Assembly: GCF_000196175.1 (NCBI RefSeq)
Contig: NC_005363.1
Coordinates: 3,162,001 to 3,226,000 of the forward strand
DNA length: 64,000 bases
Direction of reading: 5' to 3'
Origin: Bdellovibrio bacteriovorus HD100
GTDB taxonomy: Bacteria; Bdellovibrionota; Bdellovibrionia; Bdellovibrionales; Bdellovibrionaceae
Shown: positions 1 to 64,000 of the stretch, piece after piece
Numbering within the stretch: position 1 is the stretch's first letter
Layout: every line of letters begins with the position of its first letter
The notes under the pieces: generated by a model
Told to the model about the DNA's origin: nothing
The model's input: only the letters and a program-made list of their open reading frames with translations
Databases searched by the model: none
Translations under genes and position numbers: made by a program

Positions 1-888
1 ACGTGGTCTTTGGACCGCATCACCAAGATCTGGGCCACGGGAATCACGCAGTTGAAATCCTATGGTCCCGTGCACTTCGTTCTTCATCATAACCATGGGG
101 CTATGCTGGGGCTGTTCTCGGATCTGCCGTCTGTGCTGCGTATCGTGTCCCTTTCAACCGGCGGCGCGTTTTTGCTGGCGACTTATGCTTTGATTCAATA
201 TCTGCTTCCGATTAAATCCCTCACTTTGCGCTCGGGCCTTTCCATCCTGATTGGCGGAATCATCGGCAATGTCACGGACCGCATCATCTGGGGTTATGTG
301 GTGGATTTCATCGTGGTCGGCACTCCGTCCCTGTCCAGTCCGGCATTCAATATCGCCGATGCCCTGCAGTGGGTGGGATATGGTCTGATCGTCTATGCGA
401 TCATCCGCGAGGGTGAATTGCTATGGCCCGAAAACAACGTGCGCAAACAGTACTGGGTGAACATGCCTTTCCAGCTGAAATACTGTTTTATTCTGATGGG
501 TGTGGGTTTAAGTCTGACGCTGATCTGCTCGGTGTTTTCCTATACCTACATGCGTGTGACGATTCAGGAGCTGGTGGGCAACAACGCCTTTTTGCTGAAC
601 AAGTTTCTGGTGCCCTTTGTGATCACCTTTATGATCATCTCGGTTGCGTTCTGTGCGATCTTGTTTGCGGTGGGCCGTCTGATTTCCCACCGTATTGCCG
701 GTCCACTTTATGCCTTTGAGCGCTTCCTGAACCAGGCCCTGGAAGGCAAAGCCGAAGCCCATCTCAAGCTCCGCACCGGAGACGAATTCAAACATCTGGA
801 AGAACTGGCTGACGAAATCAACAAACGCCTGCACCAGATTAAAAAAGAGCGTACCGTCAATGTGATCGAATACAAAGAAGAGGGCTAG
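1..888 (+). CDS. lspA: Signal peptidase II (LspA)-like protein fused to a HAMP-type membrane module, 5' truncated
   Basis: The frame is open to the left edge, so the true start is probably upstream and the TTG at 10 is only the first internal candidate. The first ~140 residues carry lipoprotein signal peptidase signatures: an N-x-G-A segment (HNHGAMLGLF), GNVTDR followed by VVDF, and FNIADA, so both expected catalytic aspartates (N-x-x-D-R and A-D) are present. LspA would cleave lipoprotein signal peptides in the inner membrane. Unlike normal LspA (about 160-170 residues), the protein continues with two more membrane segments (about residues 155-175 and 198-220) and a HAMP-like linker (RIAGPLYAFERFL, then a charged helix), with no output domain. 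The family calls are known biology; the purpose of the fusion is unknown. Confidence 0.8.
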   Translation, partial: TWSLDRITKIWATGITQLKSYGPVHFVLHHNHGAMLGLFSDLPSVLRIVSLSTGGAFLLATYALIQYLLPIKSLTLRSGLSILIGGIIGNVTDRIIWGYVVDFIVVGTPSLSSPAFNIADALQWVGYGLIVYAIIREGELLWPENNVRKQYWVNMPFQLKYCFILMGVGLSLTLICSVFSYTYMRVTIQELVGNNAFLLNKFLVPFVITFMIISVAFCAILFAVGRLISHRIAGPLYAFERFLNQALEGKAEAHLKLRTGDEFKHLEELADEINKRLHQIKKERTVNVIEYKEEG

Positions 889-940
889 CCCCTCTTTTGG
901 TCCTGATTTCCGCGTAAATCCACAGGTTTTCCCTCTGAAT

Positions 941-948
941 TCCGATAA
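941..948 (+). promoter_or_regulatory. Sigma-28-like -10 element TCCGATAA, 7 nt before the protease ATG
   Basis: TCCGATAA matches the flagellar sigma-28 -10 consensus GCCGATAA at 7 of 8 positions. It ends exactly 7 nt before the ATG at 956, the same spacing seen at three other genes in this window. No clear Shine-Dalgarno lies between motif and ATG, and no good -35 TAAA is visible 15 nt upstream. A leaderless transcript is inferred. Confidence 0.45.
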
Positions 949-955
949 ACAAACC

Positions 956-2224
956 ATGCGCAGTACATTGATCGCAATTCTATTTTTGACGGCCTTCCCT
1001 TTGGCAGAAGCTCTTGCCGAGAACTGCAGTATTTCCAGCATCCAAACACAGGCCAAGCAAATCGCTCTAGGCTATCAAAAATACGATATGTCGATGGAGA
1101 TCGACTCACTGACCAGCCGCATGCAGCGATGCAAGATTCCCAGCCGCAGACTGGGGGTGCCTGACACTTTCTATCCCACCCTGCGCACTCAAACCCTTCG
1201 TGCTGAATTCAACCGCATCCAGGTCGATATGGAACAATATGCCAACACCGGTCGCATTAATGAATTTGTCGAAGCCTACACGGCTTATGGTAAAGCCCTG
1301 GGTTTTCCTCCGAATATTCTGAAGTCCTTCACGAACGGTCTTAAAGCCAAGGCTGAAAAATCCTATGCCCGCGAAAAGAAATCCTGCAAACCCATGGACG
1401 TCAGCAAAGAAATGGGTCCGGTGCGAAATCAGGATTCCATCGGCTGGTGTTATGCATTTGCGGCCGCGGATATACTGTCTTTCAAACTGAAAAAGAAAAT
1501 CTCTGCGGCGGACATTGCCGTAAACTATAACGACAGCCTGTTCAACACCGGCGCCAAATACGTCGGAGTCAAAGCCGGCAGTCTTGAAGGCGGCTTCCCT
1601 TCCAGCGCCCTGGAAGGAGCCATCGAAAAGGGCCTGTGTCTGGAAAAAGATTTTCCAAGCGAAGACAACATCAACGGTGAATACCAGGAGCTGATCACCC
1701 AGATTGACAAACTGGGACGGGATGAAATCACGTCGTGGTCCGCCCCCAACTGTGAAAAGGTCTATCAAACCTCCCGCCGTCTGTTCCCGAATGTGAGCAC
1801 CAAGGACCTGGAACACATCCTGAAAACTTCTTCGCGCGCGGACTTCATCGACCAGATGGCCAACCGCACGTGCAAACAGCGTATCAAGACAAACTTGAAA
1901 GTGTCTTCCCCGTGGACCTTCCGTGAAAAATCCTTGGGTGATGAAATTGACGAGCAATTGAGCGCCAAAAATCCGGTAGTCCTTAGCTATGATGCCACTG
2001 GCCTTACCGACCGCCGGGACTATTCCGAGCTGGGCATGCATGCCAGTGTGCTGGTCGGTCGCAGATTCAATGAAAAATCCGGACAGTGCGAATATCTTCT
2101 AAGAAATTCCTGGGGCCGTAGCTGCGGTTACTATGATCCCTCTTATCAGTGCAAAGAGGGCAATATCTGGATTCCGAAAGCGGACATCGTAAAACGAGGC
2201 AAGGGTGCAACTTATGTTAAGTAG
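956..2224 (+). CDS. Secreted papain-like (C1 family) cysteine protease
   Basis: The 422-residue protein starts with a signal peptide (residues 1-21, ending AEALA). The papain fold is recognised by the oxyanion Gln plus catalytic Cys in RNQDSIGWCYAFAAADIL (about residues 160-177), the catalytic His in GMHASVLVGRRF (about 361) and the catalytic Asn in LLRNSWGRSCGYYDP (about 383). About 140 residues between the signal peptide and the Gln could act as an inhibitory propeptide. It should act in the periplasm or outside the cell, plausibly on prey protein. It overlaps the next gene by 11 nt, so the two are probably translationally coupled. The start is the ATG preceded at 7 nt by TCCGATAA, with no Shine-Dalgarno. 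Substrate is unknown. Confidence 0.85.
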   Translation: MRSTLIAILFLTAFPLAEALAENCSISSIQTQAKQIALGYQKYDMSMEIDSLTSRMQRCKIPSRRLGVPDTFYPTLRTQTLRAEFNRIQVDMEQYANTGRINEFVEAYTAYGKALGFPPNILKSFTNGLKAKAEKSYAREKKSCKPMDVSKEMGPVRNQDSIGWCYAFAAADILSFKLKKKISAADIAVNYNDSLFNTGAKYVGVKAGSLEGGFPSSALEGAIEKGLCLEKDFPSEDNINGEYQELITQIDKLGRDEITSWSAPNCEKVYQTSRRLFPNVSTKDLEHILKTSSRADFIDQMANRTCKQRIKTNLKVSSPWTFREKSLGDEIDEQLSAKNPVVLSYDATGLTDRRDYSELGMHASVLVGRRFNEKSGQCEYLLRNSWGRSCGYYDPSYQCKEGNIWIPKADIVKRGKGATYVK

Positions 2225-2612
2225 TCTGATTCTGTTTCTGACAACGCCTGTGTTTGCCGCGGATCTGACCTGCCAAAAAGGCAGCTTCCGCATGCCGTAC
2301 AATGCTGAAACCAAAGTCGTTGAAGCGCAGACTTACTGTTTCAATGAAGACCGTACCGAGCTTTACTCCAAAGACTGCCAAAACCGTAAATGCACGGCTT
2401 TCACAGTCGATATCGAAGTTAAGACAGCGGACATTCTGGATCAAAAAAGCAATCCGGGCTTCAATCTGTGCCGCAAGCTGGGGGGCAAGCCGGAGTTGTT
2501 GGAATTTGAAGCCTCCAAAGAGTGGTTTTCCCTGGATCGCTGTGTCTTCAAGGACGGCTCCTTTGTGAGCACCGGCGAACTGGTGCGCCACTATCTGCGC
2601 CCACGCAAATAG
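2214..2612 (+). CDS. Small Cys-rich exported protein coupled to the papain-like protease
   Basis: I do not recognise the family. The ATG at 2214 lies inside the end of the protease gene and has a purine-rich site (AAGGG) about 8 nt upstream; a GTG at 2205 is the alternative start. The product is about 132 residues with a signal peptide (MLSSLILFLTTPVFA), then a compact domain with six cysteines, including a C-x4-C pair (DCQNRKC), suggesting disulfides. Overlap with the protease argues for a linked function. An inhibitor, a chaperone or a processing partner are all possible, and nothing in the sequence decides between them. Confidence 0.7.
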   Translation: MLSSLILFLTTPVFAADLTCQKGSFRMPYNAETKVVEAQTYCFNEDRTELYSKDCQNRKCTAFTVDIEVKTADILDQKSNPGFNLCRKLGGKPELLEFEASKEWFSLDRCVFKDGSFVSTGELVRHYLRPRK

Positions 2613-2779
2613 TTCGAACCCAAAAGCCCTCAGTTCGGTTTTATCCCTATTTCAGCCAACTGTCCTGAGGCTCACATTCCTTGGCATCGAATCCAGCAGG
2701 TATTTGCTACATCCTGAGGCAGCGATCCCCCTGGATTTATAAGGTTTTTTGAAGTCGCACTGGCTTTTGCAACAGCCTG

Positions 2780-2788
2780 TGCTATACC
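2780..2788 (+). promoter_or_regulatory. Extended -10 promoter element for hflX
   Basis: TGC followed by TATACC forms an extended -10 element. It ends 7 nt before the hflX ATG at 2796. No Shine-Dalgarno is visible between them, so a leaderless or very short leader is inferred. The -35 region 16-18 nt upstream is poor, which is tolerated with an extended -10. Confidence 0.4.
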
Positions 2789-2795
2789 CTTCGCC

Positions 2796-4259
2796 ATGAA
2801 CGAAACCACGCCTCTTAAAGCCGTCCTTGTCGGTATCCAACTTCAACGCACTTCAGATCAGGAACTCAAAGGGTCTTTGACGGAACTTTCCCGTCTGGTC
2901 ACCACTCTGGGGTATGAAGTTGTCGGCCAGATGTCCCAGCGTCGCAGCTCGACCAAAACCGCCACCGTCCTGGGTGATGGCAAACTGAAAGAACTGGCCG
3001 AGTGGACCGGCGGCACGGGCAAAATCAGTCCAAACTTCACCAAGAAAAAACACAAGGCCGCTTTGCGCTTTAAAAAAGACGAAGAAGAAGACGATCTTTT
3101 CGGTGATGACGTCGAAGAAGTTTTCGAGGTTGAAGAAGGCGCTGAAGACATGGATTCTTCCGGCGACACAACACCTCAGGAAAAAGCCCAGGTTGTGGTT
3201 ATTGACTGCGATCTTTCCCCGTCCCAGTTGCGCAATCTTGAAAGCGCCACCGGTGCCCAGGTTCTCGACCGCACCGGGGTGATCATTGAAATCTTCAGCC
3301 GTCACGCCCGCACGCGTGCAGCCCGTCTGCAAGTTGAAATTGCGCGTTTGACGTATGTGGCTCCACGCATGCGTGAATCCACTGCTGGCGATGACCGTCA
3401 GGGTGGTGGCGGTAAAGGGGCCGGTGAAACCAGCATCGAGCTGGATCGTCGTAAGATCCGCGACCGCATCAAGGAACTGAAGCAGGAACTGGCTTCCATT
3501 TCCCAGGAGCTGGACACCCGTCGCGCGCGCCGTGAACAGGAACTGACCGTGGCCCTGGTGGGTTACACCAATGCCGGCAAGTCCTCGTTGATGCGGGCAT
3601 TAACCGGCAGTGATGTGCTGATCGCCGACAAATTGTTTGCAACCCTGGACACCACCGTTCGTATTCTTTATCCGGAAACCAAACCCAAGATTCTGGTTTC
3701 AGACACTGTGGGGTTTATCAAAAAACTTCCGCATGATCTGGTGGCGTCTTTCAAATCCACACTGGATGAGGCGGCGAATGCGTCGTTGCTTCTGTACACC
3801 GTGGACTGCTCCGATCCGACATTCCGCTCACAACTGGAAGTCACCCGCACCGTCCTGGCAGAGGTCGGCGCGCAGGATATTCCAAGCAAGCTGATCTTCA
3901 ACAAGCGCGACCGCCTGAGCCCTGAAGAAGAAGCCGAACTGGCAAAAGAATTCCCGGAAGCTCACTTCATGTCGGCGAAAAACGCGGATGATGTGGCGAC
4001 CCTGCATTCCATGCTGGTAAAACACTTTGAAAACGAGATGGTCGAGGAAGATGTTCTGATCCCCTACACCACTCAGGGTGCCATCGGTGAAATCCGCGGC
4101 AAAATGCGTGTACTGAACGAGTCCTATGAAGCCAACGGCGTGGTTCTGAAAATCCGCGCGCACCGCGAAGACCTGCAATCCATGAAAGAGCGCTATGGTC
4201 TGATTCCGGGTAAAGGTAAAAAGAAAAACAACCTAAGCTGGAACATCGACGAAGATTAG
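2796..4259 (+). CDS. hflX: GTPase HflX, ribosome-associated
   Basis: HflX is a translation-factor-class GTPase that binds the 50S subunit and splits stalled or stressed ribosomes. The N-terminal domain has the HflX nucleotide-binding-like region (QRRSSTKTATVLGDGKL). The DLSPSQLRNLE and VIEIFSRHARTRAARLQVEIA segments are family signatures. A Gly-rich loop (DDRQGGGGKGAGETSIELD) precedes the coiled helix. The G domain has G1 GYTNAGKSSL (about 252), G3 DTVGF (about 302) and G4 NKRD (about 368). An unusual acidic insertion near residues 90-125 (runs of Glu and Asp) is not typical of HflX. The protein is 487 residues, longer than E. coli HflX (426), mainly because of this insertion. It is a single gene with its own promoter and a hairpin after the stop. 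Confidence 0.93.
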   Translation: MNETTPLKAVLVGIQLQRTSDQELKGSLTELSRLVTTLGYEVVGQMSQRRSSTKTATVLGDGKLKELAEWTGGTGKISPNFTKKKHKAALRFKKDEEEDDLFGDDVEEVFEVEEGAEDMDSSGDTTPQEKAQVVVIDCDLSPSQLRNLESATGAQVLDRTGVIIEIFSRHARTRAARLQVEIARLTYVAPRMRESTAGDDRQGGGGKGAGETSIELDRRKIRDRIKELKQELASISQELDTRRARREQELTVALVGYTNAGKSSLMRALTGSDVLIADKLFATLDTTVRILYPETKPKILVSDTVGFIKKLPHDLVASFKSTLDEAANASLLLYTVDCSDPTFRSQLEVTRTVLAEVGAQDIPSKLIFNKRDRLSPEEEAELAKEFPEAHFMSAKNADDVATLHSMLVKHFENEMVEEDVLIPYTTQGAIGEIRGKMRVLNESYEANGVVLKIRAHREDLQSMKERYGLIPGKGKKKNNLSWNIDED

Positions 4260-4272
4260 TTCCTCGGGGTCG

Positions 4273-4294
4273 GCCCCACCACCGAGGGTGGGGC
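4273..4294 (+). terminator. Hairpin after hflX
   Basis: GCCCCACC and GGTGGGGC form a perfect 8-bp stem with a 6-nt loop, 13 nt after the hflX stop. No proper T tract follows (TCTCAAATT), so intrinsic termination is uncertain. Confidence 0.4.
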
Positions 4295-4370
4295 TCTCAA
4301 ATTGAGACGAGCAACAGTTTCTTTCAAAACACGACAAGCGTTCTAAACTAGCAATCGCCTTTTACCGAAT

Positions 4371-4384
4371 AGTTCCTGGGAACT
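4371..4384. promoter_or_regulatory. Perfect inverted repeat upstream of the delta-60 lipoprotein gene
   Basis: AGTTCC-TG-GGAACT is a perfect 6-bp dyad 31 nt before the ATG at 4416. A third half-site, GGAACT, follows at about 4392-4397. The position fits an operator or a leader hairpin; no regulator can be assigned. Confidence 0.3.
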
Positions 4385-4415
4385 GCCTCCTGGAACTCTC
4401 GTGTAAAGGCAATAA

Positions 4416-6920
4416 ATGACTTCTTACTTCCGGATTCTATCACTCTGTCTTGTCATTACTGGCTGCTCCATCGATGCCAGCATCCTTTCGTCCGACAGTT
4501 CCTCTGTAAGCCCGCCTTCACTCACACCAGACACAGACACATCATTGGTATTTGGCGACAACGGGTTTGTTAGATTTAAGCTGAAAACCGGCGGAATTCC
4601 CGGCGAAAACGATTCCAACGCCCTCACGGTTCAGGCCGATGGCAAGATCCTGCTGGCGGGTTATGCCGATGTTATTGACGGAGAAGATTTTGGAATCCTC
4701 CGTCTGAACGCTGATGGCACCCTGGACACCAGCTTTGCCGGAGACGGCAGCTGGACTTATGCTCCCGGAATAAACAACTTTGACAACCTAATGGATATCA
4801 CCACCCAACCCGACGGAAAAATCCTGGGTGTGGGCCTGAGCAATGAAGGCAGTACGTCGTCTATTGCCCTGGTGCGACTCAATTCCGACGGCACTCCGGA
4901 CGTCGGCTTTGGCACGGTGGGCTTCTCGTATCTTAACCTGCCTTCGGCGACAGAGAGCGAAGGAAAGAAAATACAGCTTTTGGCCAACGGAAAAATTCTG
5001 GTCGCTGGAATAGCTTTTGTCTCTCCTTACAACCAGATCTTTGTGGCCCGTTACAATTCAGACGGAAGCCTCGACACCACTTTCAACTCTGGATCGGGTT
5101 TCAATATTTTGACAATCGCCGGACGTAACAATGACGTTTACGACCTTAAAACCGACAGTCTGGGAAGAATCATTGTCAGCGGTTATACTTGGCCTACCGG
5201 AGACCTGAGCGGTGTGATCGCCCGTTTGAGCAGCGACGGAAGCCTTGATACGGCGTTTGGTGGCACCGGGATTGTCATCACCAACCGCAGCAGTTCGGCG
5301 AACGACAGCATCTACAGCATCCATCCTCTAAGCGATGGCAGCATCCTCGTCGCGGGAGCCCTGACCACGGCTGGAAACTCCAATTGTTATCTTTCAAAAT
5401 ACACAGCTGCAGGAGCGGTAGACGCCACCTTCAACGGAACAGGAATTTCTGTTGTGGACTTTGGAGGAAGCGATGTTTGCCGAGGCATGGATGTCATGAG
5501 TGATGGCAGCATTATGATGAGCGGGAACAGCGCCAACAACTTTGTTGCAGCGAAACTGACTGCCGCCGGGGCTCTGGATGCCAGCTATGGTGCCAGCGGA
5601 CTCGTCAGTGTCGACGTCACGGGCAACACAAAGTACGACTACATGGCAGACTCGCACCTGCTCAGCGACGATAAGCTTCTAATTGCAGGTTATACGTTTA
5701 CCGACAATGAAGAGTACTCCGTGGCCCGACTCAACCCTGACGGCAGCCTGGATACCACACTGAACGGCACTGGAACCGGATACTATGACATTGAAGGGGA
5801 CCCCTACGATGCCATTGCCTGCATCACACTGCAGCCTGATGGAAAAGTTCTGCTCGGAGGCGCATCACAGAGCAATGACTGGGGCAAAACAGCTGTGGCA
5901 CGCCTGAATCTTGACGGCACTCTGGACTCTTCATTCGGCAGCAATGGCTCCACCCTGGCTTATCCCTTGCCCAACGAGTACGCTTCCTTCGGCAATGTGC
6001 ACGTCCTGGCAAACGGAAAAATTCTTGCGTCCGGAGACGTGGATGGAAACTTCCTGCTGGCCCGTTACAACACAGACGGCACCCTCGACACCACATTCGC
6101 GAGTGGAGCAGGATTTGTCCTGACAAGCTTGACCGCCGGAACCACTGAGTCTGTTTCCAGCATGCTGGTGCAGCCTGACGGAAAAATTGTGCTTATCGGC
6201 AGTGAAGATAACAACATCGCTCTGGCCCGGTACAATCCGGATGGCTCACTGGACGGCAGCTTCGGCACCGGAGGAACTTTGCTTCTGGATCTGGGCGACG
6301 TCGACCGGGCCCATGATGGACGATACTTGAGTGACGGGAAGCTGCTGATTACAGGCACAACACAAAACATGTTCATGCTTCTAAGACTGAATTCAAACGG
6401 AACTCTGGACACGACCTGGGGCTCTGGCACGGGCTATCTGACAACAAATTTTGGCGGCACAAATCACGTCCACGTAAAAATGGCGATTCTGCCGGACGAC
6501 CGAGTCATTCTGGCAGGACAAGTGGACTCCCATTTTGGCGTGGCTAGATACAACGCCGACGGCAGCCTGGACCCGAGCTTCGGCACCGCGGGGTCTACTC
6601 TTGTGACAGTCGCAGGCAGTACCGCTGAAGACTTCCATGACCTGGGCGTGCAAAGTGATGGGCGAATACTGCTTGTAGGCGGCGCAGTTCACGGAGCCCT
6701 TTACAAAGCAATAGTATTAAGACTGAATACAGATGGCAGCATAGACTCCAGCTTCGGCACAGCCGGAGTGGTTTTAGAACAACCTGCCGCCGAAAACTTT
6801 GAGTCTGACTTCAGAGCGATTGCGATCAACTCCGATGACAGCTTCTATGTCGCGGGTCTTCAGCACAAACACCGTAACTACAGCATCGTCTATAAGTACG
6901 GAAAAAACGGAGTGCGCTAA
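4416..6920 (+). CDS. Lipoprotein built of delta-60 (DUF5122-type) repeats
   Basis: The 834-residue protein has a lipoprotein signal (LCLVITGC, Cys about residue 17), so it should be lipid-anchored after processing. The rest is a series of about a dozen repeats of 50-60 residues with the pattern QPDGKILLAG, then VARLNPDGSLD, then a T-x-F-G/N-G turn. This is the delta-60 repeat, thought to form a beta-propeller-like or elongated beta structure on cell surfaces. No catalytic domain is visible. The ATG has AAAGG about 7 nt upstream. It stands alone, converging with the exonuclease gene 4 nt downstream. Role unknown; surface binding is a guess. Confidence 0.85.
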   Translation: MTSYFRILSLCLVITGCSIDASILSSDSSSVSPPSLTPDTDTSLVFGDNGFVRFKLKTGGIPGENDSNALTVQADGKILLAGYADVIDGEDFGILRLNADGTLDTSFAGDGSWTYAPGINNFDNLMDITTQPDGKILGVGLSNEGSTSSIALVRLNSDGTPDVGFGTVGFSYLNLPSATESEGKKIQLLANGKILVAGIAFVSPYNQIFVARYNSDGSLDTTFNSGSGFNILTIAGRNNDVYDLKTDSLGRIIVSGYTWPTGDLSGVIARLSSDGSLDTAFGGTGIVITNRSSSANDSIYSIHPLSDGSILVAGALTTAGNSNCYLSKYTAAGAVDATFNGTGISVVDFGGSDVCRGMDVMSDGSIMMSGNSANNFVAAKLTAAGALDASYGASGLVSVDVTGNTKYDYMADSHLLSDDKLLIAGYTFTDNEEYSVARLNPDGSLDTTLNGTGTGYYDIEGDPYDAIACITLQPDGKVLLGGASQSNDWGKTAVARLNLDGTLDSSFGSNGSTLAYPLPNEYASFGNVHVLANGKILASGDVDGNFLLARYNTDGTLDTTFASGAGFVLTSLTAGTTESVSSMLVQPDGKIVLIGSEDNNIALARYNPDGSLDGSFGTGGTLLLDLGDVDRAHDGRYLSDGKLLITGTTQNMFMLLRLNSNGTLDTTWGSGTGYLTTNFGGTNHVHVKMAILPDDRVILAGQVDSHFGVARYNADGSLDPSFGTAGSTLVTVAGSTAEDFHDLGVQSDGRILLVGGAVHGALYKAIVLRLNTDGSIDSSFGTAGVVLEQPAAENFESDFRAIAINSDDSFYVAGLQHKHRNYSIVYKYGKNGVR

Positions 6921-6924
6921 GTGC

Positions 6925-7755
6925 CTAGATCCAAATGACCTGGGCATCGCTGATACGATTCAGATAATAGCGTTTTGCCGCCTGATCCTTGTGACAGAAC
7001 GCCTGGAGGTAATCCCCGTCCGGATTTCTGACAATCCCAATCGGGGTCACACGACGGGTGGAACCTCGGTCTGATCCGCCCTCGTAAACCATATCGACAT
7101 CTTTTTTGGTCTGAATCGCTTCGATGATGGACTTGAACTGAGGTGCACTGAGTGACGCCAGAGAATAGTCCTTCCACCACAGATTTTTTCCCTGACTTTT
7201 GATGGCTCCAGCCAAAGTCATTTCCGGTGGCATCTTGGCAAAACAAGCCAACCCCACGTGCAGACAGGCTTTCGCATCGTCGTAGGCCCGGTGGGCCTGG
7301 CCCCCGTCAATGTTCAGATGTCTGACCAGAGTCTGCAACTTGTGGTTTTCCACGCCATGAATCCATTTGCGCGAAAGCAGGCTGGTGCACAATGCCGGTT
7401 CCGGCAACAACGGCAGCTGATTCTTTTCAAAATCAATGGCCATGAAACCCAGATCAAAAGGTGCGTGATGAGCCATCACAATCGCCCCTTTGAAGAATTC
7501 ATGGATCTCGCGGATCTTTTCGGTGATCAACGGGGCGTCGGCGACCATTTCGTTGGTGATGCCGTGAATCCCGATGATGAAGTCAGTCATCGGCTCGCGC
7601 GGCTTGAAAAGAAACTGCAAGCGGCCGACTTCTTCGCCCTTGTACCACTTCACAGCGCCAAACTCGACCACGTCATGCCCCACCGGATAAGCTCCGCTGG
7701 TTTCAGTATCAAAGGCGACATAAGTGTATTCATTCAGTGGCAAATCAAGATTCAT
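6925..7755 (-). CDS. DnaQ-type (DEDDh) 3'-5' exonuclease with C-terminal WYL-like domain
   Basis: Residues about 8-175 form an exonuclease of the DNA polymerase III epsilon family. ExoI is FDTETSG (Asp and Glu), ExoII includes AHHAPFDLGFM, and ExoIII is HRAYDDAKA with the H-x4-D pair, so all catalytic residues of the DEDDh class are present. After a linker, residues about 205-276 resemble a WYL ligand-sensing domain (IEAIQTKKDVDMVYEGG, R-x-VTPIGIVR, DYLQAFCH, YYLNRISDAQV). WYL domains usually sense nucleic-acid ligands in regulators and defence proteins, so the tail may steer or regulate the nuclease. It is 276 residues and monocistronic, divergent from the porin gene. The exonuclease call is firm; the WYL call is from pattern reading. 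Confidence 0.85.
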   Translation of the reverse strand: MNLDLPLNEYTYVAFDTETSGAYPVGHDVVEFGAVKWYKGEEVGRLQFLFKPREPMTDFIIGIHGITNEMVADAPLITEKIREIHEFFKGAIVMAHHAPFDLGFMAIDFEKNQLPLLPEPALCTSLLSRKWIHGVENHKLQTLVRHLNIDGGQAHRAYDDAKACLHVGLACFAKMPPEMTLAGAIKSQGKNLWWKDYSLASLSAPQFKSIIEAIQTKKDVDMVYEGGSDRGSTRRVTPIGIVRNPDGDYLQAFCHKDQAAKRYYLNRISDAQVIWI

Positions 7756-7811
7756 AGCGGGCTAATCTACCTTTCTTGGGGCTGTTGGTCCAGTTCCCCG
7801 TACGCAGTAAA

Positions 7812-7833
7812 TGCGAAAACTTTGTTTTTCGCA
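7812..7833. promoter_or_regulatory. Hairpin-forming inverted repeat between divergent genes
   Basis: TGCGAAAA and TTTTCGCA form a perfect 8-bp dyad with a 6-nt centre. It sits between the divergently transcribed exonuclease and porin genes, so it cannot terminate either. An operator or leader structure is more likely. Confidence 0.3.
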
Positions 7834-7864
7834 CCGGACTGGGTCACAATAAGACGAACTATCT

Positions 7865-8548
7865 ATGCGAAGATACATTGCTTTTACCATTATTCTAATC
7901 AGCACTTTGGGGGCCGCGGCCGCCAAAGCCAGCACGTCTCCAACCTTTGCGCTGTCCGGTGATGTGAGCCTGCTTTCACACTATGTGGAACATGGGCTTT
8001 CCCAATCCGACAAGTCTCCGGCATTGCAGGGATCATTCTGGTTCAACTTTGGATCTCAATTCCGTCTGGGAGTCTGGGGTTCGAACACGAATTTTGAGCA
8101 AGGTGATGACCACTTCAACCTGCGCATGAATGCGGAAGTGAAAGTGGACTTCTCGCAAAACACAGCTCTGGAAATCGGTTACACCAAAAGTCAGTACTAC
8201 AATGGCGGTGACCACAACGGCGATCTGCTCAGCCTGCACCTGAACCTGTGGAAGTCACGCATCATGTACGACACCAACTCCAACTGGGAAGCGACCCATG
8301 AAAAGTCCGAACGCTTTGCTTTTGGCAACATCATGGATGTTTTTGGCGGCTGGAAATGGAACAACGAAATCGGCTATAACACACCGGACGTTGAAACAAT
8401 CAATCCGTACTTTGATGCACGGACCGGACTGGGAACAAAATGGGGCGTGATTTTCTTTGAAGGAGCCCTCACCGCGACCAGTGAAAGCTCCCAGTTTGAT
8501 GGGGCCGGTGACTATTTCTTTATTCTGTCTGCATCGACGGATCTGTAA
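7865..8548 (+). CDS. TorF-like putative porin (Gcw_chp family)
   Basis: The 227-residue protein has a signal peptide (residues 1-22, ending AAAKA) and then alternating beta-strand segments rich in aromatic and Gly residues, ending in a polar-aromatic beta strand. The start [31 protein letters not shown] is typical of the TorF/Gcw_chp family, where a strand is followed by S-x-Y-x-x-x-G-x-S and P-A-x-Q-G. Such proteins are predicted outer-membrane beta-barrels. The last 29 nt overlap convergently with motB. Substrate unknown. Confidence 0.75.
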
Positions 8549-9476
8549 TGCCCGTCTCTTCTTTCAGGTCCTGATCCACTTGCTGTTTCAGGTCCTTCTT
8601 TTCCGCCTCTTTGCGGTTGCTGATCTGATTCACGAAGCTGTCATACACCGACATGTCCACACGGGAAGGTCCGAACAAGGTTTCCAGCTTGCGCGGCTTT
8701 TGCCCATCGGAAGTGATTTCCTTCTGCGCGATTTTCACACGAATGAAACCCACCAGTTTCGCCGGATCAATTTCACCGCGTTTTTCCTTCACACTGATAC
8801 CACCAGAAACATTCACGGTGTTGTTTTCAAGTGAAGCCAGGATCTTGGCGCGAACGATATCAAAACGCTCGGAAGCCACTTTGTTGGCAGACATCACACT
8901 GCCATCCGGAACCGCCTGAATAAACAGACCCGAAGTCAGCTTGATATCCGCATCTTTCAAACCAGTGGTGATGCCTTTGATCTTGTCCATGACTTTCACA
9001 AAGTTGGCATTCGGCGTGGAGGTGCCACGCTCAAACAACATGTAGTCAGGAATATCAAAGTCATATCCATCCGGAGTGACTGTCACGTTCTTTGCCACAT
9101 CGGTCATCTGATCCGCCAGATAAGCCGCCACCACCTTCGTGGAGCCCATATCCAACAGGTTCGGAGTCTTGTCTGCCGGTTCCATGAAACTCTGGAAGGC
9201 CTTCAACGGCTCGTTCAGAATATCCAGGAAAAGTTTTTCCAGGGTGATTTCGGCACCGAAGTTCTGGAAATTGTATTCAATAACAGAAGGTGTGGAGAAG
9301 TAATCTGAAACCGCTTTTTTGGTTTCTTCAGATTGCCCCACCAGCCACATAACCAGGAAGAACGCCATCAAGGCCGTCATAAAGTCGGCCAAGGCCACCT
9401 TCCAGGAACCCCCGTGGTGACCGCCGCCGGAAACTATGATCTTTTTGATAACGATCGTCTGTTTCTTCTCTGCCAT
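8520..9476 (-). CDS. motB: Flagellar stator protein MotB
   Basis: MotB anchors the stator to peptidoglycan and forms the ion channel with MotA. The single N-terminal helix (about residues 25-47, [22 protein letters not shown]) contains the essential Asp of the proton/sodium path. The plug-like helix follows, then an OmpA-like peptidoglycan-binding domain (about 150-280: [12 protein letters not shown], then [14 protein letters not shown]). The C-terminus is Lys/Glu-rich. It lies 2 nt after motA in one operon. At 318 residues it is close to E. coli MotB (308). Bdellovibrio genomes are known to carry more than one motAB pair; which pair this is cannot be told here. Confidence 0.93.
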
Positions 9477-9478
9477 AA

Positions 9479-10345
9479 TTAAGCTGCTTTCTTAATTTCT
9501 TTCGTTGCCTTGTCGACTTCCTCAAAGGATGGACGCTCTTCAGGCATGATCGAGCGACGTGCGTACTCGACACACACAATCGGAGGTGCACCTCTTTGCA
9601 AAGCCACCATCGCAGCTTTGATACAACCCAGGTAACGACCTTCAGCATCAATATCCGCACCCATTTTCGTCGCCGTCGGACCAATCAGACCGTACGCTCC
9701 GAAAACCCCCAGCATCGTTCCAACCAGGGCGCTTGCAACCAAGGCACCGATCTTTTCAACCCCGTCCGTCAAGTGGGCCATCGTTTTAACGATACCCAAA
9801 ACCGCGGCAACGATCCCCAGACCCGGGAAACCGTCGGCCACTGTCTGCACGGCGTGAACCGCCATGTGCTCTTCGTGGTGAATGGCTTTGATGTCGGCAT
9901 CCAGCAGATCATCAACATCGTACGGAGACATCTCTGCTGACAGCGTGATTTTCATCGTGTCACAAAGGAAGTGAACCGCATGATGGTTGTGCATGAAACT
10001 TGGATAAGCTTTGAAGATGTCACTCTTGTCCGGTTCCTCGATGTGTTTCTCGATACCTTGAGGACCTTCCTTACGGAAAGCCTGGAACAACTGGAACATC
10101 ATCTGCAACAGTTCGACATAATCCTGCTTCTGAGGACCTTTCGCCGTCATTGCCTTGATACTCATTTTGAATCCGGCTTTGATGACCTTCATCGGATTTG
10201 CAATAATGTACGCTCCGAGGGCTGCGCCCCCGATAATCATCAGCTCCAGAGGGGCCGCCTTGATGATCACGGACATGTTACCGCCGGCTATGAGGAAGCC
10301 GCCGAACACCATCACGAATACAACTAATATACCTACAAAACCCAT
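9479..10345 (-). CDS. motA: Flagellar stator protein MotA
   Basis: MotA forms the outer ring of the stator and pushes on FliG. The 288-residue protein has the expected four membrane segments: residues about 4-24, 34-53, then a large cytoplasmic loop with [45 protein letters not shown], then two more helices ending [12 protein letters not shown]. The Pro-Gly in the third helix ([17 protein letters not shown]) is a family mark. Upstream is a sigma-28-like promoter, expected for late flagellar genes. It is co-transcribed with motB. Confidence 0.94.
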
Positions 10346-10367
10346 AAGATATGACCTCTCAGTTTCT

Positions 10368-10395
10368 CTATCGGACCGAACTGTGTTAATATTGA
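10368..10395 (-). promoter_or_regulatory. Sigma-28-like promoter of motAB
   Basis: On the minus strand, TCAATATT is followed after 12 nt by TCCGATAG. This places CAAT exactly 15 nt before a CCGATA core, the spacing of the sigma-28 consensus TAAA-N15-GCCGATAA. A GAGAGG Shine-Dalgarno lies between it and the ATG. motAB being a late, sigma-28-controlled operon in other flagellates supports the call. Confidence 0.55.
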
Positions 10396-10448
10396 GTCAG
10401 TCGCAAATAAACTTGCCCATGGTCCGGAGAGATACTAAGAGGAAACTC

Positions 10449-12251
10449 ATGAGAATCAGCCTGCTTTACGTTGTAGCCATCCTGCTTTCCCTGATCACAA
10501 GTCCAAGGTCTTGGGCTGCAGATCCCAACGACACCGACCCGTTACTGGCAGAAACCAAAGTCGTGCCTTACGAATGGAGCCCGGGCCAGGGCGGCAATAT
10601 CGAAATAAAAATGACGCTCCCCGAAGGATATCACGCGTATGAAGACAAATTCAGCGTGGTGATCCTGGAACCAGACGGCTTCAAAGTGGCTCCGTTCAAG
10701 ATTGAGCCGATCGTTGAGTGGCATGACAAGTTCTCCAAGAAGATGCGCAGCGGGGTTGAAAAAGCTGCGACACTCACGGCACATATTGAAGCGCCTCACC
10801 GCTTCCTGAAAAAACACACCAAAATGAAAATGGAGCTCACTTATCAGGCGTGTTCAGATCAGTTCTGTCTGTTCCCGACCACAAAACTGATTGAAGTTCC
10901 AATTGTCGTGACCATGGTGGAAGGTGAATCCCAAATTCTGGAAGCCGACGTGCAACCAATGGCTGCACCAACGGATTTCTTTGATACCGCCAACTTCCAG
11001 AAGTATCTGGGAAGCAGCATGATCGCCGGTTTGATCTTTGTGTTCTTCGCCGGGATCTTCACCAGCTTCACTCCGTGCATCTTCCCGATGATCCCGATCA
11101 CCCTGGCAGTTCTGGGAAATCACTCGAATGAAAGAACCCGCCTGCAGAATTTCTTCACCAGCTGTATTTATGTGCTGGGCATTGCAACCACCTATTCCCT
11201 GCTGGGCCTGGCTGCGGCTTCCAGCGGAGGTTTGTTCGGCGCCAGTCTGGGGAATCCTTATGTTCTGACCGTGGTCTGTGCGATTTTCCTGGCGATGGCA
11301 CTTTCGATGTACGGACTGTATGATTTGCAGGTGCCAGCCTTCCTGCGCAACAAACTGGGACGCGGAACCAAAAAGCAAGGTGTCATCGGTGTATATCTGA
11401 CGGGATTGTTTGCCGGTATCGTGGCAAGCCCTTGTGTCGGACCGGTGCTGGTGGCGATTTTGACTTACGTGGCCTCGACACAGAACAAGATGATGGGCTT
11501 CCTGTATCTGTTCGTTTACGCCCTGGGCTTGGGATTGATTTTCATTGTGCTGGGGCTGTTCAATCAACTGGCCAATTCCCTGCCTCGTTCCGGTCCATGG
11601 ATGAATGCGTTCAAGTTCATTCTGGGAACCCTGATGCTTTCGGCATTCTATTACTATCTGGAATTGCTGCTGCCGGCGCGCTGGTTTGACGGCGCCCTTG
11701 CCATCGGTCTGATTGTTCTGGCCAGCATCTATGGCGCCTTCTTGCCAGCCAAAGGCCAAAGCGCCCTTCGCCACATTCAAAAAGGTCTGATGCAGGCTTT
11801 GCTGGTTGTCGGCATTGGTTACGCAGTGATCGCCGTGCTGGATCTGCGCCCTTATATCCGCGGGCAGATGATGGGTGGCGCGAGCATCAATCAAATCCAA
11901 AAATTGAACTGGCGGCCCTACTCTGATGCCGCCCTGGCCCAAGCCACCAAAGAGCAGAAGCCGGTGATAATCGATTTCTGGGCGGACTGGTGTGCGGCCT
12001 GCCTTGAGCTGGAAGAACACACCTTCACCGATCCTCGTGTGCGGGCCATGTCTGAAAATTATGTGTTGTTGAAATTTGATGCGACCAAAGATTCACCGGA
12101 ACTGCGTGAACTGAAAAAGAAATACCACATTCAGGGTTTACCGACGGTGGTGTTCATCAACCCACACGGAGTGTGGATTGATGCTTTGACTTTGACTCAG
12201 TTTGAAAAGGCCCCTGAATTCCTGAAACGAATGGAAAAGGGCCGTCAGTAA
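10449..12251 (+). CDS. dsbD: Thiol:disulfide interchange protein DsbD
   Basis: DsbD carries electrons from cytoplasmic thioredoxin to periplasmic partners. The ATG at 10449 has AGAGGAAACTC upstream and begins a signal peptide (MRISLLYVVAILLSL to SWA); the open frame reaches further upstream but that part overlaps motA in antisense. The N-terminal periplasmic domain has the cysteine pair ACSDQFC (about residues 135-141). The membrane domain has FTPCIFPMIP and ASPCVGPVL, the two transporting cysteines. The C-terminal thioredoxin-like domain has FWADWCAACLELE (CxxC). At 600 residues all three modules are present and intact. It is a single gene. Confidence 0.95.
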   Translation: MRISLLYVVAILLSLITSPRSWAADPNDTDPLLAETKVVPYEWSPGQGGNIEIKMTLPEGYHAYEDKFSVVILEPDGFKVAPFKIEPIVEWHDKFSKKMRSGVEKAATLTAHIEAPHRFLKKHTKMKMELTYQACSDQFCLFPTTKLIEVPIVVTMVEGESQILEADVQPMAAPTDFFDTANFQKYLGSSMIAGLIFVFFAGIFTSFTPCIFPMIPITLAVLGNHSNERTRLQNFFTSCIYVLGIATTYSLLGLAAASSGGLFGASLGNPYVLTVVCAIFLAMALSMYGLYDLQVPAFLRNKLGRGTKKQGVIGVYLTGLFAGIVASPCVGPVLVAILTYVASTQNKMMGFLYLFVYALGLGLIFIVLGLFNQLANSLPRSGPWMNAFKFILGTLMLSAFYYYLELLLPARWFDGALAIGLIVLASIYGAFLPAKGQSALRHIQKGLMQALLVVGIGYAVIAVLDLRPYIRGQMMGGASINQIQKLNWRPYSDAALAQATKEQKPVIIDFWADWCAACLELEEHTFTDPRVRAMSENYVLLKFDATKDSPELRELKKKYHIQGLPTVVFINPHGVWIDALTLTQFEKAPEFLKRMEKGRQ

Positions 12252-12255
12252 TCGA

Positions 12256-13719
12256 TCAGGCTCCGAGCACTTCGGAGCTGAGGATCTGAACCTGCTGCTG
12301 CAGTTCGTGGGCACGACGTTCGATTTCCCCCGCCGTTGCGGCGATCTCTTCTGAAGACGCCGCATTGCTTTGCGATGCCTGATCCAGCTGGTTCATGGCC
12401 TTGCTGATCTGGGAAATGCCTTGTGACTGTTCGCTGCTGGCCTGGGCGATCTCGCGATTTAACACCACAACCTGCTCAACCGAAGACACGATTCTGGACA
12501 GAACCTGGCCGGAATTATCCGCCACCACGCTGCCTTTTTCTGTTCGCTCCACACTTTCCTTGATCAGACCGTTGATTTCTTTGGCCGCTGTGGCGGACCG
12601 CTGAGCCAGCGCACGCACGGCTTCAGCCACGACGGCGAAGCCTTTCCCCTGTTCACCGGCACGGGCCGCTTCGACCGCGGCATTCAGTGCCAGCAGGTTC
12701 GTCTGAAAGGCGATGTCATCGATAACGTGGATGATCTCTTCAATTTTTTTGGAATCGCGGGAAATCTGCGACATGGATTCAATCAGACCGTTGATTTCAC
12801 GCTCCCCTTCTTTGGCCACAGACGAAGAACCATCCGCCAAAGACGAAGCCTGTTTCGCACTGTCAGAATTTCGCGAAACCATCGAAGTCATTTCTTCCAA
12901 GGAAGCCACCGTTTCTTCCAGAGAGGCCGCCGCTTCGGTGGAAGACGTGGACAATGCCTGGCCCGCCACGGACAGCTGGGAAATCGCGCCAGAGACATTC
13001 TGACTGATTTCGGTCAGCGCCCCGACAACCCGGCCGACAGAACCGGAAACGCGGTTCGCAATCCACAACATGATCAGGAACAGCACCAAGGAAGACCCCA
13101 ATGCCACACCCACAATCAAAGACGCCTTTTGGGCGCGTTCTTTTTTCTGCAGTTCATTGTTGGATTTGCTGATGGCCGTATACATCTCATAAATCTTGGT
13201 GATTGTGTGATCGATCTGGATTTGCAGCACCTGCCAAGGTCCGCCCTTATCCACAAGGCTGACCACAAATTCAAAGTCCGCCGGAGTTCCGCGCAGCAAA
13301 GCTTCGCGCACCTGTTTGGTGTATTCAAGATACTTTGGATAGTTGTCCTTCATCGCACGGAATGCCTCGGCCTCGCCCTGGATGAAATTCTGCTTTTCGT
13401 ATTCGGCCATCGCCGCCTTGTAAGAATCCACCGAACGATCCAGCAGACCCACAAAGTTTTCGCGGTTTTTCATGTCCTCTTTGTTCGCCAAAGCTGCGAA
13501 AGTGAAATAGCCGATATTGGCGCGATTCAGATTCAGCTGGCCCAACAGGCGGATATTTGGCACATACACTTCGTAAGATTCATTCAGCATGGTCCCGATC
13601 TGACTGAAACCCTGAAAGCTGATCCACGCTGTCACCGACAGAGCGATCAGCGGCAAGACCGCCACACCCAGAAGTTTTCCACGAAGGCCCTTAAACTGTG
13701 CTTTAAAATTCATAGACAT
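12256..13719 (-). CDS. Methyl-accepting chemotaxis protein
   Basis: The 487-residue transducer has an N-terminal membrane helix (about 15-35), a periplasmic four-helix-bundle-type sensor domain of about 155 residues, a second helix (about 193-213), and a long cytoplasmic coiled coil. The signalling tip is the standard hairpin: IDDIAFQTNLLALNAAVEAARAGEQGKGFAVVAEAVRALAQRS read in pieces around residues 330-375. Glu/Gln/Ala-rich adaptation stretches (SSTEAAASLEETVASLEEM) are present. No HAMP was clearly recognised, though VSGSVGRVVGALTEIS may be a weak one. It follows the Tsx-like gene by 6 nt, so the two are probably co-transcribed; the channel's solute could be what the receptor senses. Confidence 0.93.
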   Translation of the reverse strand: MSMNFKAQFKGLRGKLLGVAVLPLIALSVTAWISFQGFSQIGTMLNESYEVYVPNIRLLGQLNLNRANIGYFTFAALANKEDMKNRENFVGLLDRSVDSYKAAMAEYEKQNFIQGEAEAFRAMKDNYPKYLEYTKQVREALLRGTPADFEFVVSLVDKGGPWQVLQIQIDHTITKIYEMYTAISKSNNELQKKERAQKASLIVGVALGSSLVLFLIMLWIANRVSGSVGRVVGALTEISQNVSGAISQLSVAGQALSTSSTEAAASLEETVASLEEMTSMVSRNSDSAKQASSLADGSSSVAKEGEREINGLIESMSQISRDSKKIEEIIHVIDDIAFQTNLLALNAAVEAARAGEQGKGFAVVAEAVRALAQRSATAAKEINGLIKESVERTEKGSVVADNSGQVLSRIVSSVEQVVVLNREIAQASSEQSQGISQISKAMNQLDQASQSNAASSEEIAATAGEIERRAHELQQQVQILSSEVLGA

Positions 13720-13725
13720 ACCTTA

Positions 13726-14469
13726 TTAAAAGATCCAAAGAAGCTTGGCTTGTGGCACATTTTCAACCACACCCTGGATGCCGTACTTGTTGTTCCAGTA
13801 TTTGTATTCAACGCCGATCTTCAACGGCACTTTGTTTTGCGTGCGACGATTGAAGTCGTAAAGGAAACTGGCCTGGGTGTGAATGTTGTCCTTCAACGGA
13901 CCTTCCTGCCCTGCCCAGTCCACAAAACCGGAAAACTCCAGCGGAAAGACCTCACCACCAAAACGTTTCAACCACACCACAGTCAGCTGACCGGTGTGCC
14001 CGTCGACCCCCAAAGCGTCGCGATACAGGAACTGGGTGCCCAGGTAATCAAACCACAGATCTTTCCATTCCAAGGTCACTCCGCCCAGATTCACCCGGCG
14101 AGCGGGCCCCTGCGGGATTTCAAAGTTCAATTGCAACAAAACGTCCTTCAACACCCCTTCTGGCGGCGTCAAGACGCCGGTCTTACCCAGACTTAGGGCT
14201 GGAGAGAATTCACCGTAGTAAGCAGTGCTGTTTTCGGTGTCGGGGCTGGTGATATCAAAGAAGAAAAAATTGGAGCCGTAGGCCCAGGAACTCAAGTGCT
14301 CAAAAGTCACGACGGTGGCTGAATAGCTGTCATCGTTGCCTTTTTTGTATTCGTTCCCATGCAGGAATTGGATGTTGGTTTGTGACCAGTCAGCAGCAGA
14401 AGAAGTCGCAGCTACAGTTGTCGTCAAAATGAATGCGAGCACATGAAATAGAATTTTGTTTTTAGTCAT
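13726..14469 (-). CDS. Tsx-like nucleoside-channel-type outer membrane protein
   Basis: About 247 residues with a signal peptide (MTKNKILFHVLAFILTTTVAATSSAA) and a beta-barrel pattern: DWSQTNIQFLHGNEY, VVTFEHLSSWAYGSNFFFFD, then alternating strands and a terminal strand AKLLWIF ending in Phe, as outer-membrane proteins do. The opening strands and the FEH-x-x-x-W-x-x-G-x-x-F-F-F-x-D segment are typical of the Tsx/DUF5020 group. Start choice: the ATG at 14469 has AGGTGG immediately upstream at unusually short spacing; an upstream TTG at 14487 is the alternative. It leads a probable two-gene operon with the chemoreceptor. Confidence 0.7.
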   Translation of the reverse strand: MTKNKILFHVLAFILTTTVAATSSAADWSQTNIQFLHGNEYKKGNDDSYSATVVTFEHLSSWAYGSNFFFFDITSPDTENSTAYYGEFSPALSLGKTGVLTPPEGVLKDVLLQLNFEIPQGPARRVNLGGVTLEWKDLWFDYLGTQFLYRDALGVDGHTGQLTVVWLKRFGGEVFPLEFSGFVDWAGQEGPLKDNIHTQASFLYDFNRRTQNKVPLKIGVEYKYWNNKYGIQGVVENVPQAKLLWIF

Positions 14470-14475
14470 TCCACC

Positions 14476-14491
14476 TAGGTTAGACAACCTA
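14476..14491. promoter_or_regulatory. Inverted repeat just upstream of the Tsx-like gene
   Basis: TAGGTT-AGAC-AACCTA is a perfect 6-bp dyad that includes the putative ribosome-binding region of the Tsx-like/chemoreceptor operon. It could be a repressor site or an RNA hairpin limiting translation. Confidence 0.3.
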
Positions 14492-14537
14492 AGTATCTAT
14501 AAACAACTCGCATTCATATTTCCCTACGAAGTGCTGG

Positions 14538-15620
14538 CTACTCTGTGTAGGTGACGTCGATGATATAATTTCCCAGCGTTTTGACCAAAGTCGAGTTCAG
14601 GGTGACTTTGCCATCAGCAACAGAATAGTCCTGGCCCGGAATCAGTGTCTTACCATTCAGCTGAACCGACAGAACTTTTTTGACGTTTTCACTCTGCAAA
14701 GAAAACTCTGTCGTCGCATAATCAACGACTCGTTCAGAAAGCTTGGTAAAGCCGGCACTCCAGTCTGCGGCACACACTTCAAAGGCGGCTCCGGCACTGG
14801 CGGTGATCAGTGATCTGTAGACATCACTGGGGCGGGCCCGGCACTTGCTGGTGGCGCTTGCAATAAAGCCAAAGACTTTATAGGAACCGTTCCGGCCGAA
14901 AGCACGAATCATACGATCCTGGAATGTCTCGGCCGTGATATAGTCCTCGTCCACCGCAAGATTTTTAATAATACCGACGTAGCCATTCAGGTTTTCAGCA
15001 TCAAACTGAACTGTGGTGTTGTCGCGTGCCGAAGAGTCATCATCCGTCACAAACACAAAAACCTTCTGCGATTGCGGGCGAAAGAATTCACTCAATGAAG
15101 AATAAGCTTTGTCATAGCGACTGTTCGCCTGAATCTTTTTGCAGAAAGCATCCGTTGCGGATTCAGGGCAAGTGGCCGCCGCCGCCACCAACAGCAGATT
15201 ATAACTATGCACCATAAAATCCACCTGCTGTCCGTTTTTCATGGTCTCGGGCAAAGCCACATGGGTCTTCAGCGAAAAGGCGTCCTTTTTGGAAACCAGG
15301 GCCACTCGCAGATCCACTTGGTTTTCCACCAGGTGCGCGAACTTTTCAAAATTTTTGCGAATGATTTCAGCCCCGCTGGTCATGGACGCGGAGTTGTCGA
15401 TCACCCACACCATATCAATGACTTTTGCTTTTGAAGCCGCGGTGAAGGTTTGTGACTTTAGAACCGGAGCTTCTTCTTCCGGCACCACTTCTTCCTGCAT
15501 TTCTACCGAAGAAGCCAGTTCGACCGAGTCTTTAAAGGTCACGGCGGAAGGGGCACAGTTTTGAAAAAGAAGCGTGGAAGCCAGAAAGACAACGGTCAGC
15601 ATGATATAACGTTTCTGCAT
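14538..15620 (-). CDS. Lipoprotein with von Willebrand factor A domain
   Basis: Start at 15620 is chosen because a G-rich ribosome site lies directly upstream; a GTG at 15632 is the alternative. The 360-residue product has a lipoprotein-like signal ending LLFQNC. Residues about 50-270 form a VWA domain with an intact metal-ion-dependent adhesion site start, VIDNSASM (D-x-S-x-S), and a later TDDDS. The C-terminal part (LSVQLNGKTLIPGQDYSVADGKVTL) looks like a small beta domain. VWA domains mediate protein or surface contact, so a cell-surface binding role is plausible but unproven. Lipobox quality is moderate (F-Q-N-C). Confidence 0.8.
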   Translation of the reverse strand: MQKRYIMLTVVFLASTLLFQNCAPSAVTFKDSVELASSVEMQEEVVPEEEAPVLKSQTFTAASKAKVIDMVWVIDNSASMTSGAEIIRKNFEKFAHLVENQVDLRVALVSKKDAFSLKTHVALPETMKNGQQVDFMVHSYNLLLVAAAATCPESATDAFCKKIQANSRYDKAYSSLSEFFRPQSQKVFVFVTDDDSSARDNTTVQFDAENLNGYVGIIKNLAVDEDYITAETFQDRMIRAFGRNGSYKVFGFIASATSKCRARPSDVYRSLITASAGAAFEVCAADWSAGFTKLSERVVDYATTEFSLQSENVKKVLSVQLNGKTLIPGQDYSVADGKVTLNSTLVKTLGNYIIDVTYTE

Positions 15621-15635
15621 ATTCCCCCCCACCCG

Positions 15636-15696
15636 CCTTCACTGTCGGTGAAGGTTCTTAAGGCAAGAGTCATTCCAAGGCCGCAGGCCTCGGAAT
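15636..15696 (-). promoter_or_regulatory. Two leader hairpins upstream of the VWA lipoprotein
   Basis: CCTTCAC/GTGAAGG forms a 7-bp stem with a 5-nt loop (15636-15654). Next to it ATTCCAAGGCC/GGCCTCGGAAT forms an 11-bp stem with one mismatch and a 3-nt loop (15672-15696). Both lie in the probable leader of the minus-strand VWA gene. Nothing else is recognised in the 15633-15915 gap except the promoter below. Confidence 0.35.
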
Positions 15697-15887
15697 TCGA
15701 TCTGGCGGGTCCGGCACTGTCTAGGGAAATACCTCCTTACCTGCGTCTCGTTCTGAATTTCCGTCGAGGTTACAAGGACTTCGCGCAACAACAATGTGGC
15801 CTTACAAGAATCCTGACACTGACCAAGTTCCATGCACCGAACCCAAGACCATGTCCCAGATCATATTCATCAGGAAAGCATTGGAGT

Positions 15888-15893
15888 TATAAT
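15888..15893 (+). promoter_or_regulatory. -10 element TATAAT for the small membrane protein
   Basis: A perfect TATAAT lies 22 nt before the ATG at 15916. The -35 is weak (TTCATC, 16 nt upstream). An AGGAGG ribosome site follows. Confidence 0.45.
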
Positions 15894-15915
15894 GGATCTA
15901 TATCAAGGAGGCTTT

Positions 15916-16128
15916 ATGTCTGTCTTTTCAAAAAATGAGGGCTCTGTGGATCGAACTTTGCGTATCGTGGTGGGCCTGGGCCTGATAAGCCTGGCCTTTG
16001 TCGGCCCCGCCAACCCGTGGTTCTTGCTGGGCACAATCCCGTTGGTCACAGGCCTTGTGGGCTGGTGTCCTGCTTATCAGATTTTTGGTCTGTCCACCTG
16101 CCAACATAAAAAAGTAATGAAAATGTAA
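15916..16128 (+). CDS. Small two-helix membrane protein, DUF2892 (YgaP transmembrane) type
   Basis: The 70-residue product has a strong start (AGGAGG 5 nt upstream of ATG). It reads NEGSVDRTLRIVVGLGLI, then a second hydrophobic segment WFLLGTIPLVTGLVGWCPAY and the ending IFGLSTC. This N-x-G-x-x-D-R-x-x-R opening and G-W-C-P-x-Y-x-x-x-G ending define DUF2892, found alone or fused to rhodanese domains. The conserved Cys residues hint at sulfur or redox handling, but the function is not known. It has its own TATAAT promoter and a strong terminator. Confidence 0.85.
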   Translation: MSVFSKNEGSVDRTLRIVVGLGLISLAFVGPANPWFLLGTIPLVTGLVGWCPAYQIFGLSTCQHKKVMKM

Positions 16129-16145
16129 ACGCTGGCAAACAAGAA

Positions 16146-16172
16146 AAAGGCCCTTTTCAGGGCCTTTTTTTT
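16146..16172. terminator. Intrinsic terminator between convergent genes
   Basis: AAAGGCCC/GGGCCTTT stem with a 6-nt loop followed by a T run. It also starts with an A run, so it can serve both the DUF2892 gene and the minus-strand coiled-coil gene that ends at 16179. Confidence 0.85.
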
Positions 16173-16178
16173 ATTCAT

Positions 16179-16724
16179 TTACAGACGCTTCAGTCGCGCG
16201 ATCTCCATTTTGGCTTCATTCAATGCCGCCTGGCTGGAAATCATCTGCGCTTCTTTTTCGGCCAGAAGTTTTTGCAGGTGGTTCATGCGCACTTCAAAAC
16301 TTTTTATCACGTTGTTGTGGCGATCGACCATTTCCTGAACTTTCAGATCAAAACTTTTGCGTTCGTTCACACGTTGGGAAAGCTGGGTGATCTTCTGACC
16401 AGCCTCAGTGGCAAGGCCATTGTGGCTTTGCTCCAGGCGGTTCAAAAGGTGGTGCTGCTTTTCAAACTTGATGTTGGAGGTCTTGATCAGTTCGTTGACG
16501 GTGGCGACGACCTTGTTCAACTGTTCAGCCAGGGCCTGGTTCTGGGCTTTGACTTCAAAAATCTGGCGATCTGTATTCAGGTAGTTGTTCGGGGATGTCC
16601 CCACGGCAGAAACGCTGTCCATAGCGGTGTTCTTGGCCACTTTCTTTTCCCCAAACAATTCCGGATTCAATTCTTTATGCATATCGGGCCCCTCCATAGG
16701 ACTTAAAAAATTCTTCTTTTCCAT
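16179..16724 (-). CDS. Coiled-coil protein of unknown function
   Basis: The 181-residue product has no signal peptide or membrane segment. After an acidic-polar head with a Met/Asn-rich stretch (about 1-60), residues about 60-180 are continuous heptad-like helix (AQNQALAEQLNKVVATVNELI, then KLLAEKEAQMISSQAALNEAK). It would be cytosolic and probably dimeric. Upstream ribosome-binding signal is weak. The gene stands alone, divergent from 16793. I do not recognise the family; a structural or scaffold role is a guess. Confidence 0.65.
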   Translation of the reverse strand: MEKKNFLSPMEGPDMHKELNPELFGEKKVAKNTAMDSVSAVGTSPNNYLNTDRQIFEVKAQNQALAEQLNKVVATVNELIKTSNIKFEKQHHLLNRLEQSHNGLATEAGQKITQLSQRVNERKSFDLKVQEMVDRHNNVIKSFEVRMNHLQKLLAEKEAQMISSQAALNEAKMEIARLKRL

Positions 16725-16792
16725 TATATTTTCTCTGGACTAAAAATTCAAATGTTCATACTTTAGGGCCCGAGGGAAGGAGACAGAAAAAA

Positions 16793-17842
16793 ATGCTTAA
16801 AGTCGGACAACTTTTGAAGTTTGTTTCTGATCTGAATCCTCAGAATACACCGACGCGTTTGTCTTTCTTCAATTTCCTGCGTGGTTTCCCTCATCCTGAC
16901 GACGTTTTGACCCCTGAATTGATCGAAATGTTCTTCAATTACTGCATGGATTACCCGCACTGGGCGTCCAACAAACAGCAATTGGGTCACGAAGTTCAGT
17001 TTTTGCTGGAGAATTTCAATAGCTTCTATCAGCAGAAGTTTGACCTGAATCCGATTCGCTTCCCGCAGAACATGCAGCTGATCGAAATCGAGCACTTTGC
17101 TGACCTTATTGACGCGGTGAGCTCTTATCTTAAGACTCAGTGCGCCGAAGGCGAGAAGTTCCGCATCCTGCCGGATCAGAACAAAAGAGCCATTGCCATC
17201 ATCCTGCGCGAAGACAAATCCCTGGAAGTTCGCACTTTCGACCGCAAATTCACCATCCGCGACGGTCTTTTGGAGCCTCTTCGCAAAGATCTGGTTCTTT
17301 ACTACAACTCCGACCTGGAACTGAGCTCGCAGCACACCCACAAAATCGAGGTGGCTCCGTATATTACTGCCCAGTTCCGCGTGATGGGCGACAAGGTTAC
17401 TGGATCCCTGTTGCGTGGTTATGTTTTCCAAAAGCTGCTTGAGATGAAAAACGAGCCGCTGCAGGAACAGACCCGCCTGCTTTTCCCGATCAAGCGCCTG
17501 GAGCAATTCTTTGTCGACCGTCGAACCGATCCTTACTATCAAGACCTGGTAAGCCAGCTTGAAAGAACCTGCGCCCTGATCCAACAAGGCGATTCTGAGG
17601 CCCTGAAATGGTCCTCCATCGTTCTGAGCAAGGCGGAAACCGCGGTGGACAACGTCTTTTTGGGAGACAAACTCATGACTCTGCTGGCTCGCGACCTCCG
17701 CCATGCCATCGCCGAGTACAACCGTAAGAATATCTCCTCTTCCGGCCTGAGTGGTGATATATTGATCACTCAACAATTACCCGAGGCCGATGAAGAATGT
17801 CTGAAAATAACTCCTCTGAAAGAGTTCGACTTAATAAACTAA
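16793..17842 (+). CDS. Conserved-looking protein of unknown function upstream of rluB
   Basis: The 349-residue product is soluble, with no signal peptide and no motif I recognise. It is mixed alpha/beta, with a helical C-terminal half (LSKAETAVDNVFLGDKLMTLLARDLRHAIAEYN). A GGAGAC ribosome site precedes the ATG. Its last 46 nt overlap the start of the RluB-type gene in another frame, so the two are probably co-translated. That suggests, without proving, a link to ribosome or RNA metabolism. Confidence 0.7.
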   Translation: MLKVGQLLKFVSDLNPQNTPTRLSFFNFLRGFPHPDDVLTPELIEMFFNYCMDYPHWASNKQQLGHEVQFLLENFNSFYQQKFDLNPIRFPQNMQLIEIEHFADLIDAVSSYLKTQCAEGEKFRILPDQNKRAIAIILREDKSLEVRTFDRKFTIRDGLLEPLRKDLVLYYNSDLELSSQHTHKIEVAPYITAQFRVMGDKVTGSLLRGYVFQKLLEMKNEPLQEQTRLLFPIKRLEQFFVDRRTDPYYQDLVSQLERTCALIQQGDSEALKWSSIVLSKAETAVDNVFLGDKLMTLLARDLRHAIAEYNRKNISSSGLSGDILITQQLPEADEECLKITPLKEFDLIN

Positions 17843-18681
17843 TTGCTGACAGTGGACTGGCATCCCGTCGTCATGCAGACCGCATGATCGAAGAGGGCCT
17901 GGTGACCGTGAACGGTAAACGCGTTTACGAGCTGGGTATCAAAGTTGATCCTCAAAGCGACCGTATTCTTGTTGATGGCAAGCCTCTGCGCAAGCCGCTG
18001 ACCCAGAAGATCTACGCTATTCTGAATAAACCCACCGGCGTTCTGACCACCATGGATGACCCGCATGACCGCCCAACAGTGGCGGAATACCTGACCGAGC
18101 TTCCAGTGCGCGTGTTCCCGGTAGGTCGTCTGGACTGGGACTCTGAAGGCATGCTGCTTTTGACCAACGATGGTGATTTCGCCAACAAGGTCATGCACCC
18201 AAAAGCTGAAGTAACCAAAACTTACCTGGTGAAACTGAACGGCAAACCTGAACCATTCCAGTTGGAAAAGCTTAAAAAAGGCGTTTCCATCGTGGGCGGC
18301 AAAGTTTCTGCCCGTCACATTGAAAAGATCAAAAAGACCGGCGACAACAAATCTGAAAAGTACGAATGGTACAAAATCGTGATCACTGAGGGTAAAAACC
18401 GTCAGATCCGTCAGATGTTCGCAAAAATCGGTTTTGATGTGATGAGACTTCAGCGTGTGGCGATCGGTCGTCTGCGTATGGGGGCGGTAAAAACCGGCGA
18501 ACTGGTTTATCTGAACGATGCCGCTGTTCAACGTGTCTTCCTGGCGGATGATCCGGAAGAGATCAAAACAAAACGCACTTACAAGGGCCGCGCCACTTCT
18601 GAAAAGAAAACGGCGAAACCGGCTTCCAAAGTGAAGACCACCAAGAAACCAAGCAAATACAAAAACGGTAAAAAAGTTTAA
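17797..18681 (+). CDS. rluB: rRNA pseudouridine synthase, RsuA/RluB family
   Basis: RluB-type enzymes convert a uridine of 23S rRNA helix 90 to pseudouridine. An S4 RNA-binding domain occupies residues about 8-55 (VRLNKLIADSGLASRRHADRMI). The catalytic core has GRLDWDSEGMLLLTNDG (about 109-125), with the catalytic Asp in G-R-L-D, and KTYLVKLNG, then GKNRQIRQMFAKIG (about 198-211). The basic C-terminal tail (Lys/Thr/Pro-rich, about 255-294) is not part of the core and may aid ribosome binding. RsuA (16S) versus RluB (23S) cannot be fully separated by eye; length and tail favour RluB. Confidence 0.88.
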   Translation: MSENNSSERVRLNKLIADSGLASRRHADRMIEEGLVTVNGKRVYELGIKVDPQSDRILVDGKPLRKPLTQKIYAILNKPTGVLTTMDDPHDRPTVAEYLTELPVRVFPVGRLDWDSEGMLLLTNDGDFANKVMHPKAEVTKTYLVKLNGKPEPFQLEKLKKGVSIVGGKVSARHIEKIKKTGDNKSEKYEWYKIVITEGKNRQIRQMFAKIGFDVMRLQRVAIGRLRMGAVKTGELVYLNDAAVQRVFLADDPEEIKTKRTYKGRATSEKKTAKPASKVKTTKKPSKYKNGKKV

Positions 18682-18693
18682 AGCCATTTCATT

Positions 18694-19590
18694 ATGAAAA
18701 ACATGAACCCACGTCTTCGCGGATCTTTGGAAATTTCTGTAGCGAGCGTGGGTTTTGGTTTTTTGGGGATCTTCGGTAAATGGGCTTTCCAGTCGGGACT
18801 GTCCGTCGGTGAGCTGCTGTCTTACCGCTTTGCTCTGGCGGCGGTGCTTTTGTGGATCTTCCTGCTTTTGTTCCGGCCTTCCTGGGTGCGACTGAGCGTG
18901 CGCCAGATCGTGATCGCGGCTTTGCTGGGGATCTTTGGTTATGCCTTCTTTTCCACCCTTTACTTCACAGCCGTCGATGGCCTGAGCATTACTCTGGCAG
19001 CGCTGCTGCTTTACACGTACCCTTTCTGGGTAAATGTCTTTTCCCACTTTTTTACCCAGGACAAAATCTCCGGGAAAGAAGCCCTGTGTTTGGTGGCGGC
19101 CTCCTCGGGTCTGGTGATGCTGCTGTGGGGGCATATCGAAGTTAAAAATATCTGGGCCGTGGCCGCGGGGCTGGGCGCCGCCATCAGCTACGCAATTTAC
19201 GTTTTACTGTCCGGTCGCCTGCAAAAGAATGTGCGCCCTATCACTTCAGCCCTTTATGTGATCACCTTCGGTGCGCTGGCTCTTTCGCTTTTCCATCATC
19301 CCCACTATTCCGCGATCAGCAACCTGAGTGATATTCAAGCCACCAGCATCCTGGGGCTGGCCTTTGTCTGCACAATCATCCCACTGACGCTGGAACTGGC
19401 CGCTTTGCAAAAACTAAAAAGCACCGAAGTGGCTTTGTTGATGATGATTGAGCCGATCACCGCCGCCCTGATGGGTGCTTTGATCTTCCATGAACGGCTC
19501 ACGCCCGTGCAACTGCTTGGCGCCCTGGTCATCGGTGCAGCCCTGGTCACGAACACTCTCTATTCACGACCGACCCCGTCTGCCGACTAG
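18694..19590 (+). CDS. EamA (DMT superfamily) transporter
   Basis: The 298-residue protein has about ten hydrophobic segments in two EamA repeats. The first repeat has FGKWAFQSGLSVGELLSYRFALAAVLLW and YFTAVDGLSITLAALLLYTYPFWV; the second ends LKSTEVALLMMIEPITAALMGALIFHERLTPVQLLGALVIG. These P-x-x-x-x-x-x-x-x-F-x-E-R-L-T endings are typical of RhaT/EamA drug/metabolite transporters. It probably exports or imports a small metabolite. The gene follows rluB by 12 nt and may be read through from it. Substrate unknown. Confidence 0.88.
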   Translation: MKNMNPRLRGSLEISVASVGFGFLGIFGKWAFQSGLSVGELLSYRFALAAVLLWIFLLLFRPSWVRLSVRQIVIAALLGIFGYAFFSTLYFTAVDGLSITLAALLLYTYPFWVNVFSHFFTQDKISGKEALCLVAASSGLVMLLWGHIEVKNIWAVAAGLGAAISYAIYVLLSGRLQKNVRPITSALYVITFGALALSLFHHPHYSAISNLSDIQATSILGLAFVCTIIPLTLELAALQKLKSTEVALLMMIEPITAALMGALIFHERLTPVQLLGALVIGAALVTNTLYSRPTPSAD

Positions 19591-19741
19591 TTCCAAAGTC
19601 CAAAGTCTTGTGAAAATCTCAAAGACTCTTCAACAACTTCAGTTTCATTGTCTCAATCTGAAACACTTATCCGCGAACAAATCATAATTGTATTAGTTGG
19701 CGGCAACAAACTGGACTTGGACTCTCGCAATCTGTTAAGAA

Positions 19742-19749
19742 GCCGATAA
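19742..19749 (+). promoter_or_regulatory. Sigma-28-like -10 element GCCGATAA before fibre gene 1
   Basis: A perfect GCCGATAA ends 7 nt before the ATG at 19757. The flanks are conserved at fibre gene 2 (CTGTTAA-R-AA before, GAA after). No Shine-Dalgarno is seen. A TAAA-type -35 at the expected distance is absent. A leaderless start is inferred. Confidence 0.5.
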
Positions 19750-19756
19750 GAATGAC

Positions 19757-22700
19757 ATGAGAAACGGAACGTATTCTGTCTTAATTCTCGTGTTCTTTTG
19801 GTCTGCGGTGGCCCTGGCTGCACCCAATTCTCTGACATATCAAGGACGTATCGTTAACTCCGACGGCAAGGGCCTGGAATACAACAACGTCAGCTTTCTT
19901 TTTGAAATCACAAATCCTTCCGGCACTTGCGTGCTTTATCGTGAACAGAAAAATGGTGTGAATCTTCAGAACTCGGGTGGTGTGTTTGACGTGCCGATTG
20001 GCTCGGGCACCAAGATGTTCCCGACGGATCCTCTGTACACTTTGATTGATTCCTTCAACAATGCCCGCTCTCACGACTGTTCCGGTGGCGCCACTTATAG
20101 TGCCGTGGCCGGTGATGCGCGTTTGTTGAAAGTGCAATTCCATGATGGTTCGGGCTGGAAGGTGATTTCACCGGCGAATGAAATTCGTTCTGTGCCTTAT
20201 TCTGCATACTCTTACTCAGCAGAACGTCTGGGCACCAAAACTGAAAGTGACTTCCTTGCCAAAGCGGGACTTCCCACGTGTCCGGCCAACACCTATCTGA
20301 CCTGGAATGGCACCGCCCTTTCCTGTGCGGGAATCAGTGGTGCCAATGGCGGCACGGTCACTGATGTTACTTCCACGAACTCTTACATCACCATCGCTAA
20401 TGGAAATTCGACTCCGGCTTTGACCCTGAACGTGGGCACTGCGGCTGGCACCGTGGCTGCGGGTAACGATGCCCGTTTTACTGATGCGCGTGTTCCAACT
20501 GGAGCTGCCGCCGGAGACCTGGATGGAACGTATCCCAATCCGTCCGTGGCAAAACTTCAGGGCACGGCGGTTTCCAACGCGGCTCCCGCCAGTGGAAACT
20601 TCCTGAAATACAATGGCACGGCGTGGACTCCTTCGACCATCGCCCAAAGTGATGTGACAGGACTTTCTGCGACTTTGAGTTCTTATATGACAGACGCTGA
20701 GTTCAGCACCGCCGTTGCCAACGCCGGTTGTGCGGCTCATGAAACCATGTACTGGAATGCGGTGGCGGGTTTTTCCTGTCAGGCAATCAATGTGTCTTTG
20801 GCCGGCGATGTCGGCGGGACGATCGGAGCTTCGTCTGTAAATAAAATCAAAGGTGTGACTGTCGATACCACCGGACTGGTGGCGGGTCAGGTTTTAAAGT
20901 ACGACGGAACCAAGTGGGCGCCAGCGGCGGACAATGACTCCAACTCGGGCGGTACAGTTACGAATATCGCGACGGGCACGGGTCTTTCCGGTGGACCGAT
21001 CACTTCCACGGGCACTATTTCTTTGGCCAACACTGCGGTGACTGCCGCTTCTTATGGTTCCACGACTCAAGTGGGCACTTTCACTGTTGATGCTCAGGGG
21101 CGTTTGACGGCGGCGAGCAATGCTGCCATTGCCTTCCCGGTGACGACGGTTGCAGGCCGCACTGGGGCTGTGACTTTGGATGTGGGCGATGTGGGTAACG
21201 GCGCTGGCAAGTACTTTATCTATCGCCCGAACAACACGGCTTGTACTGACGGCCAGGTTCTAAAATGGATCAACGCCAATTCCCGTTGGGAGTGTGCGAA
21301 CGACACCGACACTTCATCCGGTGGTACGATTACGAACATCGCGACGGGCACGGGTCTTTCCGGTGGACCGATCACTTCCACCGGGACAATTTCTTTGGCA
21401 AACACAGCGGTGACTGCCGCTTCTTATGGTTCCACAACTCAAGTGGGCACTTTCACTGTTGATGCTCAGGGGCGTTTGACGGCGGCGAGCAATGCTGCCA
21501 TCGCCTTCCCGGTGACGACGGTTGCAGGCCGCACTGGGGCTGTGGTTTTGGATGCAGCTGATATCACAAGTGGTGCAGGCAAATATCTGACCTATCGTCC
21601 AAACAACACGGCTTGTACTGATGGCCAGGTGTTAAAATGGGTCAATGCCAATTCCCGCTGGGAGTGCGGCACTGACACGGACACTTCTTCTGGCGGTACG
21701 GTGACGAACATCGCGACAGGAACCGGCCTGACCGGTGGTCCGATCACTTCTACAGGCACGATTGCATTGGCAAATACAGCGGTGACACCTGGTTCTTACA
21801 CGCGCGCTTCGATCACGGTGGATGCTCAAGGTCGTTTGACGGCGGCTTCCAGTGGGGCTGCCATCAATCTGACATCTGATGTGACTGGCACCCTGCCGAT
21901 TGCCAACGGCGGTACTGGAGCAACAACCGCTTTGGCGGCCTTCAATGGTCTTTCTCCTTTAACAACCAAAGGGGATGTTCTGGCTAACGATGGCACGAAC
22001 GACATCCGCCTGCCTGCGGGCACCAACGGTCAGGTTTTGACGGCGGATTCTGCTCAAGCTTCCGGTTTAAGATGGGCCACGCCAACTGTGGGCACTGTGA
22101 CAAATGTCACTGGCACAGCTCCCGTTCAGGTTGCGACCGGCACAACCACTCCGGTGATTTCCGTGGACCCGGCAACAACCGGCGCTCGCGGTGTTGTGCA
22201 GGTGGGTTCAGGGATCGCAGTTACTTCAGGCACGATCAGTGCGGATCCGGCGAACTTCCCGTCAGCCGTTCCTGTATCTAAAGGTGGTACGGGTGCGACG
22301 TCTTTGACGGCCGACCGACTGCTGGTTTCTAACGGCACAGGTTCTGCGGTGATTCCATTTACTTGCGGCACGGCCCAAATGCTGACCTTCAATGCGTCTG
22401 GCGTGATGGGATGTACAAACTTTGCTTCGACCGCCTTCTTTGCCAACGGCGGGAACACACTGGCTGGCAATGCCACGCTGGGAACGAACGACGCCTATTC
22501 TTTGGCACTGGAAACCAACAACGTCACACGCATGACAATCTCGAATGCGGGTTATGTCGGTATCGGCCAGACACCTGACACCAATGCGGGTCTGGCGGTG
22601 ATGGCTCCGGCGACAACCAAGTCCGCTTTGATCCTGAATTCCCCGGCTGCTGGTAAAGTTGAAATGGATTTCCTGCGCAATGGAACCTGGCTGGGTACTT

Positions 22701-24460
22701 TTGGTTACGCTAATGCCGCGACTTCTGATCTTTATGTTTCCAATGGCAGTAACGCACACATCATCTTTGATACGAACAATGTTGAAAAAATGAGAATCAC
22801 CAACGATGGCAGGGTCGGCATTGATGCTGAAAGCCCTGGCGCCCGCTTCCAGGTGGGTGAATGGAACGCAACTGCCAACTACAACGCCGTGTTTGTGGGC
22901 TCTTATCACAACACTCTGGGACAGGCTCAATTCGTGGGTAACTGGAACAGTGCCGGCTATTGGGGTATCGGCCCTGTGGCCAATCCTGCCAACAGCACCG
23001 TGGGAATTGGAAATGCCAATGCTCAAGGCGACTGGCGCGCGACTCAGGATTTGAAGCTGTTTGTTCCAGGCGGTTTGGGCCTGGGCGAAGCTCTTTCTCC
23101 GGAAAGAATCATTCACGTCAAAGGCACTGGTGGCGGCAATGACGACGTCTACATCCAGAGTATTGGTAATACCGGCGAACCCGCATACATTCTAACCAAA
23201 GCGCGTGGCAGCTCGGGCGCTGAAACGGCAGTGCTGGCGGGGGATTCCCTGGGCTTCCTGTCCATGCGTGGTTATGATGGTGCGGCCTACTATAGCGGTG
23301 CCAGCATTGCGAGTGTCGCGGAAGCCGATTTTGCCACGACAAAATCCGCCTACATGTCTTTCGCAACTCTGAACAACGGTTCATCTGGTGAAAAAATGCG
23401 TATCACTGGTGGTGGATATGTCGGTATTGGCACCAGCCTCCCGTCAGTAAAACTGCATGTTCAAGGTTCAACTTATTCTGCCTCGTCAGTAGCACTGGAA
23501 AGAAATGAAGATTCGATTTCAGGTCCGGGCATTCAGTTGATGAAGTCCCGCGGAACCTCCTCGGCCAAAACAGCGGTCGCCTCCGGAGATGTCCTGGGTA
23601 ACGTTCTGTTCAACGGTTACGGAGACGCCACCACCGTGGGTCTTGGCGGCCAAATTCAAAGCATCGCCTCTGCCACCTGGACATCCACTTCAGTCCCGGC
23701 GGACCTGGCCTTCCTGACCCACTCAGGCACTGGAAACGTCAGCATACCAACTGAACGCATGCGTATTTACAGCAACGGTTGGGTCACAATGGGTGCCAGC
23801 TCCGGCGCAACGGGTGGGGCTCCGCTTTATCTGAAAAACGCCTCAGCTCCTTACATCGGCTTTGAAGAGGTTGATGCCGCTCAGAAGTTCTTCATGGGAC
23901 TTGATGGTGGTAACTTCTGGATTCGTCCAGGCCCGACCACAGCCACCCCGGATGCAATCACCGTCACCAATGCCGGCAACGTTTATATTGGTGGCAATAC
24001 AGGTTCACGCAAGCTGTTCGTCAACGGTACTTCCGGTGGTACGGCAGCCTGGGAAAACTTATCTGATGCCCGGCTGAAGTCAGACATAGAAGTCATCCCT
24101 GATTCTCTAAAGAAAATCCTGTCTCTGCGCGGAGTGACCTTCAACTGGCGCCACGATGTCCGACCGGATCTGGATCTTATTGAGAAAAAAGACATGGGTG
24201 TGATCGCCCAGGACGTCGAACGTGTGTTCCCTGAAGCCGTCGACAAAGATGAGAAAGGCTTCCGTGCAGTGGCCTACACCAAATTGATCGGCCCGATGAT
24301 TGAAGCCTTTAAAGAGCTTTATAAGTCCGTATCCGGCGTTAAGGCCGAAGTCCTGGCTCAGAAGCGAGAAATCGCCTCTTTGAAGCAAGAGAACCAGGAG
24401 CTTCGTGAAGCGATCTGCGAGGTCAATCCCAAAGCTAAGGTCTGTATCAAAAAGAAATAA
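19757..24460 (+). CDS. Giant trimeric fibre adhesin 1 (phage-tail-like, C-terminal S74 chaperone; MAT-type)
   Basis: The 1567-residue exported protein has a signal peptide (ending VALA, about residue 21) and an N-terminal beta domain (NSLTYQGRIVNSDG). A shaft of Gly/Thr/Ala-rich repeats follows, including two near-identical 124-residue units (residues about 399-646) and a partial third. GGTGATT-like motifs (PIANGGTGATT, VSKGGTGATS) are typical of phage tail fibres. After about residue 925 it differs from fibre 2, so this is the likely tip. Residues about 1435-1530 are an endosialidase-type intramolecular chaperone with the self-cleavage motif SDARLK (Ser and Lys present) and GVIAQDVERVFPEAV. 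A coiled coil ends the protein. Such chaperones trimerise fibres and are then cut off. Similar proteins act in prey recognition in Bdellovibrio. Confidence 0.88.
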   Translation: MRNGTYSVLILVFFWSAVALAAPNSLTYQGRIVNSDGKGLEYNNVSFLFEITNPSGTCVLYREQKNGVNLQNSGGVFDVPIGSGTKMFPTDPLYTLIDSFNNARSHDCSGGATYSAVAGDARLLKVQFHDGSGWKVISPANEIRSVPYSAYSYSAERLGTKTESDFLAKAGLPTCPANTYLTWNGTALSCAGISGANGGTVTDVTSTNSYITIANGNSTPALTLNVGTAAGTVAAGNDARFTDARVPTGAAAGDLDGTYPNPSVAKLQGTAVSNAAPASGNFLKYNGTAWTPSTIAQSDVTGLSATLSSYMTDAEFSTAVANAGCAAHETMYWNAVAGFSCQAINVSLAGDVGGTIGASSVNKIKGVTVDTTGLVAGQVLKYDGTKWAPAADNDSNSGGTVTNIATGTGLSGGPITSTGTISLANTAVTAASYGSTTQVGTFTVDAQGRLTAASNAAIAFPVTTVAGRTGAVTLDVGDVGNGAGKYFIYRPNNTACTDGQVLKWINANSRWECANDTDTSSGGTITNIATGTGLSGGPITSTGTISLANTAVTAASYGSTTQVGTFTVDAQGRLTAASNAAIAFPVTTVAGRTGAVVLDAADITSGAGKYLTYRPNNTACTDGQVLKWVNANSRWECGTDTDTSSGGTVTNIATGTGLTGGPITSTGTIALANTAVTPGSYTRASITVDAQGRLTAASSGAAINLTSDVTGTLPIANGGTGATTALAAFNGLSPLTTKGDVLANDGTNDIRLPAGTNGQVLTADSAQASGLRWATPTVGTVTNVTGTAPVQVATGTTTPVISVDPATTGARGVVQVGSGIAVTSGTISADPANFPSAVPVSKGGTGATSLTADRLLVSNGTGSAVIPFTCGTAQMLTFNASGVMGCTNFASTAFFANGGNTLAGNATLGTNDAYSLALETNNVTRMTISNAGYVGIGQTPDTNAGLAVMAPATTKSALILNSPAAGKVEMDFLRNGTWLGTFGYANAATSDLYVSNGSNAHIIFDTNNVEKMRITNDGRVGIDAESPGARFQVGEWNATANYNAVFVGSYHNTLGQAQFVGNWNSAGYWGIGPVANPANSTVGIGNANAQGDWRATQDLKLFVPGGLGLGEALSPERIIHVKGTGGGNDDVYIQSIGNTGEPAYILTKARGSSGAETAVLAGDSLGFLSMRGYDGAAYYSGASIASVAEADFATTKSAYMSFATLNNGSSGEKMRITGGGYVGIGTSLPSVKLHVQGSTYSASSVALERNEDSISGPGIQLMKSRGTSSAKTAVASGDVLGNVLFNGYGDATTVGLGGQIQSIASATWTSTSVPADLAFLTHSGTGNVSIPTERMRIYSNGWVTMGASSGATGGAPLYLKNASAPYIGFEEVDAAQKFFMGLDGGNFWIRPGPTTATPDAITVTNAGNVYIGGNTGSRKLFVNGTSGGTAAWENLSDARLKSDIEVIPDSLKKILSLRGVTFNWRHDVRPDLDLIEKKDMGVIAQDVERVFPEAVDKDEKGFRAVAYTKLIGPMIEAFKELYKSVSGVKAEVLAQKREIASLKQENQELREAICEVNPKAKVCIKKK
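20951..21694 (+). repeat. Two tandem 372-bp repeat units in fibre gene 1
   Basis: Units 20951-21322 and 21323-21694 each encode 124 residues beginning GGTVTNIATGTGLSGGPITS (unit 2 has I for V). Much of the two is identical at the nucleotide level. A shorter third copy begins at 21695 (GLTGGPITSTGTIALAN) and then diverges. The same phase and length recur in fibre gene 2. Confidence 0.9.
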
Positions 24461-24468
24461 CCTCCATT

Positions 24469-24494
24469 AAATCCCTGAAAAAGCTCTGGGATTT
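24469..24494 (+). terminator. Possible terminator between the two fibre genes
   Basis: AAATCCC/GGGATTT form a perfect 7-bp stem with a 12-nt loop right after the fibre 1 stop. No T run follows beyond the stem, so termination is uncertain. Confidence 0.35.
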
Positions 24495-24517
24495 GCCTCA
24501 CGAATTCCTGTTAAAAA

Positions 24518-24525
24518 GCCGATAA
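24518..24525 (+). promoter_or_regulatory. Sigma-28-like -10 element GCCGATAA before fibre gene 2
   Basis: A perfect GCCGATAA ends 7 nt before the ATG at 24533, with the same flanks as at fibre gene 1. The block from CTGTTAA to the first codons is conserved between the two genes while the surrounding intergenic DNA is not. Confidence 0.5.
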
Positions 24526-24532
24526 GAACCAC

Positions 24533-27500
24533 ATGAGAAACGGAACGTATTTGATCGCAATACTCTCATTGCTCACGGGCATTTTCGCGTTGGCTTCGCC
24601 CAACTCGCTGACCTATCAAGGCCGCATTTTGAAATCCGACGGCCACGCTCTCGAGTACAACAACGTCAGCTTTCTCTTTGAAATCACCAGTCCTAACGGC
24701 AGTTGTGTAATTTATCGGGAACAAAAAGACGGCGTGAACATGGTGAATTCAGCCGGTGTGTTTGACGTACCAATCGGGTCCGGCACCAAACTTTTCCCGG
24801 CCGATCCTCTTTTCACTTTGCTTGAATCTTTCAACAACTCCAAAGTTCACAATTGTTTTGGTGGTTCCACCTATTCCGCACAAGCCGGCGACACACGCCT
24901 GCTGAAGGTGCAATTCCACGACGGTTCGGGCTGGAAGATCATCTCCCCTTCCAATGAAATCCGCACAGTTCCTTATGCAGCCTATGCCCTGTCTTCAGAG
25001 AAACTCGGAACCAAAACCGAAGAGGACTTCCTGCAGAAAGCCGGCTTGCCGACTTGCGCAGCAGGCACCTTCCTAAGCTGGAATGGCACCGCTTTAAGTT
25101 GTTCCGGCGTTTCTGGTGCCAATGGCGGTACTGTGTCCGATGTCACTTCGGCCAATGCTTATATCACTATCACCAATGGCACAACGACCCCACAGCTGAC
25201 TTTGAATGTAGGCCAAAATGCCAATCAAGTCGCAGCCGGAAATGATCCACGCTTCACTGATGCGCGCGTCCCGTCGGGTGCCGCCGCGGGCGACCTGGGT
25301 GGAACTTATCCAAATCCTTCAGTTGCTAAACTCCAGGGCGTAGCGGTTTCTGCCACAGCACCCACAAATGGGCACTTCTTAAAATTCAACGGCACACAGT
25401 GGTTGTCGGCACAGATCAGCACTTCAGATGTGAATGGCCTGAACACGACACTGGACAACTACATGACCGAAGCGGATTTTAACACAGCCGTCGCCAACGC
25501 CAACTGTGCGGCTCATCAGACAATGTATTGGAATGCTGTCACGGGCTTCAGCTGTCAGTCTATCAACGTCTCTGTTGCGGGTGATGTCAGTGGCACCATT
25601 GGTGCCGTGGCCGTGAATAAAATCAAAGGCATCACTGTCGACACAACAGGTTTGGTCGCCGGACAGGTGCTGAAATATGACGGCACCAAGTTCGCACCCG
25701 CCGCAGACAATGACGCCAATTCCGGCGGAACTGTGACCAACATCGCAACCGGCACGGGGCTTTCCGGAGGTCCAATCACTTCGACCGGCACGATCTCGCT
25801 GGCTAATACAGCGGTGACGGCCGCATCTTATGGTTCCAGCACTCAAGTCGGCACCTTCACCGTCGATGCCCAAGGGCGTCTGACGGCGGCAAACAATGCC
25901 GCCATTGCTTTCCCGGTGACGACGGTTGCAGGTCGCACGGGTGCGATTACTTTGGATGCTGCTGACATCGGCAGTGGTGCTGGTAAATATTTGACTTATC
26001 GTCCGAACAACACGGCTTGTACTGATGGCCAGGTTTTAAAATGGGTGTCTGCGAACAATCGGTGGGAGTGCGGTACTGATACTGACACTTCTTCCGGCGG
26101 TACTGTGACAAACATCGCAACCGGTACCGGTCTGTCTGGTGGTCCGATCACCTCCACCGGGACAATTTCTTTGGCCAACACGACAGTCACTCCGGCTGTT
26201 TATGGCTCCAACACACAAGTTGGAACTTTCACAGTTGATGCTCAAGGTCGCCTGACGGCGGCAAGCAACGCTGCCATCGCCTTCCCGGTCACAACCGTTG
26301 CTGGCCGCACTGGTTCTGTGACGTTGGATGTGGGTGATGTGGGTAATGGCGCTGGTAAATACTTTGTCTATCGTCCGAACAATACCGCTTGTACTGATGG
26401 CCAGGTTTTAAAATGGGTGTCTGCGAACAATCGATGGGAGTGCGGTACTGATACTGACACTTCTTCCGGCGGTACTGTGACCAACATCGCAACGGGCACT
26501 GGTTTGACAGGCGGCCCGATCACCTCCACCGGGACGATTGCATTAGCCAATACGACGGTAACGGCGGGATCTTACACTCGCGCTTCCATCACAGTGGATG
26601 CTCAAGGTCGTTTGACGGCGGCGTCCAGTGGCGCGGCAATCAATCTGGCTTCAGATATCACCGGCACTTTGCCGATTGCAAATGGCGGCACCGGGACGAC
26701 AACGGCTTTGGGGGCATTCAATGCGTTGTCTCCTCTGACAACCAAAGGGGACGTTCTGGTTCGCGATGCCACCAACAATATCCGTCTGCCGGTGGGTACA
26801 AACGGTCAGGTGCTGACTGCCGACAGTGCTGTTGCCGCGGGTGTAAAATGGGCGACTCCCAACGCGGGAACTGTGACCAATGTCTCTGGTACAGCGCCGG
26901 TTCAGGTGGCTACGGGCACTTCAACACCAGTGATTTCCGTTGATGCTGCGACAACGGGAGCTCGCGGTGTGGTTCAGGTGGGCTCGGGTATCGCGGTTTC
27001 CTCAGGCACTATCAGTGCTGATCCGGCGAACTTCCCGTCTGCCGTACCGGTATCCAAAGGTGGTACGGGCGCGACGTCTTTGACGGCCGACCGTCTGCTT
27101 GTTTCCAACGGCACAGGTTCTGCGGTGATTCCATTTACCTGCGGCACCGCACAGATGCTGACCTTCAATGCGTCGGGTGTGATGGGTTGTACGAGTTATT
27201 CTTCTTCGGGGATTTTTGCCAATGGCGGCAATAGCTTTGGTACTGCGGCAGTCCTGGGCACCAACGACGCCCAGTCTTTGACCTTTGAAACAGACGCCAA
27301 TCCCCGCATGACCATTCTTGCCACAGGCAAAGTCGGCGTGAACGAAACGGCTCCGACAGGGAACCTGCATCTTTCCAACACAGGGGCGGTGGACTTGCGC
27401 ATTCAGGACAAGTCCGGCACTCCGGTCACCATGCGCATTCTTTCCCAAGGTGGCGCGAACTATATTGAATCCGGTACGGATTTCACCAACACCACTTCAG

Positions 27501-29056
27501 CGGACCTGCACTTCACCGACATGATGGGTGTGAACAAGTGGATGACCATCAAGGCGGACGGCAAGGTAGGTATCAACACCAATGCACCGGCGACCAACTT
27601 CCAGGTCAAAGGTGGCGCGGTGATTGGGGATCTTGCCCCTTTCCCAAGTGCCTTTAGCGCCATCACAACGGAAGCATTGAATGCGACCTTGCGCAATCAC
27701 ACTGAAACAACCGGCAATTATGTGGCGGCAGGTGCCTACCAGCGCTTCAGCCCTACTGCCAATTCCACTTTGTCGACACATTCCCTGGTCAGTATCGTTG
27801 TTCCCAACGTACCTTCCGGCGTGACTGTAACAAGTCAGAATGAAGCCTTCCACGCCAATGCCACACGCAACCGCTATGCGGGGAACGTGGATGCGGGAAC
27901 AGTCTCATACCTGGCTTCCGGACAATTCGTCTATGGACATGAAAACTACGTCGTCGGCAATGCCCCGGCAACCACGGACGCATTTGGTATTCGAATCGTC
28001 CCGCATCTGCAGTCCGGCACCGTGACGAACATGTATGACTTGTTCCTGCAGAACCCGTCAACAGGCGGGACCGTCACAAATCGCTACGGAATCTATCAGC
28101 AAAGCACGACCGCGAAAAACTATTTCGCCGGAGCCACGGGCTTTAATACAGCCACAAGTCCGCTGGCGAATATACACATCGGAAGCTCGGGCGCTGGCAA
28201 CACGGCCTACTCGTCTTTCCAGATGGGTAATGACGCCACATCAAGCAACAACTTCCACATCGTCAATGAGTTCGCCACCAACCGCCGCCTGAACTTCTAC
28301 AAAGGAAACCTGGGTTCCGGCGGTCTGCTAATGTCTTTAAGCGACACCGGCTATTTTACAGTGGGTGAAACCGCTGCCACGGGCGGTGGGGTCCTATCTC
28401 TTAAACCTGGTGGAATCGATCACACTTACATCCAGTTCTATGCCCGCACAGCCTCCCCAACTACACGCACGGGATACTTCGGAACTCCGGCATCTGGCAG
28501 CACCAACATGAACGTTGCCAACGAGATGGAAGGTGGACAGATCGATTTCCTCACCAAGAGTGGCGGCGCTGTCAGCGCCAAGATGACCTTGTCGGCGGTC
28601 GGAAACCTGACCACGGCAGGAACTGTGAACGGCGCTTCTGATATTCGCCTGAAAAAAGAAATCCACGTTCTGGATGGAAGCCTGGATAAAATCCTGCAAC
28701 TGAAGCCGTCTTCCTATCACTGGAAAGATCCGAATGCAGATCCACGACTGCAGATGGGTTTCATCGCTCAGGAGCTTGAAAAAGTTTATCCAAATGTGGT
28801 GGAAGAAAACAAAAAAGGTATCAAAGCTGTTTCCTACATCAACATGATCGCTCCGATCACAAGTGCAGTGCAGGAGCTTTACCATAAATTCAAAGCGATC
28901 CTCACCAATCATGACGAGCGTATTTCCAATCTGGAGACGCAGATGACCGCCTTACAAAAGCAAAATGAGCTTCTGCTCAAACAGAATGAAGATCTAATGA
29001 AATATATCAAGTCTCAAAATGAGAACACTCAACGTCTGCCGGCTTCCAGCCGATAA
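24533..29056 (+). CDS. Giant trimeric fibre adhesin 2 (paralogue of fibre 1)
   Basis: The 1507-residue paralogue shares with fibre 1 the first codons (MRNGTY), the N-terminal domain, the shaft with two 124-residue repeats starting at residue about 399, and the collar with VSKGGTGATSLTADRLLVSNG. From about residue 925 to 1360 the tip is unrelated or highly diverged, which would change the bound ligand. Residue about 1368 starts the S74 chaperone (SDIRLKKEIH, then MGFIAQELEKVYPNVVEE), keeping the Ser and Lys of the self-cleavage site. A coiled coil (HDERISNLETQMTALQKQ) ends the protein. The pair most likely arose by tandem duplication with tip exchange. Export past the inner membrane is expected; final location is not shown by sequence. 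Confidence 0.88.
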   Translation: MRNGTYLIAILSLLTGIFALASPNSLTYQGRILKSDGHALEYNNVSFLFEITSPNGSCVIYREQKDGVNMVNSAGVFDVPIGSGTKLFPADPLFTLLESFNNSKVHNCFGGSTYSAQAGDTRLLKVQFHDGSGWKIISPSNEIRTVPYAAYALSSEKLGTKTEEDFLQKAGLPTCAAGTFLSWNGTALSCSGVSGANGGTVSDVTSANAYITITNGTTTPQLTLNVGQNANQVAAGNDPRFTDARVPSGAAAGDLGGTYPNPSVAKLQGVAVSATAPTNGHFLKFNGTQWLSAQISTSDVNGLNTTLDNYMTEADFNTAVANANCAAHQTMYWNAVTGFSCQSINVSVAGDVSGTIGAVAVNKIKGITVDTTGLVAGQVLKYDGTKFAPAADNDANSGGTVTNIATGTGLSGGPITSTGTISLANTAVTAASYGSSTQVGTFTVDAQGRLTAANNAAIAFPVTTVAGRTGAITLDAADIGSGAGKYLTYRPNNTACTDGQVLKWVSANNRWECGTDTDTSSGGTVTNIATGTGLSGGPITSTGTISLANTTVTPAVYGSNTQVGTFTVDAQGRLTAASNAAIAFPVTTVAGRTGSVTLDVGDVGNGAGKYFVYRPNNTACTDGQVLKWVSANNRWECGTDTDTSSGGTVTNIATGTGLTGGPITSTGTIALANTTVTAGSYTRASITVDAQGRLTAASSGAAINLASDITGTLPIANGGTGTTTALGAFNALSPLTTKGDVLVRDATNNIRLPVGTNGQVLTADSAVAAGVKWATPNAGTVTNVSGTAPVQVATGTSTPVISVDAATTGARGVVQVGSGIAVSSGTISADPANFPSAVPVSKGGTGATSLTADRLLVSNGTGSAVIPFTCGTAQMLTFNASGVMGCTSYSSSGIFANGGNSFGTAAVLGTNDAQSLTFETDANPRMTILATGKVGVNETAPTGNLHLSNTGAVDLRIQDKSGTPVTMRILSQGGANYIESGTDFTNTTSADLHFTDMMGVNKWMTIKADGKVGINTNAPATNFQVKGGAVIGDLAPFPSAFSAITTEALNATLRNHTETTGNYVAAGAYQRFSPTANSTLSTHSLVSIVVPNVPSGVTVTSQNEAFHANATRNRYAGNVDAGTVSYLASGQFVYGHENYVVGNAPATTDAFGIRIVPHLQSGTVTNMYDLFLQNPSTGGTVTNRYGIYQQSTTAKNYFAGATGFNTATSPLANIHIGSSGAGNTAYSSFQMGNDATSSNNFHIVNEFATNRRLNFYKGNLGSGGLLMSLSDTGYFTVGETAATGGGVLSLKPGGIDHTYIQFYARTASPTTRTGYFGTPASGSTNMNVANEMEGGQIDFLTKSGGAVSAKMTLSAVGNLTTAGTVNGASDIRLKKEIHVLDGSLDKILQLKPSSYHWKDPNADPRLQMGFIAQELEKVYPNVVEENKKGIKAVSYINMIAPITSAVQELYHKFKAILTNHDERISNLETQMTALQKQNELLLKQNEDLMKYIKSQNENTQRLPASSR
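25727..26470 (+). repeat. Two tandem 372-bp repeat units in fibre gene 2
   Basis: Units 25727-26098 and 26099-26470 correspond in register to those in fibre gene 1, with a partial third from 26471. Within the gene, long stretches are identical (for example around 26020-26098 and 26392-26470), suggesting recent homogenisation. Confidence 0.9.
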
Positions 29057-29078
29057 GACAGTAACACTGAGGTATTGC

Positions 29079-29369
29079 GTGAAAAGGTTCGTTATAGCTT
29101 CACTACTAATACTCGCCACGGGATGTTCTATGGAAGCATCTCTGGAGCAGCTTGCCGAAATTGCTCCTCCGCCAATCAAATTCCAGGATCCGGCAAAGAC
29201 CACAGGTTTGGTGTCCGGCTCTACTCAGACCGGTACGGCCACAGGTGGTGGTGTGACCTATCACGTGCAAAGCACGGTGGGGAACTACATGTCCGGTATC
29301 GAACAGAAAACTGCTGATGACACCTACAAGGTGTACAGCTCGGTTCAGGGCGCCATCGTTTCCAACTAA
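29079..29369 (+). CDS. Small lipoprotein downstream of the fibre genes
   Basis: The GTG at 29079 is preferred: it has TGAGGT 5 nt upstream and starts a clean lipoprotein signal (VIASLLILATGC). An upstream ATG at 29019 lies inside fibre gene 2 and would spoil the signal. The 96-residue product continues with a Thr/Gly-rich linker (GSTQTGTATGGG) and a short polar domain. It begins 23 nt after the fibre 2 stop, so it is probably co-transcribed; a role in anchoring or secreting the fibres is plausible but unproven. The post-Cys sequence SMEAS resembles SIDAS of the delta-60 lipoprotein. Confidence 0.7.
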   Translation: MKRFVIASLLILATGCSMEASLEQLAEIAPPPIKFQDPAKTTGLVSGSTQTGTATGGGVTYHVQSTVGNYMSGIEQKTADDTYKVYSSVQGAIVSN

Positions 29370-29398
29370 CCTCGGCCCCCACATTCGATTTAACTTTG

Positions 29399-29426
29399 AA
29401 GCCCCTTGCGACCCAAGGGGCTTTTT
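29399..29426 (+). terminator. Intrinsic terminator of the fibre 2-lipoprotein unit
   Basis: AAGCCCCTTG/CAAGGGGCTT form a perfect 10-bp stem with a 5-nt loop and then a short T run. Confidence 0.85.
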
Positions 29427-29487
29427 GCTGCCTTGTAGCCAGAAAAAACAACCAGGCACCTTTTCCCCGTTCTTTGGTCCAGTGGAT

Positions 29488-29515
29488 TTAAGTTTCAAAA
29501 TAAGACAGCCGATAA
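29488..29515 (+). promoter_or_regulatory. Strong sigma-28-like promoter
   Basis: TTAAGTTT, 12 nt, GCCGATAA. TAAG is exactly 15 nt before GCCGATAA, matching the flagellar consensus TAAA-N15-GCCGATAA in both boxes and in spacing. The leader then carries GGAAGGG before the ATG at 29548. This is the best sigma-28-type promoter in the window. Confidence 0.65.
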
Positions 29516-29547
29516 AGGAATCAGACAAACCATGGAAGGGTTTTCTT

Positions 29548-30186
29548 ATGATGTTCTTACTGGCGATACTTTTCGGATTTACGACTCCATCCCACGCGGC
29601 TGACATGTCCGTGGTGGATGTCCGCCGCAATATCACGCTGTCGGAAACCGACACCGTCTATAAAGACTTCTACATCAACGCCGGCCCCGGCTCTGGATTG
29701 AAAAAGAATCTCGTGGTCACGGCCGTTCGCAAGATCAACATCCGTGACGCCAGTGGCGCCAATGCCGTTGGTGAAATCCTGGTTCCCGTGGGGCAGCTGA
29801 AGATCATCGCCATTTACGACCGTGTGGCCGTGGCCCGTGAATTCACCCTGCTTTCCCGTGATGAGCTGCCAATGCTGGAGCAAATCGGCATCATGACCGG
29901 CGACCGCATCGACCTGGGTGGGTCCTTTATCGACAACTCCAAACCCAAAGCCAAAAGAAAGGTCGCTGAGGCTGAAACTCCGGCCGCCACCCCGGAAGCT
30001 TTGGTCACCGTGACCACGGTTACGACCCCGGCCCAAGCCGCCCAAAACCCTGTAGTTTCTGCAAACCCCTCCCCGGTGGTTCCTGCGGCAAATACAGCTC
30101 CGGCGGCCCTGGCTTTGACCCCGGCCCCAACAGCGGAAAGACTTGATAATTCGGTGGTTTCTGATAACACCACTCGGAATGAGTGA
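29548..30186 (+). CDS. Exported protein of unknown function under a sigma-28-like promoter
   Basis: The start at 29548 is set by GGAAGGG about 8 nt upstream and by the signal peptide it begins (MMFLLAILFGFTTPSHA). The 212-residue protein has a compact domain (about 20-125) with alternating strands (DTVYKDFYINAGPGSGLKK, then GEILVPVGQLKIIAIYDRVAVARE), ending MTGDRIDLGGSF, and then a Pro/Ala/Thr-rich tail (about 135-212). The G-E-x-x-V-P-V-G-x-L-K-I-x-x-x-x-x-x-x-A pattern resembles periplasmic proteins with a Gly-Asp barrel, such as those near flagellar genes. The flagellar-type promoter supports a motility or surface role. It overlaps prmA by 8 nt. Family not firmly recognised. Confidence 0.7.
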   Translation: MMFLLAILFGFTTPSHAADMSVVDVRRNITLSETDTVYKDFYINAGPGSGLKKNLVVTAVRKINIRDASGANAVGEILVPVGQLKIIAIYDRVAVAREFTLLSRDELPMLEQIGIMTGDRIDLGGSFIDNSKPKAKRKVAEAETPAATPEALVTVTTVTTPAQAAQNPVVSANPSPVVPAANTAPAALALTPAPTAERLDNSVVSDNTTRNE

Positions 30187-31078
30187 CACAAATTCCTACT
30201 TCCGAATCCGCCTAAGCCAGGTTCCTGCTGAACTTGAAGATATCATCACCACCCACTGCTTTGAATGTGGCGCTTCCGGCGTCACCGAGGCTTTGCCGTT
30301 TTCGCAGCCAGATCTGACTTACGATCCCAAAATTCTTCATGTGCGCGCCCACGAAATGGACGTGTTCTTCAACGAACGCCCGGAATGCAATTTCTTCGAC
30401 GGCTTGCTTGAGCTGAATGAAGGCATCAAATGGCACATCCACGAGGAAGAAACCAAAGACTGGCTGGAAGAATGGAAAAAAGGCTTCAAACCTTTCAAAC
30501 TGGTCGGCGACTTCTGGGTTGTTCCATCCTGGTTGACCCCTCCAGAAGAATGCAAACACCCGATCTATATTGATCCGGGCATGGCCTTCGGCACCGGCAC
30601 TCACGCCACCACTCAGATGATGGCGTTCTTCATCCACAAGCTTTCTGAAAAATACAAAGGCGATCTGGCGAACTGGGCAATGCTGGATGTGGGCACGGGC
30701 ACCGCGATCCTTGCGATGCTGGCACAGATGTCCGGTATGGGATTGGTTGCGGGTATCGAGATTGATCCTGAAGCCCGCCGTGTGGCCCGTGAAAACGTGA
30801 AGCTGAACAAGCTGCCACAAATTGAAATTCCAGAAACACAAATCGAAGACATCCGCGATCAGTATGACGTGGTTGTGGCCAACATCATCGATGGTGTTCT
30901 GATCAACATCAAAAAAGATCTGCTGCGTGTTCTGAAGCCGGGCGGCCACATGCTGCTGACCGGGATTCTGGAAGAGCGTGACAATCACTTCTTTGAAAAG
31001 TTCATGGAAAACTCTGGCCTGACCGTGGTTCGTCGAATTGAAAAAGACGAATGGGTTGGATACTGGGTTCAGTCATGA
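30179..31078 (+). CDS. prmA: Ribosomal protein L11 methyltransferase PrmA
   Basis: PrmA trimethylates ribosomal protein L11 using SAM. The ATG at 30179 overlaps the previous stop by 8 nt; the open frame extends upstream but lacks a reason to start there. The N-terminal substrate-recognition domain includes CFECGASGVTEALPF. The Rossmann domain follows DPGMAFGTGTHATTQMM (about 128-144) with motif I LDVGTGTAILAMLA (about 168-181), an acidic residue after beta 2 (GIEIDPEARRVARENVKLN), and motif IV VVANIIDGVL. At 299 residues it matches the family. Coupled to rsmE by ATGA overlap. Confidence 0.92.
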   Translation: MSDTNSYFRIRLSQVPAELEDIITTHCFECGASGVTEALPFSQPDLTYDPKILHVRAHEMDVFFNERPECNFFDGLLELNEGIKWHIHEEETKDWLEEWKKGFKPFKLVGDFWVVPSWLTPPEECKHPIYIDPGMAFGTGTHATTQMMAFFIHKLSEKYKGDLANWAMLDVGTGTAILAMLAQMSGMGLVAGIEIDPEARRVARENVKLNKLPQIEIPETQIEDIRDQYDVVVANIIDGVLINIKKDLLRVLKPGGHMLLTGILEERDNHFFEKFMENSGLTVVRRIEKDEWVGYWVQS

Positions 31079-31836
31079 GACGCTACTGGATCGAAAAAAA
31101 GGATCTGTTCCAGGATCAGGTGAATTTCACCGGCGACGTCTTTCATCACATCTTCGATGTCTGCCGTCAGGAGATTGGTTCCAAATTCGAAGTGCTGACT
31201 GAAGACAGCAAGGCGTACTTTGTTGAAGTCACTCACGTGTCCAAAAAGAACGCCACGGCCCGCGTGCTGGAAGAACGAATCATCCCCGCGTTGAAAGAGC
31301 CGCACCTGCACCTGGTGCTTTCCCTGTCGCGCTTTCCCGTGATGGACGCCATCATGGAAAAAGCGGTTGAAATGGGCGTGACCAGCATTCAACCGTTCTT
31401 TTCTGAATTCAGCTTCTTAAGAAAAGGCGAAAAGCTATCTGACAATAAAACCGACCGCTGGGACAAGATCGTCAAATCCGCCACCCAGCAAAGTGGCCGC
31501 GGCGACCTGATGAAGGTTCACCCTGCCATCCCATTTGAAAAGATCTCGGATTTGATTAACCGAAATGGGTCCGGCGTGGGTCTATTTGCTTATGAGGGTC
31601 CGTCGACTCTAAGCATCAAGGAATACGTCAGCAAGGTCAAAGCCGACCACCCCGCCGGGATCAAAGATGTCTGGATTATCGTGGGCAGCGAAGGGGGATT
31701 CTCACACCGTGAGGTCGAAGAATTCCAGAAACTAGGCCTTCATCCAGTCACACTGGGACCCCAAGTTCTACGAGTTGAAACGGCTTGCATGACCTTGGTC
31801 TCCGTCCTAAAGTATGACTTTGATCTGATGTGTTGA
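31075..31836 (+). CDS. rsmE: 16S rRNA m3U1498 methyltransferase RsmE
   Basis: RsmE methylates N3 of U1498 in 16S rRNA. The ATG at 31075 overlaps the prmA TGA (ATGA). The 253-residue protein has an N-terminal PUA-like domain (RRYWIEKKDL, then HHIFDVCRQEIGSKFEV) and a SPOUT fold with a C-terminal knot: IIVGSEGGFSHREVEEFQKLG, then VTLGPQVLRVETACMTLVSVL. E-A/E-x-G-G-F and L-G-x-x-x-L-R-x-E-T-A are family signatures. The prmA-rsmE neighbour pair is common in bacteria. Confidence 0.93.
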   Translation: MRRYWIEKKDLFQDQVNFTGDVFHHIFDVCRQEIGSKFEVLTEDSKAYFVEVTHVSKKNATARVLEERIIPALKEPHLHLVLSLSRFPVMDAIMEKAVEMGVTSIQPFFSEFSFLRKGEKLSDNKTDRWDKIVKSATQQSGRGDLMKVHPAIPFEKISDLINRNGSGVGLFAYEGPSTLSIKEYVSKVKADHPAGIKDVWIIVGSEGGFSHREVEEFQKLGLHPVTLGPQVLRVETACMTLVSVLKYDFDLMC

Positions 31837-31850
31837 TTTAAGGAGAAGGC

Positions 31851-32639
31851 ATGGATCCTTTTGAGGAATTTGAGTTTAAGCCCCTCACGGATGGTTTGGG
31901 TTTTCACAAGAAAAAACAGGCAAATCCAGCGTCCCAAGCTCCGGAAGAAAGCTTCGTAGCCACCCCACGCATCAAGGACCAAGGTCTGGAGCTGATTGAA
32001 GAATCCTCCACCGATCCTCTTCGCCCCCCATTGCCACGCAAAAAAGCTGCCACTTCTTTGCCACCGACTCCAGGTGGTTTGACAGAAGTGGGCGGTGACG
32101 GCACGTCTTCGGCGGCAGTGGATGAGATCCTGAAAACTCTGCAGAAAAACCGTCGCCTGGATTTCGAAAAATCCACGGCAAAACAAAAGATCACGGGTAC
32201 AGCTGCCAAAGAAGAATTCAAAAAAACCACCTTCAGCTTCTCGGCCGCTTTGTTGGACGGAATGCTGGTCGTGGCAGCAAGTCTTCTTTGCATGATCATC
32301 CTGTTGGTTGTGACGAAAGTGGACCTGATCGGCAATCTGACCAATCCGGACTCTCAAGGCATGATCTATCTGGCGACCTTCAGCCTGTTTGCGGGTGTGT
32401 CGTTCATTTATCTGACTGTGAACCGCATCTTTATCGGTTGCACTCCGGGTGAGTGGGCGTTTGATCAACGCATCGGAAAACCTGAAGAGCTGAACAAAGC
32501 CGCTTACTCTTTGAAAGTGGTTGCTCGCTCTTTGGTGGTGATCGCAACGGGTTTTGTGATCCTTCCGATTCTGTCAGTTCTGTTTAATAAAGATATCACG
32601 GGCTCTATCACTGGGGCTCAGCTGTTCAAAAAGGCATAA
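31851..32639 (+). CDS. RDD-family membrane protein
   Basis: The 262-residue protein has a polar N-terminal half of about 130 residues (Pro-rich, with charged helices) and then an RDD-like membrane domain. [25 protein letters not shown] is the first helix with the conserved Asp; then [33 protein letters not shown] follows, which carries the T-x-G-x-x-x-x-x-x-R-I motif, and [23 protein letters not shown] is the third helix. The RDD family is linked to ion exchange or is uncharacterised. AAGGAGAAGGC precedes the ATG, 14 nt after rsmE, so it sits in the same operon. Confidence 0.8.
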
Positions 32640-32644
32640 GTTCT

Positions 32645-33112
32645 ATGGGTCAGGTCTGTAATCTCGATAACATTGAAACGACTCTGGCCCCTCTTCGTGC
32701 TGCCGGCAAAAAAATCGTATTCACCAATGGCTGCTTTGACCTTCTTCACGTGGGTCATGTGCGCTATCTTCAAGAAGCCCAAAAGCTGGGCGATCTGCTG
32801 GTGGTGGGCGTGAACTCGGATGCCAGCGTGAAACGCCTGAAAGGCCCTACCCGTCCGGTGCAGATCGAAGCCGATCGGGCCGAGATTCTGGCGGCGCTGA
32901 ATGCCGTGGACTTCACCGTCATCTTCACTGAAGACACTCCGGAAAATCTGATTCACAAAGTTCGCCCCGACATTCTGGTCAAAGGCGGCGACTGGAAAAT
33001 TGATTCCATCGTGGGCGCTCCGTTTGTGATGTCCTATGGTGGCCAAGTCATGTCCCTGCAGTTTGTTGATGGCAAGTCCACAACCAAACTGATCGAAAAA
33101 GCGCAAAAGTAA
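32645..33112 (+). CDS. rfaE2: RfaE2-type cytidylyl/adenylyltransferase (HldE C-terminal domain homologue)
   Basis: The 155-residue stand-alone domain contains the nucleotidyltransferase signature [19 protein letters not shown] (with H-x-G-H), [18 protein letters not shown], then [17 protein letters not shown] and DILVKGGDW. In the ADP-heptose pathway this activity adenylates heptose-1-phosphate for lipopolysaccharide core synthesis. In E. coli it is fused to a kinase as HldE; here only the transferase half is present, so a separate kinase should exist elsewhere. It is 5 nt after the RDD gene, the end of the same operon. Confidence 0.88.
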
Positions 33113-33123
33113 TTTTCAGCGAT

Positions 33124-33867
33124 CTAGAAACGGAAGCCGATTTTTCCTGAGTATACAGAATCGGCATAGCGGTCGATCTGCATGGCGATGAACATCTTGG
33201 AGATGTCGACGTTGATACCGAAGACCGCGTGGTCTTCGACAATATCCTGAGTCACGGTGTTTTGATCTGCGGTGATCCCGTCCGGACCGCCGATGAAGGT
33301 GCCAATAGCACGCAGACGCCCACCACCCACATAGATCGCCAGACGATTCATGGTGACAGTCGCAATCAAATCATAACCCATGCTGGACACATTGATCAGA
33401 TTTGAAAAGTTCGCACCCCCGCCATAAACCATTGCCGTCAAGGTCAGAGGAAAGAAACTGGCTTCATAAAAGCCCCAGCGCAGTTGCGCGCCGAAGTTCT
33501 GCATCTTTTCTTCCTGTACGGTCGGAGTAAAGTACACGTGCGCATCGATATTGTAGTATAGACCTTTGCCGATAGTCAGAGTGTAAAAACTGAATTCACC
33601 CTTGTCCTGAGTCTTACTGCCCAAGGCGGAAAGATCTTCGGCTGGAATAAACTCCGTGGAAAGCCCCACCTCAATCCCGGTGTAACCACCCAGTGGGTAC
33701 GGATTATCAAGAATTTTGGAGGCCGATCCAAATCCCAAAATCTGCAAAGTGCGGATCTGATCACCCTGGGTCAGATTGCGGGGCAAATCAGTGGCGGCGT
33801 GGGAATAAGAAGTTCCCACCAATGTGATCATTAAAATGAAGCTGCGCCAGAAATTAGAAAAGCCCAT
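33124..33867 (-). CDS. Predicted outer-membrane beta-barrel protein, unknown
   Basis: The 247-residue product has a signal peptide (about 1-25, ending YSHA) and repeating amphipathic beta strands (GGYTGIEVGLSTEF, FYTLTIGKGLYYNIDAHVYFTP, LRWGFYEASFFPLTLTAMVYGG), ending in IGFRF, an outer-membrane-type terminal strand with Phe. No family recognised. The start codon lies inside an 8-bp palindrome. It converges with rfaE2. Confidence 0.65.
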   Translation of the reverse strand: MGFSNFWRSFILMITLVGTSYSHAATDLPRNLTQGDQIRTLQILGFGSASKILDNPYPLGGYTGIEVGLSTEFIPAEDLSALGSKTQDKGEFSFYTLTIGKGLYYNIDAHVYFTPTVQEEKMQNFGAQLRWGFYEASFFPLTLTAMVYGGGANFSNLINVSSMGYDLIATVTMNRLAIYVGGGRLRAIGTFIGGPDGITADQNTVTQDIVEDHAVFGINVDISKMFIAMQIDRYADSVYSGKIGFRF

Positions 33868-33878
33868 AAATATGGGCT
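33861..33878. promoter_or_regulatory. Palindrome over the start codon of the beta-barrel gene
   Basis: AGCCCATA-AA-TATGGGCT is a perfect 8-bp dyad. The ATG of the minus-strand gene (33867-33865) is inside one arm, so an mRNA hairpin would bury the start codon. A DNA operator is the alternative. Confidence 0.45.
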
Positions 33879-33912
33879 TATTCTCATCGAAAAAGACGGG
33901 GGCTGTCCAGTT

Positions 33913-34959
33913 TTAAAGAGACGCAACCGCCGCAGTTTGAATTTGACTCAAGGCTGCAGAAGCCAAGCCTGCAATTTCGCTGTCCTGGCTCTGTGCCAGT
34001 TGCTGGAAGATTGGAACAAACTTGCTGTAGCTTTCCACAGAATTTGCCACCACGTCACCGCGGGAACCGCGTGGATCCGACAAGTTCGTGCCTGTTTTAG
34101 CTGCTGCATAACCCTGCATCACGACTTGTGTCGCTGCATTCACCACTTCTGCGTTGTTGGTTTGCAAAGCAGACATCAAGTAAGGCAAGCGACCGGAAAC
34201 CGCGTAAGTCATCATATAGCTTTGTACTTGCGGCTGAACTTCTGGAGCCAGGGAATCATGATACTGAGCTGCCACCGCGAAACTTTTTGCGCTGTAAGCA
34301 CCCTTCAAGGCCATCAGACCCAGCAGCTGAGTTTCCGATTTATTACCACGAAGAAGATCCGTCACGATTGTATAGAAAGTCTGATCGTCCACTTCTTTGG
34401 CTTCATAAGCAGCAACCAGCTTTGCCACGTTTTCTTTTGTAGGCTGAGCCTGCAAAAGAGCGCGCCACTGATCACCGGACAAGTTGGACTTGTTCGGCTC
34501 TGCCTGTTTGTTATTTCCGGAAGTGTCTTCAGCGATCTGATTGTTGCCGTTGCCATCCCCTACAGTGATGTCTTCACCCAGATTGGCGCGGGTTTCATCC
34601 GCACCCACCACGTTAACCTCAACAGATGGCTTCTTGATTTCAGTTGGAGCTTTGGAGTTTTCTTTCTTTTTAGCTGCAGTTTTAGTCGCCGCTGGCTTTT
34701 GACCTGCTGCTTGAGCTTCTGCTTTCTTCGCATCAGCTTTTTTCTTTTCAAACGGGTTCTTGTAATCACGGGAGATTTCGCGGTCACCCAGGTCAAACAA
34801 CGCCGCCAGAATGGATTTAGGGCGAGGCATTTCGTAAACGACCTCAATCTCTTTGATGGCATTTTGAACAGGCGATTTCAACAGATAGCTCATCCCGCCC
34901 ACCATCACGATGGCAAAGCCGACGATTGCGATTTCGAGTTTTTTATCTGTGAAGCTCAT
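33913..34959 (-). CDS. Membrane-anchored protein with Lys/Ala-rich linker and helical repeats, unknown
   Basis: The 348-residue protein has one N-terminal membrane helix (IAIVGFAIVMVGGMSYLL, about 10-27). A charged low-complexity linker (Lys/Ala/Glu, about 65-110) and a Gly/Asn-rich patch follow. The C-terminal half (about 165-348) consists of short helix pairs (LLGLMALKGAYSAKSFAVAAQYHDSL, then VVNAATQVVMQGYAAAK), HEAT-like in pattern. It should sit in the inner membrane with the domain in the periplasm. A GGGGCCTCC-type region upstream includes an AGGAGGCC ribosome site. Family not recognised. Confidence 0.65.
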   Translation of the reverse strand: MSFTDKKLEIAIVGFAIVMVGGMSYLLKSPVQNAIKEIEVVYEMPRPKSILAALFDLGDREISRDYKNPFEKKKADAKKAEAQAAGQKPAATKTAAKKKENSKAPTEIKKPSVEVNVVGADETRANLGEDITVGDGNGNNQIAEDTSGNNKQAEPNKSNLSGDQWRALLQAQPTKENVAKLVAAYEAKEVDDQTFYTIVTDLLRGNKSETQLLGLMALKGAYSAKSFAVAAQYHDSLAPEVQPQVQSYMMTYAVSGRLPYLMSALQTNNAEVVNAATQVVMQGYAAAKTGTNLSDPRGSRGDVVANSVESYSKFVPIFQQLAQSQDSEIAGLASAALSQIQTAAVASL

Positions 34960-35112
34960 AGGGGCCTCCTGTTCTTATCTGTATGTAAGAGCAGTGCCTG
35001 TGCCACCTATTGGCGAATATAGAGCATTTAGCGCAATTCACTCTGAGACAGAGCCGTACTTGCGCAACCCCCTGTCAGGTTTTTGATCATTTCTCAGACT
35101 GAGACAGCGGTA

Positions 35113-35493
35113 TTAGACGTGGCTGGAGCCGGGGCAGAAGCCTGGGCGGGGGCCAATAGAAGGGAACTCGCGGCAGGTGTCCGGGCGTTTTTCATAGACC
35201 GTGCACAGGCGGGTTTTCGTGTCCAGGAAGAGGCAATCGCGGTTCGCTTTTTGAGACAGCATGAAGAACTCGGTGCCCGAGCGGTAGGACACGATAATGC
35301 CCTCTTTCATCAGACGCTTGGCTAATTTTTTGATGGAGCCCTGGGCCTCGTCTTCGGTGGCGACACCCAGGCGGATCAGGTCGGAGATTTTGATTTCGAC
35401 CGGCATCGTGCAACAGCCGCCATGGCAGCCATTGCACATTCCAGATTTATAGGGTTTCCACGTCGAAGGACGGTCGATATCAGGCTTTTTCAT
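35113..35493 (-). CDS. YkgJ-family cysteine-cluster protein
   Basis: The 126-residue protein has CNGCHGGCC near residue 20 (C-x2-C-x3-CC) and later CLFLDTKTRLC, then RPDTCREFP and FCPG. This eight-cysteine pattern is the YkgJ/Flagellin-N-methylase-related zinc or iron-sulfur chelating domain. In some bacteria a related protein (FliB) methylates flagellin lysines, but many copies have unknown roles. It lies 9 nt after the deacetylase gene and may be part of that operon. Metal identity is not shown by sequence. Confidence 0.8.
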   Translation of the reverse strand: MKKPDIDRPSTWKPYKSGMCNGCHGGCCTMPVEIKISDLIRLGVATEDEAQGSIKKLAKRLMKEGIIVSYRSGTEFFMLSQKANRDCLFLDTKTRLCTVYEKRPDTCREFPSIGPRPGFCPGSSHV

Positions 35494-35502
35494 GAACTTT
35501 AA

Positions 35503-36648
35503 CTATGGAAGCTGCTGCTTTCTTTTAACCAGTTTACTGTTGTACTTCGCAGACGGATCTGCGGCAGTCAGCAATACAACACTGTAACCACGGTTGTAAA
35601 GCTCGCGCAAAAACTGAGGCATGATTTCAGCGGTTCTTCTTTGAATGTCGTGGAAAAGCACGATACCACGTCCCTGACTCTCGACGTTCGCAAGAACGCG
35701 GGCCAGCAACTGTTCATTGCTTTGAGTTCTCCAGTCATCACTTTCGATATTCCAAGCAAACTCGCCTGTGGATTTGGTTTTCAGGAAAGCTTTCAAATCC
35801 TTGGAAGTCTCACCATAAGGGAAGCGGAACACAGGGTCCACCCAGCCCAAAACATCAAAGACCGCCTGGTGACCACCGCGAACTTCCGCAGCCGCTTCAT
35901 CGAACGTCAGGTTGCGATTGCCCATTTGTTTATAGCAGGCAACGCTGGTTCCCAAGCACGCGTGTGTGATCGAGTGACTGCCGATAACATGTCCATCAGC
36001 GGCAACACGCTTCAAAGCCTCCGGATTGGTTCGTACAGATTTACCAGTAGCGAAGAACATTGCTTTCGCATTCACTTCCTTCAAAGCACGCAAGATCGCG
36101 TCTGTGTACAGGCCGTGAGGACCGTCGTCAAAAGTCAGAACGACTTCCTTGCGAGCCACGTCACCTCTTACCGCCATATATCCATTGGACATATCCCGCT
36201 TTTGGGTGTTGTCAGGGAAACGGAAAGAATTCCGTGACTGCACAGCTTTCAGAGCATGCCCTGGTACGGACATAGACTCACGCTGTTCATCGAAGTGCTC
36301 ATCCACCTGAGCCAGAAGCTCTTCTTTACAACCGCTCACCAAAGCGCGGTTGTTTTCATCGCGGATTTCATTTTCAAACAAAGTCAGATCCTGAGCCGGA
36401 AGAGCCTGAAGCTCTTTGCACAGTTCAGTCTTCATGGATTCACGCTTGCTGGAATCAACCATGAATTCATGGCGCCAGTTAGCAAACAATGCTTCCGGGT
36501 TGGCTTCAGAGTTTTCCCACTCAACCAGCGTTTGCGCTGATTGGTTGTCAGACACTGCCTGACGAACACTGCTGCCGATCTGGCTTCCACATCCCACCAA
36601 GGAAGCCGCAGACACGATTAACATTCCCCCGAAAACAAGCTTCTTCAT
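35503..36648 (-). CDS. Polysaccharide deacetylase lipoprotein (NodB domain)
   Basis: The 381-residue protein has a lipoprotein signal (IVSAASLVGC) and about 150 residues of charged N-terminal domain. The NodB domain starts at VVLTFDDGPHGLYTDAILRAL (TFDDGP, motif 1). Motif 2, SHSITH, supplies the metal His pair, and motif 3 is RFPYG. The final IVLFHDIQRR gives the catalytic His/Asp segment. It should remove acetyl groups from a polysaccharide in the periplasm or at the surface, probably the polymer handled by this gene cluster. Start at 36648 has AGTAGGTG upstream; GTG at 36654 is the alternative. It directly follows the Wzz-like gene. Confidence 0.88.
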   Translation of the reverse strand: MKKLVFGGMLIVSAASLVGCGSQIGSSVRQAVSDNQSAQTLVEWENSEANPEALFANWRHEFMVDSSKRESMKTELCKELQALPAQDLTLFENEIRDENNRALVSGCKEELLAQVDEHFDEQRESMSVPGHALKAVQSRNSFRFPDNTQKRDMSNGYMAVRGDVARKEVVLTFDDGPHGLYTDAILRALKEVNAKAMFFATGKSVRTNPEALKRVAADGHVIGSHSITHACLGTSVACYKQMGNRNLTFDEAAAEVRGGHQAVFDVLGWVDPVFRFPYGETSKDLKAFLKTKSTGEFAWNIESDDWRTQSNEQLLARVLANVESQGRGIVLFHDIQRRTAEIMPQFLRELYNRGYSVVLLTAADPSAKYNSKLVKRKQQLP

Positions 36649-36654
36649 ATACAC

Positions 36655-38076
36655 CTACTGAGAAACGTCAGTTCCCTGACCTACATTAAGAACGTTCCAA
36701 GCAATCTTCTGCTGATCGTCCTCGATTTCGTCTTCCTTCTTGGCTTCCGGTTTCTTTAAACTGAATTTGATCTTGGAGTTTTCAATAATCACACGTGGAT
36801 CCACGGAGTGATTGTCGAAGATAACCAAGTTGCGGGAGGCCTGCGCCGTCACCACATGCGGGTTCCACAGGTATCTGAAATAGATCACCAAAGAACCAAT
36901 AAACTGACTTAGCAACAATGACAAAAGACCCAGGCTCAACAGACCGATCTGCGGCAGGGTTGTTTCCCAACGGGCTCTTTCCAGAACCTCAAAACGTGTG
37001 TCGATGGAAATCTTCATCGCATCCAGCTTTGTCAACGCCGTGCTGAGTTCCTTGTAACGGTTGAACTCCAGCTCGGATTTCTTTTTCAGGTCGTCGACCA
37101 TCTGGGCGGCGAACGGCAGGTCCTTCACTTCTTTCTTCAGACGTGCGATGGAAGCCTGCACCTGACCCAGCTTGCTGGACAGGATGTTGTTTTCGATTTT
37201 CAAAGCCTCAATACGGCCACCCACGCCGTACAGCGCGCTTTCTCTCTGCTTGCCACGACCGGCTTGCAGATAGTCGATCATCTTTTTGTTTTCAGCCATT
37301 TTCAGTTTGATCTCGTTGGACCGAACCAAGAGGTCTGAAACGTATTCACCCATTTTGTCTTTGGAAGCCAACGGCAGCAGATTTTCATCTTTGTTCTGCA
37401 TCTCGGCCAGTTGTTTACCCAAAGACACCAGCTTCTCATCGGCATCGGCCTTTTGTTTCACCATGAAGTCTTCCACGCGGTTGATTTCACTCAGCTCCCG
37501 GGTTTTTAACTTCTCTGCCGCCAGTTCAGACACTGTGTTGGAAAGGAACAAGGACATGGACTTGATCGGTGTCACCGCAGAAACGCGGATCTCGAAATCA
37601 GAATCCAGATTGATTTTTGTCCAGGTATTCAGAACCTGCAAAAGCTGAACTTTGTTTTCCGGATTGGCTTCCAGGCCGTTCAGGTACTTGTCTTTGAAGA
37701 TCTCAAAACCTTTGCGCTCTTCCAGAGTGATTTCTTTGCTGTTACCACGGGCCTGAATGCGGTTCAGCAGATCCTCATAGAATTCGCGGGTTTTCAGATA
37801 CTCGATATGTTTGGAAAGAACACTGCTGCCCTTTTTGGATTCCTGAACCGATTTGGACATACCAAAGAACTGGTTCGAGAACGCCTGCAAAGAGGAGTTC
37901 TGAGAATCGTGAATCACAATCGTGGAGTTGGCCACGAACGGAACCTTAACGGCATAAACCAAAGCGCTGATTGCAAAGAGAACTGCGGTAAACAGGGCAA
38001 ACATCCGCCAGTGCGACAGATATAGTTTGATAATTTCGCCAACTGTTAATTCCGGTTCAATATGTTGATCACTCAT
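36655..38076 (-). CDS. Wzz-like chain-length determinant / polysaccharide co-polymerase
   Basis: The 473-residue protein has two membrane helices, at about 27-46 (FALFTAVLFAISALVYAVKV) and about 375-400 (IGLLSLGLLSLLLSQFIGSLVIYF), enclosing a large periplasmic coiled-coil domain. The opening PELTVGEIIKLYLSHWRMF is typical Wzz. The C-terminal cytoplasmic tail (about 55 residues) lacks a Walker A motif, so no tyrosine kinase is fused. It should set chain length during polymer synthesis. AAGGTGGGG precedes the ATG, and a separate promoter lies in the gap after the MFS gene. Confidence 0.85.
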   Translation of the reverse strand: MSDQHIEPELTVGEIIKLYLSHWRMFALFTAVLFAISALVYAVKVPFVANSTIVIHDSQNSSLQAFSNQFFGMSKSVQESKKGSSVLSKHIEYLKTREFYEDLLNRIQARGNSKEITLEERKGFEIFKDKYLNGLEANPENKVQLLQVLNTWTKINLDSDFEIRVSAVTPIKSMSLFLSNTVSELAAEKLKTRELSEINRVEDFMVKQKADADEKLVSLGKQLAEMQNKDENLLPLASKDKMGEYVSDLLVRSNEIKLKMAENKKMIDYLQAGRGKQRESALYGVGGRIEALKIENNILSSKLGQVQASIARLKKEVKDLPFAAQMVDDLKKKSELEFNRYKELSTALTKLDAMKISIDTRFEVLERARWETTLPQIGLLSLGLLSLLLSQFIGSLVIYFRYLWNPHVVTAQASRNLVIFDNHSVDPRVIIENSKIKFSLKKPEAKKEDEIEDDQQKIAWNVLNVGQGTDVSQ

Positions 38077-38148
38077 ATTTCCCCACCTTCTAGTGTCACG
38101 AACCTGTAAGCATTGGTTGTGCCACCGAAAAATGGCTTTGGCCTGTGT

Positions 38149-38178
38149 TATATAAGCAATGAGGATTAAGAGTTTGAA
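38149..38178 (-). promoter_or_regulatory. Promoter for the Wzz-like/deacetylase genes
   Basis: On the minus strand TTCAAA, 18 nt, TATATA. It lies in the 103-nt gap between the MFS gene stop and the Wzz-like ATG, allowing separate expression of the downstream half of the cluster. Confidence 0.4.
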
Positions 38179-38179
38179 A

Positions 38180-39448
38180 TTACTTCACGGCAGAGCGCCC
38201 ATTTGACAACTTCCACAGCAGGAGGACCGCCAGAATGAATAGGCTCCCAACCAGCGGACCGAAGGCAAGCCCCAGTCGGAAATGGGTTACTTCGGGCTGC
38301 TTAGTCAAGGCCCACGTCAGGATCTGTCCGGTAACAGCCAATGCCACCCCCCGGGAGACTTTTCCGACCATCTTCCAGACTCCGAAGTAAAGCCCCAGCT
38401 CATCTTGTCCTGTGCGATCCTCTTCCGCCTTCACTATATCAGTCAGCAGAGACTCTAAAAGCACCGCAGAGCCCACCAGGACACCCCCGACCCCCGAAGC
38501 CCATAACAAAGCCCACCCCACCTGCTCTGGCGGCAGCATCGGGTAAATAAAGGAACTGACCATCCCCAAGATAAACACCCCCCACATCAGGGCCTGGCGC
38601 TTGGGCACGTACCTGACCAATAAAAGCCAGCCCGGGATGGAGATGGTAAAGGACAGCAAAAACAGCAGCAAAACTGCCGTGATCTCTTTTTCCGAAAACT
38701 CAAGAGCTTCCCGATAGAAATACAGAGCCACCGAGGAGTTAAAGGTCAGCCCGATATTCGCCACGAAATAAGCCGCCAACAGCGGCATAAAGCTGTGGTT
38801 TTTCAAAGGTTGAAAGAGCGAAAATTTCGCCAGGGCCTGGCCTTGCCGGGCCGGGCGATTGTAGCGAAGGGCCGTGTACCACGATACCAGCGTGCCCACA
38901 CACAAAAGCAGTACAATCATCCAAGCCGTCAGTGCATAGGGTTTCGATTCGCGTGCAATCAGAAAGTATCCCGGCACCGCAATTCCGAAGATCGCCCCCA
39001 GATTGCCGAAAGCCAGACGCCAGCCAATCAACTTGGAGCGCTCGTGGGAATCCACAGCCAGATCCCCCACCAAGGCTGAATATGGCACACTCAAGCAGGT
39101 ATAGGCCGTATTCACCAGCAGCGAAAACCCCAGCAGATAAAGAAATTTGGCCGTCATGGATTCCATCGGCGGAGGATTCAGCAGCCCCATGATGCTCACA
39201 CACAAAAACACCAACCCCCAAGGCAGAAAAGAATAACGTTCGCCCCGCTTAAAGCGCACGCGATCGGAATAGTAGCCAATCACCGGATCAATCAGCGCAT
39301 CCCAAAAGATCGCCAAGCCCAGAGCCAGTCCGGCCATGGAAGAATTTAAACCCACTTCCTGAGTGTAAAAGACGAGCAAATGCAGACGCAGGAAAATCTC
39401 AACACAGTTGATTCCCAACTCTGCAAAGCCGTAGCCGAAGCCTTTCAT
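38180..39448 (-). CDS. MFS transporter, GPH (MelB-like sugar:cation symporter) type
   Basis: The 422-residue protein has about 12 membrane helices. The segment AIFWDALIDPVIGYYSDRVRFKRGERYSFLPWG carries the D-P-x-x-G-x-x-S-D-R motif of the GPH family, which moves sugars with Na+ or H+. The central charged loop (RYNRPARQGQALAKF) separates two six-helix halves. The gene overlaps the O-antigen gene by TAATG, so they are translationally coupled. Moving a sugar or lipid-linked intermediate for the polymer is a reasonable inference; it is not a flippase of the Wzx family. Confidence 0.85.
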   Translation of the reverse strand: MKGFGYGFAELGINCVEIFLRLHLLVFYTQEVGLNSSMAGLALGLAIFWDALIDPVIGYYSDRVRFKRGERYSFLPWGLVFLCVSIMGLLNPPPMESMTAKFLYLLGFSLLVNTAYTCLSVPYSALVGDLAVDSHERSKLIGWRLAFGNLGAIFGIAVPGYFLIARESKPYALTAWMIVLLLCVGTLVSWYTALRYNRPARQGQALAKFSLFQPLKNHSFMPLLAAYFVANIGLTFNSSVALYFYREALEFSEKEITAVLLLFLLSFTISIPGWLLLVRYVPKRQALMWGVFILGMVSSFIYPMLPPEQVGWALLWASGVGGVLVGSAVLLESLLTDIVKAEEDRTGQDELGLYFGVWKMVGKVSRGVALAVTGQILTWALTKQPEVTHFRLGLAFGPLVGSLFILAVLLLWKLSNGRSAVK

Positions 39449-40728
39449 TATTTTCCTGTTCGAGAGACCGACGCAGCAATGAAACCAAAGACCATCCAGT
39501 AAAGACGGTCTGCCATGCCTCCTAGAGACAAGTGTATGTGATAAATGACCAGAATTGGAATATGGGACAATAAATAGATCGCCACCTGTCGCTTGGAGAT
39601 GTCAAAGCTCACAAGGGCTTTGAAAGAACCCACAACCATCAGGATCAACGAAATGCCAGCAAGCACAATCAGCGGCCAACCGCCGATCACCCCGGCCGAG
39701 ACAAAGATATTATGCGGGTCTTTCATGGCGTTATAGTTGGAAACATCGACCTCATTGCCAGAGGCAAATTTGGAAAGAAGCCCGTGCCCCAACCAGGGCT
39801 GCTGCAGGAAGATCTGACTGCCGCGCTCAACCTCTTCCCAGCGGGAGGCAATCCCGTCTTGCGCCTCACGGGTGCCCAAGGCGTTTTGACCTGTGGCCAC
39901 ACCCCGGGCAAAATCATAAACCTGCGAACCGAAGAACAGCGCGAACGTCAGAAGGACCGACAGCGAAGCAAATTTGAAAATGCGCCCCTGATTGGTTTCG
40001 GTTTTATGTAAAACCATCGTAACAATAAAAGCCACCACTGCCGCTGCGGCAGAAGACCGCGTGCCGGTCAGAATGATGGCAAAGAAACTTCCAGCCAGCA
40101 CCAGCGCGCTGAAAACCTTATGTTTCATTTTCTGGTCTTCCAACAAAGTTCCCAGTGAAAATACAAAGGCCACCGTCGCACAGGTCACCATGTGCGGAAT
40201 GTGCTTAAAGACGCCCACAAAACGACCGCCTTTAAATACCGCGCCACCAGCAACCACCCACAGCACGAGAGAAATCAGCACCAGCACTCCCGACCAGCGC
40301 TGAACGAAGTACATGAAATCCTTCACGTCCCACAGGCTGGGAATGATCATGCCGTAAATCACCACCATAAACAGCGACACGGCCAGGGCCCCGACTTGCA
40401 TGACCGGAGATTCCTCGGTGTTCACAAAGCTGATTTGCAAAAGTGTCTGAACGGTCATGGTCAGGATCAAAGCAAAGACAAAGAGCTTATAGAAGCCACT
40501 TAAATGATGCCGGTCGCGCACCTTCAACCACATCAGGCCCAGTGGCAGCCCCAACAGGAAGCACAAAAACACATTCACGAAGGGATGCATGCCCTGCTGA
40601 AAAATCAAAAAAGAAAAGCTGTAAGGAACGGGAAGCAAAAAGCTTCCCAAAGAGATCTTGGAAAGGAATAACAGGGCCACCAGGGCTTTGATCAGAAATA
40701 GAATTCGACCATCGCGGGCCCGGATCAT
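39448..40728 (-). CDS. O-antigen ligase / polymerase family membrane protein
   Basis: The 426-residue protein has about 10-12 hydrophobic helices. The Wzy_C/WaaL region is recognised by ILTGTRSSAAAAVVAFIV (about 220) and by a periplasmic loop with RWEEVERGSQIFLQQPWLGHGL and DPHNIFVSAGVIGGWPLIVL, which carries the conserved His. Such proteins link or polymerise lipid-carried glycans at the periplasmic side. Ligase versus polymerase cannot be separated from sequence. Coupled by TAATG overlaps to both neighbours. Confidence 0.85.
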   Translation of the reverse strand: MIRARDGRILFLIKALVALLFLSKISLGSFLLPVPYSFSFLIFQQGMHPFVNVFLCFLLGLPLGLMWLKVRDRHHLSGFYKLFVFALILTMTVQTLLQISFVNTEESPVMQVGALAVSLFMVVIYGMIIPSLWDVKDFMYFVQRWSGVLVLISLVLWVVAGGAVFKGGRFVGVFKHIPHMVTCATVAFVFSLGTLLEDQKMKHKVFSALVLAGSFFAIILTGTRSSAAAAVVAFIVTMVLHKTETNQGRIFKFASLSVLLTFALFFGSQVYDFARGVATGQNALGTREAQDGIASRWEEVERGSQIFLQQPWLGHGLLSKFASGNEVDVSNYNAMKDPHNIFVSAGVIGGWPLIVLAGISLILMVVGSFKALVSFDISKRQVAIYLLSHIPILVIYHIHLSLGGMADRLYWMVFGFIAASVSRTGK

Positions 40729-41282
40729 TATTTATCCCCAGTATTTTTATCGATCAGAACCGCTGTCAGCACGATACCCAAAACGATGGACACGATGGTG
40801 ATACCGCGGGAAGCCTCGCTGCTGATCCAAGGTGTGCGTGGAGGAACATACACAAAGTCGTCCTGTCCCAACTTGAGGTTTTTGCCGCCGCCGTACTTGA
40901 TGATCTTTTCGGCATCCACCTCATAGGCGCCTTGATATTCACTCAGCGCTTTCATATTAAGATCTGACCATGATTTCGGCTCGGTTTTACGAACCAAAAC
41001 TTCAGACAGGTCCCCCCCGTTCGTGGTTCCACCCGCCAAAGTTAAAAGCTTCAGAAGTTCGGTGTTTGCAGGAACGTAATAGATGCCCGGTTTATAAACC
41101 GCCCCCAACAATTGAACACTGATCAGGGATTCTTTAGGGGAAGAACGGAAGATATATTCAGAGGCTTGTGCCGGCGGCTTGATGTCGCTTAACAAACCCA
41201 ACTCTTGGGCATGAACAGCCGGGGTGCAAGCCAACCCGAAAACGAAAGCCACAAAAAGGCGCAGGGACTTTTGGATATTCAT
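40728..41282 (-). CDS. SLBB-domain polysaccharide export protein, short form
   Basis: The 184-residue protein has a signal peptide (ending AVHAQ) and one SLBB domain (VQLLGAVYKPGIYYVPANTELLKLLTLAGG, then VYVPP). A hydrophobic C-terminal helix (ITIVSIVLGIVLTAVLI) ends it. Wza-type export proteins are usually longer and have a polysaccharide-export (PES) domain before SLBB, which is missing here; an accessory periplasmic component is more likely than the export pore itself. First gene of the polysaccharide operon. Confidence 0.8.
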   Translation of the reverse strand: MNIQKSLRLFVAFVFGLACTPAVHAQELGLLSDIKPPAQASEYIFRSSPKESLISVQLLGAVYKPGIYYVPANTELLKLLTLAGGTTNGGDLSEVLVRKTEPKSWSDLNMKALSEYQGAYEVDAEKIIKYGGGKNLKLGQDDFVYVPPRTPWISSEASRGITIVSIVLGIVLTAVLIDKNTGDK

Positions 41283-41321
41283 TACTCGCTCCTTCTACAC
41301 TCGTGCATATTCAACACTGGA

Positions 41322-41350
41322 CCTAAATCGAGAGCCTCGACTCTTGTCAA
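41322..41350 (-). promoter_or_regulatory. Promoter of the polysaccharide operon
   Basis: On the minus strand a perfect -35 TTGACA is followed after 17 nt by TTTAGG, a weak -10. It lies 40 nt upstream of the SLBB gene, which has an AAGGAGCG ribosome site. Confidence 0.4.
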
Positions 41351-41387
41351 TAAATTTCGATGACTTGACTTCCGTCTGTGCTTCACA

Positions 41388-42407
41388 ATGAAGTCTATGA
41401 CGAACTCTGTTCCTGATCACGAAAAACTTTTTGATGAGATCTGCGGCAAACTCAATGAGCTAAGCACACAACCGGAAGACGGTCCAGTGCCAGCCCCACC
41501 AAAGTATGAGCAGATGCAAGTTCAGATGAAAAAATTCCATTCAGAGCTGGTAGGCAGCCAGGAAGAACTTCGCGAGAAGATCAAGTCCCTGGAGAACGTG
41601 TCTTACGGTGCTGAAACGTTGGACGCACAACTGCAGGGCCTTGCCAATCAACTGATTGCGGAGCGCTCGAACAACACCAAGCTGAGCGGCGATCTGGCGA
41701 AGTCTTTGGAACTGAGCCTGCAACTGCAGCTGGAAATCCAGGGCCTGAAAGCGCGCGCCTTGCAAATGCAAAGTGAAGAAAAGAAATACAGCCAGGCACT
41801 GTTTGAAAAGAACAAACAACTGCAAAGAGACCTGGATCTGAATCAGGCGTTGAAAGACGAAACCGCCATGGAACTGATGAAAGCGAAAAGCGCTTTCGCC
41901 AAAGAACAGTCTCTATGGGAAGAACAGCGTGACCATTTCGAAAAAGAAATCCACAACCTGAAAGGTGAACGCCAGAACCTTCAGAACAATGTGGAAGAGC
42001 TGCAAACCATCATCACTCAGCGTGATGAGACCATCACTTCTCTGAATGAAGAGATCGAAAAGATCTCAACGTCCTTCAGCGAAGTGGAGGCTTCAGCGGC
42101 TCAGCAAAATGACGTTTTGAAGAATCTGATGTCCGTTGCAGAAACCAAGATTGTTGAAATGAAGCTGGCTTTGGATAAAAAAGCCCTGGAAGCGCAGGAC
42201 TACTACAGTCACCTGCAGCAGGCTTTGACTCAGCTGGGTGTTTTGAAACAAGAAAATGGTGCGTTGAAAGAATACGTAGCGAAGCTGAACTACTACCACC
42301 AGCAAGCGCAACACGCGCAGATGGCGGTGGCGCAGATGGCTCAGGTTGCTGCCGCTCAGGTTCAGGGAACTCCGGTTCCTCAGCAGCAACAACAGATTTC
42401 AACTTAG
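41388..42407 (+). CDS. Long coiled-coil protein, unknown function
   Basis: The 339-residue protein is almost entirely heptad-patterned helix from about residue 40 to 300 (LQLQLEIQGLKARALQMQSEEKKYSQAL, then VEELQTIITQRDETITSLNEEIEKI). It has no signal peptide or membrane helix. The C-terminal 40 residues are Gln/Ala/His-rich. It is probably a cytosolic structural or scaffolding protein. The ATG at 41388 or the one at 41397 could be used; no ribosome site decides. It is divergent from the polysaccharide operon. No family recognised. Confidence 0.65.
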   Translation: MKSMTNSVPDHEKLFDEICGKLNELSTQPEDGPVPAPPKYEQMQVQMKKFHSELVGSQEELREKIKSLENVSYGAETLDAQLQGLANQLIAERSNNTKLSGDLAKSLELSLQLQLEIQGLKARALQMQSEEKKYSQALFEKNKQLQRDLDLNQALKDETAMELMKAKSAFAKEQSLWEEQRDHFEKEIHNLKGERQNLQNNVEELQTIITQRDETITSLNEEIEKISTSFSEVEASAAQQNDVLKNLMSVAETKIVEMKLALDKKALEAQDYYSHLQQALTQLGVLKQENGALKEYVAKLNYYHQQAQHAQMAVAQMAQVAAAQVQGTPVPQQQQQIST

Positions 42408-42441
42408 TTCTTTCCTTTTCTCAGGCCTCGATCACGCGGGA

Positions 42442-43575
42442 CTATTTGGTGACCGCGTGACGAGGAAGATCCGGATACGATCTGTAGTCCAACACTTGCT
42501 TGGCCGCATCACCCTTGATTCTAAAATACGGAATGTTGGTTTTCACATCGCCCAAGCCCAGCTTCTTAAACGGATTCTTGGCGTTGTTCCAGCTGTAGTG
42601 CCCGGTAAAGAAGTCAAATCGGCCCAGCCCCTTGATGCCATGACCACGGTCACGGATCACAAAGTAGCCACTGTGCTTGGAACCATCTGGCAATTCCAAA
42701 CCCACCACCGCAGGAATGAAAATCACCTCACCCGGCTTATAGATCGTCAGATCCGCTGCCAAAGTATAGAACGGATCAAGACAGGAGCTGCGCACACCAT
42801 AACCGAAACGACAGCCGTCTTCCGGGATTTCAAAGAAACGATCCTGACCCTGGAAGTTACCGATGATGTTAAATGTGTGAGTCACACCTTTTTGCACAAC
42901 TCCGCAGGTGCCCTGCAGTGAGCACGCGGCTGCGGTTTTTGGACAAACCTTCAACAACGTCTTACCACCCTCACCATAAAGAGGTCTTTTGGTGTTTGCC
43001 GGGCACAGGGTTGATTTGTCTTCATCAATAATCACAAAGTAATAAACAGTCGGCTTCAATACACCCGGGCCCACCATCTGACTGCGGGGTATGGATGGAA
43101 CTTCAGGTTCCTCTTCGCTGTTTTCCGGGGCTTCTTCAGCAATTTTTTCCGGCACCACAGGTTTGGCTGGTTTGGGTTCTGATTTCGGTTCCGGTTTGGT
43201 TTCTGGTTTGGTCTCCGGCTTCGGAGTTACAACCTTTGGAGCTTCCTCTTTTGGCTGCTGTGGTTTTGGAGCTGGCGTCTTCGGCGTCTCCGCAGGCGGC
43301 GCTTCTTCCTTCACCGTTTCAGTCTTGGTGGCATTCGCATTTTTTGGGGCCTGAGTTTTTTTGGGAGCGATGACTTCGATCACTTCCTCTTCATCAGTGC
43401 CCATGGCTTCTTCATAGCCATAATAGCCGTAGCTGTCCTTATTCACTTCGGACGGCAGCTGATTGGTACCTTGAGTGGCGTGGAATGTATGAACTCCAGC
43501 CTTCATCTGCCCGCAGGCCGACAACGCCAGCAAAGCAGCTAACAGACTAGGTATTGCAATATGTTTCTTACTCAT
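42442..43575 (-). CDS. Lipoprotein with Pro/Lys/Glu-rich stalk and C-terminal 3D domain
   Basis: Start at 43575 has CAGGAG upstream and gives a lipoprotein signal (LAALLALSAC). About 120 residues of Lys/Pro/Glu/Thr-rich repeats (PKPETKPETKPEPKSEPKP) follow, a flexible stalk long enough to cross the periplasm. The C-terminal domain (about 270-377) is the 3D type: VIFIPAVVGLELPDGSKHSG, then VIRDRGHGIKGLGRFDFFTG, giving the three conserved aspartates. 3D domains occur in MltA and in peptidoglycan-acting proteins and have a double-psi barrel. A cell-wall role is inferred. A TCACGCGG/CCGCGTGA dyad spans the stop codon. Confidence 0.8.
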   Translation of the reverse strand: MSKKHIAIPSLLAALLALSACGQMKAGVHTFHATQGTNQLPSEVNKDSYGYYGYEEAMGTDEEEVIEVIAPKKTQAPKNANATKTETVKEEAPPAETPKTPAPKPQQPKEEAPKVVTPKPETKPETKPEPKSEPKPAKPVVPEKIAEEAPENSEEEPEVPSIPRSQMVGPGVLKPTVYYFVIIDEDKSTLCPANTKRPLYGEGGKTLLKVCPKTAAACSLQGTCGVVQKGVTHTFNIIGNFQGQDRFFEIPEDGCRFGYGVRSSCLDPFYTLAADLTIYKPGEVIFIPAVVGLELPDGSKHSGYFVIRDRGHGIKGLGRFDFFTGHYSWNNAKNPFKKLGLGDVKTNIPYFRIKGDAAKQVLDYRSYPDLPRHAVTK

Positions 43576-43703
43576 ATTCAAACTCCTGACCTTGAGACGG
43601 GCGCAGAATACCAAGGTCCCCATGAAACCCGGGATTTTTGTGTTCCCCTTGAAAAGATGAAAAACGAGGTGACGAAAATAGGTACCGATAAAAACCGGTG
43701 CCA

Positions 43704-43712
43704 TGTTATTCT
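43704..43712 (+). promoter_or_regulatory. Extended -10 promoter element for the Hsp70-like gene
   Basis: TG-T-TATTCT forms an extended -10. It ends 6 nt before the ATG at 43719. No ribosome site is visible. A hairpin-like GGTACCG/CGGTGCC lies just upstream. A leaderless transcript is inferred. Confidence 0.35.
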
Positions 43713-43718
43713 ACTGTA

Positions 43719-45008
43719 ATGAGCACAGACACTTTTCTATCCATCGACTTCGGCACAAGTAATTCCCTGGTAGGCGCTTACCATCAAGGCAAGCGTTATG
43801 AGGCCCTGACTTTGGATGAAAAAGCCTCGGATCCGACCATGATGCGGACCCTGCTCTATTTCCCGAACCCGGATCTTTGCTACTATGGCGCTGAGGCGAT
43901 TGAGCAGTATATTCAGCAGGATATGGAAGGCCGTCTGTTCCGCTCTTTCAAGTCCCACCTGCCCAATCAGAACTATCTGGGAACGGTTCTGGACAACCGC
44001 ATCCTGACCCTGGAAACCCTGATCGGGGTTTTTCTGCTGGAGTTGAAAAAACGAGCTGAAAAAAGTTTAGACACTGAGGTCACCAAGGCCGTGATCGGAA
44101 GACCGGCTAGATATTCCATGGATTCGGTGGCGGACGGCTTTGCCCTGCACCGGATGCAAAAAGCCGCGGCCTTCGCTGGCTTTAAAGAAGTGCAATTTGT
44201 TCCGGAACCTTTGGCGGCCGCCTTTGACTACCGCCGCCAGCTGACCTCAGAAAAGATTGTTCTGATCGGGGACTTTGGCGGAGGAACCTCGGATTTCACC
44301 CTGATCAAGCTGCGCCCTTCCGGGTTCTCGAAAGACGACGTGCTGGCCATCGATGGCTGCCCGCTGGCGGGGGATGCCCTGGACAGCGTATTTATGAGTC
44401 ACAAGCTGAATGAATATTTTGGTGCCAAGTCCCGCTATCGCCTGCCGATGGGAAGCAACGTGATGACCATGCCCAAAGGTGTGACCCTGCGCCTGAATCA
44501 TCCCGCGCACATCGTGCACTTGAAAGAAAAAGACACTTACGAATTCATCCGTGAAGTTAAAAAGTGCTCTTTGACCGCCAAGGATGCCGAAGCCGTGGAA
44601 AGATTGTTCGTCCTGATCGAAGACCAGCAGATCTTCCCGTTCTTTGAAAACATTGAAAGAACCAAACGTGCTCTTTCCAACAGCAATGAGACGGATTTTG
44701 AATTCGATTATCCGGGTCTGGAAATCAGCGAACACTTCACCAGTCCGCAGTTTGTCGAATGGGCCAAAGACACCCGCGAAAACATCTTTGCGTCCCTAGA
44801 TCAGTGCCTGAAGGACGGAAACGTCACAGCCGATCAGGTGGATCTGGTGTGCCTGACCGGCGGAACTGCCAAAGTGCCGTTCATTCAGAAGGAATTTGAA
44901 AAGCGTTTCGGTCTGGAGCGACTGCAAACCCAGTCTCACTTCCACTCGGTGCTTTCCGGCCTGACAGAAGCGGCGGGCTTTGTGGCACAAGGAACTCAGA
45001 TTCTTTAA
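43719..45008 (+). CDS. Hsp70-like ATPase, YegD type
   Basis: The 429-residue protein has the actin/Hsp70 ATPase signatures: phosphate 1 SIDFGTSNSLVG (about 7-18), connect and phosphate 2 GDFGGGTSDFTLIKL (about 185), and adenosine LTGGTAKVPFIQKEFEKRFG (about 388). It ends there, so the substrate-binding and lid domains of DnaK are missing. E. coli YegD is built the same way. The frame is open upstream to 43698, but the start at 43719 fits the homologous N-terminus. It shares a terminator with the converging gene. Clients are unknown. Confidence 0.88.
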   Translation: MSTDTFLSIDFGTSNSLVGAYHQGKRYEALTLDEKASDPTMMRTLLYFPNPDLCYYGAEAIEQYIQQDMEGRLFRSFKSHLPNQNYLGTVLDNRILTLETLIGVFLLELKKRAEKSLDTEVTKAVIGRPARYSMDSVADGFALHRMQKAAAFAGFKEVQFVPEPLAAAFDYRRQLTSEKIVLIGDFGGGTSDFTLIKLRPSGFSKDDVLAIDGCPLAGDALDSVFMSHKLNEYFGAKSRYRLPMGSNVMTMPKGVTLRLNHPAHIVHLKEKDTYEFIREVKKCSLTAKDAEAVERLFVLIEDQQIFPFFENIERTKRALSNSNETDFEFDYPGLEISEHFTSPQFVEWAKDTRENIFASLDQCLKDGNVTADQVDLVCLTGGTAKVPFIQKEFEKRFGLERLQTQSHFHSVLSGLTEAAGFVAQGTQIL

Positions 45009-45038
45009 GCAGGAGCTATTTCTGCCCCTGCTTTTTTT
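45007..45038. terminator. Terminator between convergent genes
   Basis: AAGCAGG/CCTGCTT stem with a 13-nt loop, then a T run. It begins in the Hsp70-like stop codon and its loop contains the stop codon of the minus-strand gene. Confidence 0.6.
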
Positions 45039-45810
45039 GCGTAAGAATAAAGCGGACCGACATATCCTTGGCAAAACCAGACACCTTCAAGCTTGCGAAA
45101 GACCCCTCCTGCAGGCGCTGCACGGGGGTTTGGCCTTCGGCGACCTTGGAGCCGCCCATTGGGATTGCAGTGAAGCTTAACATGGTCGAAAAAGACTCAA
45201 GGCGATCCGGACGATTTTCAAGGCGGTAAGAGGTCGAATCCACGAACATACGTATTCCGTGACGCTCTTCCAATTCGCCAGGCGCTTCGTAGCGGTATGA
45301 AATTCCATAAAAATCAGATCTGCGATTGAACAACTGCTCGGCCTGATAGTCACTGTACTCGATCATCGCACAATCGCCATTCACACACCATTCAGCCGAC
45401 AAACTGACTGTCGGCAACGGAGCTTGAGGAAAATAAAAATCAGGCAGCGCCGCGACGCGAGTGTGCACAGCGCAGTCCCGATCATCCAGACAGATCTGCA
45501 AATCCAGATTCTGCTCGGTGATGGTGAGGGTTTCAACAAGACCTGTCTCGAGGTTCACAAGTTGCCACTGACGGCCATCGTTGTTTTGAATTTGATATTT
45601 AACTTTATAGTAGTGCGCACCCAACGAGATCACACGATCCACGTGATCTTTGGCAAAGACATACCAAGAACGAAACAGACCCGGATATCCTTGGCCGCCA
45701 GAAATATAGTTTTCCGCCACCCACGCGCCTTCAACGGCTCCGGCCCGGGCAGGCCCGCCAACGATACAAACCACCAGACACAAAAGAGATGCGGTAAAAA
45801 AGTTTCTCAT
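45016..45810 (-). CDS. Exported protein of unknown function
   Basis: The 264-residue product has a signal peptide (about 1-24, MRNFFTASLLCLVVCIVGGPARAGA). The mature part has several Trp and Tyr residues in short strands and two cysteine pairs (LQICLDDRDCAVHT and EWCVNGDCAMIEYSD), likely disulfides. The segment GAHYYKVKYQIQNNDGRQWQLVNLETGLVETLTI looks like a beta-sheet domain seen in small periplasmic or lipocalin-like proteins. No family identified. It converges with the Hsp70-like gene and is divergent from the dioxygenase gene. Confidence 0.6.
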   Translation of the reverse strand: MRNFFTASLLCLVVCIVGGPARAGAVEGAWVAENYISGGQGYPGLFRSWYVFAKDHVDRVISLGAHYYKVKYQIQNNDGRQWQLVNLETGLVETLTITEQNLDLQICLDDRDCAVHTRVAALPDFYFPQAPLPTVSLSAEWCVNGDCAMIEYSDYQAEQLFNRRSDFYGISYRYEAPGELEERHGIRMFVDSTSYRLENRPDRLESFSTMLSFTAIPMGGSKVAEGQTPVQRLQEGSFASLKVSGFAKDMSVRFILTQKKQGQK

Positions 45811-45928
45811 AGAAATAAGCCTAACTTCGCTTCCTCACCGAGTCACAATGCAATGTGATAGAAGCGCACTGTTCCACCCGTGCAACAGTGATTTGCATTT
45901 CCGCGGCCTAGCGAAACAGTCAAAACTA

Positions 45929-45936
45929 GCCGATAA
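45929..45936 (+). promoter_or_regulatory. Sigma-28-like -10 element GCCGATAA before the dioxygenase gene
   Basis: A perfect GCCGATAA ends exactly 7 nt before the ATG at 45944, as at the two fibre genes and the protease. No Shine-Dalgarno and no clear -35. Confidence 0.45.
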
Positions 45937-45943
45937 TCAAAGC

Positions 45944-46867
45944 ATGAAACTTCCTTCCCGGCCTTTCAGTCGCAGATCTTTGCTTTTCGGTGCCGGCAGC
46001 CTTGCTGCTGTCGCCGGGCTTAGTCAGCTGACCTCGGCCAAGGAGCTGCTTATGATTTTCGACCCCTCCCGCAAAAATGACTCTGCAAAAATGCCCGCTC
46101 TGTTTATCGGTCACGGCAGCCCTATGAACGCCATCGAAGACAATCAATACGGTCAGCGCTGGCTGGAGCTGGGTCAAGAGATCGGAAAACCCAAAGCGAT
46201 TCTTTGTGTGTCGGCCCACTGGCTGAGCGCCGGGACTTGGGTCACCCAAATGGAACGACCGCGCACGATTCATGACTTCTATGGTTTCCCCCAAGCCCTG
46301 CACGATATGCAATACCCGGCTCCGGGAAATCCGGAACTGGCAGCAGAGCTTCGCCGCCTTTCCAAGAATCCAAAAATTCAAGCCGATGAAAAATCCTGGG
46401 GCCTGGATCACGGCACATGGTCCGTGCTGGCCAAGATGTATCCCGAGGCCGACGTGCCGGTGGTGCAACTATCCATCGATATGTCAGAGCCCGCAAGTTT
46501 CCATCTGGAGCTGGGTAAAACCCTGGGCCAGTTGCGTGAACAGGGTGTCTTGATTCTGGGAAGCGGAAATATCGTTCATAACCTGCGTCGCATGGACTGG
46601 AATCAGCCGCGCAAGGGTTTTGACTGGGCTGAAGAATTTGATGAATGGGTGAAGGCTCGTCTGATCGATCGCGATTTTAAAGCCATCGGTGATGACTATG
46701 CCAAAACCCTGGCGGGACAACTGAGCGTGCCGACGCCGGATCACTATCTGCCTTTGCTGTATGTGCTGGGTGCCGCCGATGAAAAAGACAACCTGAAGTT
46801 TGAGCTGGAAGGCTTTGACATGGGAAGCATCTCGATGCGCGCGCTGAGCTTTGGCAGAAAGGTCTAA
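45944..46867 (+). CDS. ygiD: DODA-type extradiol dioxygenase (YgiD-like) with Tat-like signal
   Basis: Class III (LigB-type) extradiol dioxygenases open catechol rings using non-haem Fe or Zn. The family marks are ALFIGHGSPMNAIEDN (metal His), SAHWLSAGTWVTQMERPRTIHDFYGFP (metal His), LDHGTWSVL, and ILGSGNIVHNLRRM. Length from PALFIGHGS on fits YgiD (about 260-270). Added here is an N-terminal RRSLLFGAGSLAAVAGL, a twin-arginine signal, so the enzyme would be exported folded with its metal. E. coli YgiD has no such signal. The start at 45944 is chosen from the GCCGATAA-N7-ATG context. It is followed 3 nt later by a hydrolase gene. Confidence 0.85.
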   Translation: MKLPSRPFSRRSLLFGAGSLAAVAGLSQLTSAKELLMIFDPSRKNDSAKMPALFIGHGSPMNAIEDNQYGQRWLELGQEIGKPKAILCVSAHWLSAGTWVTQMERPRTIHDFYGFPQALHDMQYPAPGNPELAAELRRLSKNPKIQADEKSWGLDHGTWSVLAKMYPEADVPVVQLSIDMSEPASFHLELGKTLGQLREQGVLILGSGNIVHNLRRMDWNQPRKGFDWAEEFDEWVKARLIDRDFKAIGDDYAKTLAGQLSVPTPDHYLPLLYVLGAADEKDNLKFELEGFDMGSISMRALSFGRKV

Positions 46868-46870
46868 GTC

Positions 46871-47533
46871 ATGAGCCTGCAATACATCTATCGTCCGGCA
46901 AAAGTTAAATCCTCTGAAAAATCCCCCGTGCTGTTGTTGCTTCACGGGGTTGGCTCCAACGAGCAGTCACTGCTTTCACTGACTGAGGGACTCGATCCCC
47001 GCTTTGCGGTTTACAGTTTGCGCGCTCCTCTGGTTTTGGGGGCCGGAAGCTTTGCGTGGTTTCATGTGAATTTCACTGCCCAAGGTCCTTTGCACAACCA
47101 GCAAGAGGCCGAACAATCGCGAAAGATCCTGATTGATTTCATTCGTACCTTGCCAAAAGAAAATCCGGACATCGACGCTGAGAATATTTTCGTTCTGGGA
47201 TTCAGCCAGGGTACGATCATGGGACTTTCTTTGGCTTTGACCGAACCCGATCTGTTCAAGGGCCTTGTCGCCATTTCCGGGCGCACACTGCAGGAAACTT
47301 CCGCGCAAGCCAAAGAGCGCACCTATTCGCGTTCACCGAAAGTGCTGCTGATGCATGGACGTCAGGACAGCAAACTTCCCTATACTCACGGCTTGAACAC
47401 CGAGGCCGTATTGAAGGCCGCCTCATTTGATTTTCAATTTGAAAGTTATGAAGCAGACCATCACATCACGCCGCAGATGCTTCAGGACCTGCACCAGTGG
47501 CTAATAAAACGCATTTCAGCCGGACCGCAATGA
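46871..47533 (+). CDS. Alpha/beta hydrolase, phospholipase/carboxylesterase type
   Basis: The 220-residue protein is an alpha/beta hydrolase. The oxyanion region is LLLLHGVGSNEQSL, the nucleophile Ser is in VLGFSQGTIMGLSLAL (G-F-S-Q-G), the acid is in LMHGRQDSKLPY, and the His is in EADHHITPQM. This set is the YpfH/carboxylesterase family, which cleaves short-chain esters. No signal peptide. It follows the dioxygenase stop by 3 nt, so the two are co-transcribed; DODA-like dioxygenase plus esterase pairs may act together on an aromatic ester. Confidence 0.88.
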   Translation: MSLQYIYRPAKVKSSEKSPVLLLLHGVGSNEQSLLSLTEGLDPRFAVYSLRAPLVLGAGSFAWFHVNFTAQGPLHNQQEAEQSRKILIDFIRTLPKENPDIDAENIFVLGFSQGTIMGLSLALTEPDLFKGLVAISGRTLQETSAQAKERTYSRSPKVLLMHGRQDSKLPYTHGLNTEAVLKAASFDFQFESYEADHHITPQMLQDLHQWLIKRISAGPQ

Positions 47534-47611
47534 TTTGCTGCGGCCTCTCAGTTACATTTTTGCTGCACAATGCGCTAACATTGGGTATCTGAACGACTAA
47601 GAGGTGAACTT

Positions 47612-47899
47612 ATGATTCAAGCATTCCGTATTTTGGGTTGGCTCGAAGGGGCTTCCTTCCTGATTCTTCTTTTGATCGCTATGCCTATGAAATACATGGC
47701 CGGCAATCCCGCTTTGGTTAAATCCATGGGTCCAATCCACGGTTTCCTGTTCATCGGTTACATCCTGATGGCAAACTTCATTGCCAGCGAACTGAACTGG
47801 TCTATGAAACAAAGAATTCTTTCCTTCGCAGCCGCCGTGCTTCCCGCCGGCACTTTCTGGTTTGAACGTAAATATCTCGATAAGAAAGAGACTGTTTAG
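47612..47899 (+). CDS. DUF3817 small membrane protein
   Basis: The 95-residue protein has three hydrophobic segments and the DUF3817 pattern: FRILGWLEGASFLILLLIAMPMKYMAG, then GPIHGFLFIGYILM, then LPAGTFWFERKYL. The E-G-x-S-x-x-x-L, G-x-x-H-G and P-x-G-T-F-W-F-E motifs define the family. It is often next to transporters; function unknown. GAGGTG is the ribosome site, a TTACAT/TAACAT-type promoter lies about 50 nt upstream, and a strong terminator follows. Confidence 0.85.
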   Translation: MIQAFRILGWLEGASFLILLLIAMPMKYMAGNPALVKSMGPIHGFLFIGYILMANFIASELNWSMKQRILSFAAAVLPAGTFWFERKYLDKKETV

Positions 47900-47908
47900 G
47901 AAAAACAA

Positions 47909-47937
47909 AAAAGGCCCGGAAACGGGCCTTTTTTATT
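47909..47937 (+). terminator. Intrinsic terminator after the DUF3817 gene
   Basis: AAAAGGCCCG/CGGGCCTTTT perfect 10-bp stem with a GAAA tetraloop, then T-rich. The A run in front makes it usable also for the minus-strand gene ending at 47957. Confidence 0.9.
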
Positions 47938-47956
47938 TTCCAGAAGATCTCTTTCT

Positions 47957-48889
47957 TTACCTAACTCCGCCAAGAGTGCTCATTGCATAATCCATTCTTA
48001 CTTTGAACTCATCAGACCTGAGATAGTCGTATGCTCTTTTGCCAAAAATGACTGCATCAAAATCTTTGCCCATCTTTTTATTCAGATAGATGGCCACTAC
48101 GATGGCTGGAATTAATCCGACGACCACAGGACCCGGCACTAACGCCGAAACAGTAAAGGTGGCGCCAGCAATGATTCCTCCGCGCGAAATGGCTTTGCCA
48201 CATACCAAAGAATTGTATCCCATGGCCATGGCAACAACTGCAATTGCCAGAGTTAAAGGATTTATAGACACTGCACCGCCGACCAATAGCGCACCAATCG
48301 TTTTTGAAAAGTTCTCTTTGTCTTCCTTCTTCCATGCAAAGAACAAACCCACCGCACTCAGCGTACCGGCAAGAATAGCTTCAACAGCCTCCTGGCCATT
48401 AACTGTAACCAAGTCCCGGGCCGTCTCTTCATCAAAGACTTTTCTTAGGATTAGATAAAGGTTCTCTGTTAAATCGCCGAAAACCGGCATTCCCGCCGGA
48501 GAGGACAGATCCGTAAAATATGCTTTTGACCATTCTTGAAATATTTCAGAATTCGACCAGTCGTTCTCTTTCCCAATCTGTCTGGCGCGCTCGATCGATT
48601 CAAAGAATGTGTGTCCGCCATCAAGTATCCTATGGTTAGAGGGTGAAAACTTAAGCAATGTATCAGCATCAATCGCTCCGACGCCTGATTTCAGAAAATC
48701 GGAATCCATAGCTTTTGATACTTCAGACTTATAGGTATTCAAGGATTGAAACCAATCCATTGAAGACACTTGCTGAGATATAACTGAAGCAGATGAAACA
48801 CCTACCGCGAAGAGGGACTTCGATTCGTTTTTAATTTTTTCAATTGTTTCATCAGCGATACCGATAGCTTCAAAGAGAGTCTTCTTCAT
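47957..48889 (-). CDS. AT-richer orphan membrane protein, unknown
   Basis: The 310-residue product has a soluble N-terminal half (about 1-165, helical, with MDWFQSLNTYKSEVSKAMDSD). A C-terminal half follows with three or four Gly/Ala-rich hydrophobic segments (LAGTLSAVGLFFAW, GALLVGGAVSINPLTLAIAVVAMAMGY, GIIAGATFTVSALVPGPVVVGLIPAIVVAIYL). No signal peptide. The base composition is visibly AT-richer than the neighbours, so it may be a recent arrival. A sigma-28-like promoter precedes it. It is not a family I recognise. It lies next to the GC-rich element at 49035-49149. Confidence 0.65.
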   Translation of the reverse strand: MKKTLFEAIGIADETIEKIKNESKSLFAVGVSSASVISQQVSSMDWFQSLNTYKSEVSKAMDSDFLKSGVGAIDADTLLKFSPSNHRILDGGHTFFESIERARQIGKENDWSNSEIFQEWSKAYFTDLSSPAGMPVFGDLTENLYLILRKVFDEETARDLVTVNGQEAVEAILAGTLSAVGLFFAWKKEDKENFSKTIGALLVGGAVSINPLTLAIAVVAMAMGYNSLVCGKAISRGGIIAGATFTVSALVPGPVVVGLIPAIVVAIYLNKKMGKDFDAVIFGKRAYDYLRSDEFKVRMDYAMSTLGGVR

Positions 48890-48908
48890 TCACAACCCCA
48901 CTCTTGCT

Positions 48909-48936
48909 ACATCGGCATAAACAAAATTTAACTTAA
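48909..48936 (-). promoter_or_regulatory. Sigma-28-like promoter of the AT-rich orphan gene
   Basis: On the minus strand TTAAGTTA, 12 nt, GCCGATGT. TAAG is exactly 15 nt before GCCGAT, the same layout as at 29488-29515. The ATG is 19 nt further on, after GTGGGG. Confidence 0.45.
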
Positions 48937-49034
48937 AGGCTGCATCACTTCGAGACAGAGGCTTTTCGGCAAAAAACTAAACGCATCGCTTCGGAAAAAG
49001 TAAGTAGGTACCTTTTAAACCAATATCAAAGGTT

Positions 49035-49149
49035 GCTCAAAACGGTTCAGCCGCAAGGCGGAGGGGGTCGGCTGCCACGGAGGCGTGCTCCTAGCACGTC
49101 GGAGAGCAAGACGGCCCCCGACAACGCAGTCGGATGGGCCGTTTTCAGC
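49035..49149. ncRNA. GC-rich multi-hairpin intergenic element (candidate structured RNA or mobile repeat)
   Basis: An outer stem (GCTCAAAACGG 49035-49045 with CCGTTTTCAGC 49139-49149, one mismatch) encloses three hairpins. They are CCGC/GCGG (49051-49061), CGTGCT/AGCACG (49084-49098), and ACGGCCC-CCGAC/GTCGG-(AT bulge)-GGGCCGT (49111-49142). The third ends in TTTT on the plus strand and overlaps the outer stem, so the two are alternatives. The element abuts the 3' end of rlmI. It could be a structured RNA, a terminator for rlmI, or a dispersed repeat; sequence alone does not decide. Confidence 0.45.
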
Positions 49150-49156
49150 GACCGCC

Positions 49157-50461
49157 TTAATGCACGTAGTGGACGTACATTTTTAGGTAGAACCCTTCCG
49201 GGAACTGCATCAGTGTCGGATGGTCAGCCGCATGGCCCCCGCGCAGAACGCTGCGAAGTTCGGCGTAGTTTCTCAAAGACGCCTTACGAATGGCATCGCG
49301 GAATTCTTCTTCTTCCAGCAAACCGGAACAAGAGCATGACGCCACAAATCCGTTCTTTTTGACCAGACGGAATGCGTGCGTGTTCATCTTAAGGTAAGCG
49401 TGCTTCCCGATTGGGATGTCTTTTTTGGATTTGATAAACGCCGGTGGGTCCGCGATCACGATGTCATAGTGAGTGCTTGGCAAAGCCGCCAAACCTTCAG
49501 ACACGTCCATTTCGTGAACGATGACTTCCGCCCCTTCACGTTCGGCATTCTTCTTCGCGAAAGCCAATGCGGTCTTGGAGATATCTGCCAAAGACACTTC
49601 CACTTCAAAGCCCAAAGACTTCAAAGCACGTGTGATCTGCGTGGACCAGTGACCGACATAGCAGCACAGATCCAAAACACGGATCTTGCGCGGCTGTTGG
49701 GTTTTGGCCCAGTTCTTAAATAACCCCACTGCCAGGAAGATGTTGTGAGTCTGATCCAGGAAGAAACCCGTTTTTTGGCCTTCAACCAGATCACAGCTCA
49801 TGGTGATGGTGCCGTCGTCACCTGCGGCGTTTAGCACGATCTCAACATCGCGCAGGTTCATGTCCGGCAGATCCTTGATCAGGCGCGGTTCTTCAACCTG
49901 CAAGCCTTCAAGCTTGCGCACACCCACGTCGTTACGAATCACCACAGCCGTTTGATCCCAGCCAAACTCGGACAGACCTTGCGCATGAGCTTTTTCAGCC
50001 AAACCTTTGAAGAAGCCTTCGGCATCCTTCAGGGCTTCGTTCATTCCCGCCGTCACCAACTGGGCAGCAAAAAGCTGAGCACGTTTGCCGTTTTGTACGA
50101 TCACATAGTAATCCAGAACCAAACCTGGGATGAAATCAGATTCGCCAAACGCCAGACGGAAGCTGCCACGGAAGCCCGCAGCCTTTCTTACGCGCCAAGA
50201 GTTGAAGATCTTTTCATGAAGGAAGTCAAAACTGGTAGGATCCTTGTCCTGGCTGTTGAAGCTCAACGCACGGAAAGAAATCAGGGAATGAGGATTGCCG
50301 TAACCGCGGGCCAAAAACTGCCCCTTGGAATCCTGAAGCTCTACCGCCGCACCTGCGGGATGACCCTTAGGGCTTACCAGCAGCTCGTTTGAGAACACCC
50401 ATGGGTGTCCACTGCGAATTCTTTTATCGGCTCCCTGACGAAGACGCCACACTGTCATCAT
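49157..50461 (-). CDS. rlmI: 23S rRNA m5C methyltransferase, RlmI family
   Basis: RlmI methylates C1962 of 23S rRNA. The N-terminal PUA domain reads WRLRQGADKRIRSGHPWVFSNEL. A middle domain follows (FHLEKIFNSWRVR-like region, then FIPGLVLDYYVI). The SAM-binding Rossmann core has VLDLCCYVGHWSTQ (motif I, about 268) and ADISKTALAFAKKNAER, and the catalytic region is IVIADPPAFIKSKKD with the later Cys-rich VASCSCSGLLEEEEF. At 434 residues it is slightly longer than E. coli RlmI (396). It begins a run of minus-strand genes downstream of the phytase-like gene. Confidence 0.9.
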   Translation of the reverse strand: MMTVWRLRQGADKRIRSGHPWVFSNELLVSPKGHPAGAAVELQDSKGQFLARGYGNPHSLISFRALSFNSQDKDPTSFDFLHEKIFNSWRVRKAAGFRGSFRLAFGESDFIPGLVLDYYVIVQNGKRAQLFAAQLVTAGMNEALKDAEGFFKGLAEKAHAQGLSEFGWDQTAVVIRNDVGVRKLEGLQVEEPRLIKDLPDMNLRDVEIVLNAAGDDGTITMSCDLVEGQKTGFFLDQTHNIFLAVGLFKNWAKTQQPRKIRVLDLCCYVGHWSTQITRALKSLGFEVEVSLADISKTALAFAKKNAEREGAEVIVHEMDVSEGLAALPSTHYDIVIADPPAFIKSKKDIPIGKHAYLKMNTHAFRLVKKNGFVASCSCSGLLEEEEFRDAIRKASLRNYAELRSVLRGGHAADHPTLMQFPEGFYLKMYVHYVH

Positions 50462-50464
50462 AAA

Positions 50465-51568
50465 CTATTCACCCTCAACTGCGAAAACAACCAACTCGGT
50501 GATTTCTTTTTTTGAAAAATTATTGTCACTCATTATCAGCAAACTGCGCCGGCCATCCGGAAGTTTCGGCCCCCAGGCCAAAGCTTCAAAGTTCTGCACA
50601 CGTTTGTCGCCACGTTTTTTACCAAGATCAGATTCAAAATCCACCAGCTTTGTTTTTTCAACACCCGTGAACTTCGCACCTTCCAACTTACTCACACCCG
50701 AAACGTCCGTGCCCTTGGCAAGGTCCACCAGATACAGCGTGATCGTATTGGCCCAGATCTTTTTCGGCAGCAGGCGCACTCCGCGTTCCAGCACAATCAG
50801 CTTTGTTTCACTGACAGCCAGGATTTCCGAAGCCCCGCGGAAGACTTCTTTTCCCCCATGCCCGTCTTTCAACGGATCCAGGCGATAGGCGTACTCGGCC
50901 ACCGGCTGATAGCCTTTTTCAGGCTTGTCTTCGTACTTGAGAATTCGCAGCCAGTCGCCTTTTTCCTCTTCCCCGGCGACATAATCCTGAAAAAGGGAAG
51001 TTTCTACACTCGCAAACAGCACCTTTCCGTCATTGGAACTTGAGAGTCCCTCAAACGAAAGGTTGTTCTGCACGCCCTGCTTTTGCTGGCCGATGGATTC
51101 AGGTAAAAACTTGGCCGGAATGGGCAGGTCAGCTTTCCACGCCCCTTGCGGATCTATACGAAAGATCCGGGGCATTTCGCGGGGTTTGGAGTTGTTGTCG
51201 CCCTCAGAAGAAACCAGCAAATCCCCTGACGGCAACAGCGCCAGCCCCTCGGGATCCAAAATCGCGGCCCGCTCCCCGGTTTTGGGAAGGCCCGAAATAA
51301 AGCTGACGGATTTAGGATTTAAAGAAACAGACTTCCCCGAGATCTTCAGGTCAAAGCCGTAAAAGCGAGGCTCCCCGAACTTTCCACGATCATCAGAAAG
51401 CGCCCACAAGGTGTCGCCATTGAAGACCATGCCGGAAAGACCACCGATGGTGGTCTTTTTGAACTCGGTACCGGTTTTGATGGAGGTTTCACCGAAATGT
51501 TCCAAACTCAAAGCCTGCGCTTTGAGTGAGAACAGCAAAACCAGGCAAATTCCGGTTCCTCGAAGCAT
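50465..51568 (-). CDS. Exported esterase-like (phytase-like domain) protein
   Basis: The 367-residue protein has a signal peptide (MLRGTGICLVLLFSLKAQA). The mature part is the 'esterase-like activity of phytase' type beta-propeller: TTIGGLSGMVFNGDTLWALSDDRG, then DPEGLALLPSGDLLVSSEGDN, then LSFEGLSSSNDGKVLFASVET. D-P-E-G and F-E-G-L are family marks. It is expected to be periplasmic; the substrate is not known. It is 3 nt upstream of rlmI and 1 nt after the Rieske gene, so these minus-strand genes are probably one transcript. Confidence 0.83.
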   Translation of the reverse strand: MLRGTGICLVLLFSLKAQALSLEHFGETSIKTGTEFKKTTIGGLSGMVFNGDTLWALSDDRGKFGEPRFYGFDLKISGKSVSLNPKSVSFISGLPKTGERAAILDPEGLALLPSGDLLVSSEGDNNSKPREMPRIFRIDPQGAWKADLPIPAKFLPESIGQQKQGVQNNLSFEGLSSSNDGKVLFASVETSLFQDYVAGEEEKGDWLRILKYEDKPEKGYQPVAEYAYRLDPLKDGHGGKEVFRGASEILAVSETKLIVLERGVRLLPKKIWANTITLYLVDLAKGTDVSGVSKLEGAKFTGVEKTKLVDFESDLGKKRGDKRVQNFEALAWGPKLPDGRRSLLIMSDNNFSKKEITELVVFAVEGE

Positions 51569-51569
51569 C

Positions 51570-52610
51570 TTAACTTCTCCAGCGAAGCTCAGTTTCTTTC
51601 ACAGGGTGATTGAATTCACGTTTACCCTCAAGATGGTCATGGTACTCAGTTTTCAAAGCATAGTACCACTTGGCTTGAGTGTCGGCGTCCTTGATCAGCA
51701 TCAGACTTGGATCATAACGTAGACCGTCTTGCTGTTTGGTCACCGCATCCATGTCCTGACCCAGGAACTTTTTAGAGAATTGATGAATCGCCGGCTTCAA
51801 AAGTGTCAGCCAAGGGATGTCCCAGTACGCCAATTGAGTCACACGCGTGTTGTTTTCATCCACCGGAGTCAGCGCCGTATAAGAATAGAAATTACGAGGA
51901 CCGACTTCGATATGCTCGACACGCACGCAAGGAAGCGTGAAGGTGATCTCGGTCGTCGGAGTGCCGCCAAGGATCTTATAAGCCTTGGAATTTTTCGAAG
52001 GCTGGTGACGAACCATCTGGAAACCGTAATTTACCGGAGCAAATTTCTTTTTCTTTTCCAGCATGGTTTTTTCAGAACGCCAGAACCAGCTTTTGTGCAC
52101 GTAAGGACCGTGCGCCGGGTCCATCAGGCCGATCACCGCGTGATCGACGTGACATGGGAAGTTCACCACGTAAGTCAGATTCGGTTTCACATCCGCCGGG
52201 AACGCTTTCATCACCGGAATCGCCGGTGCTTTGGAAACATCATAGTCCTTGTCACCCACAAAGACCCAGATCAGGCCTTGAGCTTCGTGAACAGGATAAG
52301 AGCGCACTTTGATTTTATTCGGATTCAGTTCCTGATCCGGGCACAGGGAAGGAATCTCGGTGCACATGCCGGTGCCGTCAAACTTCCAGCCGTGATAAGG
52401 GCATTCGATCTGATCATTCACCACGCGGCCATAGCTCAGCGGAATGCCACGGTGGGGACAGATATCACGCATCGCCGACACTTTGCCTTTAGAATCACGA
52501 TAGAACACGATGGGCTCACCCAAGATCTTGCGGGCCGTGGCTTTATTCACCGCCAGCTCTGCACTTGGAATTCCCACATACCAAACATTTTTCAAAAATC
52601 CGCTGTACAT
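51570..52610 (-). CDS. Rieske non-haem iron oxygenase (aromatic ring-hydroxylating type)
   Basis: The 346-residue protein has a Rieske [2Fe-2S] domain, CPHRGIPLSYGRVV and CPYHGWKFDGTGMC (C-x-H and C-x2-H, about residues 50-85). The C-terminal catalytic domain has the mononuclear iron site DHAVIGLMDPAHGPYVHKSWFW (bridging Asp and two His). This is the alpha subunit of a PaO/vanillate-demethylase-like group, which uses O2 and electrons from a reductase. No reductase or ferredoxin is nearby. Substrate unknown. It is followed directly by the phytase-like gene. Confidence 0.88.
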   Translation of the reverse strand: MYSGFLKNVWYVGIPSAELAVNKATARKILGEPIVFYRDSKGKVSAMRDICPHRGIPLSYGRVVNDQIECPYHGWKFDGTGMCTEIPSLCPDQELNPNKIKVRSYPVHEAQGLIWVFVGDKDYDVSKAPAIPVMKAFPADVKPNLTYVVNFPCHVDHAVIGLMDPAHGPYVHKSWFWRSEKTMLEKKKKFAPVNYGFQMVRHQPSKNSKAYKILGGTPTTEITFTLPCVRVEHIEVGPRNFYSYTALTPVDENNTRVTQLAYWDIPWLTLLKPAIHQFSKKFLGQDMDAVTKQQDGLRYDPSLMLIKDADTQAKWYYALKTEYHDHLEGKREFNHPVKETELRWRS

Positions 52611-52623
52611 AAATTCCTCTGAA

Positions 52624-53490
52624 CTAGAATTGAGGGTCGCGGGCGCGTTGCTCCGCCAACTGGCAGGTGTTCTTCAGAAGCATGGCAATGGTCATCGGAC
52701 CTACACCACCTGGAACCGGAGTCGCTGCCTTCGCCCAGCCATCAAGCTCTTCAAAGCGAACATCTCCACAGAGTTTTCCGCCCTGGCCTGAGCCGTGCAT
52801 ACCCACATCAATCACGATCGCATCTTTTTTAAAATCTTCTTTACCCAAGAGTCGGGCCTTACCAGCCGCGACGACAACCAAATCCGCCTGCTTAGTGAGC
52901 TCTGACATATTGGAAGTTTTGGAGTGGCACAATGTGACTGTCGCGTTGGCTTCAGTCAAGAGCAGAGCCATGGGTTTTCCCACAATATTGCTGCGACCAA
53001 CGACCACGGCCTTTTTCCCCTCCACCGGGATTCGATAATGTTTCAGAATCTCCATCACTCCCGCCGGAGTGCACGGGCTGACCAGGGGTTTTCCGGCAAA
53101 GAAATAACCCAAGGATTCGTAAGTCAGACCATCGGCATCTTTTTCAGCGGAAACAAGCTTCAAAACCTCGTCGGAACTCAAGTGCTTCGGCAACGGGAAC
53201 TGAACCAGAATGCCGTCCACGCCATTGTCGTTGTTCAGTTTGCTTAGAATCTGATTCAGTTCGCTTTGGGTGGTTTCGGCCGGCAGAGTATGGATCGTGG
53301 AGGTCATCCCGATTTTTTCGCAGGCGATTTTTTTGTTCTTAACGTAAACGTGGCTCGCCTTATCGTCGCCGACAATGACGACCGACAGCTGAGGAGCCCG
53401 GCCATAAGTTTCTTTAAACTTTGCCACTCGGGGAACAAGGGACGCACGCACCTCTTTCGCGACTTCTTTTCCGTCAAGAATCAGCACCAT
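52624..53490 (-). CDS. folD: Methylenetetrahydrofolate dehydrogenase/cyclohydrolase FolD
   Basis: FolD interconverts methylene-, methenyl- and formyl-tetrahydrofolate. Family signatures: VGDDKASHVYVKNKKIACEKIGM with the catalytic Tyr and Lys, VDGILVQFPLPKHL, the PCTPAGVMEILKHY segment, and the NADP site VVVGRSNIVGKPMALLL. The ending VPGGVGPMTIAMLLKNT is also typical. Length 288 fits. It is the first gene of the minus-strand run ending at rlmI; the spacing of 13 nt to the Rieske gene suggests co-transcription. Confidence 0.95.
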   Translation of the reverse strand: MVLILDGKEVAKEVRASLVPRVAKFKETYGRAPQLSVVIVGDDKASHVYVKNKKIACEKIGMTSTIHTLPAETTQSELNQILSKLNNDNGVDGILVQFPLPKHLSSDEVLKLVSAEKDADGLTYESLGYFFAGKPLVSPCTPAGVMEILKHYRIPVEGKKAVVVGRSNIVGKPMALLLTEANATVTLCHSKTSNMSELTKQADLVVVAAGKARLLGKEDFKKDAIVIDVGMHGSGQGGKLCGDVRFEELDGWAKAATPVPGGVGPMTIAMLLKNTCQLAEQRARDPQF

Positions 53491-53678
53491 GACCTCCCCT
53501 GTTTTTTGAGCCTTAAATTTGCGTCATTTCTGAACAAAATTCAATACTTATTACCACTTTGGCGTTTCTCCACGACATCTTTACCCTCGTCGTCTTTAAG
53601 CTGCCAAGACCCGGTTTTTACTTGCGTCAGCCGGGGCTATCGGGTTACAAACCCTCTATAACTAAGGGGATTTTCTAA

Positions 53679-53966
53679 ATGGCTGAAAAAGTTAAGCTTT
53701 CTAAAGACGGTAGTTCCATTGACTTCGTTCAATCTGACAGCCTTCCTACGTCCCTGAAGAAGTTCCGTCAAAGCCCGGAAATCGAAGGTTTCTACCGCTT
53801 TATCTTCGAAAACGACCTTCAAAAAGAAGCTTACGATATCTTGGATCGTATTATTATCCAGCGTAAGGCTAAAAAAGCCGGCGCAAAAAAAGAAGCTGCT
53901 GCTGCTGCCAAAGAAGAAAAAGCCGCTGCCAAGAAAGCTGAAGCTACAAAAGCTAAAAAGAAGTAG
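53679..53966 (+). CDS. Small basic protein with Lys/Ala tail, unknown
   Basis: The 95-residue protein has a conserved-looking front (SIDFVQSDSLPTSLKKFRQSPEIEGFYRFIFENDL) that is helical, and a Lys/Ala-rich tail (KKEAAAAAKEEKAAAKKAEATK) like those of histone-H1-like or DNA-binding proteins. AAGGGGA is the ribosome site and a TATAAC -10 lies at 53657-53662. A perfect terminator follows. Such proteins are often abundant; DNA or RNA binding is a guess from the tail. Confidence 0.75.
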   Translation: MAEKVKLSKDGSSIDFVQSDSLPTSLKKFRQSPEIEGFYRFIFENDLQKEAYDILDRIIIQRKAKKAGAKKEAAAAAKEEKAAAKKAEATKAKKK

Positions 53967-53972
53967 TTCTCC

Positions 53973-54003
53973 AAAAAGTCCGGACCTCCGGACTTTTTTT
54001 TTG
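53973..54003 (+). terminator. Intrinsic terminator of the small basic protein gene
   Basis: AAAAAGTCCGGA/TCCGGACTTTTT perfect stem with a very short loop, then a T run. Confidence 0.92.
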
Positions 54004-54006
54004 CTT

Positions 54007-54033
54007 TAATCGCACCCCGCCCCTGTCCGATCT
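54007..54033 (+). promoter_or_regulatory. Possible sigma-28-like promoter of the Flp pilin operon
   Basis: TAAT is exactly 15 nt before TCCGATCT. The spacing equals that of the other three sites; the -10 box matches GCCGATAA at 5 of 8. It sits directly after the upstream terminator, where a promoter for the pilin must lie. Confidence 0.35.
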
Positions 54034-54043
54034 TTGCTTTCAC

Positions 54044-54058
54044 CTCCTGCCACAGGAG
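54044..54058 (+). promoter_or_regulatory. Hairpin covering the Flp pilin ribosome-binding site
   Basis: CTCCTG-CCA-CAGGAG is a perfect 6-bp stem with a 3-nt loop; its right arm contains the AGGAG ribosome site, 5 nt before the ATG at 54064. The structure would limit pilin translation unless opened. Confidence 0.45.
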
Positions 54059-54063
54059 AAATC

Positions 54064-54333
54064 ATGAAAGCTCAAACCATCATCAAAAATAAAAAAGGCC
54101 AGGGACTTGTTGAGTACCTGATCATTGTCGCCATCGTTGCCGTCGGCAGTATTTCCGTCATCAAAGTTGTCGGTGCGAACATCGACGTTCAGTTCGCCAA
54201 TGTGGCCCAAGCCCTGGGCGGAACCGACAGCCGCAAGAAAGAAGCTCACAAAGTCACGGACACCATGTACAAGAAGCGCGACTTCAGCGATTTCTTTGAA
54301 GGCTCCGTCAACTCGAAATCAGACAGCAAATAG
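54064..54333 (+). CDS. flp: Flp-type IVb pilin
   Basis: Flp pilins assemble into the Tad pilus. The 89-residue pre-pilin has a short leader ending KNKKG, then QGLVEYLIIVAIVAVGSI, the canonical prepilin peptidase site (G before Q, Glu at +5, Tyr at +6) and a hydrophobic helix. It continues with a polar tail of about 45 residues, longer than minimal Flp proteins. The start is set by AGGAG at 5 nt; the in-frame ATG-less extension upstream is ignored. First gene of the Tad operon that continues with TadE/TadG-like genes. Confidence 0.9.
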   Translation: MKAQTIIKNKKGQGLVEYLIIVAIVAVGSISVIKVVGANIDVQFANVAQALGGTDSRKKEAHKVTDTMYKKRDFSDFFEGSVNSKSDSK

Positions 54334-54335
54334 AT

Positions 54336-54680
54336 ATGAAATCCCTGAATCAAAAAGGACAAGCTCTGCTGGAGGCGGCCTTGGTGCTGCCGCTGCTGTT
54401 AGCCACAGGCACGGCACTGGCTTTTCTATTCTATCGCACGATGATTTTCTATTATGCTGACCACCAACTGCATGAAGCCCTGATCTGTGCTGAATCCGTG
54501 CAAGTATCCACCTGTAAAAACCATCTGGAAAAGAGTCTGCAAAAGCTGGTGTTTAAAGACACCCGGTTCAATGTTCGCCTGAACAGGTCCATCACTGGCA
54601 GCTCCGGGCGCATCGAAATCGCACTTCAACCGGAAATCAATATTTCGAAAGAACTGCGACTGACCAGCCGGGGCTGGTAA
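54336..54680 (+). CDS. tadE: TadE-like pseudopilin
   Basis: The 114-residue protein starts with a prepilin site, NQKG then QALLEAALVLPLLLATGTALAFLFY, with Glu at +5 and a long hydrophobic helix. The C-terminal domain (about 80 residues) has two cysteines (LICAESVQVSTCKNHL). TadE is a minor pseudopilin needed for Tad pilus assembly. It lies 2 nt after flp and overlaps the next gene by TAATG. Confidence 0.82.
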   Translation: MKSLNQKGQALLEAALVLPLLLATGTALAFLFYRTMIFYYADHQLHEALICAESVQVSTCKNHLEKSLQKLVFKDTRFNVRLNRSITGSSGRIEIALQPEINISKELRLTSRGW

Positions 54681-55414
54681 TGAAGGATCAAAACGGTTTT
54701 GCCGCCATCCTGATATTGGCCCTGCTGCCAATACTGTTGTCCGGGCTGTTTTTGGTCGCGGCATTGATGGGTTTCCTGCAACTGGATCTGGCGATGAAAC
54801 ACACCTGCCGCAGTGAGGGAATGCAGGGGCAGGAAAAAGTCCGTCCCCATCTGGAAAAGCTGCTGTCGCTGAATCCCAAATCCATCAAACTTAAAACCCA
54901 GTGGCTGGCAGCTCAAGCAAAGCTGGCAGCCGCCGTCGCCTCGGGAAATCCCGCCGCTATCGCAGCCGCCGAACAGCGCCTGCTGCAGGTTCAAAGCTGG
55001 CGCCAAGCTCTGGAAGCCCGGCAAAAACAACTGATCCAACAAAGCAACCTGCAGCTTCAGCGCAGTCATAACTCAACCCGTGCGCAGCTTTATCGCACCA
55101 GCAGGGAAAACCAGACACGGCTGAATTTCCTGACGATCAAAACCCAGATTGAAAATGAATCCCTCCCACGCTTGGCGGTCCGTCCGGACTTTCCGGACAC
55201 GGCGCCGACTTACAGCCCCGAACAGTCTTTTGAACTTCGTCAGGCTTTGGCGCAACGCTGGCAGTACCGAATCGCGCTGCGCCCGCCCTTGTCCAGTTTC
55301 CTGAAGGCGGATTTCGGCTTTGAAAAAGCCTGCGCCGTCACTTTGACCAAAGGACCCGTACAATGGAAAACACAAATAACAAAGGGCAGATACTCATTGA
55401 AGTCTGTCTGGTGA
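54680..55414 (+). CDS. TadG-like pilus assembly protein (divergent)
   Basis: The 244-residue protein begins NGFAAILILALLPILLSGLFLVAALM, a prepilin-like helix but without Glu at +5. The rest is mainly helical and Gln/Ala/Arg-rich (WLAAQAKLAAAVASGNPAAIAAAEQRLLQV), unlike the usual VWA-bearing TadG, so the name is by position and N-terminus only. TAATG overlap with tadE. Its 3' end overlaps the next gene by 52 nt. It is probably a periplasmic membrane-anchored part of the pilus machine. Confidence 0.65.
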   Translation: MKDQNGFAAILILALLPILLSGLFLVAALMGFLQLDLAMKHTCRSEGMQGQEKVRPHLEKLLSLNPKSIKLKTQWLAAQAKLAAAVASGNPAAIAAAEQRLLQVQSWRQALEARQKQLIQQSNLQLQRSHNSTRAQLYRTSRENQTRLNFLTIKTQIENESLPRLAVRPDFPDTAPTYSPEQSFELRQALAQRWQYRIALRPPLSSFLKADFGFEKACAVTLTKGPVQWKTQITKGRYSLKSVW

Positions 55415-55545
55415 TGGCCTTGGTGCTGCTGATTTTCTTCGCGGCCTTTTCCCATCTTTCAAAACTAAAATCTGCGCAACAACGCCACCAATTCACAAAA
55501 GAGAAGTCTTATGTTTCAAAAGACCGTTTCAAATCTAAAAAGTAA
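55363..55545 (+). CDS. Mini TadE-like pseudopilin (60 residues)
   Basis: Although short, the protein has a full class III prepilin signature: NNKG then QILIEVCLVMALVLLIFFAAF, with Glu at +5. Only about 25 polar residues follow. It overlaps the preceding gene by 52 nt and the next by 35 nt, a compact operon arrangement that supports it being real. It may be a third minor pilin subunit. Confidence 0.7.
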   Translation: MENTNNKGQILIEVCLVMALVLLIFFAAFSHLSKLKSAQQRHQFTKEKSYVSKDRFKSKK

Positions 55546-55993
55546 CTGGCCACTTGTGGGTTTTCTGGTGATCGGCCTGATCGCCTTTATCAGCAGCCCT
55601 TCCAATTCTGAACAAGATCCGCTGGAAACCGTGGCGCCCCCCGCATCGGTGGACACTTATATCCCTGCAGGCCACGTGCTGGTGCCGATTGAAATTGCCA
55701 ATGCCGAATCACTGGCATCGCTCGTGGGTGACATGGGTGGAGTCGTGGATCTTTATCTGGCCAGCAACGATACGCAAAAAGGCGGATTGAAAGTGGGAAG
55801 CAAGTTGAAGCTGCTGCGCGCTCCCCTGAACCCCCAGCAATATGCCGTGCTGGTCAAAGACAGCGAAAGCCCAAGATTGCTGAGCTTTAGCGGTCCCTTC
55901 ATTGCCGTTGTTCAAAACCCTGAAGCCCGCGGCAACAGCGTCACTCCAGCGTCAGCGCCGCGCAAAGCCGTGCGCATCGAATATCAAAACTAG
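55511..55993 (+). CDS. cpaB: CpaB/RcpC-like Flp pilus assembly protein
   Basis: The 160-residue protein has one N-terminal membrane helix (about 12-28, LVGFLVIGLIAFI) and then a CpaB-like domain: YIPAGHVLVPIEIANAESLASLVGDMGGVVDLYL, where P-x-G-x-x-x-V-P and G-x-V-D-x-Y are the marks of the second CpaB domain. The typical first SAF domain is absent, so it is shorter than usual CpaB (250-300). CpaB sits between secretin and inner membrane. It lies 8 nt before the next gene. Confidence 0.78.
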   Translation: MFQKTVSNLKSNWPLVGFLVIGLIAFISSPSNSEQDPLETVAPPASVDTYIPAGHVLVPIEIANAESLASLVGDMGGVVDLYLASNDTQKGGLKVGSKLKLLRAPLNPQQYAVLVKDSESPRLLSFSGPFIAVVQNPEARGNSVTPASAPRKAVRIEYQN

Positions 55994-56001
55994 GAACCAA
56001 C

Positions 56002-56877
56002 ATGAAAACGCTGTTTGCAATTCTATTCCTTCTTCTGGCGCCGACTGCCCAGGCCCAGGTTCTGATTCAGGCGCCCTCGGCCTCCCCGACGGACTTTAAA
56101 AAATATTTGCAGGAAAACCCCACCACACGGTCCTACGGTGATGTGCAAATTGAAAAGCTGCAACAAGCCCCCGATCAGGAGCAGCAGTTGTTTCATCTGG
56201 CAGATCTTTCCCCAAATGAAGTACCGCAGGGGCTTGATACTTTGACTCGTCTGAATCAGCAGTCAGCACTTTCAACTTTAAGTCTGCAGTTTCTGCGGGA
56301 CCTGACCTCAAAGTGGCAAAGCGGAAAACCCTCCCCGCAAATACAAAGCTCGGTGCGGAATCTGCACTGCAAATTCAGTTTGTTGCAGCAGGAATCCGGC
56401 CCCACACCATGCGCTGTCGAAACGGTGTCTTTGGAAAACCTAAGAAAGCTCAATCCGTGGATGAAAGCTTTGGCGGTGGAAAGTCAGCTGATCCCGCTGG
56501 AAGAAAGCAGTCGACTAAGAATCGTGACCGAGGCTCCATATCACTTCACGCTGATTTCTGACTCCCACGCCAGTGTTAAATTTTATGGAACATTTGCGCA
56601 GCTTTTGCAGCAAACCAACACCCCACAAGCCCTGATTGAAGGCGGCTGCGGCGGCTTTCAATCCCAAATTGACGATATAAGTCTGTCCCTGCAGGCCCGG
56701 GTGTTTTTTACTCCCAGCTGCGTACAAGCCACCAATCAGGCCGATGAAGAAACAGAAAAAAGTTGGGTGCAAAGAAATAAAAAGTGGCTGATCCCCACGG
56801 CGGCCATCCTTGTGGGTGGCGGAATCTATGCAATGAAAGACAAAAAGATAACTATCGACAAACCGTCGTTTAAATAA
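56002..56877 (+). CDS. Exported protein of unknown function in the Tad operon
   Basis: The 291-residue product has a signal peptide (MKTLFAILFLLLAPTAQA) and ends in a predicted membrane helix (WLIPTAAILVGGGIYAM, about 263-279) with a short basic tail. Between them is a mostly helical region with four cysteines. It is the last gene of the first Tad half and overlaps the converging amidohydrolase by 8 nt. It may be a periplasmic part of the pilus system. Family not recognised. Confidence 0.65.
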   Translation: MKTLFAILFLLLAPTAQAQVLIQAPSASPTDFKKYLQENPTTRSYGDVQIEKLQQAPDQEQQLFHLADLSPNEVPQGLDTLTRLNQQSALSTLSLQFLRDLTSKWQSGKPSPQIQSSVRNLHCKFSLLQQESGPTPCAVETVSLENLRKLNPWMKALAVESQLIPLEESSRLRIVTEAPYHFTLISDSHASVKFYGTFAQLLQQTNTPQALIEGGCGGFQSQIDDISLSLQARVFFTPSCVQATNQADEETEKSWVQRNKKWLIPTAAILVGGGIYAMKDKKITIDKPSFK

Positions 56878-58138
56878 TCCTTTTGCCGTTAAAGACAACC
56901 TCTTTAACCACGCCATCCTCGATCACCGAATGGCAATCCGGCGCAAAGGTTTTATCCGGGTGTGCGTGCACCACCGTGATGTCGCCGTTGAATTTGCGAA
57001 TGCGGGCCTGAGGGCTTTCCTCCAAGGCCAGATAGTTGCGCCAGAAAGACGATGGCTCCACCGGACTGTCGCAACCAAAAGAAATCGGGATCTGCGCCAG
57101 GCGCAAAGCCTCCCACGGGAAAACATACGGGTAAAGCTCTCTCAGTTTTTCCATCAACCACACACGGTCACTCAACCAATGACAAGGCTGCATATGACAG
57201 CGCACATGCAAAGGTTTCATCATCTGAATGGTTTCCGGGCGCAGAATCTGCGCGTGTTCCAGATTCAAACGACCCACAGCCCCTTGTGCCGAGATCTTGC
57301 GTGCGGTCTGCACAATGTGATGAGCCGCCTCGTCACCAATGGTGTGAACGGAAAACTCAAGCCCCGCAGCCCAAGTGCGTTTCATGATCATTTCAATATC
57401 GGCCAGGTCCCAAAGAATGCGACCCTGATTGCCAGAACGCTCCCCGTTGTATGGTCGACTGAGCAAAGCTGTCTCGGATCCCAAAGAACCATCATAGAAA
57501 ACCTTGATGCCTTTGGAACGAAGCAACGGACGTTCCTGCTTTTTTGTCTCGACCGCCAGAGTCAGCATGCGCTCAAAATCATTCATGTCATGAGAGGTGA
57601 AGTTTTCCTCGATCGCCAATGTCAGGTCGCCGGCATCCGCCACTTCACACAGCATATTCCACAGGGACTCGGTGCAGCTCAGGTCGCGCACGTGAGTGAA
57701 GCCTGCGGCGTTGAACGTGCGGCAGGCTTGCAGGATGTTGGCTCGTTGCTGGGATTTAGAGAACGAAGGCAGATGATCCCAGGCACGCAGATGGTCTTTT
57801 TCAGTCAGAATGCCGGTCGCGGACTCCAGGCCCATTTCTTTGAGGGCTGTGGTATTCAACCAGCTGCTGTGACCGTCCATGCGGGCAAAATAAACCGGAA
57901 TATCGGGGAAGACTTTATCAAGAAGATCTTTGTGCGGCTGTTCGTGTGCAGGCCACTGACGCTCATCCCAACCAAACCCCACCAGCCAGTGCTGACGATA
58001 ATATCCCGGCTTGGTGCGATCCAGATTCTGCAGATCCTGCAGGGATGTGATCGACTCCAGACGAAGCCCCGAAGCGAATTCGCCCGTGGCGATAAAGTGG
58101 ACATGACTGTCGTAAAGACGCGGGATTTTAAAAAGCAT
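56870..58138 (-). CDS. Amidohydrolase, YtcJ-like, short form
   Basis: The 422-residue protein begins almost at the metal motif LYDSHVHFIATGEFASG (H-x-H), so the beta-sandwich that normally precedes it in YtcJ-like enzymes (about 540 residues) is missing or shortened. Later motifs include KVFYDGSLGSETALL, HTIGDEAAHH, NLEHAQILRPETIQMM and FGCDSPVEPSSF (metal Asp). A metal-dependent hydrolase of amides or related bonds is expected. A hairpin lies right before the ATG. It interrupts the Tad locus on the opposite strand. Confidence 0.85.
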   Translation of the reverse strand: MLFKIPRLYDSHVHFIATGEFASGLRLESITSLQDLQNLDRTKPGYYRQHWLVGFGWDERQWPAHEQPHKDLLDKVFPDIPVYFARMDGHSSWLNTTALKEMGLESATGILTEKDHLRAWDHLPSFSKSQQRANILQACRTFNAAGFTHVRDLSCTESLWNMLCEVADAGDLTLAIEENFTSHDMNDFERMLTLAVETKKQERPLLRSKGIKVFYDGSLGSETALLSRPYNGERSGNQGRILWDLADIEMIMKRTWAAGLEFSVHTIGDEAAHHIVQTARKISAQGAVGRLNLEHAQILRPETIQMMKPLHVRCHMQPCHWLSDRVWLMEKLRELYPYVFPWEALRLAQIPISFGCDSPVEPSSFWRNYLALEESPQARIRKFNGDITVVHAHPDKTFAPDCHSVIEDGVVKEVVFNGKRII

Positions 58139-58166
58139 AAGGCCCTCTGTTTTAGCAGAAGGCCTT
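58139..58166 (-). promoter_or_regulatory. Hairpin abutting the amidohydrolase start codon
   Basis: On the minus strand AAGGCCTTCTG/CAGAGGGCCTT (one mismatch, 6-nt loop) ends directly before the ATG; the GAGGG ribosome site is in its right arm. It may also slow readthrough from the Gly/Met-rich gene upstream. Confidence 0.4.
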
Positions 58167-58193
58167 AGTTTATTTAACTGTTTAATTTGTTAT

Positions 58194-60347
58194 TTAGCGA
58201 GCAGAAGGGATTGGAGCCGGACCTGTTGTCCCGCCTGTACCCGGAACCGGAATCGGCTGAGGACCGCCGATACCACCACCAATTGGAGTTGGACCGATAC
58301 CTGTGCCACCACCGATACCAATACCGATAGAGCCACCCACGCCGCCTACGCCGTATTGAACTTGCTGGATTCTATACAACAATCCATAAAGTTCCTGCTG
58401 CAAGCTTGCCACAACCTGCTGTCTTTGAACCTGCTGTTGCATGTAAGACTGCTGCTGTTGGATGTACTGTTGATACTGTTGCATTTGCATTTGCATCATC
58501 TGCTGCTGCATCTGAAGCATACCAAGGCTTCCCGCCATGCCACCAGCCATGCCGCCCATGCCTGCCATACCGCCGGCCATTGCGCCCATGCCCATCATGC
58601 CACCTGGATATGCGCCCATCATTCCGGCCATACCACCCATGCCGCCCATCATAGCGCCAGGGTAAGCACCCATCATGCCGCCAGCCAAACCGCCGACCAT
58701 CGCACCAGGCATACCGCCCATCATTCCGGCCATACCACCCATGCCACCCATCATCGCGCCTGGGTAAGCACCCATCATACCGGCCATGCCGCCCATACCG
58801 CCCATCATAGCACCTGGGTAAGCACCCATCATGCCACCAGCGAGACCGCCGACCATTGCGCCAGGATATGCGCCCATCATGCCGGCCATGCCACCCATAC
58901 CGCCCATCATAGCGCCTGGGTAAGCACCCATCATACCGCCACCCATCATAGCACCTGGGTAAGCTCCGATAATTCCACTAGCCAATGCGCCCATGCCCAT
59001 CATGCCACCTGGATACGCGCCCATCATGCCGGCCATGCCACCCATGCCGCCCATCATAGAGCCTGGGTAACCACCCATCATCGCACCAGGGTAAGCGCCC
59101 ATCATGCCACCGGCCATACCGCCGATTATACCACCCATGCCGCCGTAAGGTCCGCCCATGCCCCATGGACCGGCCATACCCCAAGGACCCATCCCTGGCA
59201 TATAGATACCGCCGCCCAAGCCACCCATGCCCGGCATACCATATGGGTTCCCCCACATACCATTGCCGTTCATGCCGCCGTAAGGACCCATCATACCGTA
59301 GGCACCACCGTTATTGCCGGCACAACCGAATGCACCCGCACCGATACCACCGCCGATAGAACCATAGATACCACTGCCGCCACCGACCATCTGGCCGATA
59401 CCGGTACCAATCGCGCCCAAACCGTAACCGTAGCCCATGGATGCCCAAGGGTCTGTCGGCCAACCAATGTTGGAGTTCGCGTCAGCAATCATTTGATTTG
59501 TTTTGTAACCAGCAAGGATGGACAAACCACCCAAAGCGACGTTCCCGATCACAGAACCCCAGTTTGTTTCTGGTTTCTGATACTGATAACCGGAGCCGGA
59601 CGCGATACAGTCAACGCACACGCCACCCTCAGAGATCTCACGACGACGTTCACGCTGTTCATCAGCGTAATCCTCTTTCGCGATCTTGATGTCTTCTTTT
59701 CTGTTGTCGATCAGGTTCTTCAAAGCATCAATTTCACGAGTGACTTTGTTTCTTTGAGAATAACCCTTTTTGTAATCAGAAAGACCTTTTTTACAATCTT
59801 CAGTCGTTGCACGACCTTTTTCACTTTGACGGAATTTTGGAGTGGAACAAACCGTACCGGACACAGAACCGTTTTTATTCGGATCACAAACGCGCGCCCA
59901 TTCCTGGATGCTAAAGCCGTGAACTTCACGAGTGCCGCCAGCCTGAACGGAAGCATCACCTTCCTGACCTTGAGCGATGAACTCATCACTCGCGCCCATG
60001 CCTTTGTACTCTTTACAGCTGACGTTGTTCTCGATGTGCTCAAACATCAATTCTGTATAGTCTTCAGATACCACGTCTTCGACATCTTTACGGGAACGAG
60101 TCAGGGATCTGTCGATCTTCTTCAATTCAGATTGTTTTGCACGAAGCTGCTTTTGTGCTTCGCTGATTTCAGCCTGAGCTTCTTTGATTTCATCTAGATA
60201 GCTGGAAGAACCGGCACCAGCAGAGTAATCATACGGGCAGGCTTGCATGCCACCGTACATCCCTGTGCCCCATGATTGGGCTTGAGCACCAACTGCATAG
60301 CTCATCACCAAAGTGAAAAGAGCTGCAATGCGCATCCAAAACTTCAT
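58194..60347 (-). CDS. Exported Gly/Met/Tyr-rich repeat protein
   Basis: The 717-residue protein has a signal peptide (about 1-23, ending GAQAQ), a coiled-coil region (about 50-120) and several paired cysteines (for example GVCVDCIASG). About 250 residues follow of Gly/Met/Ala/Pro/Tyr repeats (units like GAYPGAMMGGMGGMAGM, roughly nine GAYPG copies). A Gln-rich segment (QMQQQMMQMQMQQ) and a Gly-rich tail end it. The repeats resemble silk- or elastin-like fibres and could bind metal through Met. No family recognised. It lies inside the Tad locus but on the opposite strand. Confidence 0.75.
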   Translation of the reverse strand: MKFWMRIAALFTLVMSYAVGAQAQSWGTGMYGGMQACPYDYSAGAGSSSYLDEIKEAQAEISEAQKQLRAKQSELKKIDRSLTRSRKDVEDVVSEDYTELMFEHIENNVSCKEYKGMGASDEFIAQGQEGDASVQAGGTREVHGFSIQEWARVCDPNKNGSVSGTVCSTPKFRQSEKGRATTEDCKKGLSDYKKGYSQRNKVTREIDALKNLIDNRKEDIKIAKEDYADEQRERRREISEGGVCVDCIASGSGYQYQKPETNWGSVIGNVALGGLSILAGYKTNQMIADANSNIGWPTDPWASMGYGYGLGAIGTGIGQMVGGGSGIYGSIGGGIGAGAFGCAGNNGGAYGMMGPYGGMNGNGMWGNPYGMPGMGGLGGGIYMPGMGPWGMAGPWGMGGPYGGMGGIIGGMAGGMMGAYPGAMMGGYPGSMMGGMGGMAGMMGAYPGGMMGMGALASGIIGAYPGAMMGGGMMGAYPGAMMGGMGGMAGMMGAYPGAMVGGLAGGMMGAYPGAMMGGMGGMAGMMGAYPGAMMGGMGGMAGMMGGMPGAMVGGLAGGMMGAYPGAMMGGMGGMAGMMGAYPGGMMGMGAMAGGMAGMGGMAGGMAGSLGMLQMQQQMMQMQMQQYQQYIQQQQSYMQQQVQRQQVVASLQQELYGLLYRIQQVQYGVGGVGGSIGIGIGGGTGIGPTPIGGGIGGPQPIPVPGTGGTTGPAPIPSAR
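58540..59180 (-). repeat. Gly/Met repeat block in the 717-residue protein
   Basis: The repeat units of about 12-30 residues are highly similar in DNA as well, with near-identical runs recurring (for example around 58650, 58770, 58810 and 58910). This favours slippage or recombination-driven length change. Confidence 0.85.
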
Positions 60348-60531
60348 ACACGATCTCCTGAAAAGGAATAAAAAAACTTCTATCGTTCCACTCTTCGTCA
60401 GAATAGCGCTTCAACTTGATGCATTCCCGGTCTAAATGTTGAAAGATTATGAATCTGGACTGTCGACCAGCATATTTCTCACATTTAGCAGGACTCGACC
60501 CGGACGGTACGATGGACCAGCTGGAAATCCT

Positions 60532-60560
60532 TTGCACTGGCTATTTCCAGATCCTACACT
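60532..60560 (+). promoter_or_regulatory. Promoter of the receiver-histidine kinase gene, likely leaderless
   Basis: TTGCAC, 17 nt, TACACT. The -10 ends 7 nt before the ATG at 60568. No ribosome site is visible between them. Confidence 0.45.
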
Positions 60561-60567
60561 ACCTCAT

Positions 60568-61674
60568 ATGATTAAAAGCACAATTTTGTGTGTCGACGAC
60601 GAAGTGGATAATGTTGACGCCCTGGAACGCCTGTTCCGAAAGAAATACAACGTCTTAAAAGCCACCTCTGGGAAAGAGGCTTTGGCAGTGCTGGACGAAC
60701 ATCCGGGCCCCGTGGCTCTTATCATCACCGATCAGCGCATGCCAGAAATGACCGGCGTGGAATTCCTGGAAAAAACTCTGACGTCTCATCCTGAGACTGT
60801 GCGTATTTTGCTGACCGGTTACACCGATCTGGAATCCGTGATCAGTGCTGTGAATAAAGGTCAGATATTCCGTTACCTGACCAAACCCTGGGACCCGGTG
60901 GATCTTTCAAACACCGTGGAGCACGCCATCGACCGCTATGTCCTGGGTCAGGAACTGAAAGCGAAAAACACAGAACTGGCGCGCGCCTTGGAAGAACTTA
61001 AAAGCCTGGATGTTGCCAAATCCAATTTCATGATTCTGATCAACCATGAACTGAAAACTCCGCTGACTTCGATCTTGAGTTTTTCTTCGCTGCTGGCGGA
61101 ATCAAAACTGAACGACGAAGACAAACTGATGGTGAACCGTATCACCCGCAGTGCCGAGCGCCTGAAAACCCTGGTCGAAGATGTTCTGCTGGTGGTGCGT
61201 GCGGAAACCAATCAACTGAAAATCGACATGCAGCAGGTAGCCTTCACCCAGTTTGACGAAGCCGTCAGCAAAGAAGTGCAGGATTTGCTGAACAAAAAAC
61301 AGCAAAAGCTTGTCAGCAAGCTCGAACCGCTGGCCGTCACCGCCGATGTTCGCCTGATCAAACAAGTCATGCTGCGATTAATTCATAATGCCGCAAAATT
61401 CGGAACTGATGGCAGCGAGATTCATCTGGAAAGCATGAAAAGCGGCAACAACCTGCGCTTTGTGGTTTCCAATATCGGCCCTCACCTGCCCTCCTCGGTC
61501 GTGGATAAAATCATGAAGCCCTTCTTTATTGATGAGGACGTCATGCACCACTCCACCGGAACGGGCTTGGGCCTGACGATCTGCCAGTCTATTTTAAAGT
61601 CGCATCAGTCCCACCTGCAGTTTAAAAACACGGCTCAGGGTGTGATGGTCTTCTTTGAACTGCCACTGGCCTAG
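60568..61674 (+). CDS. Cytosolic receiver-histidine kinase hybrid
   Basis: The 368-residue protein has an N-terminal receiver domain, with acidic pocket CVDDE (about 8-12), phospho-Asp in LIITDQRMPEM, Thr in LLTGYTD and Lys in YLTKPWDP. It continues, after a helical linker, with HisKA (MILINHELKTPLTSILSF, phospho-His) and HATPase (N box LIHNAAKFG, G box TGTGLGLTICQSIL). There is no membrane helix or sensor domain. Input is probably phosphotransfer to the receiver, output is another protein's receiver. The ATG at 60568 is used because it follows a promoter at leaderless spacing and begins the receiver; longer starts add only unstructured sequence. Its place between the two Tad halves hints at control of the pilus. 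Confidence 0.9.
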   Translation: MIKSTILCVDDEVDNVDALERLFRKKYNVLKATSGKEALAVLDEHPGPVALIITDQRMPEMTGVEFLEKTLTSHPETVRILLTGYTDLESVISAVNKGQIFRYLTKPWDPVDLSNTVEHAIDRYVLGQELKAKNTELARALEELKSLDVAKSNFMILINHELKTPLTSILSFSSLLAESKLNDEDKLMVNRITRSAERLKTLVEDVLLVVRAETNQLKIDMQQVAFTQFDEAVSKEVQDLLNKKQQKLVSKLEPLAVTADVRLIKQVMLRLIHNAAKFGTDGSEIHLESMKSGNNLRFVVSNIGPHLPSSVVDKIMKPFFIDEDVMHHSTGTGLGLTICQSILKSHQSHLQFKNTAQGVMVFFELPLA

Positions 61675-61749
61675 GGTGTCCGGCCCGCGGCTCTGACCCC
61701 GCACTATCCCGCCAACAACTCTGCACGGGCTTTGCTTTAAAGCCCGCAC

Positions 61750-63051
61750 ATGAAAACTTTGCTGTTTTTCCTGATGCTTATTTCTTTCCCTGCTTACTCT
61801 CAGACCGCGCTGGTGCTGGGGCTGGGCGAACAAAAGACCGTGCCTTTGCAAGGGCAGGATCGTGTGTGGATTCAAGACCGCGAAATCCTGACCGCCGAAG
61901 GTCAGGGTGGAAGGCTTCTATTGGTGGGTCGTCGCGAAGGCTTCACCACGGTTAAAGTGGGCGCCGTCCTTTACAGCGTGCAGGTTCTGCATCCCTCCAA
62001 GAAAGACTCCTTTCAGGATCTGACAACATATTTGAAAACGCGCGTGGGTTTGCACGCGTCCCTAAAAGAAGGTGATCTTTTGATTGAGGGCCAGCTGTAT
62101 CGCCTGCAGGACTGGATTCATCTGGCGGATCATATGCGCACAAAAAACCTGAACTATCAAATGCGGGCACGGATGACCGCTTCCTTGCAGCAACTGGCCC
62201 AAGAGCATTTCAGCAATTTGTTTTACAAGGCGCATTTGCCGCCGCAAACACTGATCTTTGAACCTGCCTTGGAAGTCCGAGTCAGCGGCACCGATCAGAC
62301 CTTCCGAAAATACAGCAGGCTTCTGATGCCCTTTGGAGTCAGCCTGCTAAAGGACGAAACCAGTCTGGATATTGCCCCGACCATCAAGGTGCAAATCACT
62401 GTCGCCGAAATCAAAAAAGACTTTTCCCTGAAGTACGGCTTGCGCCCGCCGGCGGGTTATTCCGCCAAGCTTATGCCTGACGGAGTTTGGGAAAGGGATG
62501 AACTTCCTTTCAACCTGACCGCCTTGGAGGCTCAGGGCCAGGGGAAAATTCTGGCAAGCCCGAACATTCTTTGTCGCAGCGGAAAAGAGGCCGAGTTTCT
62601 GGCGGGGGGCGAATTCCCGATCAAGATCATGAACTATAAAATGCAGGACATCGTGTGGAAGCGCTATGGGATCTTACTGCGGGTCAAACCCAAAGCGGAC
62701 GCCGCCGGACGCATGAGCATCTCGATTGAAACCGAAGTTTCCACCGTGGATGACTCTCGCAAAGTCGATGATGTTCCCGGAATTTTGACCAACCGGGTTT
62801 CCAGCCACTTTGATCTGACCAGACCGCAGACCATTGCGCTGTCAGGTCTGCTAAAAAGCGAAGACGGAAAAAGTTCCGAAGGGCTTCCCCTGCTTTCACG
62901 CCTGCCGGTGGTGGGGGCGCTGTTTGCCAGCAAGGACTTTAAGGAAAACCGCTCTGAGCTTGTCATCTTTGTACGACCTTCTATTTTGCGCGAGGGCGAG
63001 GAAAATCCGATGCCCCAGCATCTGAACACTTTGCAGGGTCGGCGCCTATGA
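61750..63051 (+). CDS. cpaC: CpaC/RcpA-type Tad secretin
   Basis: The secretin forms the outer-membrane pore of the Tad pilus. The 433-residue protein has a signal peptide (MKTLLFFLMLISFPAYSQ), an N-terminal domain (LGLGEQKTVPL, then GFTTVKVGAVLYSVQVLHP, as in pilus secretin N0/BON regions), and the secretin core: ILASPNILCRSGKEAEFLAGGEFPI, then ISIETEVSTVDD, then LSGLLKSEDGKSSEGLPLLSRLPVVGALFASKDFKENRSELVIFVRP read in pieces around 370-420. The final V-P-x-L-x-x-L-P-V-x-G-x-L-F motif is diagnostic. Coupled to cpaF by ATGA overlap. Confidence 0.9.
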   Translation: MKTLLFFLMLISFPAYSQTALVLGLGEQKTVPLQGQDRVWIQDREILTAEGQGGRLLLVGRREGFTTVKVGAVLYSVQVLHPSKKDSFQDLTTYLKTRVGLHASLKEGDLLIEGQLYRLQDWIHLADHMRTKNLNYQMRARMTASLQQLAQEHFSNLFYKAHLPPQTLIFEPALEVRVSGTDQTFRKYSRLLMPFGVSLLKDETSLDIAPTIKVQITVAEIKKDFSLKYGLRPPAGYSAKLMPDGVWERDELPFNLTALEAQGQGKILASPNILCRSGKEAEFLAGGEFPIKIMNYKMQDIVWKRYGILLRVKPKADAAGRMSISIETEVSTVDDSRKVDDVPGILTNRVSSHFDLTRPQTIALSGLLKSEDGKSSEGLPLLSRLPVVGALFASKDFKENRSELVIFVRPSILREGEENPMPQHLNTLQGRRL

Positions 63052-64000
63052 TGACAGAGGCCAAACACCTCTATGACAGAATTCATGAAGATATTCTGAA
63101 GCTTCCGCTGAATGAGTTTCTGCTCAGCTCCGAAGAGCAGCACAAACTGCGCTCTCAGCGTATTGAGCAGATTCTGGAACTGCACACGGCTTCCGCCGCC
63201 CCCGAGACACGAACGCGGGTGCAAAATGAAATGCACGCCTGGGGCCCGATTGAAAGCCTGCTGACGGATGAAGGTATCACAGAGATTCTGATCAATGGCC
63301 CTTCGGCCATCTGGCTTGAAAGAAACGGTCACCTGCAGAAGCATCCGGACTGTTTTTTCTCCGACACCAGCTATCGCAATTTCCTGGATCGCCTCAGCCA
63401 TGCCGCCCAAGCCCACATCACCACCGAGTTTCCCTGCGCTGATGGCCGTTTTGGGGATTTCCGTCTAAGCCTGATTGGGGCTGAACTGACGCAGACTCAT
63501 CCCCATGTGACCTTGCGTCGCCATCCTAAAAATCCCTGGAGCTTTGCCCGACTGGCGGAACATCAATGGTGCCCGGCCGACTGCCTGCCATTTTTTGAAG
63601 AGCTTGTAAAACGCCGTAAGAACTTTCTGGTGGTGGGGCCCACGGGATCTGGAAAAACCTCGGTGCTGAATTCATTTTTAAATCTGATGCCGGAAAACGA
63701 ACGCATGGTGGTGATCGAAGACACCTCTGAGATTTCCCTTCCCAACAAAGCCAGCTTGAAACTTTTAACCCGCGAAGATCCCCAAGGGGTTTTACCTTCC
63801 GTGGATCAGGCGCAATTGGTGCGACGCTCTTTGCGCTTGCGGCCCGATCGCATGGTCATGGGTGAAGTGCGTGGCGCGGAAGCCAAGGACTTTTTAATGG
63901 CACTTGCCACCGGCCACAGTGGCAGTTTTGGCACCTTGCACGCGCAGGATGCGGGCCAGGCGCTGATACGTCTGGAAATGCTGATTCAGATGGGGGCTCC
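63048..64000 (+). CDS. cpaF: CpaF/TadA pilus assembly ATPase (3' end outside window)
   Basis: The frame starts at ATG 63048 (or the next ATG, 63051), overlapping the cpaC stop, and runs off the window. About 317 residues are visible. The N-terminal part includes TDEGITEILINGPSAIWLERNG, a standard CpaF segment. The ATPase core shows Walker A VVGPTGSGKTSVLNSFL (about 195), the Asp box VVIEDTSEI, Walker B region RPDRMVMGEVRGAEA, and the His box ATGHSGSFGTLHAQD. It powers Tad pilus assembly. The same operon as cpaC; further tad genes (tadB, tadC) should follow to the right. Confidence 0.93.
   Translation, partial: MMTEAKHLYDRIHEDILKLPLNEFLLSSEEQHKLRSQRIEQILELHTASAAPETRTRVQNEMHAWGPIESLLTDEGITEILINGPSAIWLERNGHLQKHPDCFFSDTSYRNFLDRLSHAAQAHITTEFPCADGRFGDFRLSLIGAELTQTHPHVTLRRHPKNPWSFARLAEHQWCPADCLPFFEELVKRRKNFLVVGPTGSGKTSVLNSFLNLMPENERMVVIEDTSEISLPNKASLKLLTREDPQGVLPSVDQAQLVRRSLRLRPDRMVMGEVRGAEAKDFLMALATGHSGSFGTLHAQDAGQALIRLEMLIQMGA

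What the first reader, a model, noticed from the sequence alone, without database searches (positions are those of the whole stretch)
49035..49149. GC-rich multi-hairpin element between an AT-rich orphan gene and rlmI
A long outer stem encloses three perfect or near-perfect hairpins, and the third hairpin competes with the outer stem (both use the CCGTTTT segment), which is like a switch or terminator. Composition is far from that of the neighbouring AT-rich DNA. From memory I believe similar GC-rich elements recur in intergenic DNA of diverse bacteria, but I cannot check. It may be a structured RNA, a dispersed palindromic repeat, or a terminator of rlmI.
Basis: partly seen in the sequence, partly recalled or inferred. 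Interest (0 to 1): 0.7.

Follow-up and report, generated by a model that had tools for sequence, protein, structure and literature searches.

The report
Hairpin repeat docked at gene ends
The sequence is one of about 32 copies in this predatory bacterium of a 125-letter hairpin repeat, found in many bacterial groups and still jumping in some, that sits right behind the stop codon of genes and here points the same way relative to DNA copying in every copy, a pattern that nothing I found explains.

Summary
The element is 49031-49155. The genome (3,782,950 bp, dif at 1.947 Mb, as given for Bdellovibrio bacteriovorus HD100) holds about 32 copies. No Rfam family matches. Relatives occur across Bdellovibrionota, Desulfobacterota, Nitrospirota and sporadically elsewhere. 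In one Desulfobacteraceae genome, near-identical copies have inverted ends and 6-bp target duplications, so the family is MITE-like and mobile there. Two further features stand out. (1) The element's 3' edge lies within a few bases of the stop codon of an antiparallel gene in 45 of 52 scorable copies (here rlmI, 1 nt). (2) In Bdellovibrio its orientation follows the replication fork: 32/32 copies in HD100, 304/325 in 11 genomes, although only 53% of HD100 genes are on the leading strand. I read it as a domesticated mobile hairpin serving as 3'-end element of leading-strand genes. The terminator role and the cause of the polarity are inferred. A Geobacter 'short RNA element' family (2009) is probably kin.

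The parts
49031..49155 (+). whole element (structured strand)
   Evidence: alignment of 21 genomic copies and covariance model R1
49031..49054 (+). 5' arm of the outer stem, including an A-tract and an invariant C.C mismatch (49038 opposite 49146)
   Evidence: covariation, 13 of 21 pairs with double changes
49054..49062 (+). conserved internal-loop strand CAAGGCGGA (CAAGGCG recurs across phyla)
   Evidence: near-invariant columns; seen in distant copies
49063..49070 (+). 5' arm of the inner variable stem
   Evidence: 7 of 8 pairs with double changes
49082..49100 (+). central hairpin GGCGTGC-loop-GCACGTC, the hallmark of the family
   Evidence: 98.8% of cells paired; GGCGTAC..GTACGYCG in other phyla
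49112..49119 (+). 3' arm of the inner variable stem
49122..49129 (+). conserved internal-loop strand CAACGCAG
   Evidence: invariant or near-invariant columns; present across phyla
49129..49153 (+). 3' arm of the outer stem, including a T-tract
49157..49159 (-). stop codon (TAA) of rlmI, against which the element is docked
   Evidence: ORF 49157-50461; docking rule

Best explanation
A resident copy of a widespread non-autonomous, MITE-like hairpin repeat. Shown: a multi-copy structured repeat; relatives in many phyla; transposition of relatives in a Desulfobacteraceae genome, with inverted ends and 6-bp target duplications; docking of one fixed edge at the stop codon of an antiparallel gene; orientation locked to replication in Bdellovibrio. 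Inferred: ends that carry stop codons on the gene-sense strand, and A/T-tract stems, let the element sit directly behind genes. In Bdellovibrio it has been retained as the transcript 3' end (terminator-like hairpin) of leading-strand genes. Copies in the other orientation are lost, because there the better-folding strand would lie on the lagging-strand template, or because a transcript end works only co-directionally with the fork. This would also explain why the element and simple terminators replace each other at orthologous gene ends.
For: Copies. Covariation. Spread over phyla. Mobility: 19 of 38 Eth-SRB2 copies have a perfect 6-bp duplication against 0.8% in mispaired controls, with ends GAYGG..CCRTC. 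Docking: 45 of 52, 24 of 28 and 17 of 18 in two further genomes, and a cluster at the element edge in other phyla. Polarity: 304 of 325 against dnaA and dif positions, with 53% leading-strand genes as baseline. Turnover with simple terminators at orthologous sites. U-rich, C-poor tract behind the hairpin on the gene-sense strand. The + strand folds better than its complement in 21 of 21 copies, as RNA and as DNA.
Against: No target duplication is detectable in Bdellovibrio copies and no transposase has been found, so mobility in this genus is inferred from relatives and from species-level gain and loss. G.U pairs far outnumber A.C mismatches on the + strand (30:4 in this genome): the strand antisense to the docked gene is the folded one, which does not fit a simple 3'-UTR terminator. 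At one site (L033) a sister species lacks the element but has a terminator-like hairpin that this genome also keeps beyond the element. Two genomes (G006, G015) are poorly polarised.
Confidence: 0.55

Rival explanations
1. A functional non-coding RNA or cis-regulatory RNA made from the + strand, multiplied because its product or its binding partner is useful.
For: Strong covariation with G.U rather than A.C pairs on the + strand; conserved internal loops CAAGGCG and CAACGCAG and an invariant C.C mismatch.
Against: No conserved upstream promoter block (only a G-poor 20-nt stretch); the upstream gene has either orientation about equally; + strand transcription would be head-on to replication; none of the eight published attack-phase sRNAs coincides with a copy. 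Growth-phase sRNAs were not mapped in that study.
Confidence: 0.15
2. A sequence selected for chromosome handling that reads fork direction (as KOPS or Chi do), with copies kept only in the working orientation.
For: Orientation switches at dif and dnaA; 32/32, 46/46, 25/25, 23/23 and 22/22 in five genomes.
Against: Few copies per genome, and 0-3 in some Bdellovibrio genomes; docked at genes rather than evenly spread; near-identical mobile copies in Eth-SRB2 lie in both orientations as close neighbours.
Confidence: 0.1
3. Replication-coupled insertion: the transposition machinery joins the element in one orientation at the lagging strand, as Tn7 does with TnsE, so the polarity records how it entered.
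For: Fixed orientation relative to the fork; precise inverted ends with a short duplication in relatives.
Against: Recent copies in Eth-SRB2 are unpolarised; Geobacter AOG1 is only weakly polarised, about 42 of 61 by hand count; no duplications in Bdellovibrio; no transposase found.
Confidence: 0.15
4. A REP/BIME-type repeat moved by a Y1 (RAYT) transposase.
For: Extragenic, palindromic, many copies; Y1_Tnp proteins exist in many of these genomes.
Against: Copy number does not follow Y1_Tnp presence: 46 copies with no Y1_Tnp hit in G012, 19 with none in G016; the element is 125 nt long; relatives make 6-bp duplications, not expected of Y1 single-strand transposition.
Confidence: 0.03

Closest known systems
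[quoted passage not shown] PMC2700814)
   Same: Intergenic, multi-copy, central palindrome GRCGTAGCGCTGCTACGCC, which resembles GGCGTAC..GTACGCC here; also reported in G. sulfurreducens, G. uraniireducens and Desulfotalea
   Different: Described as RNA elements, e.g. in 5' regions, in a few species; the text read reports no spread over phyla, target duplications, stop-codon docking or replication polarity; kinship was judged from the quoted palindrome, not from an alignment
Bacterial MITE-like repeats: ERIC/RU-1 (127 bp; PMC2759123 abstract), RUP, Correia elements
   Same: Short, dispersed, palindromic, many copies; target duplications in the mobile relatives
   Different: Conserved multi-loop interior, docking at stop codons, orientation tied to the replichore in Bdellovibrio
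REP/BIME repeats with RAYT transposases (PMC6006769)
   Same: Extragenic palindromes in many copies
   Different: Length, structure, no link to Y1_Tnp copy number, 6-bp duplications in relatives
Bidirectional intrinsic terminators
   Same: A-tract and T-tract stem between genes; occupy the same orthologous sites
   Different: About 90 nt of conserved internal structure instead of a short loop; weak U tail

Membership tests
MITE (non-autonomous DNA transposon) | short, non-coding, many dispersed copies | tested here: met
   about 32 copies of about 125 bp, intergenic
MITE (non-autonomous DNA transposon) | terminal inverted repeats | tested here: met
   outer stem in all full copies; GAYGG..CCRTC ends in Eth-SRB2
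MITE (non-autonomous DNA transposon) | target-site duplications | tested here: inconclusive
   met in Eth-SRB2 (19 of 38 perfect 6 bp against 0.8%) and at several other loci; not detectable in Bdellovibrio
MITE (non-autonomous DNA transposon) | an autonomous partner with the same ends | tested here: inconclusive
   no transposase-sized pair with matching ends recognised in 0.8 Mb of Eth-SRB2 and all other fetched loci
REP/BIME with RAYT | presence of a cognate Y1 transposase | tested here: not met
   genomes with 46 and 19 copies have no Y1_Tnp hit
Rfam families | score above the gathering threshold | tested here: not met
   no hit in the window nor in 35 loci with distant copies, apart from tRNAs
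Intrinsic terminator | GC hairpin followed by a U tract on the gene strand | tested here: inconclusive
   T-rich tail of moderate strength; no 3'-end data
Riboswitch or two-state switch | conserved mutually exclusive helices | tested here: not met
   lateral hairpins not conserved
Integron attC site | core boxes GTTRRRY / RYYYAAC and a linked integrase | not tested
   only inspected by eye: no consistent core boxes among copies
Geobacter short RNA element family (PMC2700814) | central palindrome GRCGTAGCGCTGCTACGCC in intergenic copies | tested here: inconclusive
   model R2 finds 66 copies in Geobacter sp. AOG1, at least one with the GGCGTAC palindrome; the published alignment was not available

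The most novel reading that the evidence does not exclude
A mobile hairpin family spread over many bacterial phyla that docks at stop codons and in Bdellovibrio is held in one orientation relative to the replication fork: a class of interspersed repeat whose spread or survival is governed by replication direction, either because it enters through the lagging strand or because it works as a co-directional transcript-end device.
Probability: 0.35. Interest if true: 0.8.

Novelty: new variant of a known kind. Interest (0 to 1): 0.62.

Why it matters
If the polarity is confirmed, these repeats give a natural, replicated experiment on how fork direction shapes what survives in a bacterial chromosome: dozens of near-equivalent hairpins per genome, all one way round. 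Docking at stop codons and interchange with simple terminators suggest that mobile hairpins supply new transcript ends to genes. The family would also deserve an entry in repeat and RNA libraries, since it is absent from Rfam 15 although widespread.

Tried and rejected
Rfam at gathering and at permissive thresholds: nothing. First and third hairpins as conserved parts of a switch: rejected. RAYT/REP origin: no correlation. Phage origin: no match in phage records, one plasmid copy in Bdellovibrio sp. HAGR004. Polarity as a by-product of gene orientation: rejected, 53% leading genes. G.U excess as a mutational artefact: by argument only, the usual strand-specific C-to-T bias would give the opposite sign. 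Target duplications in Bdellovibrio at a fixed register: none. Autonomous transposase with matching ends in Eth-SRB2 samples: none recognised. A published sRNA at these positions: none among the eight attack-phase sRNAs. Literature on polarised or docked repeats of this kind: none found in the open library.

Full report
What is there. The element occupies 49031-49155 on the + strand of the window. The window is 3162001-3226000 of a single 3,782,950-bp contig; that size and a dif site near 1.94 Mb are given for Bdellovibrio bacteriovorus HD100 in PMC2731167, and the dif sequence is found here at 1,946,844. BLASTN finds 23 full or near-full matches of E 1.7e-9 or better, itself included, and many fragments; a covariance model built from 21 copies finds 34 hits, about 32 of them distinct copies.

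Structure. On the element strand the copies share an outer stem of 21 pairs with an A-tract facing a T-tract and an invariant C.C mismatch, an inner stem of variable sequence, and a central hairpin GGCGTGC..GCACGTC. Of 37 pairs, 22 show changes on both sides; 97.3% of cells pair; none of 500 shuffles reaches these values, and sliding the partner by one column drops pairing below 50%. The stretches CAAGGCGGA and CAACGCAG in the internal loop are nearly invariant. G.U pairs exceed A.C mismatches 30 to 4 in this genome, 52 to 17 in the order and 185 to 50 in other phyla, with near-constant G.U pairs left out, so the + strand is the one under pairing constraint; the model used to align the two wider sets was trained on this strand, which favours it somewhat. 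The + strand is more stable than its complement in 21 of 21 copies with RNA and with DNA parameters.

Spread. Of 23 same-genus genomes searched besides this one, 20 have 3-59 copies. In the phylum, 70 of 291 genomes have a match, in 38 genera. The HD100-trained model finds the element in most of these loci. No Rfam family matches any of those tested. A Geobacter paper of 2009 (PMC2700814) describes 24 'predicted short RNA elements' with central palindrome GRCGTAGCGCTGCTACGCC, probably the same superfamily.

Mobility. In Desulfobacteraceae bacterium Eth-SRB2 many copies are nearly identical. They end in GAYGG..CCRTC inverted repeats and are flanked by direct repeats: 19 of 38 have a perfect 6-bp duplication of the form A-4-T and 6 more have 5 of 6, against 0.8% and 10.5% in mispaired controls. 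Similar duplications are visible at single loci of other bacteria and in proviral contigs. No transposase-sized element with these ends was recognised in the samples fetched. In Bdellovibrio no duplication is detectable at any fixed register; the best pairs of copies in two other genomes are 93% identical, so there is no fresh burst. Orthologous sites in two sister species are sometimes filled, sometimes empty, and filled sites can differ by whole compensated stems at about 95% flank identity, which suggests replacement or conversion between copies. At the window's own site neither sister has the element: G023 has a simple bidirectional terminator between its left neighbour and rlmI, and lacks the 310-aa orphan there.

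Docking at stop codons. Reading the strand opposite to the element, a gene ends within -11 to +6 nt of the element's 3' edge in 44-45 of 52 copies with an open frame of at least 100 codons (five are 62-126 nt away, including one in a tandem array); in the -11 cases the element's own TGA is the stop. Two further genomes give 24 of 28 (-11 to +8) and 17 of 18 (-14 to +9), whereas parallel genes on the other side show looser spacing. In other phyla the distance also clusters at the element edge, and in Desulfobacterota the edge itself carries TGA. Simple hairpin terminators in HD100 begin 0-39 nt after the stop. The cause of so tight a spacing is not known.

Polarity. With dnaA and dif located in 11 complete genomes, 304 of 325 copies have the structured strand on the leading-strand template: HD100 32/32, G012 46/46, G002 25/25, G022 23/23, G023 22/22, G011 27/28, G021 20/22, G017 69/76, G005 13/15, G015 17/22 (all five exceptions in one block), G006 10/14. 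Sites are partly shared by descent among close relatives, so the total is not 325 independent events. In a 400-kb sample of HD100, 174 of 329 genes (53%) are on the leading strand; 32 of 32 against that baseline has p of 1.5e-9. In Geobacter AOG1, with origin and terminus placed only roughly by GC skew, I counted about 42 of 61 copies in the same sense by hand (p 0.002). In Eth-SRB2 recent copies lie in both orientations as close neighbours. Of 11 discordant copies checked in G017 and G006, only two abut a gene of at least 100 codons in the usual way, so polarity and docking seem to go together.

How it may work. Shown steps: multiplication, structure under selection, docking, polarity, mobility in relatives. 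Inferred steps: the hairpin acts at the transcript 3' end of the docked leading-strand gene. For it: position, T-rich tail on that strand, exchange with simple terminators. Against it: the G.U bias favours the other strand, and at one site this genome keeps a separate terminator-like hairpin beyond the element. The polarity is best explained, in my view, by loss of copies whose better-folding strand lies on the lagging-strand template, since fresh copies in Eth-SRB2 are unpolarised; replication-coupled insertion remains possible. Comparing copies of different age within one genus would decide.

Limits. Gene calls near copies rest on open frames, not on annotation. Overlapping weak opposite-strand hits on the palindrome were left out of the polarity counts.

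Noticed in passing
window 49000-49016: Just left of the element lies GTAAGTAGGTACCTTTT; similar GTAAGCAGGTACCTTTT and ACCAGGCACCTTTT pieces lie beside other copies (L050, L075, L079, L098), which looks like a second small dispersed repeat.
   Followed up: partly
window 47957-48889 (- strand): 310-aa orphan gene, no Pfam match, absent from the orthologous site next to rlmI in G023.
   Followed up: partly
L053 (G000 747077) and L058 (G000 1008684): Two copies are interrupted by another repeat module (..AATAGCAGGAWGCTATT..GTCAGCCCGAAGGG..), possibly a REP family of the Y1 transposases of this genome.
   Followed up: no
L059 (G000 2086915-2087016): A divergent variant keeps the core motifs (CAAGGCG, GGCGTGC..GCACG, CAACGCAG) inside completely different outer stems; the same variant is present at the orthologous sites of G002 and G023.
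   Followed up: partly
G012 copies in L447, L449, L455, L459, L465, L471: Head-to-tail tandem copies of the element, about 125-140 bp apart; only one copy of each array can touch the stop codon.
   Followed up: partly
L278 59-188: A Desulfocapsa copy lies exactly between perfect inverted flanks (TATTTTGTGAATTT / AAATTCACAAAATA), as if inserted into the loop of a hairpin.
   Followed up: no
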